Assembly (NCBI GenBank): GCA_035502855.1
Contig: DATJTX010000018.1
Span: 124,001-188,000 of the forward strand
Reading direction: 5' to 3'
DNA length: 64,000 nucleotides
Source of the DNA: Candidatus Baltobacteraceae bacterium
GTDB lineage: Bacteria; Vulcanimicrobiota; Vulcanimicrobiia; Vulcanimicrobiales; Vulcanimicrobiaceae
Each line of letters opens with the position of its first letter. Position 1 is the stretch's first letter. The notes below the pieces were generated by a model, which was not told where the DNA came from, ran no database searches, and saw only the letters and a program-made list of their open reading frames with translations. The translations under genes and the position numbers were made by a program. Below, one piece after another: positions 1 to 64,000 of the stretch.

Positions 1-783
1 CGTTTCGAGCTTGGAATTTGCGAGCGCGGAGTAGCTGGGCCGGCGCGCCGCCACCTTCCACTCCGAAGCGCTGATCGGTTCGACGGCCCCGTCGACCTCC
101 GCCAACTCCAGCGCTTTCTTTGCATAGTCGTACCAGGTGATCGCGCCGGCATTACACGCGTGATAGAGTCCGTACTTCCCGCTCGCAACCAGCGACCGGA
201 TCGCCTGCGCCAGATGACCGGCAAAGGTCGGAGAAGCGATGACGTCGCTCACCGCCCGAATCGTTTCGCCCGCTTGCGCCTGTTTGATGACGCGATCGAT
301 GAACGTACCCTTGCTCCTCGACGCGGCCGCGCCGTACACGCCGCACGTCCGAATGACGAACGCCTTCGTTTCGCCCCGCAGCACCAGGAGCTCGCCGGCC
401 AATTTCGAGACGCCGTAGACCGAGAGCGGACGCGGCACGTCTTCTTCCGTATACGGAGCATTCTTCGCGCCGTCAAAGACGTAGTCCGTGCTGATCGTAA
501 CGAACGCAGCGTCGTGCTGCCGGCACGTGCCCGCCATCGCGTCGACGGCGCTCGCATTGGCCGCAAATGCCGCGGCCGGCTGCGACTCGCAGGCATCCAC
601 ATTGTGAAATGCGGCGCAGTTCACCAGCAGATCGGCGCGATGAGCCGCGAGCGCGCGCCCAACGGCGGCCCCATCCAGAACGTCCAACGCCGCATGCGAC
701 GGCGCGAAGATCGTATCGTCTCGCCAACGCGCGCGGATCTCCGTGCCGAGCTGACCTGACCCGCCGATGAGGAGAACACGCAT
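1..783 (-). CDS. rmlD: dTDP-4-dehydrorhamnose reductase, 3' end cut by window edge
   Basis: Performs the last, NADPH-dependent step of dTDP-L-rhamnose synthesis in the cytoplasm. The frame runs from an ATG at 783 to base 1 without a stop (261 codons), so the C-terminal part lies outside. Visible are the Rossmann motif GGSGQLG (residues 7-13), STDYVFDG (98-105) and the short-chain dehydrogenase catalytic pair Y123/K127 in YGVSK. The last residues seen, NSKLET, match the region where RmlD proteins end their substrate domain. It is divergent from the rmlC gene with only 20 bp between start codons, so the promoters of the two must overlap or lie inside the genes. The rest of the rhamnose pathway (rmlA, rmlB) is not in the window and may lie just beyond base 1. 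Confidence 0.93.
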   Translation of the reverse strand, partial: MRVLLIGGSGQLGTEIRARWRDDTIFAPSHAALDVLDGAAVGRALAAHRADLLVNCAAFHNVDACESQPAAAFAANASAVDAMAGTCRQHDAAFVTISTDYVFDGAKNAPYTEEDVPRPLSVYGVSKLAGELLVLRGETKAFVIRTCGVYGAAASRSKGTFIDRVIKQAQAGETIRAVSDVIASPTFAGHLAQAIRSLVASGKYGLYHACNAGAITWYDYAKKALELAEVDGAVEPISASEWKVAARRPSYSALANSKLET

Positions 784-803
784 CGCTCGCCGATGTTATC
801 TCC

Positions 804-1340
804 ATGGACGTGCAACCCTTGCCGATCGACGGAGCCAAGAAAGTCGTGCCCGACGCCTTTCGCGACGATCGAGGCTATTTCAAGGAGATATTCCGGTCGT
901 CGGTCTACGCACGGATCGGCGTGCCGGGACCCTTCGTACAGGACAACGTCTCCGTTTCACGGGCGCGCGTACTGCGCGGGCTCCACGGCGACATGCGCAT
1001 GGCAAAACTGGTTCAGGTCCTGCGTGGAAAGGCGTTCGACGTCATCGCCGACGTGCGAGCGGGGAGCCCTAGCTACGGGCGATGGACCGCCGTGACCCTC
1101 GAGGCGGCCGGACACGCTCAAATCTACATACCGGCCGGCTGCCTCCACGGATTTCTGGCGCTCGAAGACGACACGCTGCTCCTCTACAAGCAGACGGCCG
1201 AGTACGACCCGGCCCACGAGATCGGGATCGCCTGGAACGACCCGGATCTGGCGATCGAGTGGCCTCTGGCCGGCTCGGAGCCTCTCCTCAGCGCGAAAGA
1301 CCGGGCAAACCCCACCCTGCGGGAGCGGGGCCTGCTGTAA
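804..1340 (+). CDS. rmlC: dTDP-4-dehydrorhamnose 3,5-epimerase
   Basis: Epimerises dTDP-4-keto-6-deoxyglucose at C3 and C5, the step before RmlD. The 178-residue length is normal for the family. The catalytic region RGLHGD carries H61, and AGCLHGFLAL carries the second conserved histidine (H115); YKQTAEYDP and SAKDRANP match the C-terminal family blocks. The usual RGLHYQ is RGLHGD here, a mild variation next to the catalytic histidine. It lies divergently from rmlD, supporting a cell-surface rhamnose role. The start ATG fits the conserved N-terminus; no strong ribosome site is visible in the short gap. Confidence 0.93.
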   Translation: MDVQPLPIDGAKKVVPDAFRDDRGYFKEIFRSSVYARIGVPGPFVQDNVSVSRARVLRGLHGDMRMAKLVQVLRGKAFDVIADVRAGSPSYGRWTAVTLEAAGHAQIYIPAGCLHGFLALEDDTLLLYKQTAEYDPAHEIGIAWNDPDLAIEWPLAGSEPLLSAKDRANPTLRERGLL

Positions 1341-1395
1341 CAAAGACGTAGGCCGGAAGTAACACTCGCCAGAGCCACTGGAAGAAAAGAGAGGG

Positions 1396-2028
1396 ATGGC
1401 CATCGAGGCGCAGAGCGACGAAGCTCTGGTCCGGCGCATCCGCGACGGTGAACGCGATCTGTTCGCCGTGCTGGTCGACCGGTACAAGCGCGGAATCGCG
1501 AACTTCATCGGGGCGAGCGTCCGCAGCGCGCCGGATGTGTCGGACCTCTCGCAGGAGACGTTCTTGCGAGCATACGCGCATCTGGGCACCTTCAATCCGC
1601 AACTGGGTCGATTCTCGACCTGGATCTACCAGATCGCGCGCAACGTGGTGCGGACGCATTTGGGAAAATCACTGCGCCGTCCCGCCACGCAAGAGCTGCC
1701 CGAAGAGCAGACGCTCGAGAACGCCCTTCCCGACATATCCGAAGAATCGGATCCAGCCGGCGGCATCCTGCGCGCCGAGGCCGAGCGTGAATTGCGCGCG
1801 GCGCTCGCCGAGTTGCCCGAGCGCACGCGGACCGTGCTCGCGCTGCGCTATTTCGACAACATGGAGTACCACACCATCGCCAGCACGCTCGGTCTTTCGC
1901 TCGGAAACGTCAAGACGCTGATTCACCGCGGCAAGATCGCGCTGGCGCGCAAGATGGTCGAGCGCGACGCGCGCTCGCGGTCGTCCACACACGAGAAGGG
2001 AGGATTGCGTGCGCTGCTCCTCGTGTGA
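1396..2028 (+). CDS. ECF-type RNA polymerase sigma factor
   Basis: A 210-residue sigma-70 family protein of the extracytoplasmic-function type. Region 2 (about residues 15-85) includes DLSQETFLRAYAHL and the -10-reading stretch FSTWIYQIARN; region 4 (about 140-195) has LPERTRTVLALRYF followed by a helix-turn-helix ending in NVKTLIHRGK. An acidic linker (residues about 105-130) joins them. A purine-rich GAGAGGG sits just before the ATG. The next gene overlaps it by 20 bp and encodes a zinc-binding anti-sigma protein, so this is a standard sigma/anti-sigma pair. The signal and regulon cannot be told from sequence; the third gene of the operon is a membrane protein with a bactofilin-like repeat, hinting at envelope function. 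Confidence 0.92.
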   Translation: MAIEAQSDEALVRRIRDGERDLFAVLVDRYKRGIANFIGASVRSAPDVSDLSQETFLRAYAHLGTFNPQLGRFSTWIYQIARNVVRTHLGKSLRRPATQELPEEQTLENALPDISEESDPAGGILRAEAERELRAALAELPERTRTVLALRYFDNMEYHTIASTLGLSLGNVKTLIHRGKIALARKMVERDARSRSSTHEKGGLRALLLV

Positions 2029-2560
2029 ACTGCTGCTCGACCGTTACGTCGAAGGAACCCTGACGCCGCGTGAGATGGCGCGCGTCGGCACGCATCTGCG
2101 CGCCTGCTCGCACTGCGCATCATTGCTGGCCGAGCTGCGCGTCGTCGACGCACTGCTTGCAACGACGAAACCGGTGGAGCTTGCACCGAATTTTACGTTC
2201 GCTGTCATGGCCGAGGCCGCTTCCGTGCCGATACACGCAACCCGGCGGCTCTCGCTGTGGGCGGTATTGAGTTTCTATCTGATTGCAGCGTGGCTCGCGC
2301 TCAGCGGCATCTACGTGGTACTCGGCGATCGTCTTGCGCATCTTGGGACGCTGGGACGTCAGTTTGCGGAAAGCGGCTCCCAGGGGTTGGCGGCGGTGAC
2401 GGCGACCGCCCAAAGCGTCAGCCCGGCGACGCCGCTCGTCGTCGGCGGTGTATTCGGCGTGCTCATGCTGGACGCCGCGCTCGCGGTCGTTGCCGTCTTC
2501 GCGTACCGGGCCGCGCGTTTCCGTCTGGCCGCACACCCATCCGGACCGGAGGTCGTATGA
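2009..2560 (+). CDS. Membrane anti-sigma factor with zinc-finger (zf-HC2) domain
   Basis: Expected to hold the upstream sigma factor at the membrane. The N-terminal 45 residues carry the anti-sigma zinc motif H29-x3-C33-x2-C36 (HLRACSHC) with further cysteines C3 and C6. Two hydrophobic segments follow, around residues 82-107 and 140-165, giving a membrane-anchored protein with a loop between them. It overlaps the sigma gene by 20 bp and shares an ATGA with the next gene, so all three are translationally coupled. Length is 183 residues. Function as anti-sigma is inferred from domain and position; whether it senses redox state through the cysteines or is cleaved by proteases is unknown. Confidence 0.88.
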   Translation: MRCSSCELLLDRYVEGTLTPREMARVGTHLRACSHCASLLAELRVVDALLATTKPVELAPNFTFAVMAEAASVPIHATRRLSLWAVLSFYLIAAWLALSGIYVVLGDRLAHLGTLGRQFAESGSQGLAAVTATAQSVSPATPLVVGGVFGVLMLDAALAVVAVFAYRAARFRLAAHPSGPEVV

Positions 2561-3420
2561 AATTTTCCACTGCCGCCTGGCTGCTCGGAGCGCTCGTCTT
2601 TACAGCTGCGCTTCTCTCGACCTCGCAGGCCGCGCTGGCGGACGCGAAAAGCGTGGATCACGGCGGAACGTATGTCGGCTCGGTCGTCGTCGAGCCGGGA
2701 CAGACCGTTGAGGGCACGTTGAACGTGCTTTTCGGCAACGCGACGATCGAAGGCACCGTCGACGGCGACGTCAACGTCGTCGGCGGCGATATCGATGTCC
2801 ACGGCGGCAACGTAACCGGTCAAACGCACGTCATCAGCAATGCGGTGACGCAAACGATCGTGCCGTGGGCACCGAGCGCCGAAAGCTACGGTAGTTATCA
2901 GCCCGATCATCGTATGTGGTGGCGGATCGCGTGGGACGTCGTCGCGCTGGTGATGTTCCTGATCTTTCCGCTGCGCTCGCGGATGGCGCTGGATCGGCTC
3001 GAACAGCATCCGGCGATGGCGACGCTCGGCGGACTCTGCGGCTTGGTCGCGGTCTTTCCGGTCTCGTTATTGCTGCTCTTCAGCATCATTCTGATTCCGC
3101 TGATTCCGGTGGAGTTCGTCCTGCTGGCTGCCGCCGTGTTCATCGGAAAGGCGGCTCTTGCACTGCTCGTCGGGCGCCGGTTCTACGAACTGCTGCAGCC
3201 CAAGTCGACGCCGGCCCCGCTGCTGGCGTTGATCATCGGCCTCGTGCTGCTCACGGCGGCCGAACTCGTGCCCGTTCTCGGGATCATGGTGACGCTGCTG
3301 ATCATTCTCGTCGGGCTTGGGGCAGTGCTGCTGACGTTCGTTCCCGACTGGCACACCGTCGGGCCGTCCGGCACGCCGCCGCGCCCGGTCATAGGCGGAC
3401 CCCCTATGCCCCTTGGGTAA
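2557..3420 (+). CDS. Exported bactofilin-like / multi-pass membrane protein
   Basis: Starts at the ATG overlapping the anti-sigma stop (ATGA), giving 287 residues. Residues 1-30 form a signal peptide (LLSTSQAALADA). Residues about 45-95 are a short beta-repeat of Gly/Val/Asp type (GDVNVVGGDIDVHGGNVTG) resembling the polymer-forming cytoskeletal (bactofilin) repeat. The C-terminal half has about four to five membrane helices (from about residue 125 to 275), including a very hydrophobic run near LLLLFSIILIPLIP. This layout, a small right-handed beta-helix outside plus a membrane part, is common beside ECF sigma factors. As the third gene of the sigma operon it is probably a sensor or a target; no enzymatic motif is visible. 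Confidence 0.7.
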   Translation: MKFSTAAWLLGALVFTAALLSTSQAALADAKSVDHGGTYVGSVVVEPGQTVEGTLNVLFGNATIEGTVDGDVNVVGGDIDVHGGNVTGQTHVISNAVTQTIVPWAPSAESYGSYQPDHRMWWRIAWDVVALVMFLIFPLRSRMALDRLEQHPAMATLGGLCGLVAVFPVSLLLLFSIILIPLIPVEFVLLAAAVFIGKAALALLVGRRFYELLQPKSTPAPLLALIIGLVLLTAAELVPVLGIMVTLLIILVGLGAVLLTFVPDWHTVGPSGTPPRPVIGGPPMPLG

Positions 3421-3432
3421 TATAGGCGGGCT

Positions 3433-4644
3433 ATGACAACCCACATCTCACGCGCCGCGAAGTTCGCGCAGCGCACCTCCCGGCTCCGCGCGTCCACGAT
3501 CCGTGAGATGTTGAAGGTCACCCAACAACCCGACATCATTTCATTCGGTGGGGGCCTCCCGGCCCCCGAATTATTCCCGACGCGCGAGATCGCCGAGTGC
3601 ACGGCAGAGGTGATGGAATCCTACGGCGCGGCAGCGCTTCAGTACGGCGTCACCGAGGGCATTCCGGAGATGCGAACCTGGGTTGCCGACCGCCTCTCGG
3701 ATCGCTTGCGCAAGCTCTTCGATCCGGCCGAAATCCTGATCGTCAATGGGTCGCAGCAAGGGCTCGATTTGATCGGCAAGATCTTTCTCGATCCCGGCGA
3801 TCACGTGCTGCTCGAGCACCCCACCTACCTCGGCGCGATCCAGGCGTTCGACGCGTATCAAGCGCGTTATCTTGCGGTGGAGACCGATGAAGACGGCATC
3901 GTACCGCATTCGCTCGAACGGGTTCTCGAGCGCGCCGATCCCTTCCCGAAATTTCTGTACATCGTCCCGAACTTTCAGAATCCGACAGGCCGCACGCTCG
4001 CGGGTGACCGCCGCGAGGCCGTTGTTCGCATCTGCGAGCGCTTCGATCTTCCGATCGTCGAGGACGATCCGTACCGCGAGCTGCGTTTCGAGGGCGCCGA
4101 TCTTCCCTCGCTGTCGTCGTTTACATCGACGGGTTGCGTGATCTACTCCGGGACCGGCAGCAAGATCATGGCGCCGGGGATGCGGGTGGCGTGGCTGGCG
4201 ATCCCCGATCACGACGTGCGCGATAAGGTCGCGCTGGCCAAACAGGGAACCGACCTGCAGACCGGATCGCTGGCGCAATACGTCTTCCACCGTTACGTTT
4301 CCAAGGCGCAGGCGTTCGAAGAACACGTGGCAGAGATCGTGCGGACCTATCGCCGGCGCCGCGACGTGATGGTCGAGGCTCTACGCGAGCACATGCCGCC
4401 GGGAACGCACTTCAACCGCCCGAGCGGCGGGATGTTCTTATGGGCGAGCGTCGACGGGATGGATACGACCGAGCTGCTCAAGATTTCGTCACAGCAGAAG
4501 GTCGTGTTCGTTCCTGGGGTGAGCTTCTATCCCGATCGCGACGTGCACGACGGCATGCGCTTGAATTTCTCGAACGCCTCCGAGGAGAAAATCCGAGAAG
4601 GCATCGGACGCCTCGGTGCCGCAGTACGCGCTTTCAAATCGTAA
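3433..4644 (+). CDS. PLP-dependent aminotransferase, class I/II (2-aminoadipate/aromatic type)
   Basis: A 403-residue fold-type I aminotransferase. The N-terminal block FGGGLPAPELFP, the VNGSQQGLDLIGK cofactor-binding loop (about residues 103-115), PNFQNPTGRT, VEDDPYRELRF and the PLP-binding lysine K244 in GTGSKIMAPGMRVAW are all present. This pattern matches the LysN/MocR-like subgroup that acts on 2-aminoadipate, leucine or aromatic amino acids, so the substrate is not decided. The ATG lies 12 bp after the preceding stop, but the gene is probably independent of the sigma operon. No DNA-binding domain is fused, so it is the enzyme and not a MocR regulator. Confidence 0.9.
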   Translation: MTTHISRAAKFAQRTSRLRASTIREMLKVTQQPDIISFGGGLPAPELFPTREIAECTAEVMESYGAAALQYGVTEGIPEMRTWVADRLSDRLRKLFDPAEILIVNGSQQGLDLIGKIFLDPGDHVLLEHPTYLGAIQAFDAYQARYLAVETDEDGIVPHSLERVLERADPFPKFLYIVPNFQNPTGRTLAGDRREAVVRICERFDLPIVEDDPYRELRFEGADLPSLSSFTSTGCVIYSGTGSKIMAPGMRVAWLAIPDHDVRDKVALAKQGTDLQTGSLAQYVFHRYVSKAQAFEEHVAEIVRTYRRRRDVMVEALREHMPPGTHFNRPSGGMFLWASVDGMDTTELLKISSQQKVVFVPGVSFYPDRDVHDGMRLNFSNASEEKIREGIGRLGAAVRAFKS

Positions 4645-4670
4645 CTCGTCACAACGTTAAGGAGTATTTC

Positions 4671-5099
4671 GTGCCTGCTTTCGTGACCGGTATTGCCCCG
4701 ACTCAGGACGTTGGCGAACTCGAAAAGCTGCTCGGAGGAATCGCGGGAGTCGATCGATCGAAGTTCGTCGTGATCACGAGCGCCGAACCGTCCGACGAGC
4801 ACGATGATTCGTTCCTGCAGTTTGCCCATGTCGACGATGACGCTCTCATTCTGGACGGTGGCGGCACGCGCGTTCCCGATCTTGAAACGCATACGACGTC
4901 GCTGGGCTATCTCGGGCATCCGCACGTCGTTCACCACGTCGGAACGCTGCCGATTCCCGATGACGAAGCCGATAATTACAACGACGCCATCGAAAACGGG
5001 CGCACGGTGGTGGCCTATCCGGTCGACGGGAACGCGAGCGGCGTCGAAACCGCCTTCCACGGCGCCGGTCTTGCGCACGTAAAGACGTTCAGAGGTTAA
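4671..5099 (+). CDS. Conserved-looking protein of unknown function, 142 aa
   Basis: I do not recognise this family. The start chosen is GTG 4671, preceded by a clear AAGGAG ribosome site (4659-4664), rather than an upstream frame extension inside the aminotransferase gene. The protein is small, acidic and soluble with no signal peptide or membrane segment. It has an Asp/Glu/His-rich middle (SAEPSDEHDDSF, HVDDDALILDGGGTRVP, TLPIPDDEADNYNDA) and ends VKTFRG. The C-terminal part YPVDGNASGVETAFHGAG looks like a small alpha/beta domain. It lies 26 bp after the aminotransferase and converges with murJ, nearly tail to tail. Coding is supported by codon structure and the ribosome site. Confidence 0.7.
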   Translation: MPAFVTGIAPTQDVGELEKLLGGIAGVDRSKFVVITSAEPSDEHDDSFLQFAHVDDDALILDGGGTRVPDLETHTTSLGYLGHPHVVHHVGTLPIPDDEADNYNDAIENGRTVVAYPVDGNASGVETAFHGAGLAHVKTFRG

Positions 5100-5108
5100 G
5101 GAAGCTCC

Positions 5109-6710
5109 TTAGGCGATCGGAACGTCGCGGTTCTCCGGCGCGCTCTGCAGGTTGCGCTCGAATTTCGTCATGATCGCGCTCCAGGCAAGATCGAGCTCCT
5201 CCAGCCGAAGAATTCGCGCCATCGCGATGAAAACCGCACCGCCGACCGCGATCTGTCCGAAGAGAAATGACGCGCGGGTCATGAACGAGCTTTGCGGATG
5301 CACGCCAAGCGTTTGAATCCAGTGCAGCGCAGCGTACATCGCCACCGATGCGATCGTGACGCGTAGCGCCGAACGCGCCAGCGCCCACCAGTCGAAGCTT
5401 TGGACCAGTCGCGCGACGAGCGCCAAGAGCAAGACGGCTTGCAGAGTTTGACTCACCGAGTTGGCCAAGAGCAGGCCGCGGCCGCCGAGCGTCGGCAGCC
5501 ACAACAGCGAGAGCACGATGTTGGCAAGGACGCTGATCATGGAGATCGCAACCGGAATCGCCACCTCTTGACACGCGAAACAGCAGCGCGTCAAGACGAC
5601 GTTGGCGGAGAGCGCAACCAGCCCGACCGCGGCAAAGGGCATCAGGCTCGCGGTGAGATCGGTCGCCGCGGGACCGAACGTCCCACGCTGAAAGAGCGTC
5701 TGAACCATGGGATACGCCAGCGCGATCAGGGCGCAAACCGAGGGAATCGCGATGAACAGCACCAGGCGTAGTCCGGTGACGGCGCTCTCGGCCACCCCGC
5801 GACGGTTATTTCGGGCAAAATGTGCCGCCAGCAGCGGAAAAATCACGGTGGCGATTGCGGCGGCAAAAATCTGCTGCGGAAAATTCACCAGCTTCGTCAC
5901 GTAGTTCATCCCGGAGATGTATCCGGTCGGCAGCGTCGAGGCGAAGAAACGGTCGAAAAAAAGCGCAAGCTGGCCGGCGACGCTGCCCACGATGATCGGA
6001 CCGAGCAGCGACCACATCTTGCGCAAGCCCGGGTGCCGGAGATCGATCGTCAGACGGTAGCGCCCGATCGCGATGAAAGCCGGAACTTGCACCAGCAACT
6101 GCGCGATCAGCCCCCAAAACGTGCCCCAGACGAGGGCATAGATCCCAAGCTTGTGGTTGAACGCAATCACGCTACCGATGGTGACGACGTTGATGGCAAT
6201 GCCGGTCATCGAAGCCGACCGGAACTTGTGGTACGCGTTCAGCATCGAAGAAAAGACGCCGCTCAAGCTGACCGCGATGATGCTGGGCATCAAGGCGCGG
6301 GTCATGTCGATGGTGGCGGCCAGCTGCTGCCCGTGGAATCCTCGTGCGATCAGCGGGACGTACAACGGCGCGGCCAACCAACCGACGATCGCGCACGCGG
6401 TAAGAATGATCGCCAGGACGTTGATGATCGTACTGCCGAGCGTCCAGGCCTCGTCTTCGCGACCGGTCGAAATATAATCCGAAAACGTCGGAACGAGCGC
6501 GCTCACCAACGCTCCGTTGAACACGCCGAACAAAATCGTCGGGATCGTCGCAGCGGCCAGGAACGTGTCCATCTGCCACTGCGTCCCGTAGAACCGCGCA
6601 CTGACGACCTCTCGGGAAAATCCGAGAAGCGTCGAGGCGAATGTCGCCGCCATGACAAAGAGCGTCGACGCCGCGATCGAGCGATGCGAGACCGCCGGCG
6701 ACGGCACCAC
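5109..6710 (-). CDS. murJ: Lipid II flippase MurJ (MviN family)
   Basis: Flips lipid II, the peptidoglycan precursor, across the cytoplasmic membrane. The protein has about 14 predicted membrane helices and typical MurJ blocks: TFASTLLGFSREVVSARFYG near the N-terminus, FNGALVSALVPTFSDY, and PQQIFAAAIATVIFPLLA in the middle. A GTG at 6710, just after the stop of the upstream sugar-transferase gene (6724), gives 533 residues, close to the family norm; the open frame reaches further but would overlap that gene. It is the last gene of a minus-strand run with a polyprenyl sugar transferase, so the two probably serve envelope polymer assembly together. Confidence 0.92.
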   Translation of the reverse strand: MVPSPAVSHRSIAASTLFVMAATFASTLLGFSREVVSARFYGTQWQMDTFLAAATIPTILFGVFNGALVSALVPTFSDYISTGREDEAWTLGSTIINVLAIILTACAIVGWLAAPLYVPLIARGFHGQQLAATIDMTRALMPSIIAVSLSGVFSSMLNAYHKFRSASMTGIAINVVTIGSVIAFNHKLGIYALVWGTFWGLIAQLLVQVPAFIAIGRYRLTIDLRHPGLRKMWSLLGPIIVGSVAGQLALFFDRFFASTLPTGYISGMNYVTKLVNFPQQIFAAAIATVIFPLLAAHFARNNRRGVAESAVTGLRLVLFIAIPSVCALIALAYPMVQTLFQRGTFGPAATDLTASLMPFAAVGLVALSANVVLTRCCFACQEVAIPVAISMISVLANIVLSLLWLPTLGGRGLLLANSVSQTLQAVLLLALVARLVQSFDWWALARSALRVTIASVAMYAALHWIQTLGVHPQSSFMTRASFLFGQIAVGGAVFIAMARILRLEELDLAWSAIMTKFERNLQSAPENRDVPIA

Positions 6711-6723
6711 ACGAAGCTGCGGC

Positions 6724-7365
6724 TTAATGCGCGCCGTCCTTTCGCAACACCGCCGGTACGGTCTTGGCGATGATCGCGAGATCTCCCAGGGGCGTCCACC
6801 GGTCGACGTAGCGATTGTCCAGCTCCATCCAGTGCTCGAATGAAACGTCACTGCGGCCGTTGATCTGCCACAGGCACGTAACGCCCTGCGGCACGGTCAA
6901 TCGGCGCTGGGCGAACGAATCGTATGCCTCAACCTCGCACGGCAGCGCCGGCCGGGGCCCGACGAGCGAGATATCCCCCAGCAGCACGTTGAGCAGATTC
7001 GGAAGTTCGTCGATACTGGTGCGCCGCAGGAAGCCGCCGAGCGGATGCAGCCGCGGATCTTTCCGGATCTTGAAGACCGGCCCGTCGACTTCGTTGAGAT
7101 GCATCAACTGGGCGCGCAGCTCGTGCGCGTTCTTGACCATCGTCCGCAGCTTGAACATCTTGAAGCGGCGGCCATACTGACCGACCCGCTCCTGCGCGTA
7201 CAGCGGCGAGCCGCCGGTCACGACGGCGATCGCGATCGAAGCGAGGATTACGATCGGCGCCGTCAAGATCAGCACCAGTAAGCCGACGATGACGTCGATC
7301 GCGCGTTTGTACGCCCACCACGACAGCGGAACCGAGCGCTCGGAAACTCGTACAGCGACTTGCAC
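6724..7365 (-). CDS. Undecaprenyl-phosphate sugar phosphotransferase (bacterial sugar transferase family)
   Basis: Belongs to the WbaP/WcaJ/PglC catalytic family (PF02397), which loads a sugar-phosphate onto undecaprenyl phosphate to start exopolysaccharide or O-antigen synthesis. One membrane helix (about residues 15-40, AIDVIVGLLVLILTAPIV) is followed by the conserved core: YAQERVGQYGRRFKMFKLRT, DPRLHPLGGFLRRTSIDELP, and LVGPRPALPCE. The GTG at 7365 lies one base after the deoB stop and gives 213 residues, the compact monotopic type without the N-terminal four-helix domain. An upstream in-frame extension would run inside deoB and is not needed. The sugar substrate cannot be told. Confidence 0.9.
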   Translation of the reverse strand: MQVAVRVSERSVPLSWWAYKRAIDVIVGLLVLILTAPIVILASIAIAVVTGGSPLYAQERVGQYGRRFKMFKLRTMVKNAHELRAQLMHLNEVDGPVFKIRKDPRLHPLGGFLRRTSIDELPNLLNVLLGDISLVGPRPALPCEVEAYDSFAQRRLTVPQGVTCLWQINGRSDVSFEHWMELDNRYVDRWTPLGDLAIIAKTVPAVLRKDGAH

Positions 7366-7366
7366 G

Positions 7367-8482
7367 CTAAACTCCAAAAGCCTCGAGCACCGTGCGGCCG
7401 ACGAGGTCGAGCCCTTCCATCTCGCCGAGTACGGTGCCCGCATGCGGTCCGAGGTGGACGAAGGGCACGTACTCGCGGGTATGATCGCTGCCGGGCGCCG
7501 TCGGGTCGCAGCCGTGGTCGGCGGTAAAGACGACCTGATCGTCCGGTCTCATGAGTTCCTCGAGGCGCGGCAGGAGCGCGTCCAGCGCTTGCAGCGCGTC
7601 GGCATAGCCCCGCACGTCGCGCCGGTGTCCGTATTTCGAATCGAAGTCATTGAGGTTTGTGAAGATGAATCCATGATCGACCCGCTCGAGCAGTTCAAAC
7701 GTCTTCTCCATAGCATCACGATTGTCGGTAACCCGCACCGACGAAGCGATTCCGTGCCCACAATAGATATCGCAAATTTTGCCGACCGCGTGAACCTCGA
7801 CCCCGGCTTCGGCCAGTCGGTCCAAGACGGTCGGGGGCGGCGCAATGGCATAGTCGCGCCGGTTCGGCGTGCGGACGAAGGCCCCCGGGCGGCCAAGGAA
7901 CGGCCGGGCTATGACCCGGTTGACGTTGTTCGGCTCAACCAGCATTTCGCGCGCCTCCTCACACCACCGATAGAGCACCGGCAAAGGAACGACCTCTTCG
8001 TGGGCAGCGATTTGAAAGACCGAATCGGCGGAGGTATAGAGGATCGGCCGGCCCGTGGCGAGATGTTCGGGACCGAGTTCGGCAATGATTTCGGTCCCGG
8101 ACGCCGGGATGTTTCCAAGCGGCGGCTTGCCTGCAATCCGGGTAAACCCGTCGACGATCGCTTGCGGAAAGCCGTGCGGATACGTCGGAAAGGGGACCTC
8201 GGTAATTATTCCCGCCATTTCCCAATGGCCGGTGATCGTGTCTTTGCCGCGGCTGCGCTCGCGCAGCCGGCCAACGCGTGCCGCGGGACGTTCGACTGCG
8301 CTTACCCCGGCCATCGGCGTCAGGTGACCGAGTCCGTAGCGTTCGAACCAAGGAAGCACCAGTCCACCGGACCGGCGAGCGACGTTCCCGAGCGTATTGG
8401 CACCCGCCGCATCACCGTATTCGTTATAGTCCGGCAGCGCCCCGACACCGCCCGAATCCAAGACGATGGTAACAAATCGCAT
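7367..8482 (-). CDS. deoB: Phosphopentomutase
   Basis: Interconverts (deoxy)ribose-1-phosphate and (deoxy)ribose-5-phosphate with Mn2+. Alkaline-phosphatase superfamily metal motifs are visible: VLDSGGVGALPDY at the N-terminus, ANTLGN with the phosphorylated threonine, KDTITGHWEM, and near the C-terminus FTNLNDFDSKYGHRRD and FTADHGCDPTAPGSDHTREY. ATG 8482 gives 371 residues; a TTG three codons earlier is possible. Two other nucleoside-salvage enzymes, a pyrimidine-nucleoside phosphorylase (12.9-14.1 kb) and a purine nucleoside phosphorylase (30.5 kb), are in the window. Its co-direction with murJ and the sugar transferase looks like simple gene packing. Confidence 0.95.
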   Translation of the reverse strand: MRFVTIVLDSGGVGALPDYNEYGDAAGANTLGNVARRSGGLVLPWFERYGLGHLTPMAGVSAVERPAARVGRLRERSRGKDTITGHWEMAGIITEVPFPTYPHGFPQAIVDGFTRIAGKPPLGNIPASGTEIIAELGPEHLATGRPILYTSADSVFQIAAHEEVVPLPVLYRWCEEAREMLVEPNNVNRVIARPFLGRPGAFVRTPNRRDYAIAPPPTVLDRLAEAGVEVHAVGKICDIYCGHGIASSVRVTDNRDAMEKTFELLERVDHGFIFTNLNDFDSKYGHRRDVRGYADALQALDALLPRLEELMRPDDQVVFTADHGCDPTAPGSDHTREYVPFVHLGPHAGTVLGEMEGLDLVGRTVLEAFGV

Positions 8483-8606
8483 AAATTCCAATAGCCGCGT
8501 TTCGGCTTAGCGGAAACGCACTCTTGCTCCTTAGTATAGGAAAGAAAGCCCATCGAATACGTTACACAAGGATGAGAGTCGGCCGCTGCTACGAAAACGG
8601 GTAGGC

Positions 8607-10358
8607 TTGCGACACCTACCGATCCTTATTGCCGCCTTAATGGTGTTCGGTGCACTCGGAAACGCACGGGCGGCCACACCGGCGACGGTCATCCGGCTTC
8701 GCGCCGATCACATCGAGTTCTACTACGACCGGGACTTGGTCGAGGCCGATGGTCACGTGAAGGTGACGGCCAGCAACGGCATGACGATCACGGGCGACGC
8801 GTTCTCGATGGACCTGAAGCTCAATCGATTCCTCATTGCAAGCCACGTGCATCTGCGCAGTCGCGGCGGGAATCTCGACGGTGCGGCGATCGCCGACTTT
8901 CTCGACTTCAACCGCATCTATTTCGTACCGGTGATCAGCAAGCCGGATCGCTGGACCTACGAAAACAACGATTTCACCCATCCGCTCAAAGGGCGCCAGA
9001 TGCCGGGCGACGTCTTCTATTTTCCCGACCTGAGCACTTCGCACGTCAGTCTCTCGGCGAAATCAGCCGTGATCCAAGCCAAGCAATACGTTCGCTTCGC
9101 GGACGTGAGGGCCAAATTCTTCGGCCAGGACGTACCGTTGCCGTCCTACTACGTCTACTTCGGCAGCAGTCAGGATCTGGAAGAGAACTCGCTCTCGGGC
9201 GCCAGCTTCGACGCGACCTGGAACGCAACGGGAAACGCCAACTCGATCAGCGCGCTGCACGTTCGGTATGACGAGTTCAATCGCGACTACCTTGGGTTCG
9301 AGCAGCATTTCGCCGGCAACCAGCAGCACGAATACGCCGTCTTCTCGGTGAGCCCATTCACCAAAGATGACCGGTACTGGAACCTGGTCACCGGCGAGCG
9401 GGTGGGCTCGAAGTTCGAGATCAACACGTTCACCCAACTCTACACCGACCAACATTTCTTAGCCGAGCCCAACGCGTCCGCGCAGACCACGTTCGTTACG
9501 ATGACTCAAGCCTTTCACCGCTCATCGCTTCAGGTGTTCGGATTTCAGGAGAACTACAACCTGATTGGCCCGTCGGAGCCGTACAGTCCAAACCATCCGA
9601 CCGAGTTCACGGCCACCGCGACGTCGTACAACAACAAGGTCTTCAAGACGCCGTTATATTTGCAGACATACGAGGGCATAGGCGCCAACCACGACTCGTA
9701 CGGGTTGCAGGACTACGGCGGCGTCCTCTACCGGACGATCTGGAATCAAGACGTAGGCTTCACGCTCTCCCTTCCAAATGTCGAGATCGGCGATCGTAAC
9801 AAGCACTACGATCTCTACTACCTCAATGCCGCGGTCAACTCACAGCGCCAGTGGTACTCCGTTCCGCATCACGTCAACTCGCAAAACTCGACGATCAGTC
9901 TCAGCCGCCAATTCTCGCGTTTCGTGAACAGCTATCTGAGCTTCAACGAGCAAAATACCAGCGATCTCTACCTGCAGGGCGGGTATGTATCGTCGGCTCC
10001 GCTGCTGCCCGACGGCACGCCGTTTACGCCCTTCGAGGCCTTTCACGGCGCCGCGTCGCTGCGAACCACGACGCTCGGCACGACGTATTCGGCCTCACCC
10101 AATCTCGTGACGACGATCGCCCTCACCCATCATCAAGACTTTCCGCCGGCCTTTCCCGGCCTGTACCCGCAGCCCCCGACGAACGCCATCGGGCAGTACA
10201 TCTCCACGAATTATCTCGGCCAGCCGCCATGGCAGCTCTTTGGCGAGGTACGAGCGCGCATCGCTCCCCATCTCGTCGTCGACCTCCAGCGTGGATATTT
10301 CTTTCACTACGGGGCGCAGGTTTGGAGCCCGTCCTTCGTGGTACAGATCAGCGAGTGA
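8607..10358 (+). CDS. OstA/LptD-like exported beta-barrel protein
   Basis: A 583-residue exported protein, starting at TTG 8607 (the next ATG is 11 codons in). Residues 1-22 are a signal peptide ending ARA. Residues about 28-95 resemble an OstA/LptA domain (IRLRADHIEFYYDRDLVEAD, VTASNGMTITGDAFSMDL), which in LptA and LptD carries lipopolysaccharide in the periplasm. The remainder is rich in aromatic, alternating beta-strand sequence up to a C-terminus VWSPSFVVQISE, suggesting an outer-membrane barrel. It is shorter than proteobacterial LptD and no paired-cysteine pattern is visible. It may be a lineage-specific LptD or another OstA-domain barrel. The next gene overlaps its stop (TGATG), so they are coupled. 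Confidence 0.72.
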   Translation: MRHLPILIAALMVFGALGNARAATPATVIRLRADHIEFYYDRDLVEADGHVKVTASNGMTITGDAFSMDLKLNRFLIASHVHLRSRGGNLDGAAIADFLDFNRIYFVPVISKPDRWTYENNDFTHPLKGRQMPGDVFYFPDLSTSHVSLSAKSAVIQAKQYVRFADVRAKFFGQDVPLPSYYVYFGSSQDLEENSLSGASFDATWNATGNANSISALHVRYDEFNRDYLGFEQHFAGNQQHEYAVFSVSPFTKDDRYWNLVTGERVGSKFEINTFTQLYTDQHFLAEPNASAQTTFVTMTQAFHRSSLQVFGFQENYNLIGPSEPYSPNHPTEFTATATSYNNKVFKTPLYLQTYEGIGANHDSYGLQDYGGVLYRTIWNQDVGFTLSLPNVEIGDRNKHYDLYYLNAAVNSQRQWYSVPHHVNSQNSTISLSRQFSRFVNSYLSFNEQNTSDLYLQGGYVSSAPLLPDGTPFTPFEAFHGAASLRTTTLGTTYSASPNLVTTIALTHHQDFPPAFPGLYPQPPTNAIGQYISTNYLGQPPWQLFGEVRARIAPHLVVDLQRGYFFHYGAQVWSPSFVVQISE

Positions 10359-11170
10359 TGAACCTGCAATCTCGTCTGGCTGCAATACTTTGCGCGTTCA
10401 TCCTCGTAGCCGCCGCCGCACCGGTGACGATCACCGGGCAATTGCTCGCCTATCAGGACGGCTACGTCTTTTTTACGACCGGCGATGGATTCCGTCTCGC
10501 TCCGAACGTCGTAATTCTCGACGAGCAGACGAAACAGCCGGCAAAGCACGCGCCGGAGCCGCGCGACTATGCACGCGCCGTATTCAACGCCGCGGGTGAG
10601 GTCGTGGAGATCGATCTTTCGAATAAGCCGTATCCGGTCTTGCCGTTGCCCGAAGCGGCACAAGCGTTTGCGGTGATGGCATCGACGCCGTATCCGAACC
10701 CCGAACTCGCGCCGCACGCACCGACCACGGCGAACGGCGTACCCGAGACGTTTACCGGAAAACTCGTGCTCGTGAAATTCGAGGTCCAGGTTCCGCCGAC
10801 CACGCCGATCAACGCGCAGGTGTACATCGCGACCGACGTTTCGGGGTGGAATCCGCAAGCGATCGAGATGGATCGCATCGACGCGTTGCATTTCGTCGCG
10901 GTGCGCCGCATGGCGTCGGGAACGATCCTTCATTACCTGTACACGCGCGGAACGCTGCAAACCGAAGAAGTCGGCCCGAACGGTCTCTCACTCAAACCGC
11001 GCGAACTGATCGTCTACGACACCGATACGAATTCGACCAATAGCGTCGTGGACGCATGGGCAGATGCTAACACCAACAACCTGCTCTCGCAGCCGTCGGT
11101 CTTTCCGACGCCGTACAATCCCGCACCGTTCCCGAATCTGCCGAGAGGCACGCGCACGCCCGACCCCTAA
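10358..11170 (+). CDS. Exported protein of unknown function coupled to the LptD-like gene
   Basis: The ATG shares its A with the stop of the LptD-like gene (TGATG), which fixes the start and gives 270 residues. A signal peptide covers about residues 1-21 (LCAFILVAAAA). The first domain begins TITGQLLAYQDGYVFFTTGDGF and may be a small OB-like beta domain. Around residues 140-200 there is a second beta-rich domain with VYIATDVSGWNP, reminiscent of starch-binding/CBM20-type or other Ig-like modules; this similarity is weak. The tail is Pro/Asn-rich and probably disordered. Tight coupling suggests a periplasmic or outer-membrane partner of the preceding barrel, but no function can be assigned. 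Confidence 0.7.
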   Translation: MNLQSRLAAILCAFILVAAAAPVTITGQLLAYQDGYVFFTTGDGFRLAPNVVILDEQTKQPAKHAPEPRDYARAVFNAAGEVVEIDLSNKPYPVLPLPEAAQAFAVMASTPYPNPELAPHAPTTANGVPETFTGKLVLVKFEVQVPPTTPINAQVYIATDVSGWNPQAIEMDRIDALHFVAVRRMASGTILHYLYTRGTLQTEEVGPNGLSLKPRELIVYDTDTNSTNSVVDAWADANTNNLLSQPSVFPTPYNPAPFPNLPRGTRTPDP

Positions 11171-11185
11171 CGCCGCGCCGGCGTG

Positions 11186-11785
11186 CTATCGAATGCGGAT
11201 CGGAACGGTGCGCACGACGGCGGTACCGGCGACGTTGCGGGCAATCACCGCCATGGTGTACGAGCGATGCAGAAAGAACGGGAGGTTCGGCACCACGTAG
11301 CGCAGCGCGAAGCGTCCTTCACCGACCTTCGGCACGGCAATGCTGTAGTAGCCGATCCGCGCCTCGACGCTTGCGACGTTCGACGAGGTGATGATCGAGC
11401 CGGTCACAGTCTCACCGCCGCGCAAGGTCGTCCGGTCGATATGCAACGCCACGATCTGCGGCGCAGCATCGGGCGGAAGTTGCGGCACGAGGTCGACCGT
11501 CGGCGCCGCGGTGGCGGCCGGAGTTTGCGTCGGCACCGCGGTTGGGACGATCGTCGGTAGTGCCGCCGGCGCAAGCGTCGCCGGCGGAGCGCTCGGCGGA
11601 AGGCTGGGCTGCGCGCTTGCCGCGATCGGTGTGGAGGTCACGCGAGCGACCGGCGCGGCCGGCGCCTTGACGGGCGGTGCAGGTGTCTGCGCCGGGGCTG
11701 CGACCGGCTCGGAGCGGTGTTGATCCGCCTGGCGGGCACAGCCGACGATCGCGACGGCCGCGATCGCGGCCAGCAGAGTTCGCAT
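11186..11785 (-). CDS. Proline-rich lipoprotein of unknown function
   Basis: A 199-residue putative lipoprotein. The N-terminus MRTLLAAIAAVAIVGC carries a lipobox ending at C16, so it should be lipid-anchored. Residues about 25-95 are a Pro/Ala/Thr-rich low-complexity spacer, as in envelope-spanning linkers. The C-terminal 90 residues form a compact beta-rich domain (LHIDRTTLRGGETVTGSI ... TAVVRTVPIRIR) that looks Ig-like. It converges with the preceding exported protein and diverges from the glycosyltransferase. I do not recognise the family. Confidence 0.72.
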   Translation of the reverse strand: MRTLLAAIAAVAIVGCARQADQHRSEPVAAPAQTPAPPVKAPAAPVARVTSTPIAASAQPSLPPSAPPATLAPAALPTIVPTAVPTQTPAATAAPTVDLVPQLPPDAAPQIVALHIDRTTLRGGETVTGSIITSSNVASVEARIGYYSIAVPKVGEGRFALRYVVPNLPFFLHRSYTMAVIARNVAGTAVVRTVPIRIR

Positions 11786-11825
11786 CTAGGTCCTATGGTA
11801 GCGGTATGTCGAAGGGCGGGCGGCC

Positions 11826-12821
11826 ATGCAACTTCACGCGGATGCGGCGCCGACCCTGAGCATCGTCGTACCGCTGTACAACGAACAGGGAAATGTCGCG
11901 CCGCTGGTCGAGCGAATTGCCGACGTTCTCGCCCGGCTCCCGGGTTCTCCGAGCTACGAGATCGTCCTGGTCAACGACGGCAGCACCGATGCCACGCTTG
12001 CTCAGGTACGCGCCGAACTGACGCGCAGATCGCACGTCGTCGTCGTCAGTCTTTCTCGGAACTTCGGACATCAGATCGCCGCGTCCGCCGGCATCGATAT
12101 TGCACGCGGTGATGCCGTGGTGCTGATGGACGGCGATCTCCAAGATCCGCCCGAACTGATCGCGCAATTCGTCGCCAAGTGGCGCGAAGGGTACGACGTC
12201 GTGTATGCGGTGCGTCGCACGCGCAAGGGAGAGAGCCCATTCAAGCTCTTCACCGCGCGTCTTTTTTATCGAACGATCAAGCGTTTGACCAAGGTCTCGA
12301 TTCCGGTTGACACGGGCGATTTCCGGTTGATGAGCCGGCGGGTGGTGGAAGCGCTCAAGCGCTCACCGGAGCGGCACCGATTCTTGCGAGGCATGGTGAG
12401 TTGGGTCGGTTACAACCAGACCGGCGTCGAGTACGATCGCGACGAACGGCTGTCCGGGGTTACGAAATACCCGTTACCAAAAATGCTGCGCTTTGCGATC
12501 GACGGCATCACCTCGTTTTCCGACGTCCCGCTGCGATTCGCGTCCTACCTGGGATTCATCTCGAGCGCCATCGCGTTCGTCTACGCGTTGATGGTGATCG
12601 TCTTCAAACTATTCGGCCACAACGCGCCGTACTACACGCGCGGTTGGGCCTCCACGATCGTCGCCGTCCTCTTTCTCGGCGGCGTGCAATTGATCAGCCT
12701 CGGCATCCTCGGTGAATATATCGGGCGCATCTACGACGAAGCCAAAGGCCGCCCGCTCTATCTGATCGCGGATATAGAAACCTCGGCTCAGAACAGCACG
12801 AGCGAAGCCGTGCGACTTTAG
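11826..12821 (+). CDS. Polyprenyl-phosphate glycosyltransferase, GT2 family (GtrB/DPM1-like)
   Basis: Transfers a sugar from a nucleotide donor to undecaprenyl phosphate. The catalytic GT2 domain (residues about 10-220) has VVPLYNEQGNV, VNDGSTD (D51) and the metal-binding MDGDLQDPPE (about 101-110). Two membrane helices follow (about 238-262 and 275-300), ending in GEYIGRIYDEAKGRP, the arrangement of GtrB, ArnC-like and YkoT-like enzymes. ATG 11826 gives 331 residues. Polyprenyl-phosphate sugars made here could feed the membrane glycosyltransferases at 14.2 kb (GT-C) and 36.6 kb (protein O-mannosyltransferase); that link is inference. Confidence 0.9.
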   Translation: MQLHADAAPTLSIVVPLYNEQGNVAPLVERIADVLARLPGSPSYEIVLVNDGSTDATLAQVRAELTRRSHVVVVSLSRNFGHQIAASAGIDIARGDAVVLMDGDLQDPPELIAQFVAKWREGYDVVYAVRRTRKGESPFKLFTARLFYRTIKRLTKVSIPVDTGDFRLMSRRVVEALKRSPERHRFLRGMVSWVGYNQTGVEYDRDERLSGVTKYPLPKMLRFAIDGITSFSDVPLRFASYLGFISSAIAFVYALMVIVFKLFGHNAPYYTRGWASTIVAVLFLGGVQLISLGILGEYIGRIYDEAKGRPLYLIADIETSAQNSTSEAVRL

Positions 12822-12825
12822 ACGG

Positions 12826-12841
12826 CAAAGCTTTAGCTTTG
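12826..12841. other. Small inverted repeat between convergent genes
   Basis: CAAAGC and GCTTTG flank a TTTA loop in the 30-bp gap between the GT2 gene and the convergent nucleoside phosphorylase gene. There is no T-run on either side, so use as an intrinsic terminator is doubtful. Similar ctttag/caaag words recur in the repeat at 36.45-36.55 kb. Confidence 0.35.
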
Positions 12842-12851
12842 ACGGACAAAG

Positions 12852-14102
12852 TCATATCGTAGCGTAAACCAGGGGGCGCGGTAACGGCAGCTCTTCGCCG
12901 ATCGCGAAGGCGGGGAGAATCGCTTCCGGATCCGCGCCTTCGCCGAGGACGTCGGCGAGCGGCACGCCCGGCTCAACCCGATCGCCGACGCGCACGTGCA
13001 GCCGGATTCCGCCCACCGAGCTGTGCGCGGTGAGCGCGCGCGCAACATTTCCAAGCCTGACGGCATCGATCGAGGTGACGATCCCGCCGCCCGGTGCGCG
13101 CAGCGGCCGGACCCGCGGGTCCGGCGCAAGCGCTTCGAGCGCGGCGCGGCCCGCGCCCTGAGCTTGCACCATGTCGACGAATTTCTCGTAGGCGCTGCCG
13201 TTTTCGAGGGCGCGCAGCGCGCGCTCGCGCGGCGCGGCGACGCCCGCCAGTTCGAGCATCGCCGCCGCGATCTGGACGCAGCCTGCGCGCACGCGCTCGT
13301 CGCCCTCGCGCCCGCTGAGCACTTCGCGCGCCTCGATCGTTTCGATTCCGGTACCGATCGATCGGCCCAGCGGCTCGTTCATGTCGCTCACGATGGCGTA
13401 CGCTCGGCGGCCGAATCGTTCGGAAACACCGACGAGCATGCGCGCCAGCGCCTTGGCCTGTTCAACGTCGCGCATGAACGCCGCCGTTCCGCATTTTACG
13501 TCGAAGACGAAGGCGTTCGCACCTGCGGCAACCTTCTTCGAGACGATCGACGCGGCGATGAGGCCGATGCTCGGTACCGTAGCGGTGTGATCGCGCAGGT
13601 GATAGAGGCGCTTGTCGGCCGGGACGAACGAATCGCTTTGCGCCGCAATCGCGCAGCCGACGCGCTCGACTTGACGGACGAACGCGTCCATCGACGGCGT
13701 AGCGTTGAAACCCGGGATCGCTTCGAGCTTGTCGATGGTGCCGCCGGTATGGCCGAGCGCGCGGCCCGACAGCTTGGCGACGTGGACCCCGCACGCGGCG
13801 ACGAGCGGAACGGCCACGAGCGACACGATGTCGCTGACGCCGCCGCTGGAATGTTTATCGACGACGAACATTCCCGGCGGATAGAGGAGTGTTGCGCCGC
13901 TCTCCACCATCGCCCGGGTCAGCGCGGTCACCTCGTTTTCGTCGAGTCCGCGCCACACGCAGGCCATCGCAAACGCACCCATCTGCGCGTCGTCGACCTC
14001 GCCGACGAGGTACCCCTCGACGATATCGTGCCAAAGCGCCGGTTCGAGCTCCTCGCCATCACGCTTACGCTCGATGGCGCGGCGCATCCACGGTCCTTCC
14101 AT
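12852..14102 (-). CDS. pdp: Pyrimidine-nucleoside / thymidine phosphorylase
   Basis: Splits thymidine or uridine with phosphate into base and pentose-1-phosphate. The family N-terminus RKRDGEELEPALWHDIV is followed by the signature region VDKHSSGGVSD and LSGRALGHTGGTIDKLEAIP; the C-terminal domain includes VRLGNVARALTAH. ATG 14102 has a GAAGGAC ribosome site and gives 416 residues; a second ATG five codons later (14087) is an alternative. The longer open frame upstream runs across the divergent gene and is not coding. Together with deoB (7.4 kb) and purine nucleoside phosphorylase (30.5 kb) it completes nucleoside breakdown to pentose-5-phosphate. Whether it prefers thymidine (DeoA) or all pyrimidine nucleosides (Pdp) is not decided by sequence here. 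Confidence 0.93.
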   Translation of the reverse strand: MEGPWMRRAIERKRDGEELEPALWHDIVEGYLVGEVDDAQMGAFAMACVWRGLDENEVTALTRAMVESGATLLYPPGMFVVDKHSSGGVSDIVSLVAVPLVAACGVHVAKLSGRALGHTGGTIDKLEAIPGFNATPSMDAFVRQVERVGCAIAAQSDSFVPADKRLYHLRDHTATVPSIGLIAASIVSKKVAAGANAFVFDVKCGTAAFMRDVEQAKALARMLVGVSERFGRRAYAIVSDMNEPLGRSIGTGIETIEAREVLSGREGDERVRAGCVQIAAAMLELAGVAAPRERALRALENGSAYEKFVDMVQAQGAGRAALEALAPDPRVRPLRAPGGGIVTSIDAVRLGNVARALTAHSSVGGIRLHVRVGDRVEPGVPLADVLGEGADPEAILPAFAIGEELPLPRPLVYATI

Positions 14103-14166
14103 GATTCGTCCTTCGCTGCGTGCATCGAGGAGACCCCGACCAATCGTAACGCGAAAGACCGATCGA

Positions 14167-15417
14167 GTGAAAACGATCGGCATCGCGTTCGCCTTTGCAG
14201 CCGGAACGATCGCGAGCAGGCTTCTCTTAGCGCGCGTTCCCTCGGGCTTTGCAACCGATCTCGCGCAGCCGCTTCCGGTCGCCACCGATTGGGGCGCGAC
14301 CGGAGCCGTGTTTTGGCTCGTGCTCGCCGCCACGATCGCAGTCGCGTTCGTCGTGTACGCACTGCAGCTGCGCCGGCCGCTCTCGACCGGCGGCACGCTG
14401 CTCGCCGGCGCTCTCGCTTTGGTCGCGGGTTGGTTTTGGCTCCCGTTGTTCTCGAGCGACGTCTACGCCTATGGGGCGTACGGCGAGATGGCGCGAATCG
14501 GCTTGAACGCATACGCGCCCGCCGGCCGCAGCAGCGATACGTTAATTGCTGCCGCAAATTGGCAATGGCGCCCCGAAAATGTGCCAATTTGTGTCTACGG
14601 GCCGGCCTTCGTCGCGATCGCGCACGCGATTGCCGGCGCGCTGCGCGGATTCGGCGTGCTCGCCGTGCTCGACGGGTTCCGGATGCTCGCATGCGCGGCG
14701 CTGCTGCTAAGCGGGTACCTCGCTGCGCTGCTCGGCGGCGCGCGGGCCGCCGCGTTCATCGTCTGCAACCCGGTCGCGCTCTTCGCCGCCCTCGAGGGTC
14801 ACAACGACACGCTCGCGCTCGCCGCGGTGCTGCTGGGCATCGTCATCGCGCGCCGCGCCCCGGCGCTCGGTGCGGCGGCCGTCGCGCTGGCCGCGTCGAT
14901 CAAACTACCGGCGCTGGCCGCCTCGCTCGCCTTTGCGCTGGACCGAATTCTCGCCCGGCGTAACGCGCGCGCCGTGCTCGGCGGCACGATCGTCGGGATC
15001 GCGGCCGTCGTAACCGCATCGCGCGGACTCATCGGCGGCGTACGCTCCGGAATCGTCTCACATGGGCACTATCTGCCGCTGGCGTCGATCCAGGCACTCG
15101 GTCTCCCCGTCGCCGCGCTGGTGTGCGTCTTCGTGCTCGTGCGCGCGCGCAGCATGGGCACGCCGATCGACCGCTGGTGCACGATCGCGCTCGCCGCCTG
15201 GATCGCGATCCCGAATCCGTATCCGTGGTACGCGCTCTGGCTGTTGCCGCTCGCCGCCTTCGCGCACGACCGGCGGGCGCGTGTGACGGTGCTCGCGGTT
15301 ACGAGCGCCGCCCTGCTTCGTTACCTACCCGACGCGGCTGGGCTGCCCTCCCCGCTGCTCTCGCTCGGCTATGGCGCCATCGCGGTAACTGCGTACGTGC
15401 CGCTCGTGTTACAATAA
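14167..15417 (+). CDS. Polytopic membrane glycosyltransferase of GT-C type (GT87/MptB-like)
   Basis: A 416-residue membrane protein with about ten to twelve hydrophobic helices. Between the first helices lies an acidic extracellular loop, FSSDVYAYGAYGEMA, of the kind that carries the catalytic Asp in polyprenol-phosphate-dependent mannosyltransferases (MptA/MptB, GT87). NPVALFAALEGHNDTLALA and IPNPYPWYALWLLPL also resemble that family. The start is uncertain: GTG 14167 leaves 64 bp to the divergent phosphorylase start, whereas earlier in-frame ATGs overlap it. Likely role is extending a surface glycan with polyprenyl-phosphate sugars such as those made by the GT2 enzyme at 11.8 kb. Confidence 0.68.
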   Translation: MKTIGIAFAFAAGTIASRLLLARVPSGFATDLAQPLPVATDWGATGAVFWLVLAATIAVAFVVYALQLRRPLSTGGTLLAGALALVAGWFWLPLFSSDVYAYGAYGEMARIGLNAYAPAGRSSDTLIAAANWQWRPENVPICVYGPAFVAIAHAIAGALRGFGVLAVLDGFRMLACAALLLSGYLAALLGGARAAAFIVCNPVALFAALEGHNDTLALAAVLLGIVIARRAPALGAAAVALAASIKLPALAASLAFALDRILARRNARAVLGGTIVGIAAVVTASRGLIGGVRSGIVSHGHYLPLASIQALGLPVAALVCVFVLVRARSMGTPIDRWCTIALAAWIAIPNPYPWYALWLLPLAAFAHDRRARVTVLAVTSAALLRYLPDAAGLPSPLLSLGYGAIAVTAYVPLVLQ

Positions 15418-15424
15418 GCGCCCC

Positions 15425-18400
15425 GTGATCGCCCAAACGCCGAAAGTCCACGCTTCGAACGACGCGTTGCTGAACGTGCTCGCCGCCTCGTCGCGCGCGC
15501 TCGCGCCGGTCATCGACGCGCTGCGGACGGGCGCCGGCGTCTACGCTTGCCACGAAACCGTCGCAGCTGCGCGTCCCGCGTTGCTCGCCGCACTCTATCG
15601 TGCGCTCGAGCGGCCGATGCTGGTGATCGTGCCGACGCCGGACGTCGCCGAGCGCGCATTCGCCGACCTTCTGTATTACCTGAACGAAGAGGAACCGGAT
15701 GAAGTCGCGCTGCTGCGTTCGCGTGACGAAGCACTGGGGGCGATCGAGAGTCCGTCCGAGCGCAGCGCGCGCATGACGCTGCTGGCCGATCTGGCGAACG
15801 GTGAACGGCGCATCGTGCTCGCACCGGTTGCCGCGCTGCGTCAGTATCTGATGCCGCGCGAGCTCTTCGAGCGCTTGCAGCTCGAGCTGCGGGTCGGCGA
15901 CGAACCCGGCTGGGAAGCGCTGCAAGCGCGGCTCTTCGCACTGGGATACGCGCGCGCCGACGTCGTGAGCGCGGTCGGCGAGTACGCGGTGCGCGGCGGA
16001 ATCATCGATCTGTTCTCGGCCAGCGAGGACGCGCCGGTGCGCATCGAGTTTTTCGGCGATACGATCGAGAGCATCCGCCCCTTCGATCTGGCGAGTCAAC
16101 GCAGTGAGGGCGAGCGTTCGCGTGCGGTTGTCGTGCCGTGGAGTGAAATCCCGCGCGATCCCGTCTACCGCGCGCGCATTCTCGAGCGCTTCGACGGTCC
16201 GCCGTCCGTCCGCGCATCGCTCGCCGCGTACGTCGAAAGCGGAGGCGACCTGCCGGCTTCGTGGCTGCCGCTCGCTCACGATGAGCCGGCAACGCTGCTC
16301 GACTACCTGCGCCGGGACGCGATCGTCGTGCTCGACGAGCCGAGTATGCTCGCGACCATCGAGCGCGGACTCGAAGAGGAGCGTTCGCGCGAGCAGAGCG
16401 TGCTGCTCGCCGGTGTAGAGTCGGGCGAGTTCTCGGTGAGCGAGTCCGAAGTCGACGACGCGCTTCTGGCCGAGGTCGCCGCGCCGCATCCGCGGCTCGA
16501 ATCGCTCGCCAAGGACGTGCGCACGCATCCCGTGCTGATTCTTCCGGGCGCGATCGAACGCAGCGACGGCCTGGATTGGGTCCCACGCGCCGGCGCATCG
16601 TTCGTGATCGATTGCCGTCCGGTCGAACACTTCAACCGGCAGATCGAGCTCTTCTCGAAGAGCGTTCGCGAGTGGGTCGCGGCCGGCGAATCGCTGCACA
16701 TCGTCAGCAGCGCCGTCTCGCGTACCGCCGATCTGCTGCGGGCGGCCGGCATCACCGACGCGCGCGTCACCGTCGATCACGGTTCGATCGAAGCCGGATT
16801 CGCGCTGCCGGACCTCCGGCTGCGGGTGCTGGGCGATCGCGAGATCTTCGGCGCTCCTCCCAAACGCGTCAAACTTCGCGCGGTAAAAGAAGGCGTCCCC
16901 GTGACGCTGGCCGATATGCGCGTGGGCGATTACGTGGTGCACGCCGTGCACGGCATCGGTCAATATCTCGGGTTGCGCACCGAGACGATCTTGGGCGCGA
17001 CCCAAGATTACCTCGATCTCGCCTATGCGGGGTCGGACCGGATGCTGGTCCCGGTCACCCAAATGCATCATGTCACCAAATACTCGGCGACCGAAGGCCA
17101 GTCGCCGCGCCTCTCAAAAATGGGCGGCGCGGATTGGGCCCGCGCGAAATCGCGGGTCAGCGAGTCACTCGCGAAGATCGCCGACGGTTTGGTCGCACTC
17201 TACGCCGAGCGCGAACTCAGCCGCGGCTACGCCTTCGGCGCCGACACTCCGTGGCAGGGCGAAATGGAAGAGGCCTTCCCGTACGACCCGACGCCCGATC
17301 AGCGCAAAGCGATCGAGGCCGTGAAGAGCGACATGGAGCGCGCCCAGCCGATGGACCGCCTCGTTTGCGGCGACGTCGGCTACGGCAAGACCGAAGTCGC
17401 GATGCGGGCCGCGTTCAAAGCCGTGGCGGAAGGTAAACAGGTGGCCGTCCTGGTTCCCACGACGCTCCTCGCGGATCAACACTATCGCAACTTCGGCGCC
17501 CGCTTCGCCGGCTTCCCGATGCGCATCGAAGAGCTTTCGCGCTTCAAGAGCAAAGCCCAGGCGCGCGCGATTCTCGCCGATCTCGCGCAGGGCAAGGTCG
17601 ACGTGATCATCGGCACGCACCGCCTTCTGCAAAAGGACGTCGCCTTCGCGGATTTGGGGCTGATCGTCATCGATGAAGAGCAGCGATTCGGCGTGATGCA
17701 CAAGGAGCGCCTCAAGGAATACAAGACGTCCGTCGACGTGCTAACGCTCTCGGCAACGCCGATTCCACGCACGCTGCACATGTCGCTCATGGGCGTTCGC
17801 GACCTCTCGCTGATTCAGACCGCGCCCAAGAATCGCATGTCGGTCAAGACGATGGTCGTGCCGACGAGCGATGCGATCGTGCAGCGCGCCATCACTGCCG
17901 AGCTCGATCGCGGCGGCCAAGTCTACTATCTGCACAACCGGGTCGAATCGATCTACGCCGTCCGCAATGCCCTGCAAACGCTCGTACCGCGCGCGCGCAT
18001 CGCGATCGGTCATGGTCAGATGGGCGAGAGCGAACTCGAACCGGTGATGCAAGCCTTCATCGACGGCGAGGTTGACGTGCTGGTCGCCACGACGATCATC
18101 GAGAACGGCATCGACATTCCCAACGTCAACACGATGGTCGTCAGCGATGCCGACAAGTTCGGTCTCGCGCAGCTCTATCAGTTGCGCGGACGCGTCGGCC
18201 GTTCGAATCATCAGGCCTATTGCTACCTCCTCTACCAGGGCCACAAAGCGCTCACCGAAGAGGCCAAGGCGCGGCTCGAAGCGATTCGCGAGTTCACCCA
18301 CCTGGGATCGGGCCTGCAAATCGCGATGCGCGATCTCGAGATTCGCGGAGCGGGCAACCTGCTCGGCTCGGCGCAATCCGGCTTCATCGGCTCGGTTGGT

Positions 18401-18919
18401 TTCGACACCTATTGCCAACTGCTCGCCGAAGCGATCGCAGAGCGGCGCGGCATGTCTCCTTCGCTCGACGACCGTCGCGAGGCGGTGATCGACGTCAAAG
18501 TCAGCGCGTTCATTCCGGACGATTACATTCCGCAAGTCTCGCAAAAGATCGCGGTTTATCAGCAGCTTGCCAAAGCCCGCTCGCAGGCCGAAGTCGAAGA
18601 GATCGCGGCGGGCGTGCGCGACCGGTTCGGCGTTTTTCCGTTGCCGCTCGAGCGCCTGGTCGAATTGACCAAGCTGCGCGCGGTTGCGCTGCAAAAACAC
18701 GTAACACGCGTCGTGATCGACGAATCACGCCTCACCCTCGGCGTCGGTACCGGCTTTGAACTCGACCCTGCGACGATTCCGAAATTGCAATCGTTGACCA
18801 AGAATAGATTTCGTTTCGGCGAAGGCAAGATCGTGGTGGATTTGCCCACGGCGCCACCCGGTCAGACCGCCGAGGCGATCTGGATGCCCCTGCTGCGAAA
18901 GTTGCTCGAAGCGTTCTGA
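15425..18919 (+). CDS. mfd: Transcription-repair coupling factor Mfd
   Basis: Releases RNA polymerase stalled at DNA damage and recruits UvrA. At 1164 residues it is full length. In order: N-terminal UvrB-like domains (1-330; YAVRGGIIDLFSASE), an RNA polymerase-interacting domain starting MRVGDYVVHAVHGIGQY (about 498-514), the helicase with Walker A GDVGYGKTEVAMR and Walker B DEEQRFGV, motif VI QLRGRVGRSNHQAYCYLLY, and the C-terminal TRCF domain. GTG 15425 is eight bases after the membrane protein's stop, with no strong ribosome site. No frameshift or missing motif was seen. Confidence 0.97.
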   Translation: MIAQTPKVHASNDALLNVLAASSRALAPVIDALRTGAGVYACHETVAAARPALLAALYRALERPMLVIVPTPDVAERAFADLLYYLNEEEPDEVALLRSRDEALGAIESPSERSARMTLLADLANGERRIVLAPVAALRQYLMPRELFERLQLELRVGDEPGWEALQARLFALGYARADVVSAVGEYAVRGGIIDLFSASEDAPVRIEFFGDTIESIRPFDLASQRSEGERSRAVVVPWSEIPRDPVYRARILERFDGPPSVRASLAAYVESGGDLPASWLPLAHDEPATLLDYLRRDAIVVLDEPSMLATIERGLEEERSREQSVLLAGVESGEFSVSESEVDDALLAEVAAPHPRLESLAKDVRTHPVLILPGAIERSDGLDWVPRAGASFVIDCRPVEHFNRQIELFSKSVREWVAAGESLHIVSSAVSRTADLLRAAGITDARVTVDHGSIEAGFALPDLRLRVLGDREIFGAPPKRVKLRAVKEGVPVTLADMRVGDYVVHAVHGIGQYLGLRTETILGATQDYLDLAYAGSDRMLVPVTQMHHVTKYSATEGQSPRLSKMGGADWARAKSRVSESLAKIADGLVALYAERELSRGYAFGADTPWQGEMEEAFPYDPTPDQRKAIEAVKSDMERAQPMDRLVCGDVGYGKTEVAMRAAFKAVAEGKQVAVLVPTTLLADQHYRNFGARFAGFPMRIEELSRFKSKAQARAILADLAQGKVDVIIGTHRLLQKDVAFADLGLIVIDEEQRFGVMHKERLKEYKTSVDVLTLSATPIPRTLHMSLMGVRDLSLIQTAPKNRMSVKTMVVPTSDAIVQRAITAELDRGGQVYYLHNRVESIYAVRNALQTLVPRARIAIGHGQMGESELEPVMQAFIDGEVDVLVATTIIENGIDIPNVNTMVVSDADKFGLAQLYQLRGRVGRSNHQAYCYLLYQGHKALTEEAKARLEAIREFTHLGSGLQIAMRDLEIRGAGNLLGSAQSGFIGSVGFDTYCQLLAEAIAERRGMSPSLDDRREAVIDVKVSAFIPDDYIPQVSQKIAVYQQLAKARSQAEVEEIAAGVRDRFGVFPLPLERLVELTKLRAVALQKHVTRVVIDESRLTLGVGTGFELDPATIPKLQSLTKNRFRFGEGKIVVDLPTAPPGQTAEAIWMPLLRKLLEAF

Positions 18920-18933
18920 GAAGTACTCGTCAG

Positions 18934-20727
18934 TTGGTGCCGCTGCTCGCGGTGCTGCTCGCCGTCGTCATCATCGTCGTGCTCGCCGTAGGCACGATCC
19001 TCTCGGATCATGCCACCGACCTAGCGGTGGCGCGGTACGAGGCGCTGCACAAAGCCGATACCGCCAACCTGCGCGTGCTGCAAGAACAGATCGACGAGGA
19101 GACGGGTATCCGCGGCTACGCGTCCAGCGGCGATCGGGTTCTGCTCGCTCCCTATACGGCCGCCCATGCGGAGCTCGCCGGCGACTTCGCGCAGCTGCGC
19201 GAGGCCCTGATTCAAGCCGGCATGAGCTCGCTGCTCCCCCGTGTCGACGAAATGGCCTCGCTGAACCGAATCTGGGAAGCGAACGTCGCGGCGCCGACCC
19301 TGCGGTCATCCGACGTGCGCGCCACGGCTCAGTTCCAAATCGGCAGCAAGACGATCCTCGATCGCTTTCGCGTCGTGGACGGGGGCATGCAGCAAGCGCT
19401 GCTGGCGCAACTGCGCAGCGTGTTCCGCATGCTCACGGCGCGGATTCGCACGACGATCGTAACCTCGGCGTGGCTGATCGCACTGGCGTCCGTGATCGTT
19501 GCCGTCGTCGCCGTGATCGGGAGCCGGACACGCGTCCGCCTCGAGAAAGAAATTCGCCATAAGGAGGTGCTTGAAAGCGTCGCCGCGCAGCTGCGCACGC
19601 TGATCGAAGCCATTCCGGAAATCGTGTGGTTCGGAGACGAACCGGGAAGAGCAGCGTATTTCAATCAGCGCTGGTACGATTACACCGGACAGGACGAAGC
19701 TACCGCACTGAACGACGGATGGCTCGTCGCGCTCCACCCCGAGGACGCCGTCAAAGCCTTCGCGCTTTGGAAGGAAAGCGTGCGCACCGGTAAGCCCTAC
19801 GAGATCGAGTATCGTTTGCGCGGCGCCGACGGAGAGTATCATTGGTTCTCCGGGCGCGCTCTCGCCGAACGCGACGCGGAAGGAGAGATCGTGCGCTGGC
19901 TCGGCACGTGCACCGACGTCGATGCCACCCATCAGCACCTCGAAGCTTTGCAACGCGTCGCCGACGCCTTTGCTCAAGCGCAATTGCCGCAATCGCTCCC
20001 GTCGAACACGCTGGTACATTTCGACGCAACGTACGTCCCGGCCGAAGATCTGGCCCAGGTCGGCGGCGACTGGTACGACGTCTTCTCACTCGATGCCGAT
20101 CGCTTCTTTTTCTCGCTCGGCGACGTGACCGGCCACGGACTCCAAGCCGCGCTCACGATGAGCCGCGTGCGTCAAGCGTTCGTTGCCTTCGCTTCGGTCG
20201 CAAACGAGCCGGCCGCCATTCTCGAGCGCGCCAATCGCGTCTTGCGAATGCACGACGAGGGCATGGTGACCGCGCTCTGCGGCGTGTTCAACGCGCGCAC
20301 CGGAGACCTCACCTACGCGTCAGCGGGCCATCCGCCGGCGATCCTGCTCGGCGCGAACGGTTCGCTGCGCGAGGTCACGAGCAGCGCTCCGCCGCTCGGC
20401 GTTTTAGACGGCATCGAGGTCGAGCAGGTGCATGAGCACCTCGGCGTCGGCGACCGCTTGATCTGCTATACGGACGGGATCGTCGAGAACGAACACGATT
20501 ACGTCCGCGGCGAGATGCGCTTGCGGACCGTGCTCGGCCAGCTCACGCCTTTTGAGTTCGCCCGTCCCGCGCGGTCGATCCGGGAGCGGATCCTGGGCGG
20601 CCGGCGCGGCCGCGACGACGTGGCTCTCCTCGTCCTGAGCCGCCCCCGGCAAGGGGTCGGCTCGGCGCCGAACGAACCCCCAGGGCCGGCGGCGGAGTCC
20701 AAACGGCTCCGCTTTACTACGCACTGA
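18934..20727 (+). CDS. Membrane PP2C/SpoIIE-type phosphatase with CHASE3-like and PAS domains
   Basis: A 597-residue signalling protein. An N-terminal helix (1-25), an extracellular four-helix segment resembling CHASE3 (EQIDEETGIRGYASSGDRV, about residues 50-70) and a second helix (about 170-190) precede a PAS domain (about 215-335; RWYDYTGQDEATAL, WLGTCTDVDATHQH). The C-terminal SpoIIE/RsbU phosphatase domain has metal-binding aspartates in GGDWYDVF, GDVTGHGLQAAL, CYTDGIVE and GRDDVALLVL. Such proteins dephosphorylate anti-anti-sigma factors in partner-switching; a possible partner kinase (RsbW-like) lies at 60.9 kb, but no STAS-domain protein was found in the window. TTG 18934 starts 14 bp after mfd. 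Confidence 0.88.
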   Translation: MVPLLAVLLAVVIIVVLAVGTILSDHATDLAVARYEALHKADTANLRVLQEQIDEETGIRGYASSGDRVLLAPYTAAHAELAGDFAQLREALIQAGMSSLLPRVDEMASLNRIWEANVAAPTLRSSDVRATAQFQIGSKTILDRFRVVDGGMQQALLAQLRSVFRMLTARIRTTIVTSAWLIALASVIVAVVAVIGSRTRVRLEKEIRHKEVLESVAAQLRTLIEAIPEIVWFGDEPGRAAYFNQRWYDYTGQDEATALNDGWLVALHPEDAVKAFALWKESVRTGKPYEIEYRLRGADGEYHWFSGRALAERDAEGEIVRWLGTCTDVDATHQHLEALQRVADAFAQAQLPQSLPSNTLVHFDATYVPAEDLAQVGGDWYDVFSLDADRFFFSLGDVTGHGLQAALTMSRVRQAFVAFASVANEPAAILERANRVLRMHDEGMVTALCGVFNARTGDLTYASAGHPPAILLGANGSLREVTSSAPPLGVLDGIEVEQVHEHLGVGDRLICYTDGIVENEHDYVRGEMRLRTVLGQLTPFEFARPARSIRERILGGRRGRDDVALLVLSRPRQGVGSAPNEPPGPAAESKRLRFTTH

Positions 20728-20750
20728 TTTCATCTGAATCTGGAGTGACC

Positions 20751-21698
20751 ATGTCGAAACTCGACCGCGTCGTCGCGGGTCTGGCCGCAATGCTCTTGGC
20801 CGCGTCTTTGAGCGCCTGCGCGGGCGGCGGCGCAATCGCAACCGTGAACGGGCAGCAGATCAGCAAGGCGGACTTCGACGCCAAACTCGAGGCAAGCCCG
20901 GTCGCGGCGTCGACGCTCCAGCAGATGGTGCGCGAGATTCTGTTGCGACAGTACGCGCAGAAGAACAACATCAACGTCACCGACGCGGAAATCACGCAGC
21001 GCGAAGATCAACTCAAAACCAACTTTCCTCCGGGACAGTGGGACGAGATGCTCAAGTCGCGCGGCTTGACGGAAGACGACGTGCACAAGATCCTGACCGA
21101 TCAAATCATCATCGATCAGGCCGTCGGCAAGAACGTGAACGTTTCGAATGCGGCGATAGAGGCCTATTTCAAGAAGAATCACGCCGCCTTCGACGTCCCG
21201 GCCGAAGTCGACGCGCGTCACATCCTCGTTGCCGATCTCACGACCGCAAATAAGGTCGAAGCCGATCTGAAGAAAGGCGCAAACTTCGCAACCGAGGCGG
21301 AGAAGTATTCGATCGATCCCGGAAGCCGGGACAAGGGCGGAGAACTAGGCATGTTCCGCCGCGGACAGATGACGCCGGCGTTCGACAAAGCCGCGTTCTC
21401 GCTCCCCGTCGGTCAAATCAGCACGCCGGTGAAATCACCGTTCGGCTACCATATCATCCAGGTCGAGAAGCGTATCCCGGGCCAGGTCGCGACGCTCGCG
21501 AACACGCGCGGTAAGATTGCCGACATGCTGCGCGAGCAGCAGGAAGCGCCGCTGATTCAGCCGTTCCTGATGGACTTGCAGAACAAGGCCCAGATCACGG
21601 TGAGCGATCCGCGCTTTGCCGCGGCGTTCCCGACGCCCGAACCGACCCCGCCCGCGCAGGCGCCGGTCGCCACGCCTGCTGCCTCGTCGTCACCGTAA
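20751..21698 (+). CDS. PpiC-type peptidyl-prolyl isomerase lipoprotein (PrsA/SurA-like)
   Basis: Exported folding factor. ATG 20751, preceded by GGAG at 20742-20745, gives 315 residues. The signal peptide ends in a lipobox LSAC, predicting a lipid anchor. A SurA_N-like helical domain (about 30-140; NGQQISKADFDAKLEA) precedes a rotamase domain (about 145-245) with VDARHILVAD, DPGSRDKGGELGMFRRGQMT and FGYHIIQVEKR. The last 40 residues are Pro/Ala-rich. In Gram-positives PrsA folds secreted proteins; in a diderm it could serve barrel proteins such as those at 8.6 and 31-36 kb. A strong terminator follows. Confidence 0.9.
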   Translation: MSKLDRVVAGLAAMLLAASLSACAGGGAIATVNGQQISKADFDAKLEASPVAASTLQQMVREILLRQYAQKNNINVTDAEITQREDQLKTNFPPGQWDEMLKSRGLTEDDVHKILTDQIIIDQAVGKNVNVSNAAIEAYFKKNHAAFDVPAEVDARHILVADLTTANKVEADLKKGANFATEAEKYSIDPGSRDKGGELGMFRRGQMTPAFDKAAFSLPVGQISTPVKSPFGYHIIQVEKRIPGQVATLANTRGKIADMLREQQEAPLIQPFLMDLQNKAQITVSDPRFAAAFPTPEPTPPAQAPVATPAASSSP

Positions 21699-21706
21699 GC
21701 CGCAAG

Positions 21707-21735
21707 AAGGGCCCCGAACGGGGCCCTTCGCTTTT
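21707..21735 (+). terminator. Intrinsic terminator after the PpiC-type lipoprotein gene
   Basis: A perfect 9-bp stem (AAGGGCCCC / GGGGCCCTT) with a GAAC loop is followed a few bases later by TTTTT. It begins 8 bp after the stop codon, separating this gene from mazG. Confidence 0.85.
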
Positions 21736-21755
21736 TCGCGAACTGCACGCTCCAC

Positions 21756-22949
21756 ATGCTGGTTCGCATCGTGGGCCTAGGCCCCGGAGATCCCGGATAC
21801 CTGACGGTCGGAAGCCTGGACGCGTTGCGCGCGTGCGCGCGCGCCGCCGCGCTGCCGGCGCCGCCTGACCTGGTGCGCGCGCTCGATGCCCACGGCGTCG
21901 CGATCGACCGCTCGCTGATCCACGATCCGGGCGCGCTCGCGTACGGCAGCCCCGAGGCGATCGCACGTTTTCTGGAAGCCCTGGACGGACTCGCGATCGC
22001 GACGTTCGGGCTCGGGGTTCTCGGCAACCCGCTCTCCGACTTTCCGGGTCTCCCGCCGCTTCTACGCGCGCTCGAGGGCCAAGGACATGCGACCCACATC
22101 ACGCCCGGAATGCCGCACGAAACGCTTTCGGCCGCGATCGCGATGCCGCTCGTGCCGCTCCCACCGCAATCGCAGCACTACACCTGGGACGGTCTGATCG
22201 AGATCATGGCGCGGCTGCGCGACGGCTGCCCGTGGGATCGCGAACAAACGCACCGCACGCTCGTGCCGTATCTGATCGAGGAGACGTACGAAGTCGTGGA
22301 GGCGATCGAAGGCGAGGATTCCGCATCGCTCTGCGAAGAGCTGGGCGATCTCTTGCTGCAGATCGTCTTCCATTCGCAGCTCGGCGCGGAAACCGGAAAA
22401 TTCACCGTCGCCGACGTGGTTGACGCGCTCTCGAACAAGATGGTTCGGCGTCATCCCCACGTCTTCGGCGATGCGGTGATCGAAGACGTCGATTCGCAGT
22501 GGCGCAGTTGGGAGAAGCTCAAGGCGCAAGAGGCCACCGGACAAAAACGCAAGAGCCGGCTGGAAGGCATTCCCAAAGCGCTCGGCGCGCTGCAACGTGG
22601 TCAGCGGATGCAAGAGAAGGCTTCGCGCGTCGGGTTCGACTGGCCAAACGTCGGCGGCGTGCTCGACAAGCTGCACGAGGAGTTGAGCGAACTCGCGCAA
22701 GCACGACGCTTGGCCCAAGACGATCCGCACGTCCGCGAGGAGCTGGGCGACGTGCTCTTCACGGTTGTGAATCTGGCACGCTCGCTCGGCATCGACGCCG
22801 AAGCCGCGATGCGCGAAGCCAACGAGAAGTTCTATCGGCGCTTCACCTTCATGGAAGAACGCGCCGCCGCGAACGGCAAGACGCTCTCCGATCTCTCGCT
22901 CGACGAACTCGAGGAATTGTGGCAACTGGCGAAGACGCAAGCAGCGTAA
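21756..22949 (+). CDS. mazG: MazG NTP pyrophosphohydrolase with shortened tetrapyrrole-methylase N-domain
   Basis: The C-terminal 260 residues are a complete MazG with two motifs: [14 protein letters not shown] + [13 protein letters not shown] and [11 protein letters not shown] + [15 protein letters not shown]; it hydrolyses (d)NTPs to monophosphates. The N-terminus begins [19 protein letters not shown], the nucleotide-binding loop of tetrapyrrole (corrin/porphyrin) methylases, as in B. subtilis YabN. But this domain is only about 135 residues instead of about 220: after [13 protein letters not shown] it goes straight into MazG. The methylase half is therefore probably inactive. ATG 21756 starts after a strong terminator. 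The 3' end overlaps the next gene by 31 bp. The other YabN-context gene here is the S4-domain gene at 24.9 kb. Confidence 0.92.
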
Positions 22950-23326
22950 CCGCGCTCATCCGGGTCCGGATGAGCGCGCACGACGCGCACTACGGCGGCA
23001 ATCTGGTCGACGGCGCGCGCATGTTGGGCCTCTTCGGCGACGTCGCGACCGAGCTGTTGATCCGCTTGGACGGCGACGAGGGGCTCTTCGTCGCCTACGA
23101 TCGCGTCGAGTTTCTCGCGCCGGTCTATGCGGGCGACTACATCGAGGCGCGCGGCCGCATCACCCGCGTCGGCACGACCTCGCGCGCGATGGAGTTCGAG
23201 GCGCGCAAGGTGATCGCGGTGCGCGCCGACGCCGGCGACAGCGCCGCGGATTTTTTGGACGAACCGGCCGTCGTCTGCCGCGCGAGCGGCACCTGCGTCA
23301 CGCCGAAAGCGAAGAAACGCAAATAA
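22919..23326 (+). CDS. Hot-dog enzyme resembling 3-aminobutyryl-CoA ammonia-lyase (Kal)
   Basis: A 135-residue hot-dog fold protein. The blocks [40 protein letters not shown] and [10 protein letters not shown], and [12 protein letters not shown] match the small lyase that removes ammonia from L-3-aminobutyryl-CoA in lysine fermentation, as far as I recall that family. I chose GTG 22919, inside the end of mazG, because a GAGGAA site precedes it and it keeps the conserved start [20 protein letters not shown] 22970 would cut into this block. No other lysine-fermentation gene is near, so a general acyl-CoA role is possible. The C-terminus is Lys-rich. Confidence 0.72.
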
Positions 23327-23379
23327 GGGAACCGCCCACCGCTCGCCTTCGGCTCGCACCTGCGGGTGACGGAACAACG

Positions 23380-23424
23380 GTCATCCTGAGGTGCACGAGC
23401 GCGCAGCGCGAGTGCCTCGAAGGG
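23380..23424. repeat. Dispersed palindromic element, copy A
   Basis: GTCATCCTGAGGTGC at the left end and GCCTCGAAGG at the right end form imperfect inverted arms around a GC-rich centre (ACGAGCGCGCAGCGCGAGT). The same two arms, in opposite orientation, occur inside ileS at 55525-55564. It lies in the 134-bp gap between convergent genes, downstream of the hot-dog gene. Confidence 0.7.
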
Positions 23425-23460
23425 CGCGGGAGCGGTTTTGCGAGCAATGGCGTGATGGGT

Positions 23461-24852
23461 CTACACGAGCCGTTCGTGCGTTTTCTTCTTCCAGAAGAAT
23501 TCGTAGTACGTGAATTGGGCGCAGAGCATGAAGCAGTAGTAGGCGGGATAACCGACCCACACGCCCGGCAACCCGAAATGCTTCATGCAGAAGTACGCGA
23601 CCGGGACTTCGAGCAGCCAGATCCCGATCAGCCCGTTGATCGTCGGCACGAGCACGGTGCCGCTGCTGCGCATCACGCCGCTGATAACCGCGCTGTTGCC
23701 GAAAACGAGGTACGACCAGAGCGTGATCATCAGCAGCTCGTGGGCGATCCGTACCGTAGGCGCGTCGGTGATGAACAACTGGAGCAGCTGCGTCGCGAGC
23801 AAATAGCAGAGCGTGACCAAGATGCCGCCGACCAGGTAGTTCAACGCTACCGCCGAGCGAATCACGCTGCCGAGCTTGTCCTCGCGGCGAGCGCCGATGC
23901 ACTGCGCACCGAAGATCGAGGCCGCGATGCCGATCGAGATCGCCGGGAACTGCACGTAGTTCACGATCTGGTTGACCGCTCCATACGCGGCGGTGGCGCG
24001 CGGGCCGTAGTGGTTGACGAAGCTGATGATCGCAATCTCCGCGAGCGAAACCATGATGACCTGAATGCCGGTCGCGACGCCGATCCGGATCACGTTCCAC
24101 AAGATCATCAGATTGGGGACCATGTCTTGCGCCATCTCGAGGTCGAACGCCAGCGGGCTCTTCCGCCGCGCGAGCAAGAACAAGAGACCGATGAGTCCGA
24201 CGAGGTTGGCGATCATGGCGGAGACCGCGGCGCTGACCACGCCGAGGTGTGGAAGCCCGAACCAACCTTGGATGAACGCCGGCGTGAAGAACACCGCCAG
24301 CACCGAGCTCACGATCAAGAAGTACAGCGGCGTCTGCGAATCGCCGACGCCGCGCAAAAACGTCGTATACACGAGATAAGGAAAGATGATCGGGGCCGTG
24401 AGAAAAATGACCCGCGTGTACGCGTCGGACTGGGCTAGAATCGCCGCCGGCGTTCCGAGCGCCTGCAGCATCCACGGCGAGACCAGCGTGCCGAACACCG
24501 CGACGAATACGGCAAAGATCATCGTCGCGCCGAGCACGGTGCCGGCCACCTTCTTCACGCGGTGTTCGTCGTGTGCGCCGTGCGCCTGGCCGATCAGGAC
24601 GGTGCTGCCGCTTGCGATGCCGATCAGAAACGAAAAGAGCAGAAAGACGACGGGGAAGACGGCGGAGACGGCGGCAAGCGCATCGACACCGATCATCCGC
24701 CCCAGGAAGATCGATGCAAACGTCTGCGAAGCCGATTGCAGAATATTGCTGATCATCAACGGAATGAGGAAGACCAGCATGATCTGCCACATCGGCTTCG
24801 ACTCGTCGAAGATATTCACACCCATTCGCCGGGCCGGGCTCGCTTGCGCCAT
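23461..24852 (-). CDS. MATE-family multidrug/metabolite exporter
   Basis: A 463-residue inner-membrane antiporter with about 12 helices. It shows the paired MatE halves: IPLMISNILQSASQTFASIF and GRMIGVDALAAVSAVFPV in the first, and AVNQIVNYVQFPAISIGIAA in the second. ATG 24852 is preceded by GAGGGGAAGAG, a good ribosome site, and removes an 80-residue upstream extension that would overlap the divergent S4 gene. Substrate is unknown; it stands alone. The 90-bp gap to the divergent gene should hold promoters for both. Confidence 0.9.
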   Translation of the reverse strand: MAQASPARRMGVNIFDESKPMWQIMLVFLIPLMISNILQSASQTFASIFLGRMIGVDALAAVSAVFPVVFLLFSFLIGIASGSTVLIGQAHGAHDEHRVKKVAGTVLGATMIFAVFVAVFGTLVSPWMLQALGTPAAILAQSDAYTRVIFLTAPIIFPYLVYTTFLRGVGDSQTPLYFLIVSSVLAVFFTPAFIQGWFGLPHLGVVSAAVSAMIANLVGLIGLLFLLARRKSPLAFDLEMAQDMVPNLMILWNVIRIGVATGIQVIMVSLAEIAIISFVNHYGPRATAAYGAVNQIVNYVQFPAISIGIAASIFGAQCIGARREDKLGSVIRSAVALNYLVGGILVTLCYLLATQLLQLFITDAPTVRIAHELLMITLWSYLVFGNSAVISGVMRSSGTVLVPTINGLIGIWLLEVPVAYFCMKHFGLPGVWVGYPAYYCFMLCAQFTYYEFFWKKKTHERLV

Positions 24853-24901
24853 ACGCTCTTCCCCTCTCGGCGCGCGGCGCGCAAACTCCCGCCCGGATTG
24901 T

Positions 24902-24929
24902 TTGTTTCTTAATCCGCTCGTGCTATGCT
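24902..24929 (+). promoter_or_regulatory. Possible sigma-70 promoter for the S4 gene/whiA
   Basis: TTGTTT (24902-24907), a 16-bp spacer and TATGCT (24924-24929). If used, transcription would begin only about 7 bases before the ATG at 24943, so the message would be nearly leaderless. The match to consensus is moderate. Confidence 0.35.
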
Positions 24930-24942
24930 GAGGGATCGATCG

Positions 24943-25218
24943 ATGCGGTTGGATAAATTTATGAAGGTGGCGCGCCTCTCCAAGCGCCGCAGTGAGGCGC
25001 ACGAAGCGCTCGAGCACGGACGTATAACCAAAGATGGTCGGCCGCTCAAGCCCGCGTACGAAGTCAAACCGGGCGACGTACTCGAGATTCATTACGCGAC
25101 GCGGTACGTCACCGTGCGCGTTCGTGAAGTTCCGCTGCGGGTTACGCCGGGGGTGAAGCCGGCGCAGCTCTACGAGATCGTCGATACGCGTAAAGACGAC
25201 CCGGCCGAATGGGTGTAG
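24943..25218 (+). CDS. Small S4-domain RNA-binding protein (RqcP/Hsp15-like)
   Basis: A 91-residue S4-domain protein starting MRLDKFMKVARLSKRR, the same opening as RqcP (YabO), which with RqcH adds alanine tails on stalled ribosomes in Gram-positives; Hsp15 is the proteobacterial relative. The S4 core HEALEHGRITKDGRPLKPAY and the Lys/Arg-rich surface are intact. An earlier in-frame ATG (24925) overlaps a possible -10 element, so ATG 24943 with GAGGGATC upstream is preferred. It overlaps whiA by 10 bp. No rqcH gene is in the window. Confidence 0.82.
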   Translation: MRLDKFMKVARLSKRRSEAHEALEHGRITKDGRPLKPAYEVKPGDVLEIHYATRYVTVRVREVPLRVTPGVKPAQLYEIVDTRKDDPAEWV

Positions 25219-26063
25219 GCGCCGATAGCAAGGATGCGCTCGCGCGCGAGATGCCGCCCACAGCGCACTGCCGCGGCGCGCTCGCTACCGGACTCGCGCT
25301 ATACGGTTCAGCCGGCTCGCACACATTCGTCACCCACCGCAATTCGATCGCGCGCCTCTTCTGGTCATTGCTCGACGATCGCAAATCGCATCCGATCGAA
25401 ACGCGAGCAGCGACACGGCTCGCGCGCCTGCCGACCTTCGCGATCACGCTGCCGGCGGCGCTGCGTGAAGCGCCGCCGAAGCCCACGCTCAAGTGCGATC
25501 GCTTGATGGAGATTCGCGCCGCGTTTCTTGCGTGCGGGTCGCTCGCTGCCGGCGCGCATGGTTACCATCTCGAGTTCGTCGTCCCGAACCACGACTTGGC
25601 CGATCGCCTGGTTTGGATGCTGCGCAGCACGGGCCGCGCGCCGAAGCGCACGATGCGCAAACGGCGCGAGGTTCTCTACTACAAAGACTTCGAAGCGATC
25701 GTCGACGTGCTCACGATTATCGGCGCGTTCGGGGCCGTGCTGCACCTCGAAGACGTGCGCGCGCTGCGCGAGACCAAGAACCGCATCCACCGTCTGGTCA
25801 ACACCGAGGCCGCCAACCTCGAGCGCGCGGCAGCGGCGGCCGCCGCGCAGCGCCGCACGATCGAATACCTCGAAAGCGCCTACGGGCTCGGCGAGCTTTC
25901 GCCGCCGCTGCGCGAGATCGCGGAACTGCGCATGGCTCATCCCGATGAATCGCTGGCCGAACTCGGAGCACGCTGCAATCCCCCCATCGCCAAGCCCACG
26001 GTCTCGAGCCGCCTGAGTGCCCTCAGCCGGCTCGCCGCTCGCCTGCGCAGCGGCAGGGCCTAA
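25209..26063 (+). CDS. whiA: WhiA-like DNA-binding protein
   Basis: WhiA links cell division or developmental gene control to growth in Gram-positives and has a LAGLIDADG-homing-endonuclease-like N-domain plus a helix-turn-helix. Here (284 residues) the N-domain (1-180) retains [17 protein letters not shown] and [20 protein letters not shown], without acidic catalytic residues. The conserved hinge [20 protein letters not shown] is nearly diagnostic. The C-terminal helix-turn-helix (about 220-275) has [20 protein letters not shown] and [14 protein letters not shown]. It overlaps the S4 gene and is followed by gap. In Firmicutes whiA is usually with yvcJ/yvcK (rapZ); those are absent here. Confidence 0.9.
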
Positions 26064-26092
26064 CGAACCACGCCCGGTACTTGCTCCGGGCC

Positions 26093-27106
26093 ATGCGAAT
26101 CGGAATCAACGGCTTCGGCCGCATCGGACGGAATTTTGCCAAGGCGCTGCTCGAGCGCCATCCCGGGGTGGAGATCGTCGCCGTCAACGATCTCACCAGT
26201 GCCGCGGAGTGCGCGCATCTCTTCAAGTACGACAGCAACTACGGCACCTATGCGGGTGAGGTTTCCGCCCAGAGCGACGCCGTCGTGATCGACGGCAAGC
26301 GCATCAAGGTGCTGGCCGAACGCGATCCGGGCAAGCTTCCGTGGAAAGACCTCGGCGTCGACGTCGTGATCGAATCGACCGGTCTTTTCACCGACGCAGA
26401 GAAGGCCCGTGCGCACATCGCCGGCGGCGGCGCCAAGAAAGTCATCATCTCCGCGCCGGCCAAAGGCGAAGACGTGACGCTGGTGCTCGGCGTCAACGAG
26501 AACATGTACGATCCCGAGAAGCACAACGTGATCTCGAACGCGTCGTGTACGACGAATTGCCTTGCGACCGCGGTGAAGCCGCTGGTCGACCACCTCGGGT
26601 GGGTCAAGGGTTTCATGACCACCATTCACTCGTATACGAACGATCAGAACATCCTCGACGCGCCGCACAAGGACATTCGGCGCGCTCGCAATGCTGCGAC
26701 CAACATCATCCCAACCAGTTCGGGCGCGGCCAAGGCGCTCTATCTGACGATTCCGGAAGTCAAAGGCAGCTTCGACGGCTTCGCCTTACGCGTGCCGACG
26801 CCGACGGTTTCGATCGTCTACCTCGTCGCACAAGTCAAAAAAGCCACGACGCGCGACGAGGTCAACGCGATCATGCGCGCCGACGCCGAAGGTCCGCTCA
26901 AGAAATACGTGCAGTACACCGAGGAAGAACTCGTCTCCTACGATTTCAAACGTTCTCCGTACAGCTCGATCATCGACTCGAAGCTGACGCAAGCGATCGG
27001 CGATCTGGTGCAAATCTGCGCGTGGTACGACAACGAGTGGGGGTACTCGTGCCGTCTGGCCGATCTCACCGCGATGATCCTGGACAAATTGCCGAGCAAG
27101 GTTTAG
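26093..27106 (+). CDS. gap: Glyceraldehyde-3-phosphate dehydrogenase
   Basis: Oxidises and phosphorylates glyceraldehyde-3-phosphate with NAD(P)+. ATG 26093 gives 337 residues beginning [15 protein letters not shown] (NAD-binding loop). The nucleophile C152 is in SNASCTTNC and the catalytic histidine in [10 protein letters not shown]. The end [14 protein letters not shown] is typical of type I enzymes. First of four glycolytic genes in one direction (gap-pgk-tpiA-gpmI), with 4 to 34-bp gaps or overlaps. Possible cofactor choice: the region [13 protein letters not shown] has Asp33, which favours NAD. Confidence 0.97.
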
Positions 27107-27110
27107 CTCC

Positions 27111-28295
27111 CTGAACTTCCACACCATCGACGATCTCGACGTGCATGGCAAACGCGTGCTGGTGCGCGAGGATCTCAACGTGCCGATGGCCGGCGGAACG
27201 GTCGCGGATTTCACCCGCATCGATGCGGCGCTCCCGACCCTGCGCGCGTTGCGCGATCGTGGCGCGCGCGTGATCGTGCTTTCGCATCTTGGGCGTCCCG
27301 ACGGCAAGCCCGACCCGAAGTTTTCGCTGCGTCCGGTTGCGGCCGTGCTCGCTCAGCGTCTCGGCGTGCCGGTCGCGTTCGCGGAAGACTGCATGGGTCC
27401 CCCGGCGCGCGATGCCGCCGCGAAGCTCAAAGACGGCGACGTGCTGCTGCTCGAAAACGTGCGTTTCCACTCCGGCGAAGAGCAAAACGATCCCAGCTTC
27501 GCGCGCGAACTTGCGTCGCTCGGCGACCTCTACGTCGATGACGCGTTCGGTACGGCGCATCGCGCGCACGCCTCGACCGAAGCGCTCGCGCATCTGCTGC
27601 CCAATGCCGCCGGCTTGCTCATGCAAGCCGAGCTCAATGCGCTTACGCCCCTGATCGAACATCGGGAAATACCGTATGTCTGCGTGATCGGCGGAGCCAA
27701 GGTCAAAGACAAGATCGGCGTCTTCACCAACCTCATGAACAGGGTCGATTCGTTCTGTATCGGCGGTGGGATGGCCAACACGCTGCTCGCGGCGCGCGGC
27801 ACCAACGTCGGGCGCTCGCTCCGCGACGACGACCTCGAGCCGGCGCGCCGGATCATCGATTTGGCCGCGCACAGCGACGTCACGCTGCATCTACCGGTCG
27901 ACGCGGTGGTCTCGAGTTCGTTCGACGCCGACGATCAGGCGCACGCGGTCGACATCGAGGACGTCGGCGACTCCATGATCCTCGACATCGGGCCGCGTAC
28001 GGCACGCGCCTACGCTCAAGTCATCGCGCCCGCGTTCGAGATCGTGTTCAACGGTCCGATGGGCGTTTACGAAAAGCCGGCGTACCGCGCCGGCACCGCA
28101 GCCGTGGGCGGGGCGATCGCGCGCGCAACGCGCGACGGTGCAATCAGCGTCGTGGCCGGCGGCGATGCGGCAGCGGCGGCGCACATGCTCGGCTTCGCCG
28201 ACGCAATGACATACGTCTCGACCGGCGGCGGCGCGACGCTCGAATTCCTGGAGGGCCGCACGCTGCCAGGGGTCGCTGCACTGGAACACTCCTGA
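27111..28295 (+). CDS. pgk: Phosphoglycerate kinase, probably with a CTG start
   Basis: Makes ATP from 1,3-bisphosphoglycerate. Signatures: [63 protein letters not shown] and the C-terminal GGGDA-like [15 protein letters not shown]. The first usual start codon is GTG 27141, but that would remove the family N-terminus. Reading ten codons further upstream gives [16 protein letters not shown], which aligns with the normal TIxDxDLKGKRV opening, and begins at CTG 27111 directly after the gap stop, with AAGG upstream at 27098-27101. I annotate the CTG start (394 residues). It shares one base of stop/start with tpiA. Confidence 0.93.
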
Positions 28296-29047
28296 TGGCG
28301 CGTACTATCGTCGCGGGCAATTGGAAGATGCACAAGACCGCGGCGGAAACACGGGCCTATCTCGAGGCCTTCCTTCCGCTGGCGGCCCGAATCCCCGATC
28401 GGGTCGAAATCGTCATCGCGCCGCCGTTCACCGCGCTCGCCGCCGCGCATGACGTGCTGCGCGGACACCCGCGCGTCGCCCTCGGCGCGCAGAACGTCCA
28501 TTGGGAACTGCAGGGTGCGTTCACCGGCGAAATCTCGGTGTTGATGCTGCGCGAGTTCGGCGTGCGCTTTGCGATCGTCGGACATTCGGAGCGGCGAACG
28601 TTCTTCAACGAACTCGACCGCACGGTAAACCTCAAGGTCAAAACGCTGCTGGCGCACGGCGTCACGCCGATCGTCGCCGTCGGCGAAACCGAAGCCGAAC
28701 GCGCGGACGGTAAAACGATCGCGCGCGTAACCGCGCAAACGACGGCTGCGCTCGAAGGTTTGGATCGCGACGCGGTCGGGCGCGTCGTGCTCGCCTACGA
28801 ACCGATCTGGGCAATCGGAACCGGAGCGAATTGCGATCCCGTCGAAGCGAATCGCGTAATGAACGCCATCCGAGGCTCGCTGCGGGGTTTGAAGGACGTT
28901 CCGATTCTCTACGGCGGCAGCGTCAAGCCCGACAACGTCGGCGCGTATGCGGATCAGCCCGACATCAACGGCGGTCTGGTGGGCGGCGCCTCCCTCGATC
29001 CGCAGGCGTTCGCAACGCTGATCGAAGCCGCGGCCGCGCGTGGTTAA
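28295..29047 (+). CDS. tpiA: Triosephosphate isomerase
   Basis: Interconverts dihydroxyacetone phosphate and glyceraldehyde-3-phosphate. At 250 residues it is standard. AGNWKMHKT holds the substrate Asn and Lys, IVGHSERR the catalytic His, and AYEPIWAIGTG the catalytic Glu; the phosphate loop is YGGSVKPDNV and GGLVGGASLDP. Start ATG overlaps the pgk stop (TGATG) and its end overlaps gpmI by 8 bp, so the four genes are translationally linked. Confidence 0.97.
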   Translation: MARTIVAGNWKMHKTAAETRAYLEAFLPLAARIPDRVEIVIAPPFTALAAAHDVLRGHPRVALGAQNVHWELQGAFTGEISVLMLREFGVRFAIVGHSERRTFFNELDRTVNLKVKTLLAHGVTPIVAVGETEAERADGKTIARVTAQTTAALEGLDRDAVGRVVLAYEPIWAIGTGANCDPVEANRVMNAIRGSLRGLKDVPILYGGSVKPDNVGAYADQPDINGGLVGGASLDPQAFATLIEAAAARG

Positions 29048-30557
29048 ACCGCTCGTCCTCGCGATTCTCGACGGCTGGGGCTGCAGCGACTCGGCCCACG
29101 GGAACGCAATCGCCGCCGCCGATCTGCCGCACTGGCGCGCGTTTTTCGACCGGTATCCGTGGACCACGCTCGAAGCCTCGGGTGAAGCGGTCGGTCTTCC
29201 CAAGGGCATCATGGGCAACAGCGAGGTCGGACACATGAACATCGGCGCCGGCCGCGTCGTGCCGCAGGGCGTCGTCCTGATCGATGCCGACATCGCCTCG
29301 GGCGCGTTTGCGACCAACCCCACGCTGCTTCGGTGCATCGAGCACGTCAAGCGCGGCGGAACGAGCCTGCATCTGATGGGGCTGCTCTCCGACGGGCAGG
29401 TGCATAGCTCGATCACCCATCTCTTCGCGCTCGCCGACGCGGCCGTCGACGCGAGCGTTCCGTTCGCCGTGCACGCGTTCTTGGACGGGCGCGATACGCC
29501 GCCGCGTTCGGCCAAGGTCTACATCGAGCAGCTCGAGGAAAAGCTCGACTCGGTGGGGCGGCCCGGCTCGATCGCCTCGATAACCGGACGCTTCTACGCG
29601 ATGGATCGCGACAAGCGCTGGGAGCGCACCGACGCCGCGTTCAACATGCTCGTTCGCGGAGCGGCCGAACACCATGCCGCGAGCGCGCTCGAGGCGCTGG
29701 ACGAAGCGTACGCGCGCGGCGAGAGCGACGAGTTCGTGTTGCCCACCATCGTGGGGCCGACCCGCACCGTCGGAGACGGCGACGCCTGCATCTTCTTCAA
29801 CTTCCGCCCCGACCGTGCGCGCCAGCTCACCACGCGTTTCAACGAGTACGGCTGGAAGAACGGTCTCTTCGCGACGATGACCCAATACGACGAAACCTTC
29901 CCCAACCCGGTGCTCTTCGGTCCGCGTCCGCAATACGACACGTTCGGTGAGGTCCTCTCGCGCGCCGGGCTGCGGCAGTTACGGCTGGCCGAGACGGAAA
30001 AGTATGCGCACGTGACCTACTTCTTCAACGGCGGCCGCGAGGACGTCTTCCCCGGCGAGGATCGCGAACTGATTCCCTCCGATCGCAGCGTGCCGACCTA
30101 CGATCTCGCGCCCGCCATGCGCGCGCGGGAGATCACCGATTTCGCGGTGCATGACATCGAACGCGGCGGGCACGACGTGATCGTCATGAACTATGCCAAC
30201 GCCGACATGGTCGGGCATACAGGGAAATGGGAGCCGACGATCGAGGCCGTCGAGATCCTCGATGCGTGCCTGCAACGCTTGGCCGATGCGGTACTCAAAG
30301 CGGACGGCCTGCTGGCGATCACCGCCGATCACGGCAACGCCGAGGAAAAGCTCGACAAAAATGGTGCGCCGCTGACCGCGCACACGACCAACCCGGTTCC
30401 GTTTATCCTTGTGTCCAACCACCTGCACGGCCGGCTCAGCGCCGCCGGAAAGCTGGGTGATGTCGCCCCGACGCTGCTCGCACTCGCCGGACTACCGATA
30501 CCAGCCGCAATGACCGGAACGAATGTATATGACCGATCCGCGCTCGCCCAACGATAA
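29040..30557 (+). CDS. gpmI: 2,3-bisphosphoglycerate-independent phosphoglycerate mutase
   Basis: Converts 3- to 2-phosphoglycerate with two Mn2+ ions. The 505-residue protein has the metal/nucleophile motifs DGWG (D11) and GNSEVGHMNIGAG with the phosphorylated Ser61, plus NFRPDRARQLT, NYANADMVGHTGKWEPTIEA and ITADHGNAEEK. GTG 29040 overlaps tpiA. The end overlaps the next gene by 35 bp. It belongs to the same alkaline-phosphatase superfamily as DeoB at 7.4 kb. Lower glycolysis beyond this step (eno, pyk) is not in the window. Confidence 0.97.
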   Translation: MVKPLVLAILDGWGCSDSAHGNAIAAADLPHWRAFFDRYPWTTLEASGEAVGLPKGIMGNSEVGHMNIGAGRVVPQGVVLIDADIASGAFATNPTLLRCIEHVKRGGTSLHLMGLLSDGQVHSSITHLFALADAAVDASVPFAVHAFLDGRDTPPRSAKVYIEQLEEKLDSVGRPGSIASITGRFYAMDRDKRWERTDAAFNMLVRGAAEHHAASALEALDEAYARGESDEFVLPTIVGPTRTVGDGDACIFFNFRPDRARQLTTRFNEYGWKNGLFATMTQYDETFPNPVLFGPRPQYDTFGEVLSRAGLRQLRLAETEKYAHVTYFFNGGREDVFPGEDRELIPSDRSVPTYDLAPAMRAREITDFAVHDIERGGHDVIVMNYANADMVGHTGKWEPTIEAVEILDACLQRLADAVLKADGLLAITADHGNAEEKLDKNGAPLTAHTTNPVPFILVSNHLHGRLSAAGKLGDVAPTLLALAGLPIPAAMTGTNVYDRSALAQR

Positions 30558-31341
30558 ACTCCTTGCCGTCGATGCAACGCGTATCGACGACGCCGCCGGC
30601 GGCCGCATCGATGCCGCGATCGTACTCGGTAGCGGGCTTTCCTCCGCGCTGCGCGACCAGTTCAAGCACGTCGCGATCCCGTACGACACACTCTTGGGGA
30701 TGCCGGTCGCGTCGCTGCGGGGACACGCCGGCGAAGTGCTTGTCGGTACATGGAAGGGCCGGCGCATCGCTGCCTTCGCCGGACGGGTCCATCTCTATCA
30801 AGGTTTCTCGCCGACGCAGGTCACCGTGAGCATCCGCATGGCGCAGCTCGCCGGCGCGCGGATGGTCGTGCTGACGAACGCGGCCGGTTCGGTCACGCCG
30901 AAGGTCGAGCCGGGCGACATCATGCTGATCCGCGATCACATCAATCTCACCGGACGCAACCCGCTCACGGGATGGCCGCATGACAATCCCTTCGTCGACA
31001 TGAACGACGCGTATTCGGAGCGCTTGCGCGCGATCGTCAAAGCCGTTGCCAAACCGGAACATCGCCTACGCGAAGGCGTCTATGCGGGACTGCCCGGGCC
31101 CAGCTACGAGACCCCGGCCGAAGCGCAGTATCTGCGCACGATCGGGGCGGATGCGGTCGGGATGTCGACCGTACTCGAAACGATTCTCGCCCGTTTTCTC
31201 AGCCTCGGCGTCTTGGGCATGAGCATGATCACGAACGTCGTCGGCGCCCCGGGCACCAGGCACGTCGACGTGACCGAGCACGGCGTGCAGACGGGCCCCT
31301 TGCTTGCCGATCTTCTGGGGCGCTTTTTCGAGAAAATTTGA
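30523..31341 (+). CDS. punA: Purine nucleoside phosphorylase, trimeric type
   Basis: Splits purine nucleosides with phosphate to base and (deoxy)ribose-1-phosphate. Motifs of the PNP/MTAP class: IVLGSGLSSAL, FAGRVHLYQGFSP, TNAAGSVTPKVEPGDIMLI, DHINLTGRNPLTGW, LPGPSYETPAE and ITNVVGAPGTRHVDVTEHG. In the last motif the residue region that separates inosine/guanosine enzymes from MTA phosphorylases contains Asn-Val, typical of the former. Starts at ATG 30523 or the ATG two codons later, inside gpmI. Its product can be isomerised by DeoB (7.4 kb) and enter the sugar pathway encoded just upstream. Confidence 0.93.
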   Translation: MYMTDPRSPNDKLLAVDATRIDDAAGGRIDAAIVLGSGLSSALRDQFKHVAIPYDTLLGMPVASLRGHAGEVLVGTWKGRRIAAFAGRVHLYQGFSPTQVTVSIRMAQLAGARMVVLTNAAGSVTPKVEPGDIMLIRDHINLTGRNPLTGWPHDNPFVDMNDAYSERLRAIVKAVAKPEHRLREGVYAGLPGPSYETPAEAQYLRTIGADAVGMSTVLETILARFLSLGVLGMSMITNVVGAPGTRHVDVTEHGVQTGPLLADLLGRFFEKI

Positions 31342-31422
31342 GTTTCTCTTAGGGCTTTCTCATACGGCGTCAAGCAGGCTGTCAGGATCCCCCGGCATAC
31401 TTGGCCGTGGAGGAACGGCTCA

Positions 31423-31542
31423 ATGTTCAAGCACCTGCGAACGGCGTCTGAAGAAATACTCCTGGCCGAAGCCCTGATCTATTTCGTCTTCATCGGGACG
31501 CTCACGCTGGCGGCCACGCTCGCGACGTCCCTCATAAAGTAA
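31423..31542 (+). CDS. Predicted 39-residue single-pass membrane peptide
   Basis: ATG 31423 to TAA 31542 encodes 39 residues: a basic start (MFKHLRTASEE) and one hydrophobic helix (about residues 13-36, AEALIYFVFIGTLTLAATLA). A GGAGG ribosome site lies 9 bases upstream (31409-31413 area). It stands between punA and the convergent TonB receptor gene, with an 81-bp leader in which I see no clear promoter. Function unknown; small membrane peptides of this kind are usually accessory subunits or regulators. Confidence 0.55.
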   Translation: MFKHLRTASEEILLAEALIYFVFIGTLTLAATLATSLIK

Positions 31543-31545
31543 GAC

Positions 31546-34359
31546 CTACGGCGCGGCCCCGTAGCTGCGCACGACCATGACGCGCACCGTCGTCGGACCG
31601 TATGGCACATCCGCCTTGAGCCCGACCTGACCGGTGACGAGCGGCGCGTAGATCGCTCCCGAATTTACACCATAGAGCGCGTACGGCAGCGCGTTCGAGC
31701 CGAAGAGGTTATCGACCGAGACCTGCAGTGCCGTGTGGGTCGCGATCGGCTGACGAAACGTCGCATGGCCGACGAAGTACGCCGGGATGTTGAACATGTT
31801 GTCCGAGCCGTAGTACGTCAGGCCGAGCGAGGCGTACTGACCGTAGCTGCCACGGCGATGAATCTCGGCATAGCCCATCGAGTAGGCCTCGCTCTTGTTC
31901 GAGATGTTGCTGTAGCCCGGACCGCTCGAGATGTAGTTGATACCGGGAATCACGCCGAGGTTCGTCTCGTACTGACCGGCTGACGTCGCGTAGAAGTTGC
32001 CGGGGATATTGTACGCATAGGCGCGCTCGAGGTCGCCGGAGATCGTGTAGCCGTAACCAACCGGCGGATCGCGATGCAGCCCCATTTCAATTCCCTCATC
32101 GCGGCTTTGCGCGAGGTTCCCGTTCGTGCTCGTGTAGACCTCATACGGCGTGCCGTCGTACGTATACGTCGTCCCCGTATCGGTGATCTTGGCCAGGAAT
32201 TGATTCCAGATATTCGTGAGGTAGAGGTCGACCGAGAGGATGTTTCCGTGCGGCAAGCGCGCATCGCCGCCGATGTCGTAGGCGAAGGCTGTCTCGGGTC
32301 TGAGCGTGCCCGAGTTCACCGGAACGGTAACGGTATCGCCGACGGCGCCGCCTGCCGCCAAGACCTCTTCGGCGGTCTCGGTGTTGTTGTCGATCAGCGA
32401 CGGATACGGCGGTGCGATCGACGAACCCGTCGAGAGGCGTAGTGCGAGATCGGGATCCGGACGGTAGACGAAGCCGAGGCGCGGATCGTCGTGCGTCGAC
32501 GTGACGGTCGAGAAGTCGAACGACGTGTCGGTCGGTGCGGTCGGCGCGAACGTTGAACGATAGATGTTGTAGTAGTTGGCGAGCGTCAGCTGCGCCTTAT
32601 CACCGAGTTGGAACACGTCGCGCAGGAGCCAATTGTCCATATCTTGGCGCGTGCCCGGTGCAATCGAATATTGCACGGCGCCGGTGCCCGGCGCGATCTT
32701 GTATGACTGGGTCAAGCTCGTGTCCATGTCGTACGCAGCCGTGAGGATATCGTCGGTACCGATGGGGTGATCGTACTCGAACGAGCTGCCGCGCAGGTGA
32801 TCGAAGTCACCCATGCTGTCGACGTATGCACTCGAATCGGGAATGGTGACCTGCGCGGTCTGTCCGTTGAAGGTCGTCGGCGTGCCGGCGAGCTTGACGG
32901 TGCCGAAGAGCTGAAGCGGTGTCGTGTAAGAGCCGGCGGGATCCGAGCTGTCCGAGTATGTCGGACGCTCGAGCACGGCGGCGTACCAGCGCGCCAGGAG
33001 CGTGTCGTTGCCGAGCGCGGTGCGAAACTCGCTTTCGAACATCGGCTCGTTATCAATTACGTTCTGATTCGGCAGCGTCGTCGTTTCGTTCAGTAAGAAC
33101 TGTCCGCCGTTCGCGAACGGCGTTCCGGCTGCACTGTACGATAGACCCGGCGTAAAGGTCGAGTAGATCTGCGAGAGGCCCGCGGCCGGACCGTCGTACT
33201 CACCCTGAATGCCGATGTACCCCGCGGTCAGTGTGGTCGTGTTCGAGAAATGATACGCGAGCTTGGCAAGTTCGCCGTTGCTCTGGTAACTCGAGGTCAC
33301 GTTCTGGCAGCAAGCGACGAGCGTCGTGTAGGCAGCCGCGGGATTGCTCCCCTTGATCGAGCCCGGCACCGGATACGGGCCGCTATAACCCGCCGGCGCC
33401 GTCGAGCTGATCGTCGAGGATGCAGCCGCGCCGTTGACCTTCGATCCGCTCGGGAGCGTGACGTAGGTCGGATAGTCGTCGAGCGGGCCGTTGGTACCGC
33501 TGCGCACGAGCGCAACGAGATATCCAACTTTCCCGATCGTGTCCGAGAGGCGCAGCTCGGCGAACGCGCCCTGCTGGTTGTCGATGCCGGCGATCAGCGT
33601 GTCGTGTGTCGTCAGCGTCGGCAATCCCGTGACGAAATTCAGGGTGCCTCCGATGCCGTAGTTGATCTCGTTCGCATACGCCGTCGGCCCCTTGATGATT
33701 TCGACGTCATTGAAGAGCAGCGAGTTCACCAGCGGCGTGTCGTAGTCGCCGCTTTTGCCGGCGATGAGGGGAAAGCCGTCGATCAGGTTCGACTTCTCCC
33801 AGTCAAAGGCGCCGCGCAAGTTCGGCGAGGTGATCGAACCCGGCGCGCTACCGTTCGCCGAGTCGGGACGGTTCGAGACGACGCCCGGGACCTCGTCGAT
33901 CACGTGACCGATATTCAGCTGTCCCTGGTCGACGAAGTTCTGCTGCGAGAGCGTTTCAATCGCGGTCGCGCTGGTGTTGAAGGACGACCCGGCGCTCGTC
34001 TGGACCGATGCGATCTGCTTCATCGTGTCGAGCGAGCGCGCCGTCAGCACGACAGTGAGCGCGACAGCGCTCGGCACGCTCACGCCGGCAAACGACCAGC
34101 TGACGAATCCACCCTTCACGACCGTCACCTCGTACGTGCCGGCCGGAACGTTCGCGATCGAAAAATCACCGTGTGCATCGGTTCGTACTTGCGCAGCACG
34201 CGCCGGCCGAATGGACACGCTCGCACCCGCAACCGGAATGCCGCCGGCATTACGTACGGCTCCCCTGATCGTGCCGGTCGTTTGTGCTTGTGAGGGTACG
34301 ATCGTGCTCGCGAGAAAGGTAACGATTAGTAAAAGCCGCACTAGTCTTTTCGTGCTCAT
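31546..34359 (-). CDS. TonB-dependent outer-membrane receptor with N-terminal carboxypeptidase-like domain
   Basis: A 937-residue outer-membrane receptor. Signal peptide 1-25 (STIVPSQAQ), then a carboxypeptidase-regulatory-like Ig domain (about 28-105; IRGAVRNAGGIPVAGASVSI, GDFSIANVPAGTYEVTV). The plug domain (about 125-245) includes LNIGHVIDEVPGVVSNRP and FNDVEIIKGPTAYANEI. The remainder is beta-barrel. An exposed loop has a Cys-Cys pair (VACCQNVTSSY). It begins head to head with a second, shorter receptor at 34352, whose loop has a similar Cys-Cys. No iron-uptake partner genes (TonB, ExbB, ABC transporter) are nearby, so the ligand, possibly a sugar or siderophore, is unknown. Confidence 0.88.
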   Translation of the reverse strand: MSTKRLVRLLLIVTFLASTIVPSQAQTTGTIRGAVRNAGGIPVAGASVSIRPARAAQVRTDAHGDFSIANVPAGTYEVTVVKGGFVSWSFAGVSVPSAVALTVVLTARSLDTMKQIASVQTSAGSSFNTSATAIETLSQQNFVDQGQLNIGHVIDEVPGVVSNRPDSANGSAPGSITSPNLRGAFDWEKSNLIDGFPLIAGKSGDYDTPLVNSLLFNDVEIIKGPTAYANEINYGIGGTLNFVTGLPTLTTHDTLIAGIDNQQGAFAELRLSDTIGKVGYLVALVRSGTNGPLDDYPTYVTLPSGSKVNGAAASSTISSTAPAGYSGPYPVPGSIKGSNPAAAYTTLVACCQNVTSSYQSNGELAKLAYHFSNTTTLTAGYIGIQGEYDGPAAGLSQIYSTFTPGLSYSAAGTPFANGGQFLLNETTTLPNQNVIDNEPMFESEFRTALGNDTLLARWYAAVLERPTYSDSSDPAGSYTTPLQLFGTVKLAGTPTTFNGQTAQVTIPDSSAYVDSMGDFDHLRGSSFEYDHPIGTDDILTAAYDMDTSLTQSYKIAPGTGAVQYSIAPGTRQDMDNWLLRDVFQLGDKAQLTLANYYNIYRSTFAPTAPTDTSFDFSTVTSTHDDPRLGFVYRPDPDLALRLSTGSSIAPPYPSLIDNNTETAEEVLAAGGAVGDTVTVPVNSGTLRPETAFAYDIGGDARLPHGNILSVDLYLTNIWNQFLAKITDTGTTYTYDGTPYEVYTSTNGNLAQSRDEGIEMGLHRDPPVGYGYTISGDLERAYAYNIPGNFYATSAGQYETNLGVIPGINYISSGPGYSNISNKSEAYSMGYAEIHRRGSYGQYASLGLTYYGSDNMFNIPAYFVGHATFRQPIATHTALQVSVDNLFGSNALPYALYGVNSGAIYAPLVTGQVGLKADVPYGPTTVRVMVVRSYGAAP

Positions 34360-36427
34360 CCGCTCTCTCTTTGCCTTCCTGGTTTTGTTTTGCTATCCGC
34401 TTTACGCGAGTGCGGCTGCGACTCTTGTCGTAACCGTTACCAACGGCGACCGGCAACCAATCAGTGGCGCGCAGGTCGTCGTTGCCACCGATCCGGCACA
34501 GCGAGACGTCACCGACGCTCGCGGAACCGTACGGGTGCGAGTGCCCCAAACGGGTGCGTTTGCCCTGCGAGTTAGCGCCAGCGGTTACCGCTCGTTTTCG
34601 GAAATCCTTCGTGGGACCGATCAAAAGTCGATCACGGTGACGCTCGAGCCCTCGGCCGGGTCGCTGCACGTGATCGGATCCGTCACCGGACACGCGCGCA
34701 CGCCGTTCAATGCAACGCCTGTGGCACAGAAGGTCTATCCGCGCGAAGCCTATCGCGATCAGGGCCAACCCGACGTCTCGAGCGTCATGAATCAGACGCC
34801 CGGCGCCTTGGCGCTCACGAATACCGGCACGAATACGGACACGCCGCTCGCGCCCTCGTTCCCGTCGGTGCGCAACGGGCTTCCGTTCGAGACGCCGGTT
34901 TTGATCGACGGCGAGCCGATCGTCACGCCGAGCGGCACGCTCGATTTGAGCCTCTTACCGACGTACGTGCTGCAAGAAGTCGAGATCGTCAAAGGCGCGG
35001 GCGACATCGCGGACGCCGGCGGCGGCGTCGGCGGCGCGATCAATTTTCGTACCGCCGACCCGACGCTCGGACAACGTGGAACCTTCGAGACCGAAGGTGA
35101 TTCGCACGGCGGTTCGTTCACCGATCTCGCATACGACGGCACCGAACCGGGCGGTGCACTTGCCTACGCCTCGATGTTCTCGGTGGACGGCTCTCCTTGC
35201 TGCGGCTCCGATCCGAGCAATTACACACGCAAGGCGATTCTGGTGAAGTTGAGGAGCACACCGTCAGCCGGACTTTCGATCAGCGGAACGGTACTGACCG
35301 TCTCCCTCGATCGCTCGCTCGATTCGATCTACGGACTTCCCGGTTTCGGGTACGAGCATCTCGGCTTCGGCGATCTGGCAGCCTCGCTCGATCGCGGCAA
35401 CGACGCGTTTTCGGTCCACGCGTTCGTAGCGCAAACCCAACAGGGCCTGGTTTCGCCGGCCCTGATCGCCACGCCGGCGGACAACGAAAGCGGGGTAACG
35501 CTTGCCTGGGAGCATGCCGGCGGCAAGCTCGCCTTTGATACGAGCGGGCGCGTGCTGGATGCGAGCCTGGTCGGCACGAACGAAACCGAAACGCAGTCGA
35601 ACGCGCGCGAGAGCGTGACGTATAAACCCGATGCACGGAACGAATTCGATCTCTCCGGTGAGCTCAACGCCGATCGCACGTATCGCGGAACGCTCGATGC
35701 ACCCGCCGCGCGCGCCGGTTATTCGTACGAATTGTCGAGTGGGCTGGCCCTTCGCGCGTCTTATGGGACCAGCGCCGTCCTCCCGCCGCTCGAAGCCGTC
35801 AATACCATCGACGTAATCGAACGTGCGACCGGTGGTGATCTCGGCCTCGAATGGCGGCTGCGCGGCGGAAGCACCACGCTCTCGGCCGACCTCTACCGCA
35901 ACGCGACGCAAGGCGTGTACGCATTCGATTTCGGAAACTATACCAACGGACCGCCGATGATCGAGAGCGGCGCAGAATTCACACTCCAGCAGTTCAAGCG
36001 TGTCGGCATGGGCTTCATCGCGGCGCTCTCGCTGCCGCGCACGTACGCGTGGGGAGATACGGGGACCACCGCTTACGACGATCAAAACATCGGGTATGGC
36101 GAGATCGCGCCGTTCCGCATCCCGTACGCGCAAGGTTACGCGGAGATCAGCTACAAATGGCCGCACGGTTCGCGCGCATCGCTCGGCGCGCTCTATGTCG
36201 GCTCGAACAACGCCTACGGCGCGCCCGCATTCGAGACGCTCAACAGCAACCTCGAGCTCTCGCTCGGCTCGCGCGCGAAACTACAGTTCTCGGCCCAGAA
36301 CCTCACCGATGCACTGGCGAATCGCGTGCCGGTCTTCGCACCGATGCCGCAGTACGGCCTGGTGCCGTTCACGCTGCGCTTCATGTTCCGTCAATCCTTC
36401 GGCACCGGCTCGCTCTACGAACACTAG
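34352..36427 (+). CDS. Second TonB-dependent receptor-like protein, paralogue of the divergent gene
   Basis: A protein of about 691 residues with the same order: signal peptide (RSLFAFLVLFCYPLYASA), carboxypeptidase-like domain (ISGAQVVVATDPAQRDV ... GTVRVRVPQTGAFALRV), plug (VSSVMNQTPGALALTNTG, YVLQEVEIVKGAGDIADAGG), and barrel. A loop has SPCCGSDPSNYTRKAILVKL, matching the CC region of the larger receptor. It is about 250 residues shorter, mostly in the barrel. The start is uncertain: GTG 34352 keeps a good signal peptide but overlaps the divergent start codon by 8 bp and lacks a clear ribosome site; an in-frame extension upstream would run inside the other gene. Confidence 0.82.
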   Translation: MLIRSLFAFLVLFCYPLYASAAATLVVTVTNGDRQPISGAQVVVATDPAQRDVTDARGTVRVRVPQTGAFALRVSASGYRSFSEILRGTDQKSITVTLEPSAGSLHVIGSVTGHARTPFNATPVAQKVYPREAYRDQGQPDVSSVMNQTPGALALTNTGTNTDTPLAPSFPSVRNGLPFETPVLIDGEPIVTPSGTLDLSLLPTYVLQEVEIVKGAGDIADAGGGVGGAINFRTADPTLGQRGTFETEGDSHGGSFTDLAYDGTEPGGALAYASMFSVDGSPCCGSDPSNYTRKAILVKLRSTPSAGLSISGTVLTVSLDRSLDSIYGLPGFGYEHLGFGDLAASLDRGNDAFSVHAFVAQTQQGLVSPALIATPADNESGVTLAWEHAGGKLAFDTSGRVLDASLVGTNETETQSNARESVTYKPDARNEFDLSGELNADRTYRGTLDAPAARAGYSYELSSGLALRASYGTSAVLPPLEAVNTIDVIERATGGDLGLEWRLRGGSTTLSADLYRNATQGVYAFDFGNYTNGPPMIESGAEFTLQQFKRVGMGFIAALSLPRTYAWGDTGTTAYDDQNIGYGEIAPFRIPYAQGYAEISYKWPHGSRASLGALYVGSNNAYGAPAFETLNSNLELSLGSRAKLQFSAQNLTDALANRVPVFAPMPQYGLVPFTLRFMFRQSFGTGSLYEH

Positions 36428-36453
36428 CCAGACTTTATCGGTCAAAGTTAAAA

Positions 36454-36554
36454 CTTTGCCCGCTAAAGTCGCGCGGCTTCGCTACGCTACGCTCGCGCAG
36501 CTCTAGCTATCGCTCGAAGTTAAGCTTTGCCCGCTAAAGTCGCGCGGCTTCGCT
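36454..36554. repeat. Two direct copies of a 30-bp repeat
   Basis: The 30-bp word starting ctttgcccgctaaagtcgcg and ending cggcttcgct is found at 36454-36483 and again at 36525-36554, 71 bp apart, in the gap between the convergent receptor and O-mannosyltransferase genes. A tcgctacgct word between them is also doubled. Confidence 0.85.
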
Positions 36555-36563
36555 CGCGCAGGT

Positions 36564-38069
36564 CTAACCGTGCCAGGAAGGGAGCCAGAGGCGTTGGAGC
36601 CAGGCGGTCTGCGAGATCGTGACCGATGAGAGAATCGGAAAGAAGTAGATGAAGGCGAGTGCGACGAGCACGAGATAGCCGGCCACGATCGCCTTCGCCG
36701 CTTTCGGGTCGGAACGGCCCAATGTCGCGAGAATGACCTGCATCATCACCGTATTGCAAATCGCGATCAGCGGAATATTCACGTAGAAGTGATAGAGGAA
36801 CGCGATGCGCGGCGAAAACATCCAGGGCAGCCACTGCAACAGATACGCCAGCACGATCAGGGCATAGCCGCGATCGCGGCGGATGAACGCCAGCACGCCG
36901 ACCAACGGGACCGAGATCAGTCCCGGCCAGAGCAGCAGCGGATTGGGCATCGAGTAGATCATCGCCGCCGTCGGAACACCGTTGACGTTTCCGTATTGGG
37001 CGCTGTACAGCAGCGGGCGCAGCTCGAGCGGCCAGGTCCACCACGACGAAGCGTACGGGTGCGTGGCGCGCAGATGCTCGTGATAGAGAAATGCATTGAC
37101 CTGCATGGTGACGATGTCGCTGACCGTGTAGGGCCGCGGGGGCAAAGTTTGCAGATCGCGCAGGCCGATGAAGTGCGGAATGTACGCGAGCGCGTAGACG
37201 ATACCGATGCTGCCGACGACGGCTGCCGCAAAAATGTCGATCGGAAAGGGTGAGGCGCGGCGCGCGATCCACGAACGGATCGCACCGTACGCCACTACGG
37301 CCGCTGCCACGCCGTACGCCATCACACCGTACCACTTGCTGGCGACGAGCAATGCACCCGAGAAGGCGAAGGTGATCAACCAGCCGGCTCCGATGGGGCG
37401 ATCGCGCCAGATCCGGTAGGCGGCGTAGAGCGATGCGGAAATGACGACCAGGAGCACGATGCGCGCCGGGAGGGTCTCGGTTCGAAAACGCACGAACGCC
37501 ACGAGCGCGCCGATCGCCAGCGCGGCGAGAAATTCGAGCGCGTGGCGCAGCCACGATCGTTTATCGACAGCTGCGGCGGCGGCGCCCGCGACGGCATCCC
37601 AGTAGCGGCAAAACGCGTAGAGCGTAAAGATCGAAAAGCAGACGACGAAGCCTTCGGGCGTCGCGATGCGCGATTGCACGTAATGCATGCCGTCCAAACC
37701 GAAGAGCACGGCCGCGTAGGCGGCAAAGAGCGTCGAGCGCAGGATCCGCTTTGCCAGGACGAAGCAGAGGACGACCGCGACCGCTCCGGCGACGACGTTG
37801 AGAAATCGCCATCCGTACGCCGTATCGCCGTGCTGCAAACCGCCGAAGAGAATCACCGAAAGCGTAATCAAGAGTTTAGTGACCGGCGGATGCGTGTTCT
37901 CGTAGATGTAGCGGCGCTGGAGATATTCTTCGGCGGCGCGCGCGAAGTAGACTTCGTCGAAGATTTTGCCCGGCGGCACCCAATAGCGGATCACGAGCAG
38001 CACGAAGGAGGCGATGCCCAGTGCCGCTGCGATGACGGCATCGCGTGTGCGTTGCGAGAGCGCGATCAC
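36564..38069 (-). CDS. Protein O-mannosyltransferase (PMT, GT39 family)
   Basis: Moves mannose from polyprenyl-phosphate-mannose to Ser/Thr of exported proteins. The 501-residue protein has about ten to eleven helices. The first outside loop has FDEVYFARAAEEYL with the acidic pair (DE) of PMTs, followed by NTHPPVTKLLI; FVVCFSIFTLYAF and WPLELRPLLYSAQYGN fit the actinobacterial/bacterial PMT family. The fungal MIR domain is absent, as usual in bacteria. GTG 38069 overlaps the stop of the preceding small membrane gene (GTGA), which in turn overlaps a sigma-factor gene. So a predicted O-mannosylation enzyme is expressed from a sigma operon. The donor may come from the GT2 enzyme at 11.8 kb. Confidence 0.88.
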   Translation of the reverse strand: MIALSQRTRDAVIAAALGIASFVLLVIRYWVPPGKIFDEVYFARAAEEYLQRRYIYENTHPPVTKLLITLSVILFGGLQHGDTAYGWRFLNVVAGAVAVVLCFVLAKRILRSTLFAAYAAVLFGLDGMHYVQSRIATPEGFVVCFSIFTLYAFCRYWDAVAGAAAAAVDKRSWLRHALEFLAALAIGALVAFVRFRTETLPARIVLLVVISASLYAAYRIWRDRPIGAGWLITFAFSGALLVASKWYGVMAYGVAAAVVAYGAIRSWIARRASPFPIDIFAAAVVGSIGIVYALAYIPHFIGLRDLQTLPPRPYTVSDIVTMQVNAFLYHEHLRATHPYASSWWTWPLELRPLLYSAQYGNVNGVPTAAMIYSMPNPLLLWPGLISVPLVGVLAFIRRDRGYALIVLAYLLQWLPWMFSPRIAFLYHFYVNIPLIAICNTVMMQVILATLGRSDPKAAKAIVAGYLVLVALAFIYFFPILSSVTISQTAWLQRLWLPSWHG

Positions 38070-38320
38070 GTGGCGAGGGGGGAGGGAGCGGGAACCGGCG
38101 CGACGGCCACGGCGGACACATGGATCGGCGCGGCGCCGTATTCACCGGCAAAGAGCGCGAGCGAGGCAAGCAATGCGGCAGCGGACAGCATCGTCCGCGC
38201 GCGGCGCCGTTCGGTCCTGCGCCGGTACTGCGCCGCTCGCTCGCGCATGCGCCCAAGTGCGAAGGACGGCGCGGTCACGTCCAACGCCGCGCGCAGCGCC
38301 GCGCGGAGATCAACCGGCAT
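38066..38320 (-). CDS. Small single-pass membrane protein between sigma factor and PMT genes
   Basis: Starting at ATG 38320, inside the end of the sigma gene (11-bp overlap), it encodes 84 residues: a basic cytoplasmic N-terminus (RERAAQYRRRTERRRARTML, about 24-43), one membrane helix (about 44-62) and a short Pro/Ala-rich outer tail. The position suggests a minimal anti-sigma or a membrane partner of the PMT, but there is no zinc-binding (HxxxCxxC) motif. A longer frame up to 38362 exists but the overlap start is the simpler choice. I do not recognise the family. Confidence 0.62.
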   Translation of the reverse strand: MPVDLRAALRAALDVTAPSFALGRMRERAAQYRRRTERRRARTMLSAAALLASLALFAGEYGAAPIHVSAVAVAPVPAPSPLAT

Positions 38321-38879
38321 CGAAGAGCGCCTCGGCAAGACCACACGGACGGTGCCCGGCAAGGAGCGATTCCAAGCGCCGCCGAGCGAGCAACAGATGA
38401 TAGCGCGCCGTGCCTTCGGGCATCGCGAGAACCTCGGCGATCTCGCGGCTGTTCAGGCCGGCGTAGTAGTGCAGCACGATCGCGACCCGTTGACGCGGCG
38501 GCAGCGCACCGAGCGCGCGCAGCACGTCGATCCGCACCAGCACATCGGTCAACGGCGAAGCGGACGCGACGGTGCGTGGATCGAGCGGTTCGCACGCGCG
38601 CGTGCGCCGTTCGATCGCAAGCGCTTCGCGAACCACCAGCCGGTAGAACCACACGCCGAAGGCCGCACTGCAGCGCAGCCCCGCAAGAGCGTGGATGACG
38701 CGCGCGCAGGCTTCCTGAGCCGCATCCTCGGCGGCCATCGGATGGCGCAGAATCGAGAGCGCGATGCGATAGGCATGCGGCCAGATCGCGGCGATCAGCG
38801 CGTCGAGCGCAGCCGCATCCCCCCGCCGTGCCCGCTCGACCGCATCGGCGTGCAATTCGCAATCCAGCATCCTCGCCAT
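38310..38879 (-). CDS. ECF-type RNA polymerase sigma factor
   Basis: A 189-residue sigma-70 family protein. Region 2 (about 12-85) has HPMAAEDAAQEACARVIHAL and FGVWFYRLVVREAL; region 4 (about 120-175) has LGALPPRQRVAIVLHYYAGL, NSREIAEVLAMPEGTARYHL. Start ATG 38879 or ATG 38870. It overlaps a small membrane protein gene, and then a PMT gene follows, all on minus. It is only distantly similar to the ECF sigma at 1.4 kb, which has its own anti-sigma. The 180-bp gap upstream should hold its promoter; no clear autoregulatory motif was found by eye. Confidence 0.88.
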   Translation of the reverse strand: MARMLDCELHADAVERARRGDAAALDALIAAIWPHAYRIALSILRHPMAAEDAAQEACARVIHALAGLRCSAAFGVWFYRLVVREALAIERRTRACEPLDPRTVASASPLTDVLVRIDVLRALGALPPRQRVAIVLHYYAGLNSREIAEVLAMPEGTARYHLLLARRRLESLLAGHRPCGLAEALFDAG

Positions 38880-38997
38880 CTCTTCATACTAGAGGCGCAG
38901 ACTCCCCCAAAGTGTTGGCGGCTGCAGAAACTTGCCAAGCGCATCAAGCGTAGGCGCAGCGTATCCGTGTCCGCCGATGTTTCCAGCGCCGGCCCCT

Positions 38998-39038
38998 TTG
39001 TCATCCCGAGCCCTTCGACTCGCTACGCTCACCGTGAC
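38998..39038. repeat. Possible palindromic repeat, gtcatcccgag...ctcaccgtgac type
   Basis: The word gtcatcccgagcccttcga followed by ctcgctacgctcaccgtgac has arms that resemble the palindromic element at 23380 and 55525 (gtcatcctgag, ccttcgagg). It lies in the sigma-factor upstream gap (38880-39059), which otherwise shows no gene. Similarity is only partial, so grouping with the other two copies is tentative. Confidence 0.4.
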
Positions 39039-39059
39039 GCGCCAACAATTCGAGATCGA

Positions 39060-39404
39060 TTATTGCTGTCTCACACGTTCAGCGCCGCGATCATCTTCCA
39101 CAGCGGGATACAGCCGATTCAGGGTCTTTGGCAAACGAATCGCAAATCGAATAACCCAAGTCAGAGAGATAACAGCAACGACTGCCGTCAAGATTCCCCA
39201 GCGTAGGCTCTTCCCCACGACGAACTCGTAAGACGCCCAACCCGGGATGCCGACGAGGACGACCGCAGAAAAAATACACGCCCCCCAGCCATAGATCTGC
39301 ATGAGCGGCATGAAGTAGCGTCTGGGGACACAACGGAAAACTCGGGCAGCCGCTTCGATACCGCCGAGATCACCTGCGTTTTCCCGCGAAACTGCTGATT
39401 TCAC
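39060..39404 (-). CDS. Small membrane protein of unknown function
   Basis: A 114-residue frame with two hydrophobic helices (about 36-60, GWGACIFSAVVLVGIPGWA, and 70-88, ILTAVVAVISLTWVI) and a charged C-terminal tail. It lies between the MBL/cupin gene and the sigma-factor gene on the same strand. A later start at the ATG encoding MPLMQIYGW is possible, giving 83 residues. GC content and codon pattern are lower than in neighbours, which may mean recent acquisition. No family was recognised. Confidence 0.5.
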   Translation of the reverse strand: MKSAVSRENAGDLGGIEAAARVFRCVPRRYFMPLMQIYGWGACIFSAVVLVGIPGWASYEFVVGKSLRWGILTAVVAVISLTWVIRFAIRLPKTLNRLYPAVEDDRGAERVRQQ

Positions 39405-39412
39405 GACGTTAT

Positions 39413-40477
39413 TTATTCCCCGTCATAGTAGTCGAGCTGCGGCGCGTTGCGCACCATCCAGCGGACGCCGGCCGTCGAGACCAGGAGCTTGTCGGACTCG
39501 GGGTAGTAGACGATGTTTTGCTCTTGCTCTTGTCCCAGTAGCAGGAGCGTGGCCTCGGCCGGGCTCTCGTTGATCACCTGATGCGCGTGATCCGGGCCGA
39601 CGGGAAACGCGATGAAATCGCCGGTTCGGCAGCGCATCGTTTCCTTCGTCGTACGAATGCTCGGCTCGCCGTCGAGCACGAGGAAGAGCTCCTCCTCGCT
39701 GAACTCCGCGTGAACCGGACAAAAGCGCGCGCCCGGCGGAAGCTTCACCACCTGATATCCCAGATGCTCGGCGCCGATCCAGAAGCCGACCTCGGCGTCG
39801 AACGAACGATAGCGCGGATTCGTCGCGAATTCTTCGTACCGCAGCTGGTCGAGATTGATCCGGTTGACCGCGATCCCGCCGCGCGCGTGAAGCGCAACGC
39901 CGATCGCGCGCGTCGCGCCGCTCCACAGCGACGTACCGTCGCCGACCAACAGCACGTCGGGCTGCAGCGCGAGAAGTCGCCGCAGCGCGAGCACCGCTTT
40001 CATCGAGTCGCCGTACTTTTCGTCCGGCAAGAGCGAGAGCGACCCTGCCGGTGACCCGATCAACGCGTCACCGACGAGCACCGCATGAGCGGCACGCAGA
40101 TGAAGCGCGAATTCGCCGGGCGTCTTTTGCGACTCGAGCGCGACGACCCGAGCGCCGGGAAAAAGTTCTTCACCATCGGTGAGCACACGGTCGACGTTCA
40201 CGCCGAGCAGCGGCGCCTCGCGTTCCGAGGTGGCGAGCAGTGCCCCGAACCGTTCGCGCAATGCGAGTGATTCGCGCAGGTGGTCGCGATTGGTCACGGC
40301 GATCAACGCGATGCCGCCGAGCGCCTCGATTTGCTCGGCATCGCTTGGTTCGAGCGCGAGCGGATCGACCGCGACATTGCCCTGCGCCGTAACAAAGAAA
40401 TGGCTGTTGAAGAACAGGTTACGGTCGGGCTGCCACCGCGACCATGTGTAACCGTTTGGCATCGAGAGCTTTTGCAT
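39413..40477 (-). CDS. MBL-like domain fused to a C-terminal cupin
   Basis: A 354-residue two-domain protein starting at ATG 40477. Residues about 15-205 look like a metallo-beta-lactamase fold (RNLFFNSHFFVTAQGNVAVD, ALIAVTNRDHLRES, VLVGDALIGSPAGSLSLLPD). The usual THxHxDH zinc motif is changed to TNRDHLRE, so the zinc site is incomplete. Residues about 235-330 form a cupin: GARFCPVHAEFSEEELFLVL and RTGDFIAFPVGPDHAHQV, with His/Glu ligands partly kept. I know no standard family with this pair. It may bind a small ligand rather than act as a hydrolase. The upstream frame (to 40714) has no coding look. Confidence 0.72.
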   Translation of the reverse strand: MQKLSMPNGYTWSRWQPDRNLFFNSHFFVTAQGNVAVDPLALEPSDAEQIEALGGIALIAVTNRDHLRESLALRERFGALLATSEREAPLLGVNVDRVLTDGEELFPGARVVALESQKTPGEFALHLRAAHAVLVGDALIGSPAGSLSLLPDEKYGDSMKAVLALRRLLALQPDVLLVGDGTSLWSGATRAIGVALHARGGIAVNRINLDQLRYEEFATNPRYRSFDAEVGFWIGAEHLGYQVVKLPPGARFCPVHAEFSEEELFLVLDGEPSIRTTKETMRCRTGDFIAFPVGPDHAHQVINESPAEATLLLLGQEQEQNIVYYPESDKLLVSTAGVRWMVRNAPQLDYYDGE

Positions 40478-40513
40478 AATGTAGCGACAGTTCTTAGCGG
40501 AAAGGATGTTCCC

Positions 40514-40600
40514 ATGCCTCTGGTTCGCATCGATCTCCCCGCCGGCGGACACGGTAGAGAACGCGCACGTTTCTCTGTTGCTCGGAGTAGGCTGATATGA
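40514..40600 (+). pseudogene. Probable remnant of a 4-oxalocrotonate tautomerase-family gene
   Basis: ATG 40514, with a GGAAAGGA ribosome site, opens MPLVRIDLPAGGHGRERARF and ends at TGA 40600 after 28 codons. MPLVRIDLPAG is the typical start of small tautomerases with catalytic Pro2, but the 60-70 residue rest is missing and the sequence diverges after Gly11. It is divergent from the MBL/cupin gene. I read it as a decayed or deletion-truncated gene. Confidence 0.45.
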
Positions 40601-40702
40601 TAGTGTGTCTGCATGTCTCAGCCCCAAATCGGATAGCGACCTGCGTTCCCGGGCACCATGGCACTGCGGCGTCGACGAGTCTTCTCCGCGTGAATAATGC
40701 GT

Positions 40703-40736
40703 TGCCTCCTGCACGTTTGCGTGCTATAGGGAGGCA
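40703..40736 (+). promoter_or_regulatory. Hairpin covering the ribosome site of the next gene
   Basis: TGCCTCC (40703-40709) pairs with GGAGGCA (40730-40736), and inside it GCACG pairs with CGTGC around a TTTG loop. The right arm is the GGAGG ribosome site lying 5 bases before a possible ATT start at 40740 (17 bases before the GTG at 40752). The stem extends to 9 bp with one G-T pair. No T-run follows, so it is not a standard terminator. Confidence 0.5.
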
Positions 40737-40739
40737 GCG

Positions 40740-42272
40740 ATTTCGTTTACCGTGACGCGGCTGCGGTGTGTGCCGGTCGCGATGTTACTTTCCCTCGCGG
40801 CTTGTGGTGGAGGCGGGCTGCCGACCGTGCCGCCGCCGGAGCCGTCCATCGCAGGGGTCGGCGTTTTTGACGGCAGTGTGGGCGGTTGCACCGTGTCGTA
40901 CGACGGCCTGATCTGGTACGATGTCCCGTCCGGACCGTTCTCGCCGATCGACATCCGGTCGTCGCGGTGTAGTGTTGCGAACCTGGAGCGCAACGCGAAC
41001 GCGATCATCCCGAAATGGGCGATCCCGAACGGAAGCACAAAGGCGATCTTCGTCGCCACGTCGTTGCAACAGGCGTACTCGGTATCGGGCATGCAGAAGC
41101 TTGAAGCGGATGCGTCCTCGGCGCGCGTCCCGATGACGTGGATGATCGGGAATTCCGCTTATTTTGCCAATGCATCACTGTATAATCAATATCACGCCCA
41201 AAACGGCGACGATGTGGAAACCGGCGAACTTGGGCCGCCGATCGCGCAGATGCAGTCATATTTTCCGTGGTATGTGCCACACGTTTCCGTGGACGGCGCG
41301 GGTCACGAACGCTCACCGAGCACCGACGTTGCCGCCGGTTTTCAGGGGTTTTGGGGAATCACGTGGGACAGTCGCGGCATCGACGGCACGGACGACGAGG
41401 GCGCGCCGTGGGGCGAATACTGCGCTGACGTCACGTCGTACAAGCGGCCCGATCCCAACGGAGACTGCTCCTTCATTGCGTACGAGTGGACCGCGCGCGA
41501 CCTCACTCGCGCCTACCTCTCCGGACTCGACTATTGGTTTTCCACCGACCCCGACGATATTCTGATCCGTGCCGGCTTCGACCCCGCGAGCGGCGCGCAG
41601 TACGAGCGCGAGATCATCGACGCCTACGCGGCCGCGGGGGAGAACACGCCATTCGTCGTGATGTCACAGCAAGAAAGCGCCGACGAGGGAAACTACCCGA
41701 GCGACGATCAGCTCATGACTGCCTTGTATCAGGAAGCCGTGAAGGACGGGATGAAGCTGGATACGTTCGCATCCGTGAACGCCGACGCAAAGACATTCGG
41801 CGCACAGCCCCGCGCCGTCGCATTCCCATACCTCACGGGCGGGAATCTCGTGCCGTCCCCCGAGTTGAACGGCGGAACGCTGTACCCGGCGACGATCGAC
41901 TATCACGATAACAACGTAGGGATGACGTTTCTCGCCGGACACACGACCCCGACGCGGGTCTTCGAGTACGCTGCGGACCCGCAGTCGTTCTATGACGTTC
42001 CGCTCGCGCAGCTTTCGGCTGCGCAGACGCCCACGCTCAGCGGCGTCGCCGTTGCAAATGGGTCGATAACGTTTGCGTTTTCCGCACCTGCAGCGATCTA
42101 CTACGGCGTCGCCATTTGGGCCGATCCGTCGGTTCTCGGCATCACCGGAGCAGCCGTCACGCCGGCCGGAAGCGCCGGCGTGGTCCTTACCTTCCAGCTG
42201 CAAGAGGGGGTCAACGATATCAGCTTCCCTTGTCCCGGCTGTACCGGCACGACGTTTGCGTACTCTACGTAA
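40740..42272 (+). CDS. Secreted lipoprotein of unknown function, deacetylase/hydrolase-like
   Basis: About 510 residues. The signal peptide ends in a lipobox (LSLAAC|GGGG), so it is a lipoprotein. The start may be ATT 40740, because GGAGG stands 5 bases before it; GTG 40752 is the conventional choice but is 17 bases from that site. The central region (about 90-390) has VPMTWMIGNSAYFANAS, VAAGFQGFWGITWDSRGIDG and VVMSQQESADEGNYPSDD, suggestive of an alpha/beta-barrel of polysaccharide deacetylase or glycosidase type; this is weak. The last 80 residues form a beta domain. Its end overlaps the next exported protein by 17 bp. Confidence 0.72.
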   Translation: MSFTVTRLRCVPVAMLLSLAACGGGGLPTVPPPEPSIAGVGVFDGSVGGCTVSYDGLIWYDVPSGPFSPIDIRSSRCSVANLERNANAIIPKWAIPNGSTKAIFVATSLQQAYSVSGMQKLEADASSARVPMTWMIGNSAYFANASLYNQYHAQNGDDVETGELGPPIAQMQSYFPWYVPHVSVDGAGHERSPSTDVAAGFQGFWGITWDSRGIDGTDDEGAPWGEYCADVTSYKRPDPNGDCSFIAYEWTARDLTRAYLSGLDYWFSTDPDDILIRAGFDPASGAQYEREIIDAYAAAGENTPFVVMSQQESADEGNYPSDDQLMTALYQEAVKDGMKLDTFASVNADAKTFGAQPRAVAFPYLTGGNLVPSPELNGGTLYPATIDYHDNNVGMTFLAGHTTPTRVFEYAADPQSFYDVPLAQLSAAQTPTLSGVAVANGSITFAFSAPAAIYYGVAIWADPSVLGITGAAVTPAGSAGVVLTFQLQEGVNDISFPCPGCTGTTFAYST

Positions 42273-43047
42273 TTCGCTCGTCTGCAGCATCCTCGCGTTG
42301 CAGGTCTTGGCGTTGAACGTGCCATCTGCGGTCGCGGCGCAGAGCGCGAATTCGCCGTGCCCGATCAATACCGGGCTGGATCCAGCCTGCCCGCTGACCG
42401 CGGTGGGAATCAGCGATTCAACCACCGCGCTGACGCAGACGGCAACGCAGCACGAGACCATCCTCTTTGGATCGTGGGAAATGAACGGCGACCGAGAGCT
42501 GAGGGTAACGATGCCCGTGTACGAGCATCTCGGGATCGCCGGAGTCGGGGACGCTTTCGGTACGGGCGACGCCGCGGTCGGATACACGCAGGCCTTTGGC
42601 GGTACGAAGCGACTCACGCAAGTCGCCGGATTATCAGTGTCGTTTGCGACCGGCGCGACGAACTTCTCCGCCGGCAGCACGCAGCTTACGCCGCTGTATG
42701 CCCTTTCCTACGCTCTCGGTGACCGAATCTCGCTGATTACGATCGGGCAATACAGCTTCTGCGCGGGCGGGACGAAATTGCCGTTCGCGCCGCGCACGCA
42801 GGATCTCGTCATCATTCCGCGAGCCGTCATCGATCTTTCTCGGTCGGGATTGTACACTGCGCTAGAATTGCGGGGATCCGACATAACCGGCGAGGAGCGT
42901 TACCAGGCCTACCAATCAGGCATAAGTCTCGGAATCGTTCACCGCCATCTGAATCTTGCCGCGACCTACGGAGTCCCAATTGACCGCTTTACACGTGAGG
43001 ACGAGTTCTATCACGAATTCGGTGTACGCATATCGTGGCAACGGTAA
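42256..43047 (+). CDS. Exported beta-rich protein, probable outer-membrane barrel
   Basis: TTG 42256, inside the end of the lipoprotein gene, gives 263 residues with a signal peptide (SILALQVLALNVPSAVAAQ). Residues 60-263 alternate polar and hydrophobic residues in glycine-rich strands (AFGTGDAAVGYTQAFGGTKR, LTPLYALSYALGDRIS) ending VRISWQR, like small outer-membrane barrels or transporter-type proteins. No upstream in-frame start gives a better signal. It overlaps the minus-strand gene ending at 43011 by 37 bp. With the overlapping lipoprotein it likely forms a two-gene exported unit. Confidence 0.65.
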   Translation: MRTLRNSLVCSILALQVLALNVPSAVAAQSANSPCPINTGLDPACPLTAVGISDSTTALTQTATQHETILFGSWEMNGDRELRVTMPVYEHLGIAGVGDAFGTGDAAVGYTQAFGGTKRLTQVAGLSVSFATGATNFSAGSTQLTPLYALSYALGDRISLITIGQYSFCAGGTKLPFAPRTQDLVIIPRAVIDLSRSGLYTALELRGSDITGEERYQAYQSGISLGIVHRHLNLAATYGVPIDRFTREDEFYHEFGVRISWQR

Positions 43048-43340
43048 CTTCCGCTCGGATCGATCGAGACGCGAGCACCGCCGATCAAGGCGCTGCGCAC
43101 GCGATGATCCCAAAAGGTGAGAATCCGCACGACGACCGGCCGCAGGCGCGCGATGATTTCACGCGCGCGTTGCGAGATCGTCACGGCGTCGCGCGCCCAC
43201 TTGGGGTGATCGCGCGGCAACAGCGAGGTATCGTGTTCGCTCTCGGCGATCGCCGGAACGACCTGCTCCGGTGCGATCGGCGCGGCCTGCGTCTGCGGCG
43301 GCGCTACCCGCCCTTCGTCGCCGTCAACGCGCCGCAGCAC
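43011..43340 (-). CDS. Small protein at the end of the flagellar operon, possibly FlgM-like
   Basis: A 109-residue frame starting at GTG 43340, inside the end of fliA. The stretch DAVTISQRAREIIARL resembles the conserved start of the sigma-binding part of FlgM, the anti-FliA factor, and the position directly after fliA would fit. The N-terminal 40 residues are Pro/Glu-rich. After the helix it ends in a short region (TFWDHRVRSALIGGARVSID) unlike FlgM. Assignment is weak. It overlaps a convergent gene by 37 bp. Confidence 0.45.
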   Translation of the reverse strand: MLRRVDGDEGRVAPPQTQAAPIAPEQVVPAIAESEHDTSLLPRDHPKWARDAVTISQRAREIIARLRPVVVRILTFWDHRVRSALIGGARVSIDPSGSYRCHDMRTPNS

Positions 43341-43995
43341 GAATGCTCCGGCGCAACTTTTTCATCGCGGCGATGTGCAGCTGCGAGGCGCGCTGTGGCG
43401 AGATCTGCATCCGCCGTCCGACTTCGCGCAGCGAACATTCGCCGTAGTAATGACCGCGAATCACTTGCCGCTGTCGCAGCGGCAACGCATCGACCAATTC
43501 GCCGATCGCCTCGCGCTCGCCGCGCGCCGCCAGGATCTGCGCCGGATCGCCGCTCCAATCGCGGGCGAGGCGCTCGCCCTCCGGCAGCGGCCGATCGAGC
43601 GAGAGGGGGACACCCAGCGTTACCGCCGCGGTGGCGCGCAGAAAACCGGGACGCCGCCGCTCCATCTCCTCCATGCTCGGCACCGCTCCACGTTCGCCCG
43701 CAATTTGATAGCGTTCGATTTCGCCGTCGCGCATCGCGCGCCGCGTGCGCTCCGAAACCGGATCCATGCGGCGGATGCCGTTGAGCATCGCACCCGAAAT
43801 CAGGTGCCGCGCGTAATGTTCGAGCGAGGTGCCGCGGGAGGGATCGTAGTTATCCACTGCGCGAATCAACCCGATGCTGCCGTCGCCGACCAAATCATCG
43901 TAATCGCACGGAACCAGACGACTGATGCGGCGGGCAATTCGTTTCACCAGCGGCAGCAGCTCGCGAATCAGCGCTTCGCGGGTCTCGTCAGTCAC
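43324..43995 (-). CDS. fliA: FliA-type sigma factor (sigma-28)
   Basis: A 223-residue sigma factor for late flagellar genes. Region 2 has LLPLVKRIARRISRLVPCDY, DDLVGDGSIGLIRAVDNYDP and ISGAMLNGIRRMDPVSERTR, the FliA-specific order. A region-3-like part (about 85-140) follows, and region 4 has LPLRQRQVIRGHYYGE and SLREVGRRMQISPQRASQLH. It overlaps the preceding FlgJ-like fragment by 8 bp and the following gene by 17 bp. It is part of a small flagellar rod operon; the remaining flagellar genes are not in the window. Confidence 0.9.
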   Translation of the reverse strand: MTDETREALIRELLPLVKRIARRISRLVPCDYDDLVGDGSIGLIRAVDNYDPSRGTSLEHYARHLISGAMLNGIRRMDPVSERTRRAMRDGEIERYQIAGERGAVPSMEEMERRRPGFLRATAAVTLGVPLSLDRPLPEGERLARDWSGDPAQILAARGEREAIGELVDALPLRQRQVIRGHYYGECSLREVGRRMQISPQRASQLHIAAMKKLRRSIRAAAR

Positions 43996-44182
43996 CCGTT
44001 TGCAGCCTTGCCGCGATCAGCGAACCGAACCCGTGCGGATCGCGTTCCGCGATCGATTGGGCGAGCGCGCCGATACCGTAGTCGCCCAGGGCGTCAAACC
44101 CCGCCGCGAGCGGGCGCAGTGCGCTCTCGAGAAAGAGCGCCTCGAGCAGCACACCGGCGCGCGCGGCGGCGAGCTTATCCAC
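43988..44182 (-). CDS. Short FlgJ-N-terminal-like rod-binding protein
   Basis: GTG 44182, overlapping the flgG stop, opens a 64-residue protein: VDKLAAARAGVLLEALFLES, followed by FDALGDYGIGALAQSIAERD. The first part resembles the N-terminal rod-cap domain of FlgJ (usually about 100 residues: ...FEALFVQQMLKSMR...). The muramidase domain is absent, as in many short FlgJ proteins. It is shorter than normal and only weakly matched, but its position between flgG and fliA and the overlap at both ends argue that it is translated. Confidence 0.6.
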   Translation of the reverse strand: MDKLAAARAGVLLEALFLESALRPLAAGFDALGDYGIGALAQSIAERDPHGFGSLIAARLQTGD

Positions 44183-44900
44183 GCTGGAGATTGTTGGCAA
44201 TACGCAGCATCTCGTCGGCGGCCTGGATGCCCTTGGCATTGGCTTCGTACGCCCGTTGCGCGGTGAGAATCTGCATCATCGATTCGACGATCGAAACATT
44301 CGACTGCTCGAGCATGCCGTAGCGAAGGTTCGGTCCGTTCTCACCGCCGGGCGCGATCAGCCGCGGCGGACCCGATGCCGTCGTCTGCATGAACAGCGCG
44401 CCGTCGGCGCTTTGCAAGTGCTCGGGGGCGGCGAATTCGGCCAAACGCAGATGCGCGACGACGTGCGTTCCCATCGCGGTCGTGACCGTTACCGCGCCGT
44501 CTGCGGTCACGCTCGCGCTAACCGCGTCGGCCGGAATGCGCACGCCGGCGAGTTGCCACCCCGTTGCCGTGCGCAGCGTTCCGTCGGAGGCGCGCGAAAA
44601 TTCACCCGCACGCGTGTAAGCGCGCGCTTTGCCGTCGGTGAGAACGAAGAAGCCATCGCCGTCGATCGCGACGTCGAACGGACCGTTGCTGCGCTCGAGC
44701 TTCCCGGTTTTGAAGAGCGCTTGCTCGCCGACGCGTACCGTGCCCGCACCCGGTTCACCCGGCGCGGCGAGCGCGGAAAAAACGTCCTCCGACTCCTTGA
44801 AGCCGACGACGTCGGCGTTCGCCAAATTGTTGGCGATCGTATCCAGATTCGCTTGCTGCGCGGCCATGCCGCTGGCCGCAGCGAAGAGCGCGCGGTCCAT
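44175..44900 (-). CDS. flgG: Flagellar distal rod protein FlgG
   Basis: A 241-residue rod protein. It begins MDRALFAAASGMAAQQANLD, TIANNLANADVVGFK, the flagellar rod/hook N-terminal signature, has GDGFFVLTDGKARAYTRAGEF in the middle, and ends SIVESMMQILTAQRAYEANA, AKGIQAADEMLRIANNL. It directly follows the FlgF-like gene (one base apart) and overlaps the FlgJ-like gene. Slightly shorter than the usual 260. Confidence 0.92.
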   Translation of the reverse strand: MDRALFAAASGMAAQQANLDTIANNLANADVVGFKESEDVFSALAAPGEPGAGTVRVGEQALFKTGKLERSNGPFDVAIDGDGFFVLTDGKARAYTRAGEFSRASDGTLRTATGWQLAGVRIPADAVSASVTADGAVTVTTAMGTHVVAHLRLAEFAAPEHLQSADGALFMQTTASGPPRLIAPGGENGPNLRYGMLEQSNVSIVESMMQILTAQRAYEANAKGIQAADEMLRIANNLQRG

Positions 44901-45419
44901 CTACTTGACCTGCGCCACGTCGTTGCTGCTCTTCCGGCGAACGCCGTCGATGGCGGCGACGACTTTTTCCGCGCTCTCGAACGCGCGCTGCGAGGTCAGC
45001 ACGTTCACCATCTCGTCGATTGCGTTGACGTCGGAGGTTTCGAGGAATCCGCTGCGGACGCTTGCGCCCGGTCCGAGCATCGTTCCGATCAGCGCGCGTC
45101 CCGCGCAGTCGCGCAGCACGCCGCGCCGATCGCGTTCGAACGCGCCGTTGCGCGTCGTGCCGATCGTGCCGTCGGCCGCGCGCACGCGAAACGCGCCTTC
45201 GCCGACGATCGCGAAGTCGGTCGCCCGGCCGGTATGGCGATAGGCGCCGTGGTCGGGCGCGGTGATGCGTGCGATCTCGACGCCGTGCGCGGTCAATTTG
45301 CCGCGCGCCAGCACGGCGTGGAAGCCGTCACTGGAAACGTTGGCGAGATTCGCGGTTGCGATGTCCAGCCGCGTGCGTGCCGCCGCCATGGCGCTGGCTG
45401 CCCAGTCGATTCCGTCCAT
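44901..45419 (-). CDS. Short FlgF-type flagellar rod protein
   Basis: ATG 45419 gives 172 residues: N-terminal ASAMAAARTRLDIATANLAN, middle FAIVGEGAFRVRAADGTIGT, C-terminal VNAIDEMVNVLTSQRAFESA. This is the FlgF/FlgG rod family, with the middle domain trimmed (FlgF is normally about 245). The NxxNxxT pattern of the start is kept, but the usual Asn in ANNLAN is Ala. Being first in the run, it lies divergent to the small lipoprotein at 45464, with 45 bp in between for promoters. The upstream extension to 45581 overlaps that gene and is not coding. Confidence 0.85.
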   Translation of the reverse strand: MDGIDWAASAMAAARTRLDIATANLANVSSDGFHAVLARGKLTAHGVEIARITAPDHGAYRHTGRATDFAIVGEGAFRVRAADGTIGTTRNGAFERDRRGVLRDCAGRALIGTMLGPGASVRSGFLETSDVNAIDEMVNVLTSQRAFESAEKVVAAIDGVRRKSSNDVAQVK

Positions 45420-45463
45420 GCGCGCATGGTAGGTGAGGACTATGGCCGAATCGTGACCGCGAT

Positions 45464-45829
45464 ATGGCAACGCTATGGTCGCGCGCGCTCGCCGCGCTGC
45501 TTTTCTCGCTGCTCGCCGCATGTGCGTCGCAGCCCACGCCCCAGGAAGCGGTCGCCGCCAAGGAGACGGCCGCACTTGCACCGCTCAAGGCGCGGTATCC
45601 CGATATCGTGACCGCGTTCAATCTACACGGAACGCGGCTCGATATCGCGATCGACGCGAACGGCTACATCGCAACCGGCGACGACGCCGTCGCGCGCTTC
45701 AAAAAGGCGGCGTCGCAAGACTGGAAGCAGGCCTGGAGCGGCGCGCACCCGCATCAGCACGCCACGCTCACCGTCCGGCTGATCGATTTCATCGGCCGCA
45801 CCTGGGCGACCGAACGCGTTCGCGCCTAG
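45464..45829 (+). CDS. Small lipoprotein of unknown function
   Basis: A 121-residue protein with a lipoprotein signal (LLFSLLAAC, Cys at residue 20). The mature part is one small alpha/beta domain (VTAFNLHGTRLDIAIDANGY, GDDAVARFKKAASQDWKQAW, LTVRLIDFIGRTWATERVRA). It is convergent to fabH with 4-bp overlap. I do not recognise the family. Confidence 0.72.
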   Translation: MATLWSRALAALLFSLLAACASQPTPQEAVAAKETAALAPLKARYPDIVTAFNLHGTRLDIAIDANGYIATGDDAVARFKKAASQDWKQAWSGAHPHQHATLTVRLIDFIGRTWATERVRA

Positions 45830-46815
45830 ATCACGACCACGTTGCCGGCGGTGACGAGCCCGCCGCCGAAGCCCATGATCAACACGCGCTGCCCGCTCTT
45901 CACCCTCCCGTCGCGCATCGCGGGAATCAGGGCGAGCGGAATGCTCACCGCCGACGTGTTGCCGTATTGCGTTACCGAGAGGAGCGTGCGCTCGATCGGG
46001 AACCCGATGCGTTTGCACAGTGCCTCGATCATGCGTTCGTTGGCGCTATGCGGTACGAACCAATCGATCTGCTCGAGCGTCATCCCTGCGCGCTGCAGTA
46101 TCCGCTCGATGTCGGCCGGCACGTTTTCGAGCACCCAGCGGTAGACCTCGCGGCCGTTCTGGCGCAACAGTCGCGATTCGTCGATGGTGCCGTTGATCTC
46201 GGTGCGCGTGCCGGTGCGATAGAGAAACTTCCCGCCGCCGCCGTCCGAGCCGTGCGACATGCCCAATATCTGCGGCCGTTCGCTGCGCTCGATCAGCGCG
46301 ACGCCGGCGCCGTCGCCGAAGAGCACGGCGGTCGAGCGGTCGGTGTAGTCGACGCTGCGCGTCAGGGCGTCGGCCGCCATTGCGAGGACCCGATCGCACT
46401 CGCCGCTCGCGATCAGACCGCACGCCAGATTGATGCCGTACGCGAAGCCCGCGCACGCGGTGGAGATGTCGAGCGCGCCGACGCTCTTGGGCAGGCCGTA
46501 GTACAGCTGCAGCATCGCCGAGAGGCTCGGATACTCATAATCGGGCGTCGTCGACGCGACGATCAGATAATCGACGGCGCGTAAATCGACATCCGGATGA
46601 TGCTCGAGCAAGTCGTCGATCGCACCGATCGCGAGGTCGCTCGAGTACTCGTGCTCGGCGACGACGTGGCGTTCGCGAATGCCGGTGCGCTGTACGATCC
46701 ACTCGTCGCTGGTCTCGAACATGCTCTCGAAATCCGCGTTCGTGAGCACGCGCGGGGGAACGTACATGCCCACGGCGCTCATCCGCGCCGGCGCGCTAAC
46801 GAACCGTTGCTGCAC
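45826..46815 (-). CDS. fabH: 3-oxoacyl-ACP synthase III
   Basis: Condenses acetyl-CoA (or a branched acyl-CoA) with malonyl-ACP to start fatty-acid synthesis. The catalytic triad is present: C121 in DISTACAGF, His in WFVPHSANERMIE, Asn in TQYGNTSAVSIPLAL. GTG 46815 gives 329 residues; a start at ATG 46782 (MSAVGMYVPP) is an alternative. It overlaps the DivIVA stop by one base, tying it to the division cluster (ylmE-sepF-divIVA). FabH in this cluster is unusual; normally it is with fapR/plsX or fabD. Confidence 0.95.
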   Translation of the reverse strand: MQQRFVSAPARMSAVGMYVPPRVLTNADFESMFETSDEWIVQRTGIRERHVVAEHEYSSDLAIGAIDDLLEHHPDVDLRAVDYLIVASTTPDYEYPSLSAMLQLYYGLPKSVGALDISTACAGFAYGINLACGLIASGECDRVLAMAADALTRSVDYTDRSTAVLFGDGAGVALIERSERPQILGMSHGSDGGGGKFLYRTGTRTEINGTIDESRLLRQNGREVYRWVLENVPADIERILQRAGMTLEQIDWFVPHSANERMIEALCKRIGFPIERTLLSVTQYGNTSAVSIPLALIPAMRDGRVKSGQRVLIMGFGGGLVTAGNVVVI

Positions 46816-47324
46816 TAATAAACTTCGAGTCGCGTCGTGTCGTTGCTCGGCGCCGGCGGCTCTTCCGGCCGCGGCGGCTGATGCACGTTGTCGAGCAAGG
46901 AGAGATGCGTCGTCAGCACGCTGCGCAATTCGCTTTTCGCCTTCTCTGCCGCTTCGCAGGCGCGCTGGTGTTCGCGCCGGACTTCAGAGATCGCTTCGTT
47001 GTACGAGGCGATCTCGCGCTCGGACGCCAGACGCGCCTGCTCGCGGATGAGGTCGGCTTCCTTATGCGCCGATGCCTTGACCTCATCGGCGGTACGTTGC
47101 GCGAGCACCAGCGTGTTGTGCAGCGATTCTTCCATCGCCTTGAAGTGGCTGATGCGCTCTTTGAGATCGGCGATCTCCGCCTCGAGCGCCGCGCGATGCT
47201 GCGCATCGTCCTCGAGCGTCTCGATCACTTCGTCGAGAAATTGATCGACTTCCGCGCGGTCGTATCCTTGCAACGCTTTTTTGAAGGTTTTGTGCTGGAT
47301 GTCGACAGGCGTAATTTTCTCCAT
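46815..47324 (-). CDS. divIVA: DivIVA-domain coiled-coil protein
   Basis: A 169-residue DivIVA family protein that marks curved membrane and poles in many Gram-positives. The membrane-binding N-terminus is MEKITPVDIQHKTFKKALQG, YDRAEVDQFLDEVIE; from residue 30 to about 140 runs a long coiled coil (KEADLIREQARLASEREIAS). The tail is Pro-rich. It follows SepF directly, without a gap, as in the ylm clusters of Firmicutes and Actinobacteria. No YggT or YlmH gene is in between. Confidence 0.92.
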   Translation of the reverse strand: MEKITPVDIQHKTFKKALQGYDRAEVDQFLDEVIETLEDDAQHRAALEAEIADLKERISHFKAMEESLHNTLVLAQRTADEVKASAHKEADLIREQARLASEREIASYNEAISEVRREHQRACEAAEKAKSELRSVLTTHLSLLDNVHQPPRPEEPPAPSNDTTRLEVY

Positions 47325-47741
47325 CTATCCTCGTCCGGCCATAAAATCGAGTGTGGAATCACCCATCATCGAATCGCGCAGCCCCGCCGCGTTCACGACC
47401 ACACCCGCCGGAACCACGAGGTAGATGGCTTCAGCCAACTTCTGAATCTTCCCGTCGATCGTGTAGGCCACTCCGGACGTAAAATCGACCACGCGCTGGA
47501 GCAGCGTCCGGTCGGCGTTTTGCAGGTTGATGATCACGACTTGCCGGTTGCGCAGCGCGTCGGCAATTTCGACGACATCCTGAAAGCCGCGGGGCGAGTA
47601 CACGCTGACCTCGGTGCCGGCGCGGCGCCCCGCACCCGAAAGCGGCACCACCCGGCCTGACGGCGCAGGCTCGTCGTCATAGAGATCCTCTTCTTCGTCG
47701 CGGATCGAGAAGAACGACCCGAGTTTGCTGAACATGCTCAT
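47325..47741 (-). CDS. sepF: Cell-division protein SepF
   Basis: Aligns and anchors FtsZ filaments at the membrane. ATG 47741 (ATGA overlap with the ylmE stop) gives 138 residues. It begins MSMFSKLGSFFSIRDEEEDL, the short amphipathic start, then an acidic linker, and the conserved domain VYSPRGFQDVVEIADALRN, RQVVIINLQNADRTLLQRVV, DFTSGVAYTIDGKIQKLAEA, IYLVVPAGVVV. Length is normal for SepF. Further upstream open reading overlaps ylmE and is not needed. Confidence 0.94.
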   Translation of the reverse strand: MSMFSKLGSFFSIRDEEEDLYDDEPAPSGRVVPLSGAGRRAGTEVSVYSPRGFQDVVEIADALRNRQVVIINLQNADRTLLQRVVDFTSGVAYTIDGKIQKLAEAIYLVVPAGVVVNAAGLRDSMMGDSTLDFMAGRG

Positions 47742-48415
47742 TTGCTTCGGCCTCCGAACAGAGCCGTACCGATGCGCACCATCGTGGAACCGGCGCGAAC
47801 CGCTTCGCGCCAATCGCCCGACATGCCGATTGAGAGCGTACTTCCACCTACGGCGGCAAACGTCTTGGCGGCCAACTCGAAAGCCCGGGCAATCTGGTCG
47901 CGGTCGGCACCGAGCGGGCCGATCGCCATCACGCCGTCCAGCCGCAGCCCGGGCTGCGCCGCGACCGCGCCGGCGAGCGCCCCGGCCTCCGCGGGCGCCA
48001 CACCGAAGCGCTCGCTCGGCGAGACGTTGACCTGCAGCAGCACGGGAAGCACGCGCCCGGCGGCCGCAGCCGCCTTTCCCAGCGCCCGAGCGGCATCGGG
48101 CCGGTCGACGCTCTGCACGACGTCGAAAAGTTCGAGCAGCGCCTTCGCCTTATTGGTCTGCACGTGACCGATGAAATGTTTCTCGAGATGCAATTCGCGA
48201 ACGGCGGGGTCGGCAAACTTCTTCGCCGCTTCTTGCACGTAGTTCTCGCCGATCGCATCGAGCCCGGCGAGCGCGGCTTGCGCGATCGCCGCGGCCGGCT
48301 GTCTCTTGCTCACGCCCACGATCCGAACGCTTCCCGGCTCGCGCCCGCAGGCGCGCAATTCTTCGTCGATCTGCGCGCGCAGCTCCGCCAGCCGCGCAGC
48401 GAACGAGCCGTTCAT
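47738..48415 (-). CDS. ylmE: PLP-binding homeostasis protein, YggS/YlmE family
   Basis: A 225-residue fold-III PLP protein without known catalytic activity that affects vitamin B6 and amino-acid balance. The PLP lysine is in RIVGVSKRQPAAA (about residue 38) and the phosphate-binding end is TLSIGMSGDWREAVRAGSTM, VRIGTALFGGR. Other blocks: LHLEKHFIGHVQTNKAK, VLLQVNVSPSERFGVAP. It overlaps lgt by 4 bp upstream and sepF by 4 bp downstream; ylmE-sepF-divIVA is the standard ylm order. Confidence 0.94.
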   Translation of the reverse strand: MNGSFAARLAELRAQIDEELRACGREPGSVRIVGVSKRQPAAAIAQAALAGLDAIGENYVQEAAKKFADPAVRELHLEKHFIGHVQTNKAKALLELFDVVQSVDRPDAARALGKAAAAAGRVLPVLLQVNVSPSERFGVAPAEAGALAGAVAAQPGLRLDGVMAIGPLGADRDQIARAFELAAKTFAAVGGSTLSIGMSGDWREAVRAGSTMVRIGTALFGGRSK

Positions 48416-49290
48416 CCCGCCGGCGTCAACGCATCCGTGGGCGGCGAATCGGTCGGCGTCACATCGGTGCGCCGCCCGCGCTTATTGCAATACCACAACC
48501 CGACGATCCCGATTGGAATCATCGGAAGCGCGTAGAGCTGCCCACCGGTAATCGGGCCGAGATGAAAATCGGCGTGCCGCCAAATCTCGGCGATGCTGCG
48601 CGTGATACCGTACATGAGGAACCAGCTCCACCCCACGACGCCGTCGGGCGGCCGGCGCTTGTAGATATAGAGCAGGATCGGCAAGGTGAGAATATCGAGT
48701 ACGGCCTCGTAGAGCTGAGCCGGATGGCGATAATACGGGCCCCAGATCTCGGCGTCGCCGGGACGATTCGGAATCATGCACCACGGACGGTCGGGACGGC
48801 AGATATCGCCCCACAACTCATCGTTGATGAAGTTCACGATGCGGGTGAGTGTGATACCGATCGGCAGCAGCACGACGACTTCGTCGCCGAGCACGGTGTA
48901 TTTGAGCTGCGGATGCTTACGTACGAAGAGCCAGATTGCGATGAGGACGCCGACCATGCCGCCGTGAAAAGCCATCCCGCCCTGCCACACCGCAATGATA
49001 TTGAGCGGGTTGCTCGTGTAATAGGAGAGGTCGTGTTTGGAGATGATGTCGTTGATGACGAAAAACGTTCGGCCGCCAACCAAAACGCCGATCAGTGCGT
49101 AGAATAAGAAGTCTTGGATCTGCTCGCGGGTCAGACCCAGACGGGCCCGGCCCGTCCGGCGGCTCATCCACAGGTAGACCGCGACAAAACCCGCCAAATA
49201 CGCGATTCCGTACCAGTGGATTCGCAAGAATCCAAGGTGGATCGCAATGGGGTCGACATTTGTCGGATAGTTAAACCAATGCTGTATCAA
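48412..49290 (-). CDS. lgt: Prolipoprotein diacylglyceryl transferase
   Basis: Adds the diacylglycerol to the lipobox cysteine of prelipoproteins. The 292-residue protein (TTG 49290) has seven helices and the key blocks IHWYGIAYLAGFVAV, AFHGGMVGVLIAI (catalytic His), TRIVNFINDELWGDICRPDR (Lgt signature), YRHPAQLYEAVLDI. The longer frame to 49329 would cross the divergent ccdA start; TTG 49290 leaves 14 bp. Substrates in this window include several lipoproteins (11.2, 20.8, 40.7, 45.5 kb). Its partner LspA lies divergently at 50.0 kb. Confidence 0.93.
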   Translation of the reverse strand: MIQHWFNYPTNVDPIAIHLGFLRIHWYGIAYLAGFVAVYLWMSRRTGRARLGLTREQIQDFLFYALIGVLVGGRTFFVINDIISKHDLSYYTSNPLNIIAVWQGGMAFHGGMVGVLIAIWLFVRKHPQLKYTVLGDEVVVLLPIGITLTRIVNFINDELWGDICRPDRPWCMIPNRPGDAEIWGPYYRHPAQLYEAVLDILTLPILLYIYKRRPPDGVVGWSWFLMYGITRSIAEIWRHADFHLGPITGGQLYALPMIPIGIVGLWYCNKRGRRTDVTPTDSPPTDALTPAG

Positions 49291-49304
49291 GAATATACCG
49301 GCCT

Positions 49305-50057
49305 GTGAGTTCGAGCGCGCTTCTTTCACATGGATGGATCGTCGCCGCCGGTTTGGCCTTTGGCGCGGGCTTCGTTTCCTTCATTTCTCCGTGCGTCCTC
49401 CCGCTCGTGCCCGCCTACCTCTCGCTGCTGACCGGTTCGAGCCTCGAAGAGCTGCAAGCGAACGAGAGCGCAAACACCCTGCGCACGCTCGCGATCGGGC
49501 ATGCGCTCGCGTTCATCGCCGGTTTCACGCTGATTTTCGTGGCACTCGGCGTGACGGCCAGCGCGATCGGCGGCGTCTTGAACGCGCATCGCGTGCTGAT
49601 CGCGCAGATCGGCGGAGTGATCATCGTCATCCTCGGACTCCAGATGATGGGCATGCTGCGCATCCCCTTCCTCATGCGCGACACGCGCGTCCACGTGCAG
49701 CGCGAGCAGCGGACCTTCTGGACGTCGGGGCTGGTCGGGATTGCCTTCGCCGCCGGGTGGTCGCCCTGCATCGGGCCGATTTTGGCCCAGATCCTCGCCA
49801 TCGCCTCGCAGGCGCACACCTCCCAGGCAGCGCTGCTGCTTCTGACGTACTCCCTGGGTCTGGCGGTGCCGTTTTTTTTGACCGCGGTCGCGATCGGGGC
49901 GGTGCTGCCGGTGCTCAACCGAATCAAACGCTTCCTGCCGGCGATCGAATTCTGTGCCGGCCTCTTCCTGGTCGCGGTCGGCCTGGTGCTCGTCAACAAT
50001 GCTTTCTACGCCGTTGCAGGGTGGTTCTATCAATTTGTCCCGGCTCCGAACATTTAA
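49305..50057 (+). CDS. ccdA: CcdA-type thiol:disulfide membrane transporter
   Basis: Carries reducing power across the inner membrane to thioredoxin-like proteins, often for cytochrome c maturation. The 250-residue protein has six helices and the two catalytic cysteines in ISPCVLPLVPAYLSL and WSPCIGPILAQILA. GTG 49305 is divergent from lgt. The gene end overlaps the TTG start of lspA by 23 bp. No cytochrome c maturation gene is in this window. Confidence 0.92.
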   Translation: MSSSALLSHGWIVAAGLAFGAGFVSFISPCVLPLVPAYLSLLTGSSLEELQANESANTLRTLAIGHALAFIAGFTLIFVALGVTASAIGGVLNAHRVLIAQIGGVIIVILGLQMMGMLRIPFLMRDTRVHVQREQRTFWTSGLVGIAFAAGWSPCIGPILAQILAIASQAHTSQAALLLLTYSLGLAVPFFLTAVAIGAVLPVLNRIKRFLPAIEFCAGLFLVAVGLVLVNNAFYAVAGWFYQFVPAPNI

Positions 50058-50518
50058 CGCAACGCTCATCATCGTGCTGACCGCGGCGATCGTCTTCGCG
50101 CTCGATCAGTGGTCCAAGCACCTCATCACGGCGAGAATCTATTTCGATGCGCGCTGCAGCCCGTGGTGCGGCCACAAGATTCTCATTCCCGGCTGGCTCG
50201 AGTTCGCTCCGATTCCGAACTATCACGGAGCCTTCGGAATGTTCGGCGACAGCAAACCGATGCTCGTCATCCTGGCGGTGATCGTGCTGGTACTGTTCTG
50301 GTGGAGCTTTCGCGAGGCCGCGCTGCGTTCGCGTCTGGTGTGTGTTGCGTTCGGCATGATCGTCGGCGGCGCGCTCGGCAATGTGATCGATCGCTTGCAC
50401 TACGGCTACGTCATCGACTTCATCGATTTCTACCGCTTTCCGCAGATTTGGCGCTTCACGTTCAACCTCGGCGACTCGTGCATCACCGTGGGCGTCGTTC
50501 TGCTCTTGATCGCGAGCC

Positions 50519-50544
<26 letters not shown>
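50035..50544 (+). CDS. lspA: Lipoprotein signal peptidase (signal peptidase II)
   Basis: Cuts the signal peptide in front of the lipidated Cys. The 169-residue protein has four helices and the active-site aspartates in GNVIDRLHYGYVIDF and FNLGDSCI; DQWSKHLI in the first helix is conserved. TTG 50035 inside the ccdA end, with AGGGTGG upstream, is the likeliest start; an ATG-like start does not exist in frame without truncation. It contains an unusual insertion with cysteines (DARCSPWCGHK) in the first outer loop. It overlaps the rluD-type gene by 26 bp. Confidence 0.92.
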
Positions 50545-52484
<1,940 letters not shown>

Positions 52485-52549
52485 AGAACACAGACCTTGT
52501 CTCTGTTGTTCGGCCGGCTGTGGTGATTTCGAGGTAGGATTATACTCAG

Positions 52550-52912
52550 ATGGAACGGTCCAAATCACACGTACTTAGCAGGAGCGTCAGCGGACTGATA
52601 CGACTCGTATATTCGGTGGCCGGTTCGATTGTCACCATCGCTGCAGTCGGGTGCTTTTTCCTGGCGATGATCCTGCCGATGCGCTGTGGATTGGTGTCGG
52701 CCATTGGTGGTGTGGAGTTTGGGTTTATCTTTGCGCCGCCCATTCCCATCATCGCGGCAATAGCTGGCGCGTTACTCGGTTGGTTCCTGCGCCGGCGCTA
52801 TCTTACTCTTGCATTAGCGGCGTTGCTCCTGTGCCTGGGCGTGATCGCCTTCGAGCAGCTGGTCCCGCATATCGACAACCCAACAGCCTCGAAATGCCGA
52901 TTCGATTTTTAG
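52550..52912 (+). CDS. Small three-helix membrane protein of unknown function
   Basis: A 120-residue frame with three hydrophobic segments (about 22-45, 52-78, 84-104) and short charged ends, the last being NPTASKCRFDF. The ATG follows a short AT-richer leader (TATACT at 52541-52546). Lower GC than its neighbours suggests acquired or weakly constrained sequence. Its size and style recall the other orphan membrane protein at 39.1 kb. No family recognised; coding is plausible, not certain. Confidence 0.5.
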   Translation: MERSKSHVLSRSVSGLIRLVYSVAGSIVTIAAVGCFFLAMILPMRCGLVSAIGGVEFGFIFAPPIPIIAAIAGALLGWFLRRRYLTLALAALLLCLGVIAFEQLVPHIDNPTASKCRFDF

Positions 52913-52949
52913 ACAGATCTTGTCGTTTGTGAAAATCGCGTGATAGTGT

Positions 52950-53489
52950 ATGCGTGAAATGGCCCGCGGGATCGACACCAAGCCCTATCTCGAATGGCTC
53001 GACGGCGTGGAAAGCGTCGCGGTGAGCCCGAATACGCCCCATGGGATCGTCGCTATAACGATCGCCGAACTATTCAACCGGCGCGGGGACAGCTTTGGTC
53101 TGGCCATGCTGGAGGTCCATCTTCGCGTTAGCGATACACCAGGAAAGCGCACGGTGCTCCTCCCCGACGTTGCGCTTTATCGCGTGGAAATACTGCGGGC
53201 GCTCGATCCGGTGGATCGGCTGCTCCCGAACGTCCCGCCCGAGATCATCGTCGAAGTACGCTCGCCGAACGACCGGCCAGGTTTTCGCGAAGAAAAAATC
53301 CGGCGCTATCTCGCCTGGGGCTGTCCGCTGGTCTTCGACGTGGATCCGCCTTCCCGCACGATCGTCGTCCACACGAAAGATCGCGCGCGGATGCTCGTGG
53401 CAGGCGATCGCTTCAGCGATCCCGCCGCGGCATGGCTCGAATTCGACGTCCGCGAGGTGTTCGAACGCCTCGATCTTTTAGGATTCTAG
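52950..53489 (+). CDS. Uma2-family (DUF820) putative restriction-fold nuclease
   Basis: A 179-residue protein with the PD-(D/E)xK-like core of the Uma2 family: VLLPDVALYRVE (Asp), PPEIIVEVRSPND (acidic E), then EEKIRRYLAWGCPLVFDVDP (Lys/Tyr). These are abundant in cyanobacteria and related phyla, where the function is mostly unknown. Start ATG 52950 (an ATG four codons later also fits). It sits alone between a small membrane gene and the convergent ileS. No toxin-antitoxin or transposase partner was found. Confidence 0.85.
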   Translation: MREMARGIDTKPYLEWLDGVESVAVSPNTPHGIVAITIAELFNRRGDSFGLAMLEVHLRVSDTPGKRTVLLPDVALYRVEILRALDPVDRLLPNVPPEIIVEVRSPNDRPGFREEKIRRYLAWGCPLVFDVDPPSRTIVVHTKDRARMLVAGDRFSDPAAAWLEFDVREVFERLDLLGF

Positions 53490-53495
53490 GGAAGC

Positions 53496-56276
53496 CTAGA
53501 GCGCGCGGACGACGGCGGCGCAGTCGGCGCAGATCGACGGATGTTCGGGATCGGTGCCGAGCTCGCGAAACTTCCAGCAGCGGCGGCATTTCTCGCCGTA
53601 GGCGGGATGGATCGTGAGACCGGTTTCCTCGCCGGGTGATTCACGCAGGTCCAATTGCGAGACGACCAACGCTTCGCGCAGGTTGTCTCCGAGCGCGCTC
53701 AGCTCGCCGAAGCGCGCGGCGGGGACCCGCAGCTCGACCCGCGCTTCGAAATCGCGGGGGCTCTCCGATGCAGCGACGCGGGCGCGCAGTTCGCGCAGCA
53801 TCTCCCACAGTTCCCGTTCGCGCGGCGGCGCGGTCGCCGGTGCGCCGAATGCCGAATCGAAGACGCTGCGTTCGTCGCCGCGCAGCCGCTCCGGGACCTC
53901 TTGCCAGGCTTCCTCGGCGGTGAACGAGAGAATCGGCGCAACCGCCGTCAGCAACCGTTTGAGCGCGTAGAGCAGCGCGGATTGCGCGCTGCGCCGGCGA
54001 CGGCTGTTCTCGCCCAGCGAGTAGAGCGGGTCTTTGAGGGCGTCGAAATAGAAACTCGACATCGCACTTTCGAACTCGACCACACGTAGATATGCGTCGT
54101 GGATGGCAAAGGTCTCGTAGAGCGCCTTTACCTCGGCGACGAAGGTGTCGGTGATCGCACAGGCCAGGCGATCGAGCGGTTCCATCTCCTCGCGCGCAAC
54201 GACGTCGTGGGCACCCAGATCGTCGAGGTTCGAGAGCATGAAGCGAATGCGGTTGCGGATGTTGCGATAGACTCGGCCGACCTGTTCGATCACGTTCGGA
54301 CCGAAGCGCACGTCGTCGACGAATTCCACCGACGCGGACCATAGACGCAGCACGTCGGCGCCCCAGCGGTTCATCGCCTCGACCGCGTCAAGGCCGGTGC
54401 CGCGCGACTTGGACATCGCCCGCCCCTGCTCGTCGTTGACCCAGCCATTCTTCACCACGCGTTTGTACGGTGCATCGCCTTTGATCGCGACGCCGGTCAG
54501 CAGCGAACTGCGGAACCAGCCGCGGAACTGATCGCCGCCTTCGAGATACATCTCACACGGCCAGGGGATATCATCGTGACCGAGCACCGCTAAATGCGTC
54601 ACGCCCGACTCAAACCAAATATCGACGATGTTCATCTCCTTCTCGAACGTGGTTCCGCGACAATTCGGGCAGTGAAACCCCGCCGGCAGATACATCTCGA
54701 CCGGATCGACCCACCACGAACCCGCGCCCGCTTCAGCGAAGCGTTTCGCCACGTTCCGTGCGACGTGCGGATCGAGCATCGATTCGCCGCATGCGGCGCA
54801 GAGCAGGGCCGGGATCGGGGTGCCCCAGATTCGCTGGCGCGAAAGGCACCATTCGGGATGCTTTTCGATCATCTGACGCTGACGCGCGCGGCCCCACTCG
54901 GGAACGTAATCGACACGATCGACCGCTTCGATTGCGCGCGCGCGCAGGCGATTCTGATCCATCGCGATGAACCACTGCGCGGTCGCTCGAAAGATGACCG
55001 GGTTGTGACAGCGCCAGCAGTGCGGATAGGAATGTTCGTACTCCTCCACGCGCCAGAGCGCGCCGCTCGCGCGCAGGTCTTCGACGATGACCTTGTTGGC
55101 CTTGAAGATGAACAGGCCCGCGTATGGACCAGCCTCTTGCGTGAAATGTCCCGACGCATCGACCGGGTTGAGGATCGGTAGATCGTACTTGACCCCGGTA
55201 TCGAAGTCGTCGGCACCGTGTCCGGGCGCCGTGTGCACCGCGCCCGTTCCGGTTTCGAGATCGACGTAATCGGCGAGCACGATGACCGAATCGCGATCCA
55301 TGAAGGGATGGCGCACGCGCAGATCGTCGAGACGATCGCCGGCGACGCTCGCGAGCAATTCCGCGCGCGCAAAGGCTTCCCCGAGCGCCTTCGGCGCAAG
55401 CGCGCTGGCGAGAATCAGCAGCTCGTCGTCGACGCGATAGAGTCCGTAGGTGGCGTCGGCCCGCAGCGCGATCGCGACGTTGGCCGGCAACGTCCACGGC
55501 GTGGTCGTCCAGATCAGGACCGACGTCCTTCGAGGCTCGCCTTCGGCGAGCACCTCAGGATGACGTGAAGCGGCAAACACCGACAGTATAGCCTCACGCT
55601 GTTCGTCGCCGGCCGAAAAGCGGACGTAGATCGAAGGCGAGATCTTCGGCTCATATTCGATTTCCGCCTCGGCCAGCGCCGTTTCGTCGTGAACGCACCA
55701 CAACGTCGAGCGCAACCCCTTGTAGAGCTGCTTGCGCTCGGCCAAGTCGGCGAGCGCGTTGACGATCGTCGCCTCGAACGACGGATCGATCGTCCGATAC
55801 GGCCGGTCGAAGTGACCGAAGACGCCCATCCGCTGACGCGCTTCACTTTGACGCCCAAGCCAAAAGAGCGCGCGCTCCTTGCAGCGTTCGCGCAGTTCGA
55901 GCGGGTCGATCGCGTGAAAGTCCTTGATGCCCAGGAATTTGAGCGTCTCGAGTTCGATCGGCAACCCGTGCATGTCCCAACCGGGAATGAAATCGGCCCA
56001 CTTCCCGTCGAGCAGCGCAATCTTCACGAACATGTCCTTGAGCACCATGTTCAGGAAGTGCCCCATGTGCAACTCGCCGTTGGCGTAAGGCGGACCGTCG
56101 TGGAGAATCCACGGCCCGTTCTTGCGATTGGCTTCGAGCCTGCGCTCGTAGACGCGTTGCGCATTCCACCACGCGAGCCGATCGGGTTCGCGTTTGGGTA
56201 GATCCGCTTTCATCGGGAAGGCGGTCTTGGGTAAACGTAAGGTATCGCGATAATCGCGTTCGACGGTCTCACTCAT
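53496..56276 (-). CDS. ileS: Isoleucyl-tRNA synthetase with in-frame repeat insertion
   Basis: Charges tRNA-Ile. ATG 56276 gives 926 residues; the longer open frame upstream is inside csaB. The HIGH motif is PPYANGELHMGHF, the signature LIWTTTPWTLPANVAIAL marks the editing domain, and the second signature is GRAMSKSRGTG instead of GRKMSKS. A zinc finger ends the protein (CRRCWKFRELG, CADCA). Just before LIWTTTPW there is a stretch RHPEVLAEGEPRRTS (about residues 238-251) that is coded exactly by a dispersed palindromic repeat (55525-55564). The csaB stop overlaps its start (ATGA). Confidence 0.95.
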   Translation of the reverse strand: MSETVERDYRDTLRLPKTAFPMKADLPKREPDRLAWWNAQRVYERRLEANRKNGPWILHDGPPYANGELHMGHFLNMVLKDMFVKIALLDGKWADFIPGWDMHGLPIELETLKFLGIKDFHAIDPLELRERCKERALFWLGRQSEARQRMGVFGHFDRPYRTIDPSFEATIVNALADLAERKQLYKGLRSTLWCVHDETALAEAEIEYEPKISPSIYVRFSAGDEQREAILSVFAASRHPEVLAEGEPRRTSVLIWTTTPWTLPANVAIALRADATYGLYRVDDELLILASALAPKALGEAFARAELLASVAGDRLDDLRVRHPFMDRDSVIVLADYVDLETGTGAVHTAPGHGADDFDTGVKYDLPILNPVDASGHFTQEAGPYAGLFIFKANKVIVEDLRASGALWRVEEYEHSYPHCWRCHNPVIFRATAQWFIAMDQNRLRARAIEAVDRVDYVPEWGRARQRQMIEKHPEWCLSRQRIWGTPIPALLCAACGESMLDPHVARNVAKRFAEAGAGSWWVDPVEMYLPAGFHCPNCRGTTFEKEMNIVDIWFESGVTHLAVLGHDDIPWPCEMYLEGGDQFRGWFRSSLLTGVAIKGDAPYKRVVKNGWVNDEQGRAMSKSRGTGLDAVEAMNRWGADVLRLWSASVEFVDDVRFGPNVIEQVGRVYRNIRNRIRFMLSNLDDLGAHDVVAREEMEPLDRLACAITDTFVAEVKALYETFAIHDAYLRVVEFESAMSSFYFDALKDPLYSLGENSRRRRSAQSALLYALKRLLTAVAPILSFTAEEAWQEVPERLRGDERSVFDSAFGAPATAPPRERELWEMLRELRARVAASESPRDFEARVELRVPAARFGELSALGDNLREALVVSQLDLRESPGEETGLTIHPAYGEKCRRCWKFRELGTDPEHPSICADCAAVVRAL
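55525..55564. repeat. Dispersed palindromic element, copy B, inside ileS
   Basis: The 40-bp palindrome starts gtccttcgaggctcgcc and ends cacctcaggatgac. Its arms are the reverse complement of copy A at 23380-23424. Here it lies within the coding sequence and is read in frame. The centre (ctcgccttcggcgag) is a near-perfect hairpin. Confidence 0.85.
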
Positions 56277-57355
56277 GGATCGCGCATCAATTCGCCGAGC
56301 ACGTCGAAATTTCGTGCCGCGGCGGCGGCAATCTCGGCAGCCTGCCGGCGAAGCGCGGACGCGAGCGCCTCCCGCTGCGACATCAGTCGGTCGACCAGCG
56401 CGTCGACCGCAAGATCGGCCGGCGCGGCTTTGCCCGGCGTCCAGAGCGGCTCCAGCGGATACGCGAGATCGTCGCAGAGCGCGGCGACCTTCGGATCGTA
56501 GGGGATGGCGAGAAACGGTACGCCGAAACGCGCCGCCAAGATCAGCGCGTGCAAGCGCATTGCGACGACCACGTGCGCTCCGCGCAGAATCGCCGCGGCG
56601 CGCGCGAGCGAACACTCCGGCAAAAGCATCGGCGCGCTCTTGCACAGACGAATGATCGAGGTCGAGATCTCGGCGTCGCCGGCGCCACCCATCGGCAGGA
56701 ACGCAACGCGAACGCCGTGCGTCTGCGCCAGACGATCGACCGCGCGAGCAATCGCGTACTGACCTTCCTTGAGGCTGGAAACCTTGCGCACGCTCACGAT
56801 CGCGTAGGGATCGGGTCCCAATCCCTCGCTACCAAGGTCGACCTCCTCGACCGGAAGTTCGTAGAGAAAGACCGGATCAGCCGTACGTTCCACCGGCGTT
56901 TGCGGCAAAAGCGATTGGAGCAGACGCTGCGAGCGCGCATCGCGCACCGTCGCACGGTTCACCCCGCGGCAAAAATTGCGCACGACGATGCGTCCCAAAA
57001 GGTCGAGCGGGCCAACCGATTGCGCGAAGATCATCGCCTTACGCCGTTGCCGAACGGCTTCGCGCAGAATACCTGTGTAGTAGACGACGCTGCGCACACT
57101 GGTTGCACTTTGCAGCAGTCCGCCGCCGCCCGAGAGGACGACGTCGGCACGGGCGATCGCATCGCGCACGAGGCGCATGTTCCAGCGCGGGGTCGCCTCG
57201 ACGCCGTAGGTGCGAGCGGTGAGACCGGGCGTTGCCGAAAGCACGTCGATCTGCATCGCCGGAAAGCGCTTTTGCAACTGCGTCACGATCACTTCCAGCA
57301 ACGCCTCGTCGCCGAGGTTACCGAACCCGTAATAGCCCGAAAGCAATACACGCAC
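56273..57355 (-). CDS. csaB: Polysaccharide pyruvyl transferase CsaB
   Basis: Adds pyruvate ketals to a cell-wall polysaccharide that holds S-layer-homology proteins. A 360-residue protein with SGYYGFGNLGDEALLEVIVT at the start, DVVLSGGGGLLQSATS, FAQSVGPLDLLGRIVVR and, in the end part, VVAMRLHALILAARFGVPF. The start lies 38 bp inside the DUF5693-type gene, and its stop overlaps the start of ileS. The CsaB/DUF5693 pair supports a pyruvylated wall polymer; no SLH-domain protein is seen in this window. Confidence 0.93.
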   Translation of the reverse strand: MRVLLSGYYGFGNLGDEALLEVIVTQLQKRFPAMQIDVLSATPGLTARTYGVEATPRWNMRLVRDAIARADVVLSGGGGLLQSATSVRSVVYYTGILREAVRQRRKAMIFAQSVGPLDLLGRIVVRNFCRGVNRATVRDARSQRLLQSLLPQTPVERTADPVFLYELPVEEVDLGSEGLGPDPYAIVSVRKVSSLKEGQYAIARAVDRLAQTHGVRVAFLPMGGAGDAEISTSIIRLCKSAPMLLPECSLARAAAILRGAHVVVAMRLHALILAARFGVPFLAIPYDPKVAALCDDLAYPLEPLWTPGKAAPADLAVDALVDRLMSQREALASALRRQAAEIAAAAARNFDVLGELMRDP

Positions 57356-59348
57356 GGCGATAGATCCAGATCGCGAGGGTTCCGATGATCGCTCCGACCA
57401 CGAGTCCGATGACCGTTCGCGTGAGCGAAATGGTTAGCGGCGTGTGCAGGTGCGAGAAGGTGTCGATCACGTCGCCGATGCCGACACCGATCCCGAGAGC
57501 CAGCAGCCAGCCTGCGATGCGCCGGTGCGCCGAGGTCAACGCCGGCATCAGCATCATGAACGGAAATCCAACCAGAAATTCCTTGAATCGCGGGCGTACG
57601 CTGAGCACGTCGGTCAAGTCGTGGCGCAGCAGCAGCTCGAAGTGCGAGGGCGCGATATCGCTGTCGTTGCCGCTGCGCATCAAGAGCAGGACGCCGGCGC
57701 CGACGATGACCAGCCCGATGAAGAGCTGGTAGACGCGAATCGGCGCGTCGAACACTTGCGAGGGCCGCTCGACCCCCGAGTTGAAACGCCGGTCGAACAA
57801 ATAGAGCACGAGCGCGATCAGCGGCGGAAGCGCCAGCACGAGACGGATCCCGCGGAACCGTTCGATCTCTTCCATGGCGAGCGGGGAGCTCATCACGCCG
57901 ACCACCACCAGAGCGCCGAGCAGGGTCACGCCGGTTACGAGCAGCGTCCAGCCGAGGCTGCGCACCAATTGATCGCTCAAACGAGGCGCCGGCTCTTCAG
58001 TGCAGGCCTTGGCGAACGTCAAGAACGCCGCGGTCGCAAAGAGCAGCGCGCCGGCCAGCGCGATCATCGAGCGAGCAAAGAGATCGTGATGCGCCACGAT
58101 ACCGGCGAGATACAGGAGGACCGTGAGCGCGTACGCGCTCACGGCAAGCCGGCGGCGGTACCAGCCGAAGGCGCCGAGCAGCAGCACGAACATCGAAGGC
58201 ACGGCCAGCGCCGCGACTCCGACTAGTACGCGGTTATCGCCGTGATACAGCGGAATCGGCGTGGCGCGCCCGAGTTTGAAACCGTGGGCTTTGAGTTGAT
58301 CGGCAATCTCCTTGACCATCTCGACGTTGGTCGCTTCGATCGTGAGGTTGCCGTCCTGATGCGGCCATGGACGCAAATAGACGACGCGGATGTTGCGCTC
58401 GCGAACGCCCAACACGTAGCGTCCGACAACGTCGTCGAGCGTGATCTTGTCGAGGTCGGTCTTGGCGATCGCCTGTACCCGGACCGTCTGTCCCTCGATC
58501 CCCTTGGCCAGCGTCTCGTTGCCCTTTTGGATTTGACTGTTGTCGTACGTTTCGATCGTGCCGAAGTTGAACGGATGCGCCGACTTCGGACCGTGCTCGC
58601 GAAACACGGCGATGGCGTCGTCGAGATGATCCGGAAACCCGAAGACCTGGTTGCGCAAGCCGAAGAACATCACCGTCGAGACATGCGGATCCGCAGCCAG
58701 AACATCGTCGACCGCCGTACTCATCTGCGTTTTGGTATAGCGTTCGTCGTTTTGGAAGCGCGGAACGACGAGCAGTCCCAAATGCTTGGCCAACGCAATC
58801 TGATCCGAAGGAATTCCGAGCGCGTTCGCGTTGAAATAGTCGATCTGGCTTCGCAGTTCGATGATCCAGGGTTTTGCGTCGCGTAGAACCCGAATGCTTT
58901 TTCGCTCGTAGTGCAGCGCGAGCTGCGCGCGAAAACGCGCATACGTCGAAGGATCGCTGATGATGAGATAGATGGCATTGCGCGCGATCCGGCGCGAGCG
59001 CACCAAGGATTCCAGGAGCGGGTCGGAGAGCGGCGAGAGTTCCGCTTGATTCATGAGTGCGGCGCCCGTCGTCGCGTACGCACGGCCGTCGGTGCCGACG
59101 TTCGAACCCAGCTCTTCGGTCAGTGCGAGCGAGGTGAGGCCCGCGCGCCGCAGCGCGATCAGGAAGCCCGCCGGATTGTAGTTGTAGGAGCGCGCGAGTT
59201 GGACAAAATCGGTATAATCCATCGCGAGCTCGACGCGTCGCGCCTTCGATTCGGCGGATAGGCGAAAAACCGCCACCGCCGCCGAAGCGATGAGCGCGAC
59301 AAGCAAGATCAACGCGGCATAGCGCGTCTTGGCATCGGGACGGATCAC
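57318..59348 (-). CDS. DUF5693-family polytopic membrane protein
   Basis: A 676-residue protein starting at GTG 59348. One N-terminal helix is followed by about 320 residues outside (MDYTDFVQLARSYNYNPAGF, LGLLVVPRFQNDERYTKTQM, RVVYLRPWPHQDGNLTIEAT) and then eight to ten helices. This matches DUF5693, a family often encoded next to CsaB in Firmicutes and other terrabacteria; the role is thought to be in wall-polymer/S-layer anchoring but is not defined. It overlaps csaB by 38 bp, so the two are likely translated together. Confidence 0.82.
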   Translation of the reverse strand: MIRPDAKTRYAALILLVALIASAAVAVFRLSAESKARRVELAMDYTDFVQLARSYNYNPAGFLIALRRAGLTSLALTEELGSNVGTDGRAYATTGAALMNQAELSPLSDPLLESLVRSRRIARNAIYLIISDPSTYARFRAQLALHYERKSIRVLRDAKPWIIELRSQIDYFNANALGIPSDQIALAKHLGLLVVPRFQNDERYTKTQMSTAVDDVLAADPHVSTVMFFGLRNQVFGFPDHLDDAIAVFREHGPKSAHPFNFGTIETYDNSQIQKGNETLAKGIEGQTVRVQAIAKTDLDKITLDDVVGRYVLGVRERNIRVVYLRPWPHQDGNLTIEATNVEMVKEIADQLKAHGFKLGRATPIPLYHGDNRVLVGVAALAVPSMFVLLLGAFGWYRRRLAVSAYALTVLLYLAGIVAHHDLFARSMIALAGALLFATAAFLTFAKACTEEPAPRLSDQLVRSLGWTLLVTGVTLLGALVVVGVMSSPLAMEEIERFRGIRLVLALPPLIALVLYLFDRRFNSGVERPSQVFDAPIRVYQLFIGLVIVGAGVLLLMRSGNDSDIAPSHFELLLRHDLTDVLSVRPRFKEFLVGFPFMMLMPALTSAHRRIAGWLLALGIGVGIGDVIDTFSHLHTPLTISLTRTVIGLVVGAIIGTLAIWIYRRACIAFGLLRVR

Positions 59349-59390
59349 GCGGGACGGGTGTTCGCGTTCGAGCTACGACGATCCCCACAT

Positions 59391-59423
59391 AAAAACATAA
59401 AGGCTCGCGTAGCGAGCCTTTAT
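59391..59423 (-). terminator. Intrinsic terminator
   Basis: A perfect 12-bp stem (ATAAAGGCTCGC / GCGAGCCTTTAT) with a 3-base loop is followed on the minus strand by TGTTTTTATG. It terminates the candidate RNA and the crotonase transcription unit before the DUF5693-type gene. Confidence 0.85.
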
Positions 59424-59578
59424 GCCGTCGCGTATGCGGTTGCCCGCATACCGGGTGTGGGCGACGTCTTTTTTACCAGCCTGTCCACAGCGAAGCGCCC
59501 ACGTCTCATAATGCTGCAGTGGCTATTGCTCTGGTACTTACCTTAGCAGGTCAAAGCCTTCCGTGAAAGAGGCGGTTC
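59391..59578 (-). ncRNA. Candidate structured RNA
   Basis: The 173-bp gene-free stretch between the crotonase gene and the terminator holds more structure than a spacer needs. On the minus strand: GTGGGCG (59496-59502) pairs with CGCCCAC (59457-59463) around about 32 bases; GTATGCGG pairs with CCGCATAC (59432-59451) around a GCAA tetraloop; and the terminator stem follows. A TAAAAT (59583-59588) could be a -10 element for a start near 59575, but the -35 region is poor. I could not match it to a known family by eye (not SRP, tmRNA or RNase P). Could also be the crotonase 3' UTR. Confidence 0.4.
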
Positions 59579-59596
59579 GAATATTTTACGTGCGGT

Positions 59597-60373
59597 CTAG
59601 CTTTGCCAGCGCGGCGACCGCTTGTGGATGAAAGCAGTAATACCCTCTTGAGCATCGTCCAGCTGGGCATTATCGACCATGACCTGCTTGGCAAACGCAT
59701 AGGCCTCGTTGACGTCGAGTTCGATCTGTCGGTAAAACGCTTCTTTACCTAGTCTGACAACAGTCCGGCTGGCAGCTGCAATTTTTGCTGCCAGCGCAAG
59801 CGTGGCCGCGCGCAAACCGTCCGCAGGAACAACCTCGTTGACAAGGCCCCAAGCCAGCGCGGTCGGCGCATCGATCGGCTCTCCGGTGAGCAGCATCTGC
59901 AGCGCGCGCTTTCTGCCGACGGCCCGGCTCAGGGCTACCATCGGGGTGCTGCAGAACAGCCCGATCCGTACGCCGGGGGTGGCGAAGCGGGCCGCCTCCG
60001 AGGCCACCGCCAGGTCGCAAGCCGCCACCAGTTGGCAGCCAGCCGCGGTCGCCATCGCCCCGACCTCGGCGATCACCGGTTGCGGGATGGCCGCGAGCGT
60101 CGCCATCAGCGCGATGCACTGGTCGAAGATTTCGACGTACGCCGCCCGGTCGCGGCCCTGGAGCTCGCGCAGGTCGTGCCCGGCGGAGAACGCCGGTCCT
60201 TCGCCGGCCAGAATCACGGCACGCACCTCGCGGTCCTGGCCGATCTCGTCCAACACGCGCTGCAGTTCACGCATCATGGCGAGCGAGAGCGCGTTGCGCC
60301 GTTCCGGACGGCGCATGGTGACGATCGCCGTCGCTCCCTCGCGCTCGAGGTTGACCTCGTTTAACTGAATCAT
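59597..60373 (-). CDS. Crotonase-family protein lacking hydratase glutamates (ECHDC3-like)
   Basis: A 258-residue enoyl-CoA hydratase/isomerase-fold protein: AFSAGHDLREL forms the first oxyanion half and GAMATAAGCQLVAACDLAVA the second. In hydratases the two catalytic glutamates stand in GGGCE and PEI/GTIPG; here they are AGCQ and PGVRIGLFCSTPMVALSR, so both appear lost. The GLFCSTP motif is that of the ECHDC3-like branch, of unclear chemistry. The gene stands alone, and a candidate RNA and terminator follow. Not part of a beta-oxidation operon. Confidence 0.88.
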   Translation of the reverse strand: MIQLNEVNLEREGATAIVTMRRPERRNALSLAMMRELQRVLDEIGQDREVRAVILAGEGPAFSAGHDLRELQGRDRAAYVEIFDQCIALMATLAAIPQPVIAEVGAMATAAGCQLVAACDLAVASEAARFATPGVRIGLFCSTPMVALSRAVGRKRALQMLLTGEPIDAPTALAWGLVNEVVPADGLRAATLALAAKIAAASRTVVRLGKEAFYRQIELDVNEAYAFAKQVMVDNAQLDDAQEGITAFIHKRSPRWQS

Positions 60374-60410
60374 GACAATCGCATTTCTCTAGCCATTGGG
60401 TCCACCACTT

Positions 60411-60654
60411 CGCTTTCCGCGAAGCGGCTTTAGGATTCGGGCGGCTTTCCGCGACGTAGCCGAGGAAGCGCGGTCCGCTTTCCGCGAAGCGGCTTTAGGA
60501 TTCGGGCGGCGCCGTGTTTTCACCAAGCGGCTTTAGGAGCCGCGGTCCGCTTTCCGCGAAGCGGCTTTAGGATTCGGGCGGCTTTCCGCGACGTAGCCGA
60601 GGAAGCGCGGTCCGCTTTCCGCGAAGCGGCTTTAGGATTCGGGCGGCGCCGTGT
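60411..60654. repeat. 137-bp tandem duplication with internal repeats
   Basis: Bases 60411-60517 are repeated at 60548-60654 with a period of 137 bp; 30 bp (60518-60547) separate them. Within each copy the word ccgcgaagcggctttaggat is itself present twice, so there are four copies, plus a degenerate fifth (accaagcggctttaggag). CCGCTT/AAGCGG form a hairpin in each. An inverted piece (aagccgcccgaa) follows at 60667. No gene is visible in 60374-60700. Confidence 0.9.
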
Positions 60655-60701
60655 GCGAAGGCACATAAGCCGCCCGAAGACGACAAGACGCGAAGCGGAA
60701 A

Positions 60702-60774
60702 TGGGCGATGCAGGGTTCGAACCTGCGACCTTTGCCTTGTAAGGGCACTGCTCTCCCAGCTGAGCTAATCGCCC
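60702..60774 (-). tRNA. tRNA-Val (anticodon UAC)
   Basis: The minus strand folds as a full cloverleaf of 73 nt: acceptor GGGCGAT/ATCGCCC, D-arm GCTC..GAGC, anticodon loop CTTACAA (TAC at 34-36), T-arm GCAGG-TTCGAAC-CCTGC and discriminator A. The outermost anticodon-stem pair is a G-A mismatch. CCA is not encoded. It lies directly beside the tandem repeat. Confidence 0.95.
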
Positions 60775-60878
60775 GCAACCACGGGCCCGCTTGCCGGGCC
60801 GGATGGCTCATCTTTCTACACGAAGGATCGTACTCGCCTCGTTTGCCGTTGGGGTGCAAGGGTAGATAGAGCGCAAGC

Positions 60879-61271
60879 ATGACACCCAATTTCCGGGCCG
60901 CGTTCAGTGGCGAACGCCGAAACGTACCGCTGGCCCGCAACGCCGTTGCCGGATTTGCCCGTCTTTGCGGATTTTCACTCGAAGAGGTTTCCGATATCCG
61001 TTTGGCCGCGGGCGAAGCGCTGAGCAACGCGGTCGAGCACGGTCACACGCATCGCTCGAGCGGCTTCTCCGTGCGATGCTCGTTCGAGGACGACCGCCTC
61101 ACGATCGAGATTCGGGATAACGGCGACGGCTTTTCGCCGCCGACGCTCCTTTCCGAAACCGGCGAACTCGACGGCGGCTTCGGGATTCTGCTCATGCGCC
61201 GCCTGATGGACCGCGTACAGTTCGAACGCAACGGCACGCTGGTCCGCCTCACCCGCAGCAAAGCCGTTTGA
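60879..61271 (+). CDS. RsbW/SpoIIAB-like anti-sigma factor kinase
   Basis: A 130-residue GHKL ATPase. N box: AAGEALSNAVEHGHTH; G1: EIRDNGDGFSPP; G2: DGGFGILLMRRLMDRVQF. These proteins bind a sigma factor or phosphorylate a STAS-domain partner. It could work with the PP2C-type phosphatase at 18.9 kb, although no anti-anti-sigma gene lies beside it. ATG 60879 is the first start after the tRNA. Confidence 0.87.
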   Translation: MTPNFRAAFSGERRNVPLARNAVAGFARLCGFSLEEVSDIRLAAGEALSNAVEHGHTHRSSGFSVRCSFEDDRLTIEIRDNGDGFSPPTLLSETGELDGGFGILLMRRLMDRVQFERNGTLVRLTRSKAV

Positions 61272-61363
61272 TTTCGTCCAGCTCTTCGTCGCCGAAAGCC
61301 TCATTTACTCATCCGTAAACTTCGGCTTCCGGCTCCTCGATCTGAACGAAATCAGTCCGGCTT

Positions 61364-62710
61364 TCAGTGGCCGGTCGTTTTTACTTGGGCGATCTTCTTC
61401 TGCAAAAAGTCAAGCGCGGCGCGCAATTGCGGATCCTTCACCGGATCACCGAAGCGTGCGTCACGCGGCTCCGCTACGGTAAGGTCGGGTTGGATCCCCT
61501 TTAGGTTGATGTCCTGATGATTCGGCGTCAAATAATGCGCGGTCGTGATCTTGATCGCGGCGCCGTCGGCAAGCGGGGTGAGCGTCTGCATCACGCCCTT
61601 ACCGAACGTGCGCGTCCCGATCAGCGAGGCGATGCCGTCGTCCTGCAGCGCACCGGCGGTGATCTCCGACGCCGACGCGGTGTACTCGTTGACCAACACG
61701 GTCACCGGAACGTCGATTGCCACGCCGTCGCTATCAGCGGTGACGGTCGTGTCCGGGCTGCCGCGTTCTTCGACGGTGAGCAGCGGTTTGTCGGCAATGA
61801 ACCGCTCGCTGATCTGCAGCGCCGATTCGACGTAACCGCCGCCGTCGTTGCGCAGGTCGAGTACGAGGGCCCTTGCGCCGGCGTTCTTCAGGCGGCTGAT
61901 CGCCGTGTCGAATTCGTCGGGCGTGCTTTGTCCAAAGGCGAGCACGTAAACGTAGCCGATCGAGCCCGGAAGCATTTTGGAGACGACGGTCGGCGGTTCC
62001 AGCTCGCTGCGCGTGATCGCGGTGGCAAAGGGCGCCGCATTGCCGCGAACGATGCCAAGATTCACCGTCGTGCCGGCTTTGCCGCGCAGCAGCTTGCTGG
62101 CGTTGTCCGTCGTGATGCCTTTGGTCGATGCACCGTCGATCGTCGCGATCTCGTCACCGGGTTGCAATCCGGCGCGGTCGGCCGGCGTGCCGGGGACGAC
62201 GTACGACACGTCGATCAATCCGCTGGTCGCGTCCGGCTGAATCAGAACGCCGATGCCGGAAATCTTCTCCGGATCCAGCGCGTCTTTGAACGCCTTGTAC
62301 TCACTGGGCGTCATGAACTCCGTGTAGCGGTCGTCGACGGCCCTAGCCATCGCGTCGATCGCAGCGTAGGCATACTCGGTCGTCGATCCGTGCGCGTCCG
62401 CGGCGGCATCGGCAATCGCGCTGTCGAGGGCCTGCGTGTTCGCCTGGGGATCGTCGCTCGCGCGAAGCGGCACGACCGCAATCTTCGACCCGTGCTTGTG
62501 CGCGACGTCGATCAATGCGGCGCGCGCTTTATCGAGCAGCGTTTGCGGATCGATCGGGCGATAGTACGAGGTCGCGAGCAGGTGATAGCTTTCGTTCACG
62601 TCCTGCGCCGTCGCCGACGGAAGCGCTTCCGACGCAAAGACCGGCAACGTGCCGGCCAACAGGAGGACAGACGCGCAAAAAGCGGCGCGGACGCGAGAGG
62701 TCAGGTTCAT
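61364..62710 (-). CDS. CtpA-type carboxy-terminal processing protease (S41)
   Basis: A 448-residue exported serine protease (start ATG 62710). Signal peptide (LLLAGTLPVFASEA), helical N-part, PDZ domain (about 195-275; ISGIGVLIQPDATSGLIDVS, AGLQPGDEIATIDGAS), and the S41 core: LVLDLRNDGGGYVESALQIS, catalytic Ser in NEYTASASEITAGALQDDG, Lys in RTFGKGVMQTL. It probably trims periplasmic or wall proteins. Stands alone on the minus strand. Confidence 0.93.
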   Translation of the reverse strand: MNLTSRVRAAFCASVLLLAGTLPVFASEALPSATAQDVNESYHLLATSYYRPIDPQTLLDKARAALIDVAHKHGSKIAVVPLRASDDPQANTQALDSAIADAAADAHGSTTEYAYAAIDAMARAVDDRYTEFMTPSEYKAFKDALDPEKISGIGVLIQPDATSGLIDVSYVVPGTPADRAGLQPGDEIATIDGASTKGITTDNASKLLRGKAGTTVNLGIVRGNAAPFATAITRSELEPPTVVSKMLPGSIGYVYVLAFGQSTPDEFDTAISRLKNAGARALVLDLRNDGGGYVESALQISERFIADKPLLTVEERGSPDTTVTADSDGVAIDVPVTVLVNEYTASASEITAGALQDDGIASLIGTRTFGKGVMQTLTPLADGAAIKITTAHYLTPNHQDINLKGIQPDLTVAEPRDARFGDPVKDPQLRAALDFLQKKIAQVKTTGH

Positions 62711-62808
62711 TCCACGTATCTTATCGGTGATTGCTGAGAGCCGTTTCAGGCGAAGCGGCCAAGCATTTGCTTTGTTCAACAGAGTTATTGTGCATTTGTA
62801 CTGCAAAG

Positions 62809-62829
62809 CGGGGCTTCGCGCAAGCCCCG
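62809..62829 (-). terminator. Hairpin terminator after the EamA gene
   Basis: CGGGGCTT and AAGCCCCG form an 8-bp stem around a 5-base loop, 19 bp past the EamA stop; on the minus strand it is followed by CTTTGC, a weak T-run. Confidence 0.5.
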
Positions 62830-62847
62830 AGCGTCCCGCCACGACGG

Positions 62848-63729
62848 CTACCGGGAGGCACGGCGGTCGGCCAAGGTGAGCATAGCAAGCCCGGCGACGA
62901 TGAGGAGCATCCCAAGCGCCGCGAGGCGTCCCGGAATTTCACCGAGCTGGATCCACGCTGCCAGCACGGCCACGATCGGATTGGCGAGCGTTCCCATGCC
63001 GGCATCGCGCGCCGGCAAGACGTCGAGAGCGAAGATCCAAAGCGAATATGCCAGCGCGGTGGCAAAGACGATGTTATAGCCGATCGCCAAAATGTACGCC
63101 GGATTCCACGTCGTCGGATGTGCCGGAACGACGAGCGCGACGATCACCAGGACGAAGCCGCCGAACAGCATCTGCCACATCGTCAATCCGAAGAGATCGA
63201 CGCCCGCGCCGCGTTGCAGCCGTTTGGTCAGGATGATGCCGATCGCCCACGCGAGGCCGGCCAGAACCGCTGCCACTTCGGCGGGTCCGATCGAACGCAA
63301 CGGTCCGACCATGCAGGCAACACCCACACATGCGGTGCCGATCGCGACACCCTGCCACATGCCGATGCGCTCGTCGAGCAGCGGCCACGCGAGCAAGCTC
63401 ACCCAGAGCGGCATCGTGTAGGCGAGCATCGCAACTTGCCCCGCCCCTGCGGTCACGACGGCCCACGAAATCAGCCCGACAAAACAGGTGGTTTGGAAAA
63501 ACCCGATCCAAAACGACGCGGCCGGAAACTGCGGCCGCAGAGACTTGCGCAAAACCAGCGCGGTGATCACCAATGCGATCGCGCCGCCGAAGGTTCGCCA
63601 CGCCGCAAATTGAAACGGCGGCGCGTCGTGTACCGCGACGCGCATGATGACCCAGTTATAGCCCCAAATGAACGCCAGCGCAGCGAGCGCAACGAGCGCA
63701 CGCGTGCGCCGGTCAGGAATTCCCGGCAC
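62848..63729 (-). CDS. EamA-family (DMT) transporter
   Basis: A 293-residue membrane protein with ten helices in two EamA repeats: ALAFIWGYNWVIMRVAVHDA and FAAWRTFGGAIALVITALVL in the first, PLRSIGPAEVAAVLAGLAWA in the second. GTG 63729 overlaps the Sua5-like gene by 17 bp. Such drug/metabolite exporters move amino acids or nucleosides; the substrate is unknown. Confidence 0.9.
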   Translation of the reverse strand: MPGIPDRRTRALVALAALAFIWGYNWVIMRVAVHDAPPFQFAAWRTFGGAIALVITALVLRKSLRPQFPAASFWIGFFQTTCFVGLISWAVVTAGAGQVAMLAYTMPLWVSLLAWPLLDERIGMWQGVAIGTACVGVACMVGPLRSIGPAEVAAVLAGLAWAIGIILTKRLQRGAGVDLFGLTMWQMLFGGFVLVIVALVVPAHPTTWNPAYILAIGYNIVFATALAYSLWIFALDVLPARDAGMGTLANPIVAVLAAWIQLGEIPGRLAALGMLLIVAGLAMLTLADRRASR

Positions 63730-64000
63730 GCTCCAGGCGATCCATGATGGCGATGCCTATTCCCTCCATCGGCACGCGCTGAGCGTCGATGCGGGCGACG
63801 CCGGAGCGGTCGAGTTCGTGCAAGTAGCCGAACAGATGCGCCGCCGCCTCGCGCAAGTCGCCGCTCGCACTCAAAACGCGCGTCTCGCGATATCCCCCGG
63901 CCGGTTCCCGAAACGCGAGGAGCGCAGCGTTTACGCGTTCCGCCGGCGGTACTCGCGTGGGATCTTCGATCAGCCGGATCGGCGTGGCCGGCGCGTAATG
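63713..64000 (-). CDS. Sua5/YwlC-type threonylcarbamoyl-AMP synthase, C-terminal end only
   Basis: The last 95 codons of a gene that enters from the right edge. HYAPATPIRLIED is the hinge that joins the YrdC-like catalytic part to the C-terminal Sua5 domain; the rest is the Sua5 Rossmann-like domain (ASGDLREAAAHLFGYLHELD, GVARIDAQRVPMEGIGIAIM). Sua5 starts t6A modification of tRNA position 37. The catalytic domain lies outside the window. Confidence 0.85.
   Translation of the reverse strand, partial: HYAPATPIRLIEDPTRVPPAERVNAALLAFREPAGGYRETRVLSASGDLREAAAHLFGYLHELDRSGVARIDAQRVPMEGIGIAIMDRLERAGNS

Follow-up and report, generated by a model that had tools for sequence, protein, structure and literature searches.

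Gene organisation of the locus

The stretch of DNA analysed here, referred to as the window, comprises 64,000 nucleotides (G000:C18:124001-188000) of a 3.33-Mb genome and contains the following three consecutive genes:

38310-38879, minus strand: ECF sigma factor, 189 aa, with PF08281, PF04545 and PF04542 above cut-off
38066-38320, minus strand: candidate minimal membrane anti-sigma factor, 84 aa, assigned from homology, selection and position behind the sigma gene
36564-38069, minus strand: protein O-mannosyltransferase (GT-C; PMT), 501 aa, GTG start, the second PMT copy of the genome

The host is a soil bacterium of Candidatus Eremiobacterota, and it was under names of Candidatus Eremiobacterota that the relatives used for comparison were retrieved.

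Reading frames and domain matches confirmed the three genes of the preliminary description, all on the minus strand and with the PMT gene running to 36564, as well as the overlaps reported there, i.e. 11 bp between the sigma and small genes (38310-38320) and 4 bp between the small and PMT genes (38066-38069). These overlaps suggest that the three genes may be co-translated. Since a convergent TonB-receptor gene lies on the 3' side of the PMT gene and a beta-lactamase-fold/cupin gene on the upstream side of the sigma gene, the operon looks like one of three genes only.

The product of 38310-38879 is an ECF sigma factor, with sigma-70 regions 2 and 4 in a protein of about 190 aa. It scores 56.9 bits with PF08281, 34.8 with PF04545 and 34 with PF04542, each above the curated cut-off (Sigma70_r2, Sigma70_r4_2), reaches 75.5 bits with TIGR02937 (cut-off 42.9), and matches solved ECF sigma structures.

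The product of 36564-38069 is predicted to be a GT39-type PMT, judging from its PMT and PMT_4TMC domains (PF02366, 53.5 bits against a cut-off of 22.7; PF16192, 67 against 32.4) and from a DE motif in the first outer loop. Its score with the NCBIfam PMT equivalog, 64.4 bits, is far under the cut-off of 800, and its predicted model, having a mean pLDDT of 40.6, was set aside. Two elements of the enzyme are of importance for what follows:

37953-37958, minus strand: catalytic Asp-Glu pair D38-E39, aligned with the FDE of the fungal Pmt4 chain 9e61_A
37005-37061, minus strand: PMT loop HPYASSWWTWPLELRPLLY (residues 337-355), placed like the Pro-rich WW-like acceptor-binding loop of the Mycobacterium tuberculosis PMT

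The window loop keeps W346-x8-Y355, with the proline of the motif replaced by W343; R421-x2-F424 is kept, too.

The small protein and its relation to larger sigma partners

Relatives were surveyed with the window sigma as query (118 relatives) and with a profile of seven sigmas (a family of 99 genomes); the better-scoring sigma loci were fetched and the gene behind each sigma was read. A search of contigs for related loci returned mostly other ECF sigmas and added two loci (L173 and L176). With duplicates removed and L019 excluded for its broken sigma, 90 sigma loci were tabulated, at which the partner protein is 192-392 aa long in 79 cases and 66-100 aa in 10; one locus (L106) has no readable partner, and the partners at L013, L033 and L168 are cut by the end of the contig or locus. 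When the 90 sigmas were placed in an IQ-TREE phylogeny, the ten with a small partner fell on one side of a branch with a support of 97/84, recovered in 96% of 200 bootstrap trees. These sigmas occur in 10 of the 99 genomes, belong to eight genera and have long branches.

The small frame itself is, as judged from its substitution pattern, a genuine gene. Purifying selection, the lack of which would have refuted the idea of the preliminary description, is present: compared with the same-genus relative G001, pN/pS is 0.46 in the frame but 1.02 and 1.93 when the alternative frames are read, the values for the sigma and PMT genes of the same pair being 0.30 and 0.26, respectively. Two parts precede the outer segment of the protein:

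38201-38320, minus strand: inner part of the candidate anti-sigma factor (residues 1-40), carrying a net charge of +7 and sharing the motif P18...IR/MR.RA with larger partners
38144-38200, minus strand: single transmembrane segment, residues 41-59, from hydropathy

Both the very basic inner part and the single helix (hydrophobic segment at about 41-59) named earlier were thus found, and so was the lack of a zinc anti-sigma motif, the protein containing no cysteine and hence no Hx3Cx2C. No family of Pfam or NCBIfam matched it above cut-off. A zinc anti-sigma identity was rejected on both grounds, and the weak matches to DUF3040, SLATT and MrtJ, all below cut-off, were also rejected as its identity. 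AlphaFold2 placed helices at residues 5-16 and 19-60 at low confidence (mean pLDDT 63), and the small-protein profile, searched against solved chains, found no anti-sigma factor up to an E-value of 10.

The relationship becomes apparent on comparison with the larger partners, in which a brief N-terminal stretch leads into a lone membrane helix near residue 40, followed by an outer domain; the outer domains of seven that were tested gave no Pfam family above cut-off. The overlap with the sigma gene is of the same kind in both types, amounting to 11 bp in 8 of the 10 small partners and, among the 79 larger ones, to 11 bp in 46, 8 bp in 16 and 4 bp in 11. An HMM built solely on the N-terminal 65 residues of the 79 larger partners recovered all ten small proteins (E-values from 3.2e-10 to 0.0073), nine of them at 7.3e-5 or better; the window protein scored 7.3e-5, and since one of 2000 shuffled small proteins scored better (2.9e-5; the next 0.041), its own case leans on the nine orthologues. 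In the reverse direction, a profile of seven small proteins matched the starts of larger partners adjoining sigma genes (e.g. E-value 8.3e-7 for G057:C19). The small protein shares the N-terminal motif, the membrane helix and the overlap with the sigma end that characterise the anti-sigma factors of this Eremiobacterota ECF family, only 18-41 residues being left outside the membrane in the small proteins. By this comparison, the small type is a shortened form that arose by loss of the outer sensing domain of the larger partners.

Because its inner and membrane parts are homologous to those of the larger partners and its gene occupies the same place behind related sigmas, the small protein is very probably a minimal membrane anti-sigma factor, so that the suggestion of a new minimal anti-sigma in the preliminary description is well supported by homology and equal gene position. 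We infer that its inner part would hold the sigma factor at the membrane. With regard to known classes, the inner parts of the small proteins comprise 29-44 aa, as against the four-helix domain of about 100 aa, often bearing Hx3Cx2C, in class I anti-sigma factors, whether zinc or non-zinc (ASDI), and agree in architecture with class II, i.e. an inner domain below 50 aa, a single membrane helix and a gene beside that of an ECF sigma.

Linkage of the mannosyltransferase to the sigma factor

The small gene stands behind the sigma gene at all ten small-type loci and is followed by a PMT gene at eight (G000, G001, G058, G032, G010, G013, G118 and G119), the latter starting within about 130 nt of the end of the small gene or overlapping it. 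Of the two exceptions, G014 has an opposite-strand gene at this position and in G137 the contig ends 144 nt further on. In contrast, short- and long-type PMT queries alike found no downstream PMT-like match at any of the 79 larger-type loci (71 with at least 600 nt of downstream DNA, 35 with at least 1500 nt, so that a more distant PMT would escape notice in many of them). A chance neighbourhood was rejected on the basis of this difference.

The cassette PMT is an additional copy in all eight genomes; G014 and G137 each have one PMT locus. Five cassettes encode an enzyme of about 500 aa. Those of G013 and G119 encode one of about 1100 aa that possesses an additional GT-C half at its N-terminus, and the frame in G118 starts as in the 1100-aa type and ends near the contig end. 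Since both architectures are found, the link has outlasted a swap of enzyme type. The loop motif is present in seven of the eight cassette PMTs, the G118 frame stopping before the position of the loop.

Seen from the side of the enzyme, the linkage is looser. Strong matches to the short PMT in 12 genomes comprised four cassettes, six PMTs without a sigma, one PMT of the long type and one locus cut by the contig end. The gene order, which the preliminary description expected to recur in relatives, is accordingly conserved in eight genomes of six genera, but six of the ten readable short-type PMT loci are without a sigma, and these lone enzymes indicate that the PMT can do without it. In G001 the sigma and small genes lie between a gene for a protein of roughly 100 aa and the PMT gene; the same two outer genes lie close together in G050 and are separated by other reading frames in G033 and G052, an arrangement which points to gain or loss of the sigma/small pair at that site.

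The same counts bear on the idea that the small protein is a subunit or chaperone of the PMT and no anti-sigma factor. Adjacency of the two genes at eight of ten loci would agree with such a role; however, the small gene follows a sigma even where no PMT is adjacent, six lone PMTs are without it, and the small protein has homologues among the partners of sigmas whose loci contain no neighbouring PMT, which makes this explanation very improbable.

Promoter upstream of the sigma gene

The region preceding the sigma gene contains the following element, 10 nt ahead of the start codon:

38890-38918, minus strand: predicted autoregulatory promoter, -35 CCAACA at 38913-38918, 18-nt spacer, -10 CTCTA at 38890-38894

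The pattern CCAACA-N17/18-CTCTA was detected at all ten small-type loci, with 10-11 of 11 positions matching and its end 5-13 nt before the start, and at every one of these loci none of 50 shuffles equalled the score. Related versions precede the sigma genes of the larger type. In the window genome the exact pattern occurs twice, at the operon and at C7:21217 (the reversed-pattern control giving one match), and a search of ten genomes for an exact-promoter regulon gave few matches beyond the operon; as these are about level with the reversed control, no wider regulon is claimed. For the six short PMTs that stand alone and for one PMT of the long type, the best agreement upstream was 6-8 of 11 positions, and no promoter is claimed there. 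The common promoter together with the two exact matches suggests an operon that is probably autoregulated, with a small regulon.

The C-terminal tail

What remains of the small protein outside the membrane ends in a conserved element:

38069-38107, minus strand: Pro/Ala-rich C-terminal tail (VAPVPAPSPLAT type), last 13 residues, candidate O-mannosylation acceptor

The motif PxPx(1-3)[ST]A?$ occurs in all ten small partners and in none of 76 closed larger partners, and among the ORFs of at least 80 aa in the window and the fetched loci it was met in 2 of 501, one of these being a small partner. It was defined after the sequences had been seen; three proteins found later than the first seven (G118, G119 and G137) also carry it. 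The Thr/Ser is the last residue in nine proteins and the last but one in the tenth. Among the first seven small proteins the invariant columns are M1, P18, R28, P79, P81 and T84, at an identity of 27-41% outside the same genus. Along the small gene of the G000-G001 pair, pN/pS is 0.17 in the last 13 codons, 0.58 in the inner part and 0.44 in the membrane part; in two pairs of greater divergence, constraint on the tail is weaker (0.44 and 0.55). As the small proteins form one clade, the tail data count as a single evolutionary origin. The possibility that the 4-bp overlap with the PMT gene dictates the last residues was rejected, the same ending being kept in G058, G032 and G014, which have no such overlap; G014 thus retains the tail even though no PMT is adjacent.

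The tail is a Pro/Ala-rich terminus bearing Ser/Thr, predicted to be unstructured and to lie outside the membrane. A 2025 study reports that sites mannosylated by the M. tuberculosis PMT show an enrichment of Pro, Ala and additional Ser/Thr, are situated towards the N- or C-terminus in segments with little structure, and are recognised via a WW-like outer loop (PMC12331936). On this agreement in composition and disorder, it is about an even chance that the tail is a PMT acceptor. The earlier suggestion of a PMT partner may therefore survive in an indirect and narrower form, based on a resemblance to PMT acceptors that the preliminary description did not contain.

The Thr/Ser at the very C-terminus is needless for a plain mannosylation site and would equally suit a C-terminal protease or a PDZ reader. 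The tail could serve as a C-terminal handle by which a protease, either PDZ-bearing or tail-specific, sets off the cutting of the anti-sigma factor, mannose having no part in the sensing. The fixation of Thr/Ser as last residue in nine of ten proteins would fit such a handle, as would the site-2 and S41 proteases encoded in the genome, but the tail matches no specific PDZ ligand class, and both its richness in Pro/Ala and the adjoining PMT would be left unexplained. This alternative is regarded as rather improbable.

Another possibility is that the PMT is a mere output. The sigma would then respond to a different signal from the membrane or envelope, with a plain anti-sigma factor as its partner and a tail that is a short outer stub having nothing to do with the PMT. 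ECF operons often include their target genes, many sigma/anti-sigma pairs of the same family with varied outer domains are present in these genomes, and lone short PMTs function without a sigma, all of which would be in line with this explanation. However, a stub would not be expected to hold a P.P..T end while the remainder drifts to so low an identity, nor to coincide with a tail at every small-type locus and a PMT at most of them. We consider it unlikely, if less so than the protease handle.

Possible sensing of protein mannosylation

The reading preferred here is that of an autoregulated sigma operon serving one extra PMT, with a minimal anti-sigma factor whose acceptor-like tail would be mannosylated and would thereby set its stability; to this reading as a whole a rough probability of 0.45 is assigned. 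That the modification state of the tail controls the sigma factor in a sensing loop can be proposed tentatively. Slightly more tentative is the specific form of a switch that directly senses protein O-mannosylation, in which the tail, as the only outer feature of the anti-sigma factor, would be mannosylated by the PMT under control of its sigma, and loss of mannose on it would free the sigma and restore the PMT, following a logic similar to that of Msb2/Pmt4.

In such a loop, the tail would be mannosylated by the PMT of the operon or by the housekeeping PMT, and the mannosylated, bulkier tail would shield the anti-sigma factor from proteolysis. If mannosylation lagged, the bare anti-sigma factor would be cut, for example by a tail-specific protease and then by a site-2 protease with a PDZ size filter, and the sigma would be freed. 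The short outer stub might slip through this filter unless enlarged by sugar. The free sigma would then give rise to more sigma, anti-sigma factor and PMT, constituting a homeostatic loop that gauges the capacity for mannosylation.

Candidates for both steps are available, the genome encoding a site-2 protease and S41 proteases of the tail-specific type, with one S41 gene inside the window at 61475-61960. For RseP, a size-filtering role of the PDZ pair has been described (PMC7728848), as has the cleavage of proteins about 50-100 aa long that span the membrane once (PMC10470546). A precedent for the logic is found in yeast, where loss of Pmt4 leaves Msb2 underglycosylated and its pathway is switched on (PMC6403458).

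If the sensing loop is real, the bacterium would gauge and adjust a glycosylation pathway, with the glycan on the anti-sigma factor being the signal. Titles and abstract beginnings in the open-access literature yielded nothing on glycosylated anti-sigma factors or PMT/sigma operons. The locus would then also lend itself to testing as a compact example from a phylum that is mostly uncultured and has received little study, the last 13 residues of the small protein providing a small number of conserved positions to examine. Should the sensing model fail, there would still be a family of very short anti-sigma factors that descend from forms with a sensor, and a PMT with its own dedicated sigma.

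Comparison with known systems

CnrY has one membrane helix and a small outer part, as in the small protein, and acts with a separate metal sensor, CnrX. It is the class II anti-sigma factor of Cupriavidus metallidurans, belonging with CnrH and CnrX, and further resembles the small protein in the length of the inner domain, described for the class as below 50 aa, in the absence of a zinc motif and in being encoded with its ECF sigma (PMC7406223). Unlike in that system, the gene position of CnrX is taken here by the PMT, and a tail rich in Pro/Ala forms the outer part. Anti-sigma factors of class II clasp sigma-4 and sigma-2 with two helices, and the low-confidence helices predicted for the small protein would agree with such a fold. 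As the profile search detected no sequence relation to solved anti-sigma factors, the small protein is not filed as a relative of CnrY, the likeness being one of architecture.

RseA, which acts with DegS and RseP, combines a domain of class I with a periplasmic one, the latter being the target of DegS cleavage. The small protein is likewise predicted to be a single-pass anti-sigma factor with an inner N-terminus, and its genome likewise encodes a site-2 protease; a tail of 18-41 residues is present, however, instead of the periplasmic domain.

The window PMT shares with that of M. tuberculosis the family, the DE pair and the W-x8-Y of the acceptor-binding loop as given in PMC12331936. It differs in that the WW-like proline of the mycobacterial enzyme (P359) corresponds to W343, and the acceptors dealt with in the cited part of that study do not include an anti-sigma factor (PMC12331936).

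The yeast Msb2/Pmt4 system differs from the window operon in that it involves a eukaryotic MAPK pathway and a large mucin domain, and no homology is claimed. The resemblance is in the logic, since in yeast, according to the account cited above (PMC6403458), signalling is turned on when a sensor is left underglycosylated because a PMT is missing, as it would be in the loop proposed here.

Genes around the PMT

Matches to protein O-mannosyltransferase (PMT) were found in every family genome searched. Near short PMT genes of several genomes (fetched loci L065, L066, L067 and L068), a gene for a FliA-like sigma factor is accompanied by a gene of roughly 100 aa. In genome G001, of the same genus, the ECF sigma factor and the small gene are placed between this pair and the short PMT; in genomes G033, G050 and G052 they are absent from that position. 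A long PMT of 983–1085 aa, with a second GT-C half at its N-terminus, was observed in genome G023 and in the genome of the window, G000 (loci L074 and L080), preceded in both by a putative polyprenyl synthase-like gene.

Further features of the window are located as follows:

36451–36566, direct repeats, 2 × 33 nt with a spacing of 71 nt, just past the end of the PMT gene
39413–40714, minus strand, gene located upstream of the operon, with a metallo-beta-lactamase-fold domain (PF14597) fused to a cupin
61475–61960, minus strand, match to S41 (tail-specific type) peptidase

The 27-nt core of the repeats occurs in five genome copies at ≤2 mismatches (reversed control, 0), and the S41 peptidase matches of the genome number five, including the window copy.

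Anti-sigma partners

The ECF sigma family is expanded in Eremiobacterota, where its genes overlap those of membrane anti-sigmas of 192–392 aa (about 79 loci, among them L081 and L082). A CCAACA...CTCTA-like promoter is present at many loci of this expanded family. None of the seven outer domains tested from the larger anti-sigmas matched a Pfam family above the cut-off.

The small protein of genome G032 is encoded at:

L072, 6245–6442, small protein

Only about 29 residues make up its inner part, from which the first predicted helix is missing. The C-terminus of the G032 sigma factor is shortened. Possibly, the anti-sigma domain has been reduced one step further in this pair.

Follow-up and report, generated by a model that had tools for sequence, protein, structure and literature searches.

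In-frame palindromic repeats in ileS and other genes of a Candidatus Baltobacteraceae bacterium, with recurrent occupation of one IleS loop

The ileS gene and its palindromic insert

The window analysed here, a stretch of 64,000 nucleotides from the genome of a Candidatus Baltobacteraceae bacterium, contains the gene of isoleucyl-tRNA synthetase, the only IleS-grade match of the source genome (n=1), whose reading frame harbours a short palindrome related to a second copy located between genes. The features concerned are the following:

53496..56276, minus strand: ileS, isoleucyl-tRNA synthetase of 926 aa, the host gene (translation; Pfam tRNA-synt_1, Anticodon_1 and zf-FPG_IleRS; PDB matches to IleRS)
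55525..55564, minus strand: REP-like hairpin, in frame within ileS, encoding residues 238-251 (RHPEVLAEGEPRRT) (sequence; two-arm family membership; empty loop in the sister species; single-hairpin fold)
55553..55564, minus strand: 5' arm GTCATCCTGAGG of the ileS copy (sequence match; 31 copies genome-wide)
55527..55535, minus strand: 3' arm CCTCGAAGG of the ileS copy (sequence match)
23380..23423, plus strand: intergenic copy of the family with the same arms and another inner stem, between two convergent reading frames (sequence; two-arm match)
23341..23372, minus strand: decayed partner copy, inverted and adjoining the intergenic copy in a head-to-head dimer (read from the sequence)

On the minus strand the insert DNA reads CGTCATCCTGAGGTGCTCGCCGAAGGCGAGCCTCGAAGGACG, with RHPEVLAEGEPRRT as its in-frame reading, and residues R238 to T251 of IleS are encoded by the insert and directly followed by SV and LIWTTTPWT. 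The original prediction of a palindrome at 55525-55564, in frame in ileS and contributing about 14 residues ahead of LIWTTTPWT, is confirmed in these respects. Judging from the intact frame, the insert would be translated. The copy at about 23380, which had been paired with that of ileS, has both arms in common with it, but the inner stem differs (TGCACGAGCGCGCAGCGCGAGTGC versus TGCTCGCCGAAGGCGAGC). As a separate observation, the sole Rfam match above the gathering score in the window is a tRNA gene at 60702-60774 on the minus strand.

The nearest IleS relatives belong for the most part to Candidatus Eremiobacterota, with a tree placement in Vulcanimicrobiota. In the alignment with related IleS, the nearest relative is devoid of the insert residues and reads FSAEASERASILIW; at the insertion site, the sister species G001, whose IleS is 86% identical, reads TILAAFSAEASERASILIW and exhibits no repeat. 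The net gain of the loop in ileS of the source genome amounts to approximately +7 to +9 aa versus 14 repeat-encoded residues; in several loops, this one included, the repeat encodes more residues than were gained, which means that native residues have also been lost.

The insertion site corresponds to the loop that links helix 224-235 to the LIWTTTPWT strand. In the AlphaFold2 model of IleS, built from a 54-sequence alignment and reaching a mean pLDDT of 91.5, the confidence falls to 75 for residues 231-240 and to 63 for residues 241-250, between helix 224-235 and strand 250-257. On the basis of this low-confidence link, the insert is predicted to form a flexible connection bordering the editing domain. 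The solved structures closest to the model are bacterial IleRS, and the helix-strand connection is shorter in the enzyme from S. aureus (1ffy).

A family of hairpins in the source genome and beyond

Within the window alone, the matches to both ileS arms stay below significance. The whole-genome counts settle that the ileS palindrome is not due to chance: the 3.33-Mb genome contains 31 instances of the 5' arm GTCATCCTGAGG (reversed control 0), and the two-arm pattern GTCAYCCYGAG-N4..34-TCGARGG gives 88 matches (reversed-pattern control 0), far above the two occurrences from which the original prediction started. As the nearest relative is devoid of the insert residues, neither of the two refuting conditions stated with that prediction applies. 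A chance palindrome is ruled out by these counts and controls, and the wider reading, in which the stretch is either a chance palindrome or native coding sequence, can hardly hold: part of an arm does resemble native IleS codons occurring elsewhere (HPEW), but the control for both arms jointly is 0, the palindrome is missing in the sister species, and other subtypes of the family are found at the same place in relatives.

The element has a 5' tag, mostly C or T followed by GTCA, and continues with a short outer stem of 4 bp, either TCCT/AGGA or a version that covaries, then with a GA/GA internal loop and an inner part that varies from copy to copy. By manual count, the base preceding GTCATCCTGAGG is C or T in 25 of the 31 copies, the remaining 6 displaying GGTC, and the 3' end of the copies is mostly GGACG. 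Two arm types predominate, GTCAYCCYGAGC with 93 matches and GTCAYCCYGAGG with 52 (one match in each control). The ileS copy folds into one hairpin with a GA/GA internal loop; compared with shuffled sequences, its RNA hairpin has a modest gain in stability (z -1.9), and the intergenic copy none (z 0.3).

The arms covary. At an inner arm position, the source genome contains 76 T-A, 15 C-G, 4 C-A and 0 T-G combinations (P = 3.5e-14) and, when four stem bases were left free (S each) in three related genomes, complementary pairs (CC/GG, GG/CC, CG/CG) occurred in 102 of 105 manually counted copies; these counts include non-independent copies of shared ancestry, but each of the three genomes contains the two arm types side by side. 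A crude test of the inner stem, in which pairing is perfect within 8 of 29 copies versus 1.4% between copies, is suggestive and less firm than the covariation of the arms. This covariation suggests that copying of the element may depend on the hairpin.

The paired inverted arrangement of window positions 23341-23423 is seen again at four other loci (L006, L009, L011 and L012). A composite unit, made of two opposed palindromes around the spacer GACGGAGCAAC, is nearly identical at several places and recalls a BIME-like dimer, and L012 forms a tandem array. At window positions 39000-39038, GTCATCCCGAGC followed by CCTTCGACTCGCTACGCTCACCGTGAC resembles a composite or truncated copy of the family.

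Depending on the relative, a genome contains between 0 and more than 300 copies. G011 (287 matches) and G027 (86) show an expansion of the GAGG arm type, which is nearly absent from the other relatives, where GAGC is dominant; the expansion of subfamilies thus depends on the lineage. Plasmids of Rhizobium and Methylobacterium contain similar sequences (86-88% over about 40 bases), in a span devoid of annotated feature, and the one plasmid match inspected lies between opposite-strand genes with converging ends; these matches indicate that the family reaches beyond the phylum.

With respect to the mover, the search for a REP-associated transposase suggested together with the original prediction gave a negative answer, no RAYT-type (Y1_Tnp) gene being found in the source genome (G000); Y1_Tnp is present in 1 of the 28 family genomes searched (G021). 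A Y1/RAYT transposase, the sole class covered by this search, was rejected as the mover because none was found in the source genome.

Occupation of the IleS loop and of other host genes

Peptides encoded by palindromes of this family occur in the same IleS loop in 17 of 69 sequences of the phylum, with subtypes, orientations and frames that vary from case to case. The 17 occupied rows, 14 clear and 3 decayed, were assigned by hand, and the tree was built without the loop columns. On this tree of 69 rows the state of the loop requires 12 changes, at least 8 of them on well-supported branches, each of which may be a gain or a loss. The inserts include VILSVAPEGREVEG (G010), LRQAQHDT...VTLSLSKG (G033), VIPSVGSEATGVEG (G002), VILSLSKD (G026), LSSRAKSRD (G006), CHPERSAEG (L078), CHPERAQRLSAERRRGTD (L070), STSLRLARDD (L075) and PSTSLAGARSAQGD (L053), and the ileS insert DNA of G010 is identical to many other copies in that genome. 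The loop measures 24-29 aa in genus-to-order relatives devoid of an insert, against 27-53 aa where one is present. Some neighbouring insert-bearing rows (e.g., L024/L053 and L042/L078) contain unlike palindromes, which points to further separate gains.

A few relatives display particular arrangements. The IleS genes of L036, L057 and L058 have inherited in common a double palindrome in the loop. In the first hairpin of L058, GG..CC has replaced CC..GG, and the second hairpin possesses a different, fully paired inner stem; repeats of the GG/CC type abound in each of these three genomes. The change in L058 may result either from gene conversion by another copy or from a compensatory change inside the coding region. 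An IleS fragment at a contig end (L082) shows an extreme expansion of the loop, with tandem palindrome peptides before LIWTTTPWT (RQAQHDTDVL three times and SLSKG four times). A second site in the editing region of IleS accommodates the repeat ALRPAQGDTE at about residue 318 of L084, and possibly a decayed one at about residue 300 of its neighbour L132.

The loop is occupied in 7 of the 35 family genomes that possess it, versus 0.06 expected at the genome-average repeat density (P = 8.5e-13) and 0.64 expected if all copies sat in an assumed 10% of intergenic DNA (P = 5e-6), P values that are too optimistic owing to the choice of the loop because of the finding and to the non-independence of related genomes; 6 of the 7 occupied genomes differ from the genome that prompted the finding. 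Loop-occupied genomes also have more repeats (P = 0.002). A strict two-arm scan of the IleS sequences (about 200 kb) located 14 copies in the loop and 3 elsewhere, 2 of these 3 near gene ends, and the same scan of 19 ValRS-like paralogues (51 kb) detected no copies. A general permissiveness of the whole IleS or of the synthetase fold is ruled out by the absence of copies in these paralogues and their near absence from the rest of IleS. With an occupation about 10 times higher than the generous intergenic density, tolerance alone may fall short as a full account; the excess does not establish a preference of insertion, because a better retention inside the gene could yield the same excess.

In this respect, two other explanations of the recurrence have to be considered. 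The insertion could be functional, the hairpin in the ileS mRNA or DNA (e.g., by pausing at the domain boundary or by tuning expression) or the added loop itself being selected and the site hence repeatedly filled. The occupancy of 7 against an intergenic expectation of 0.64, the 8 or more separate changes at a single loop and the inserts of the L036/L057/L058 clade, which stay paired despite differing arms, speak for it; it is nonetheless unlikely, considering that peptides, frames and orientations vary so that no peptide is conserved, that the loop is empty in most relatives, including the REP-rich G011, G035 and G036, and that the other host genes have no tie to translation. Alternatively, the inserting machinery could prefer this particular DNA site, the hotspot then owing nothing to tolerance. 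Such a choice of target would fit the strong recurrence in one loop and the lack of copies in ValRS-like paralogues, but it is very improbable: the native loop sequence is poorly conserved among relatives, the position of the insert varies inside the loop, and the loops of atpG and dxr are also recurrent without any evident common sequence.

The survey of hosts covered 87 family copies of the source genome, 22 of which are surrounded by coding-like frames. Apart from ileS, in-frame copies occur in about 15 recognised genes, including alaS, atpG, recF, dnaX, dxr, thrC and gcvPB. The hosts identified by Pfam/NCBIfam comprise a 2-oxoacid dehydrogenase E2 acyltransferase, a HIRAN/DEAD helicase (2 copies), a thiolase, GcvPB, a squalene/phytoene synthase, the ATP synthase gamma subunit, an RND adaptor, RecF, a glycine C-acetyltransferase/BioF-type enzyme, Dxr, threonine synthase, AlaS, a heptosyltransferase (2 copies) and DnaX; a few other frames (L002, L007, L009, L018 and L264) are putative hosts. 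In relatives, palindrome-like peptides, recognised as such by peptide, occur in the atpG loop (PSTSAQSAYAQGD in G010 and SPERSGVLSERSESKG in G027) and in the dxr loop (CHPERSERASEVEG in G010), both loops having been struck separately in these relatives. AlaS and GcvPB were rejected as recurrent sites, the insert being found there in the source genome only.

The evidence base consists mostly of metagenome assemblies. The window itself comes from a 39-contig assembly and an artefact of assembly or binning might be suspected, but its probability is negligible: none of the occupied genes has its frame interrupted by the insert, and inserts are also present in genomes that were assembled separately in different studies, among them G006 (4 contigs) and G026 (8 contigs).

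Origin of the inserts and comparison with known systems

The inserts are most probably selfish REP-like hairpins, dispersed by some machinery and tolerated in permissive surface loops. The idea of a REP-like element entering an essential gene in frame, already put forward in the original prediction, is supported by the empty loops of relatives, by the genome-wide family and by the 15 or so additional in-frame hosts. The element would be a non-autonomous and probably selfish DNA, whose new copies arise by a mechanism that apparently does not need an encoded Y1/RAYT transposase. Copies falling into genes would survive only in variable surface loops, with a net insertion divisible by three and an open frame, which the CCTGAG type offers in 4 of its 6 frames. 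Once inserted, the element would be read as a loop extension of about 8-30 residues, later trimmed or diversified, and the IleS loop that joins the helix to the LIWTTTPWT strand at the edge of the editing domain would have been colonised repeatedly in this way. In this reading the repeat would be mobile and neutral, and the filter would be selection rather than a preference of the inserter.

A bolder version, which we find doubtful though worth entertaining, is that the IleS loop serves both as a preferred landing site and as a maintenance site, in which the palindrome is kept paired (as DNA or mRNA) by copy exchange or by selection, and offers essential enzymes across the family a renewable source of loop sequence.

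So far, Rickettsia has provided the best-known in-frame palindromic repeats, the intragenic REPs from other sources being scattered. In the present case, a single genome offers about 15 recognisable host genes, a number of which are usually essential, and, provided that losses are rare, the same loop of an essential enzyme has been filled at least 8-12 separate times in one family. What appears to be new is the phylum, as well as the count of core-gene hosts within a single genome and the strongly recurrent occupation of the ileS loop. Literature searches by repeat sequence, and for palindromic repeats in Eremiobacterota, yielded no description; an earlier ileS case is possible in the intragenic-REP supplement of PMC3733652, which these searches did not cover. 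The system represents a natural replicate experiment on the conversion of selfish DNA into protein sequence, and on the question of which process, insertion or selection, determines the location; with copy numbers ranging so widely among genomes, the phylum is also suited to seeking the mover of CGTC-type repeats by comparing gene content with copy number.

The likeness to the Rickettsia palindromic elements, proposed from the outset, was judged apt (PMC3733652). Both are short palindromes, many of them in frame within genes of functional proteins, with a CGTC-like tag and several usable frames, and the in-frame repeat in genes that stay full length, characteristic of the Rickettsia elements, is found here in ileS and about 15 recognised genes. 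They differ by the sequence, the Eremiobacterota host and the recurrent hits in one essential-gene loop across a bacterial family; the likeness is one of insertion behaviour, with no claim to RPE membership. The same source assigns RPE-4 and RPE-6 of R. conorii to the CGTC REPs, a group described as lacking a dedicated transposase (PMC3733652), and the negative Y1_Tnp search in the source genome is in line with this description.

With the CGTC-tagged REP superfamily, as described in PMC3733652, the element shares several traits: a CGTC/TGTC tag in the majority of copies, a location between convergent genes, dimers arranged head to head, units inside genes and the lack of an associated transposase. 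An unpaired tag (CGTC, TGTC or CCTC) indeed occurs at one end, and no transposase association was found as regards Y1_Tnp. In contrast to the plain stem of 8-9 bp and the loop of 4-5 bases reported there, it has a GA/GA internal loop and a variable inner stem; neither a stem of that length starting with A-T and T-A nor a tail near CCA, another feature of these REPs, is present. The element is left outside all four CGTC families because its stem, loop and tail mismatch their description (PMC3733652). The GTAG REPs associated with RAYT transposases (REPtrons) resemble it in size, in the hairpin form with an unpaired 5' tetranucleotide and in the occurrence of dimers; they differ in their tag, which is GTCA instead of GTAG here, and in the linked RAYT gene, no Y1_Tnp having been found in the source genome.

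Genes of tRNA synthetases already figure among the hosts of intragenic REPs in PMC3733652, which also reports REPs at about the same site in recB of Xanthomonas campestris and X. oryzae. The recB case is similar to that of ileS in that different REPs occupy the same place of an orthologous gene, but it concerns two species only (PMC3733652), whereas the ileS loop has undergone at least 8-12 changes over a whole family.
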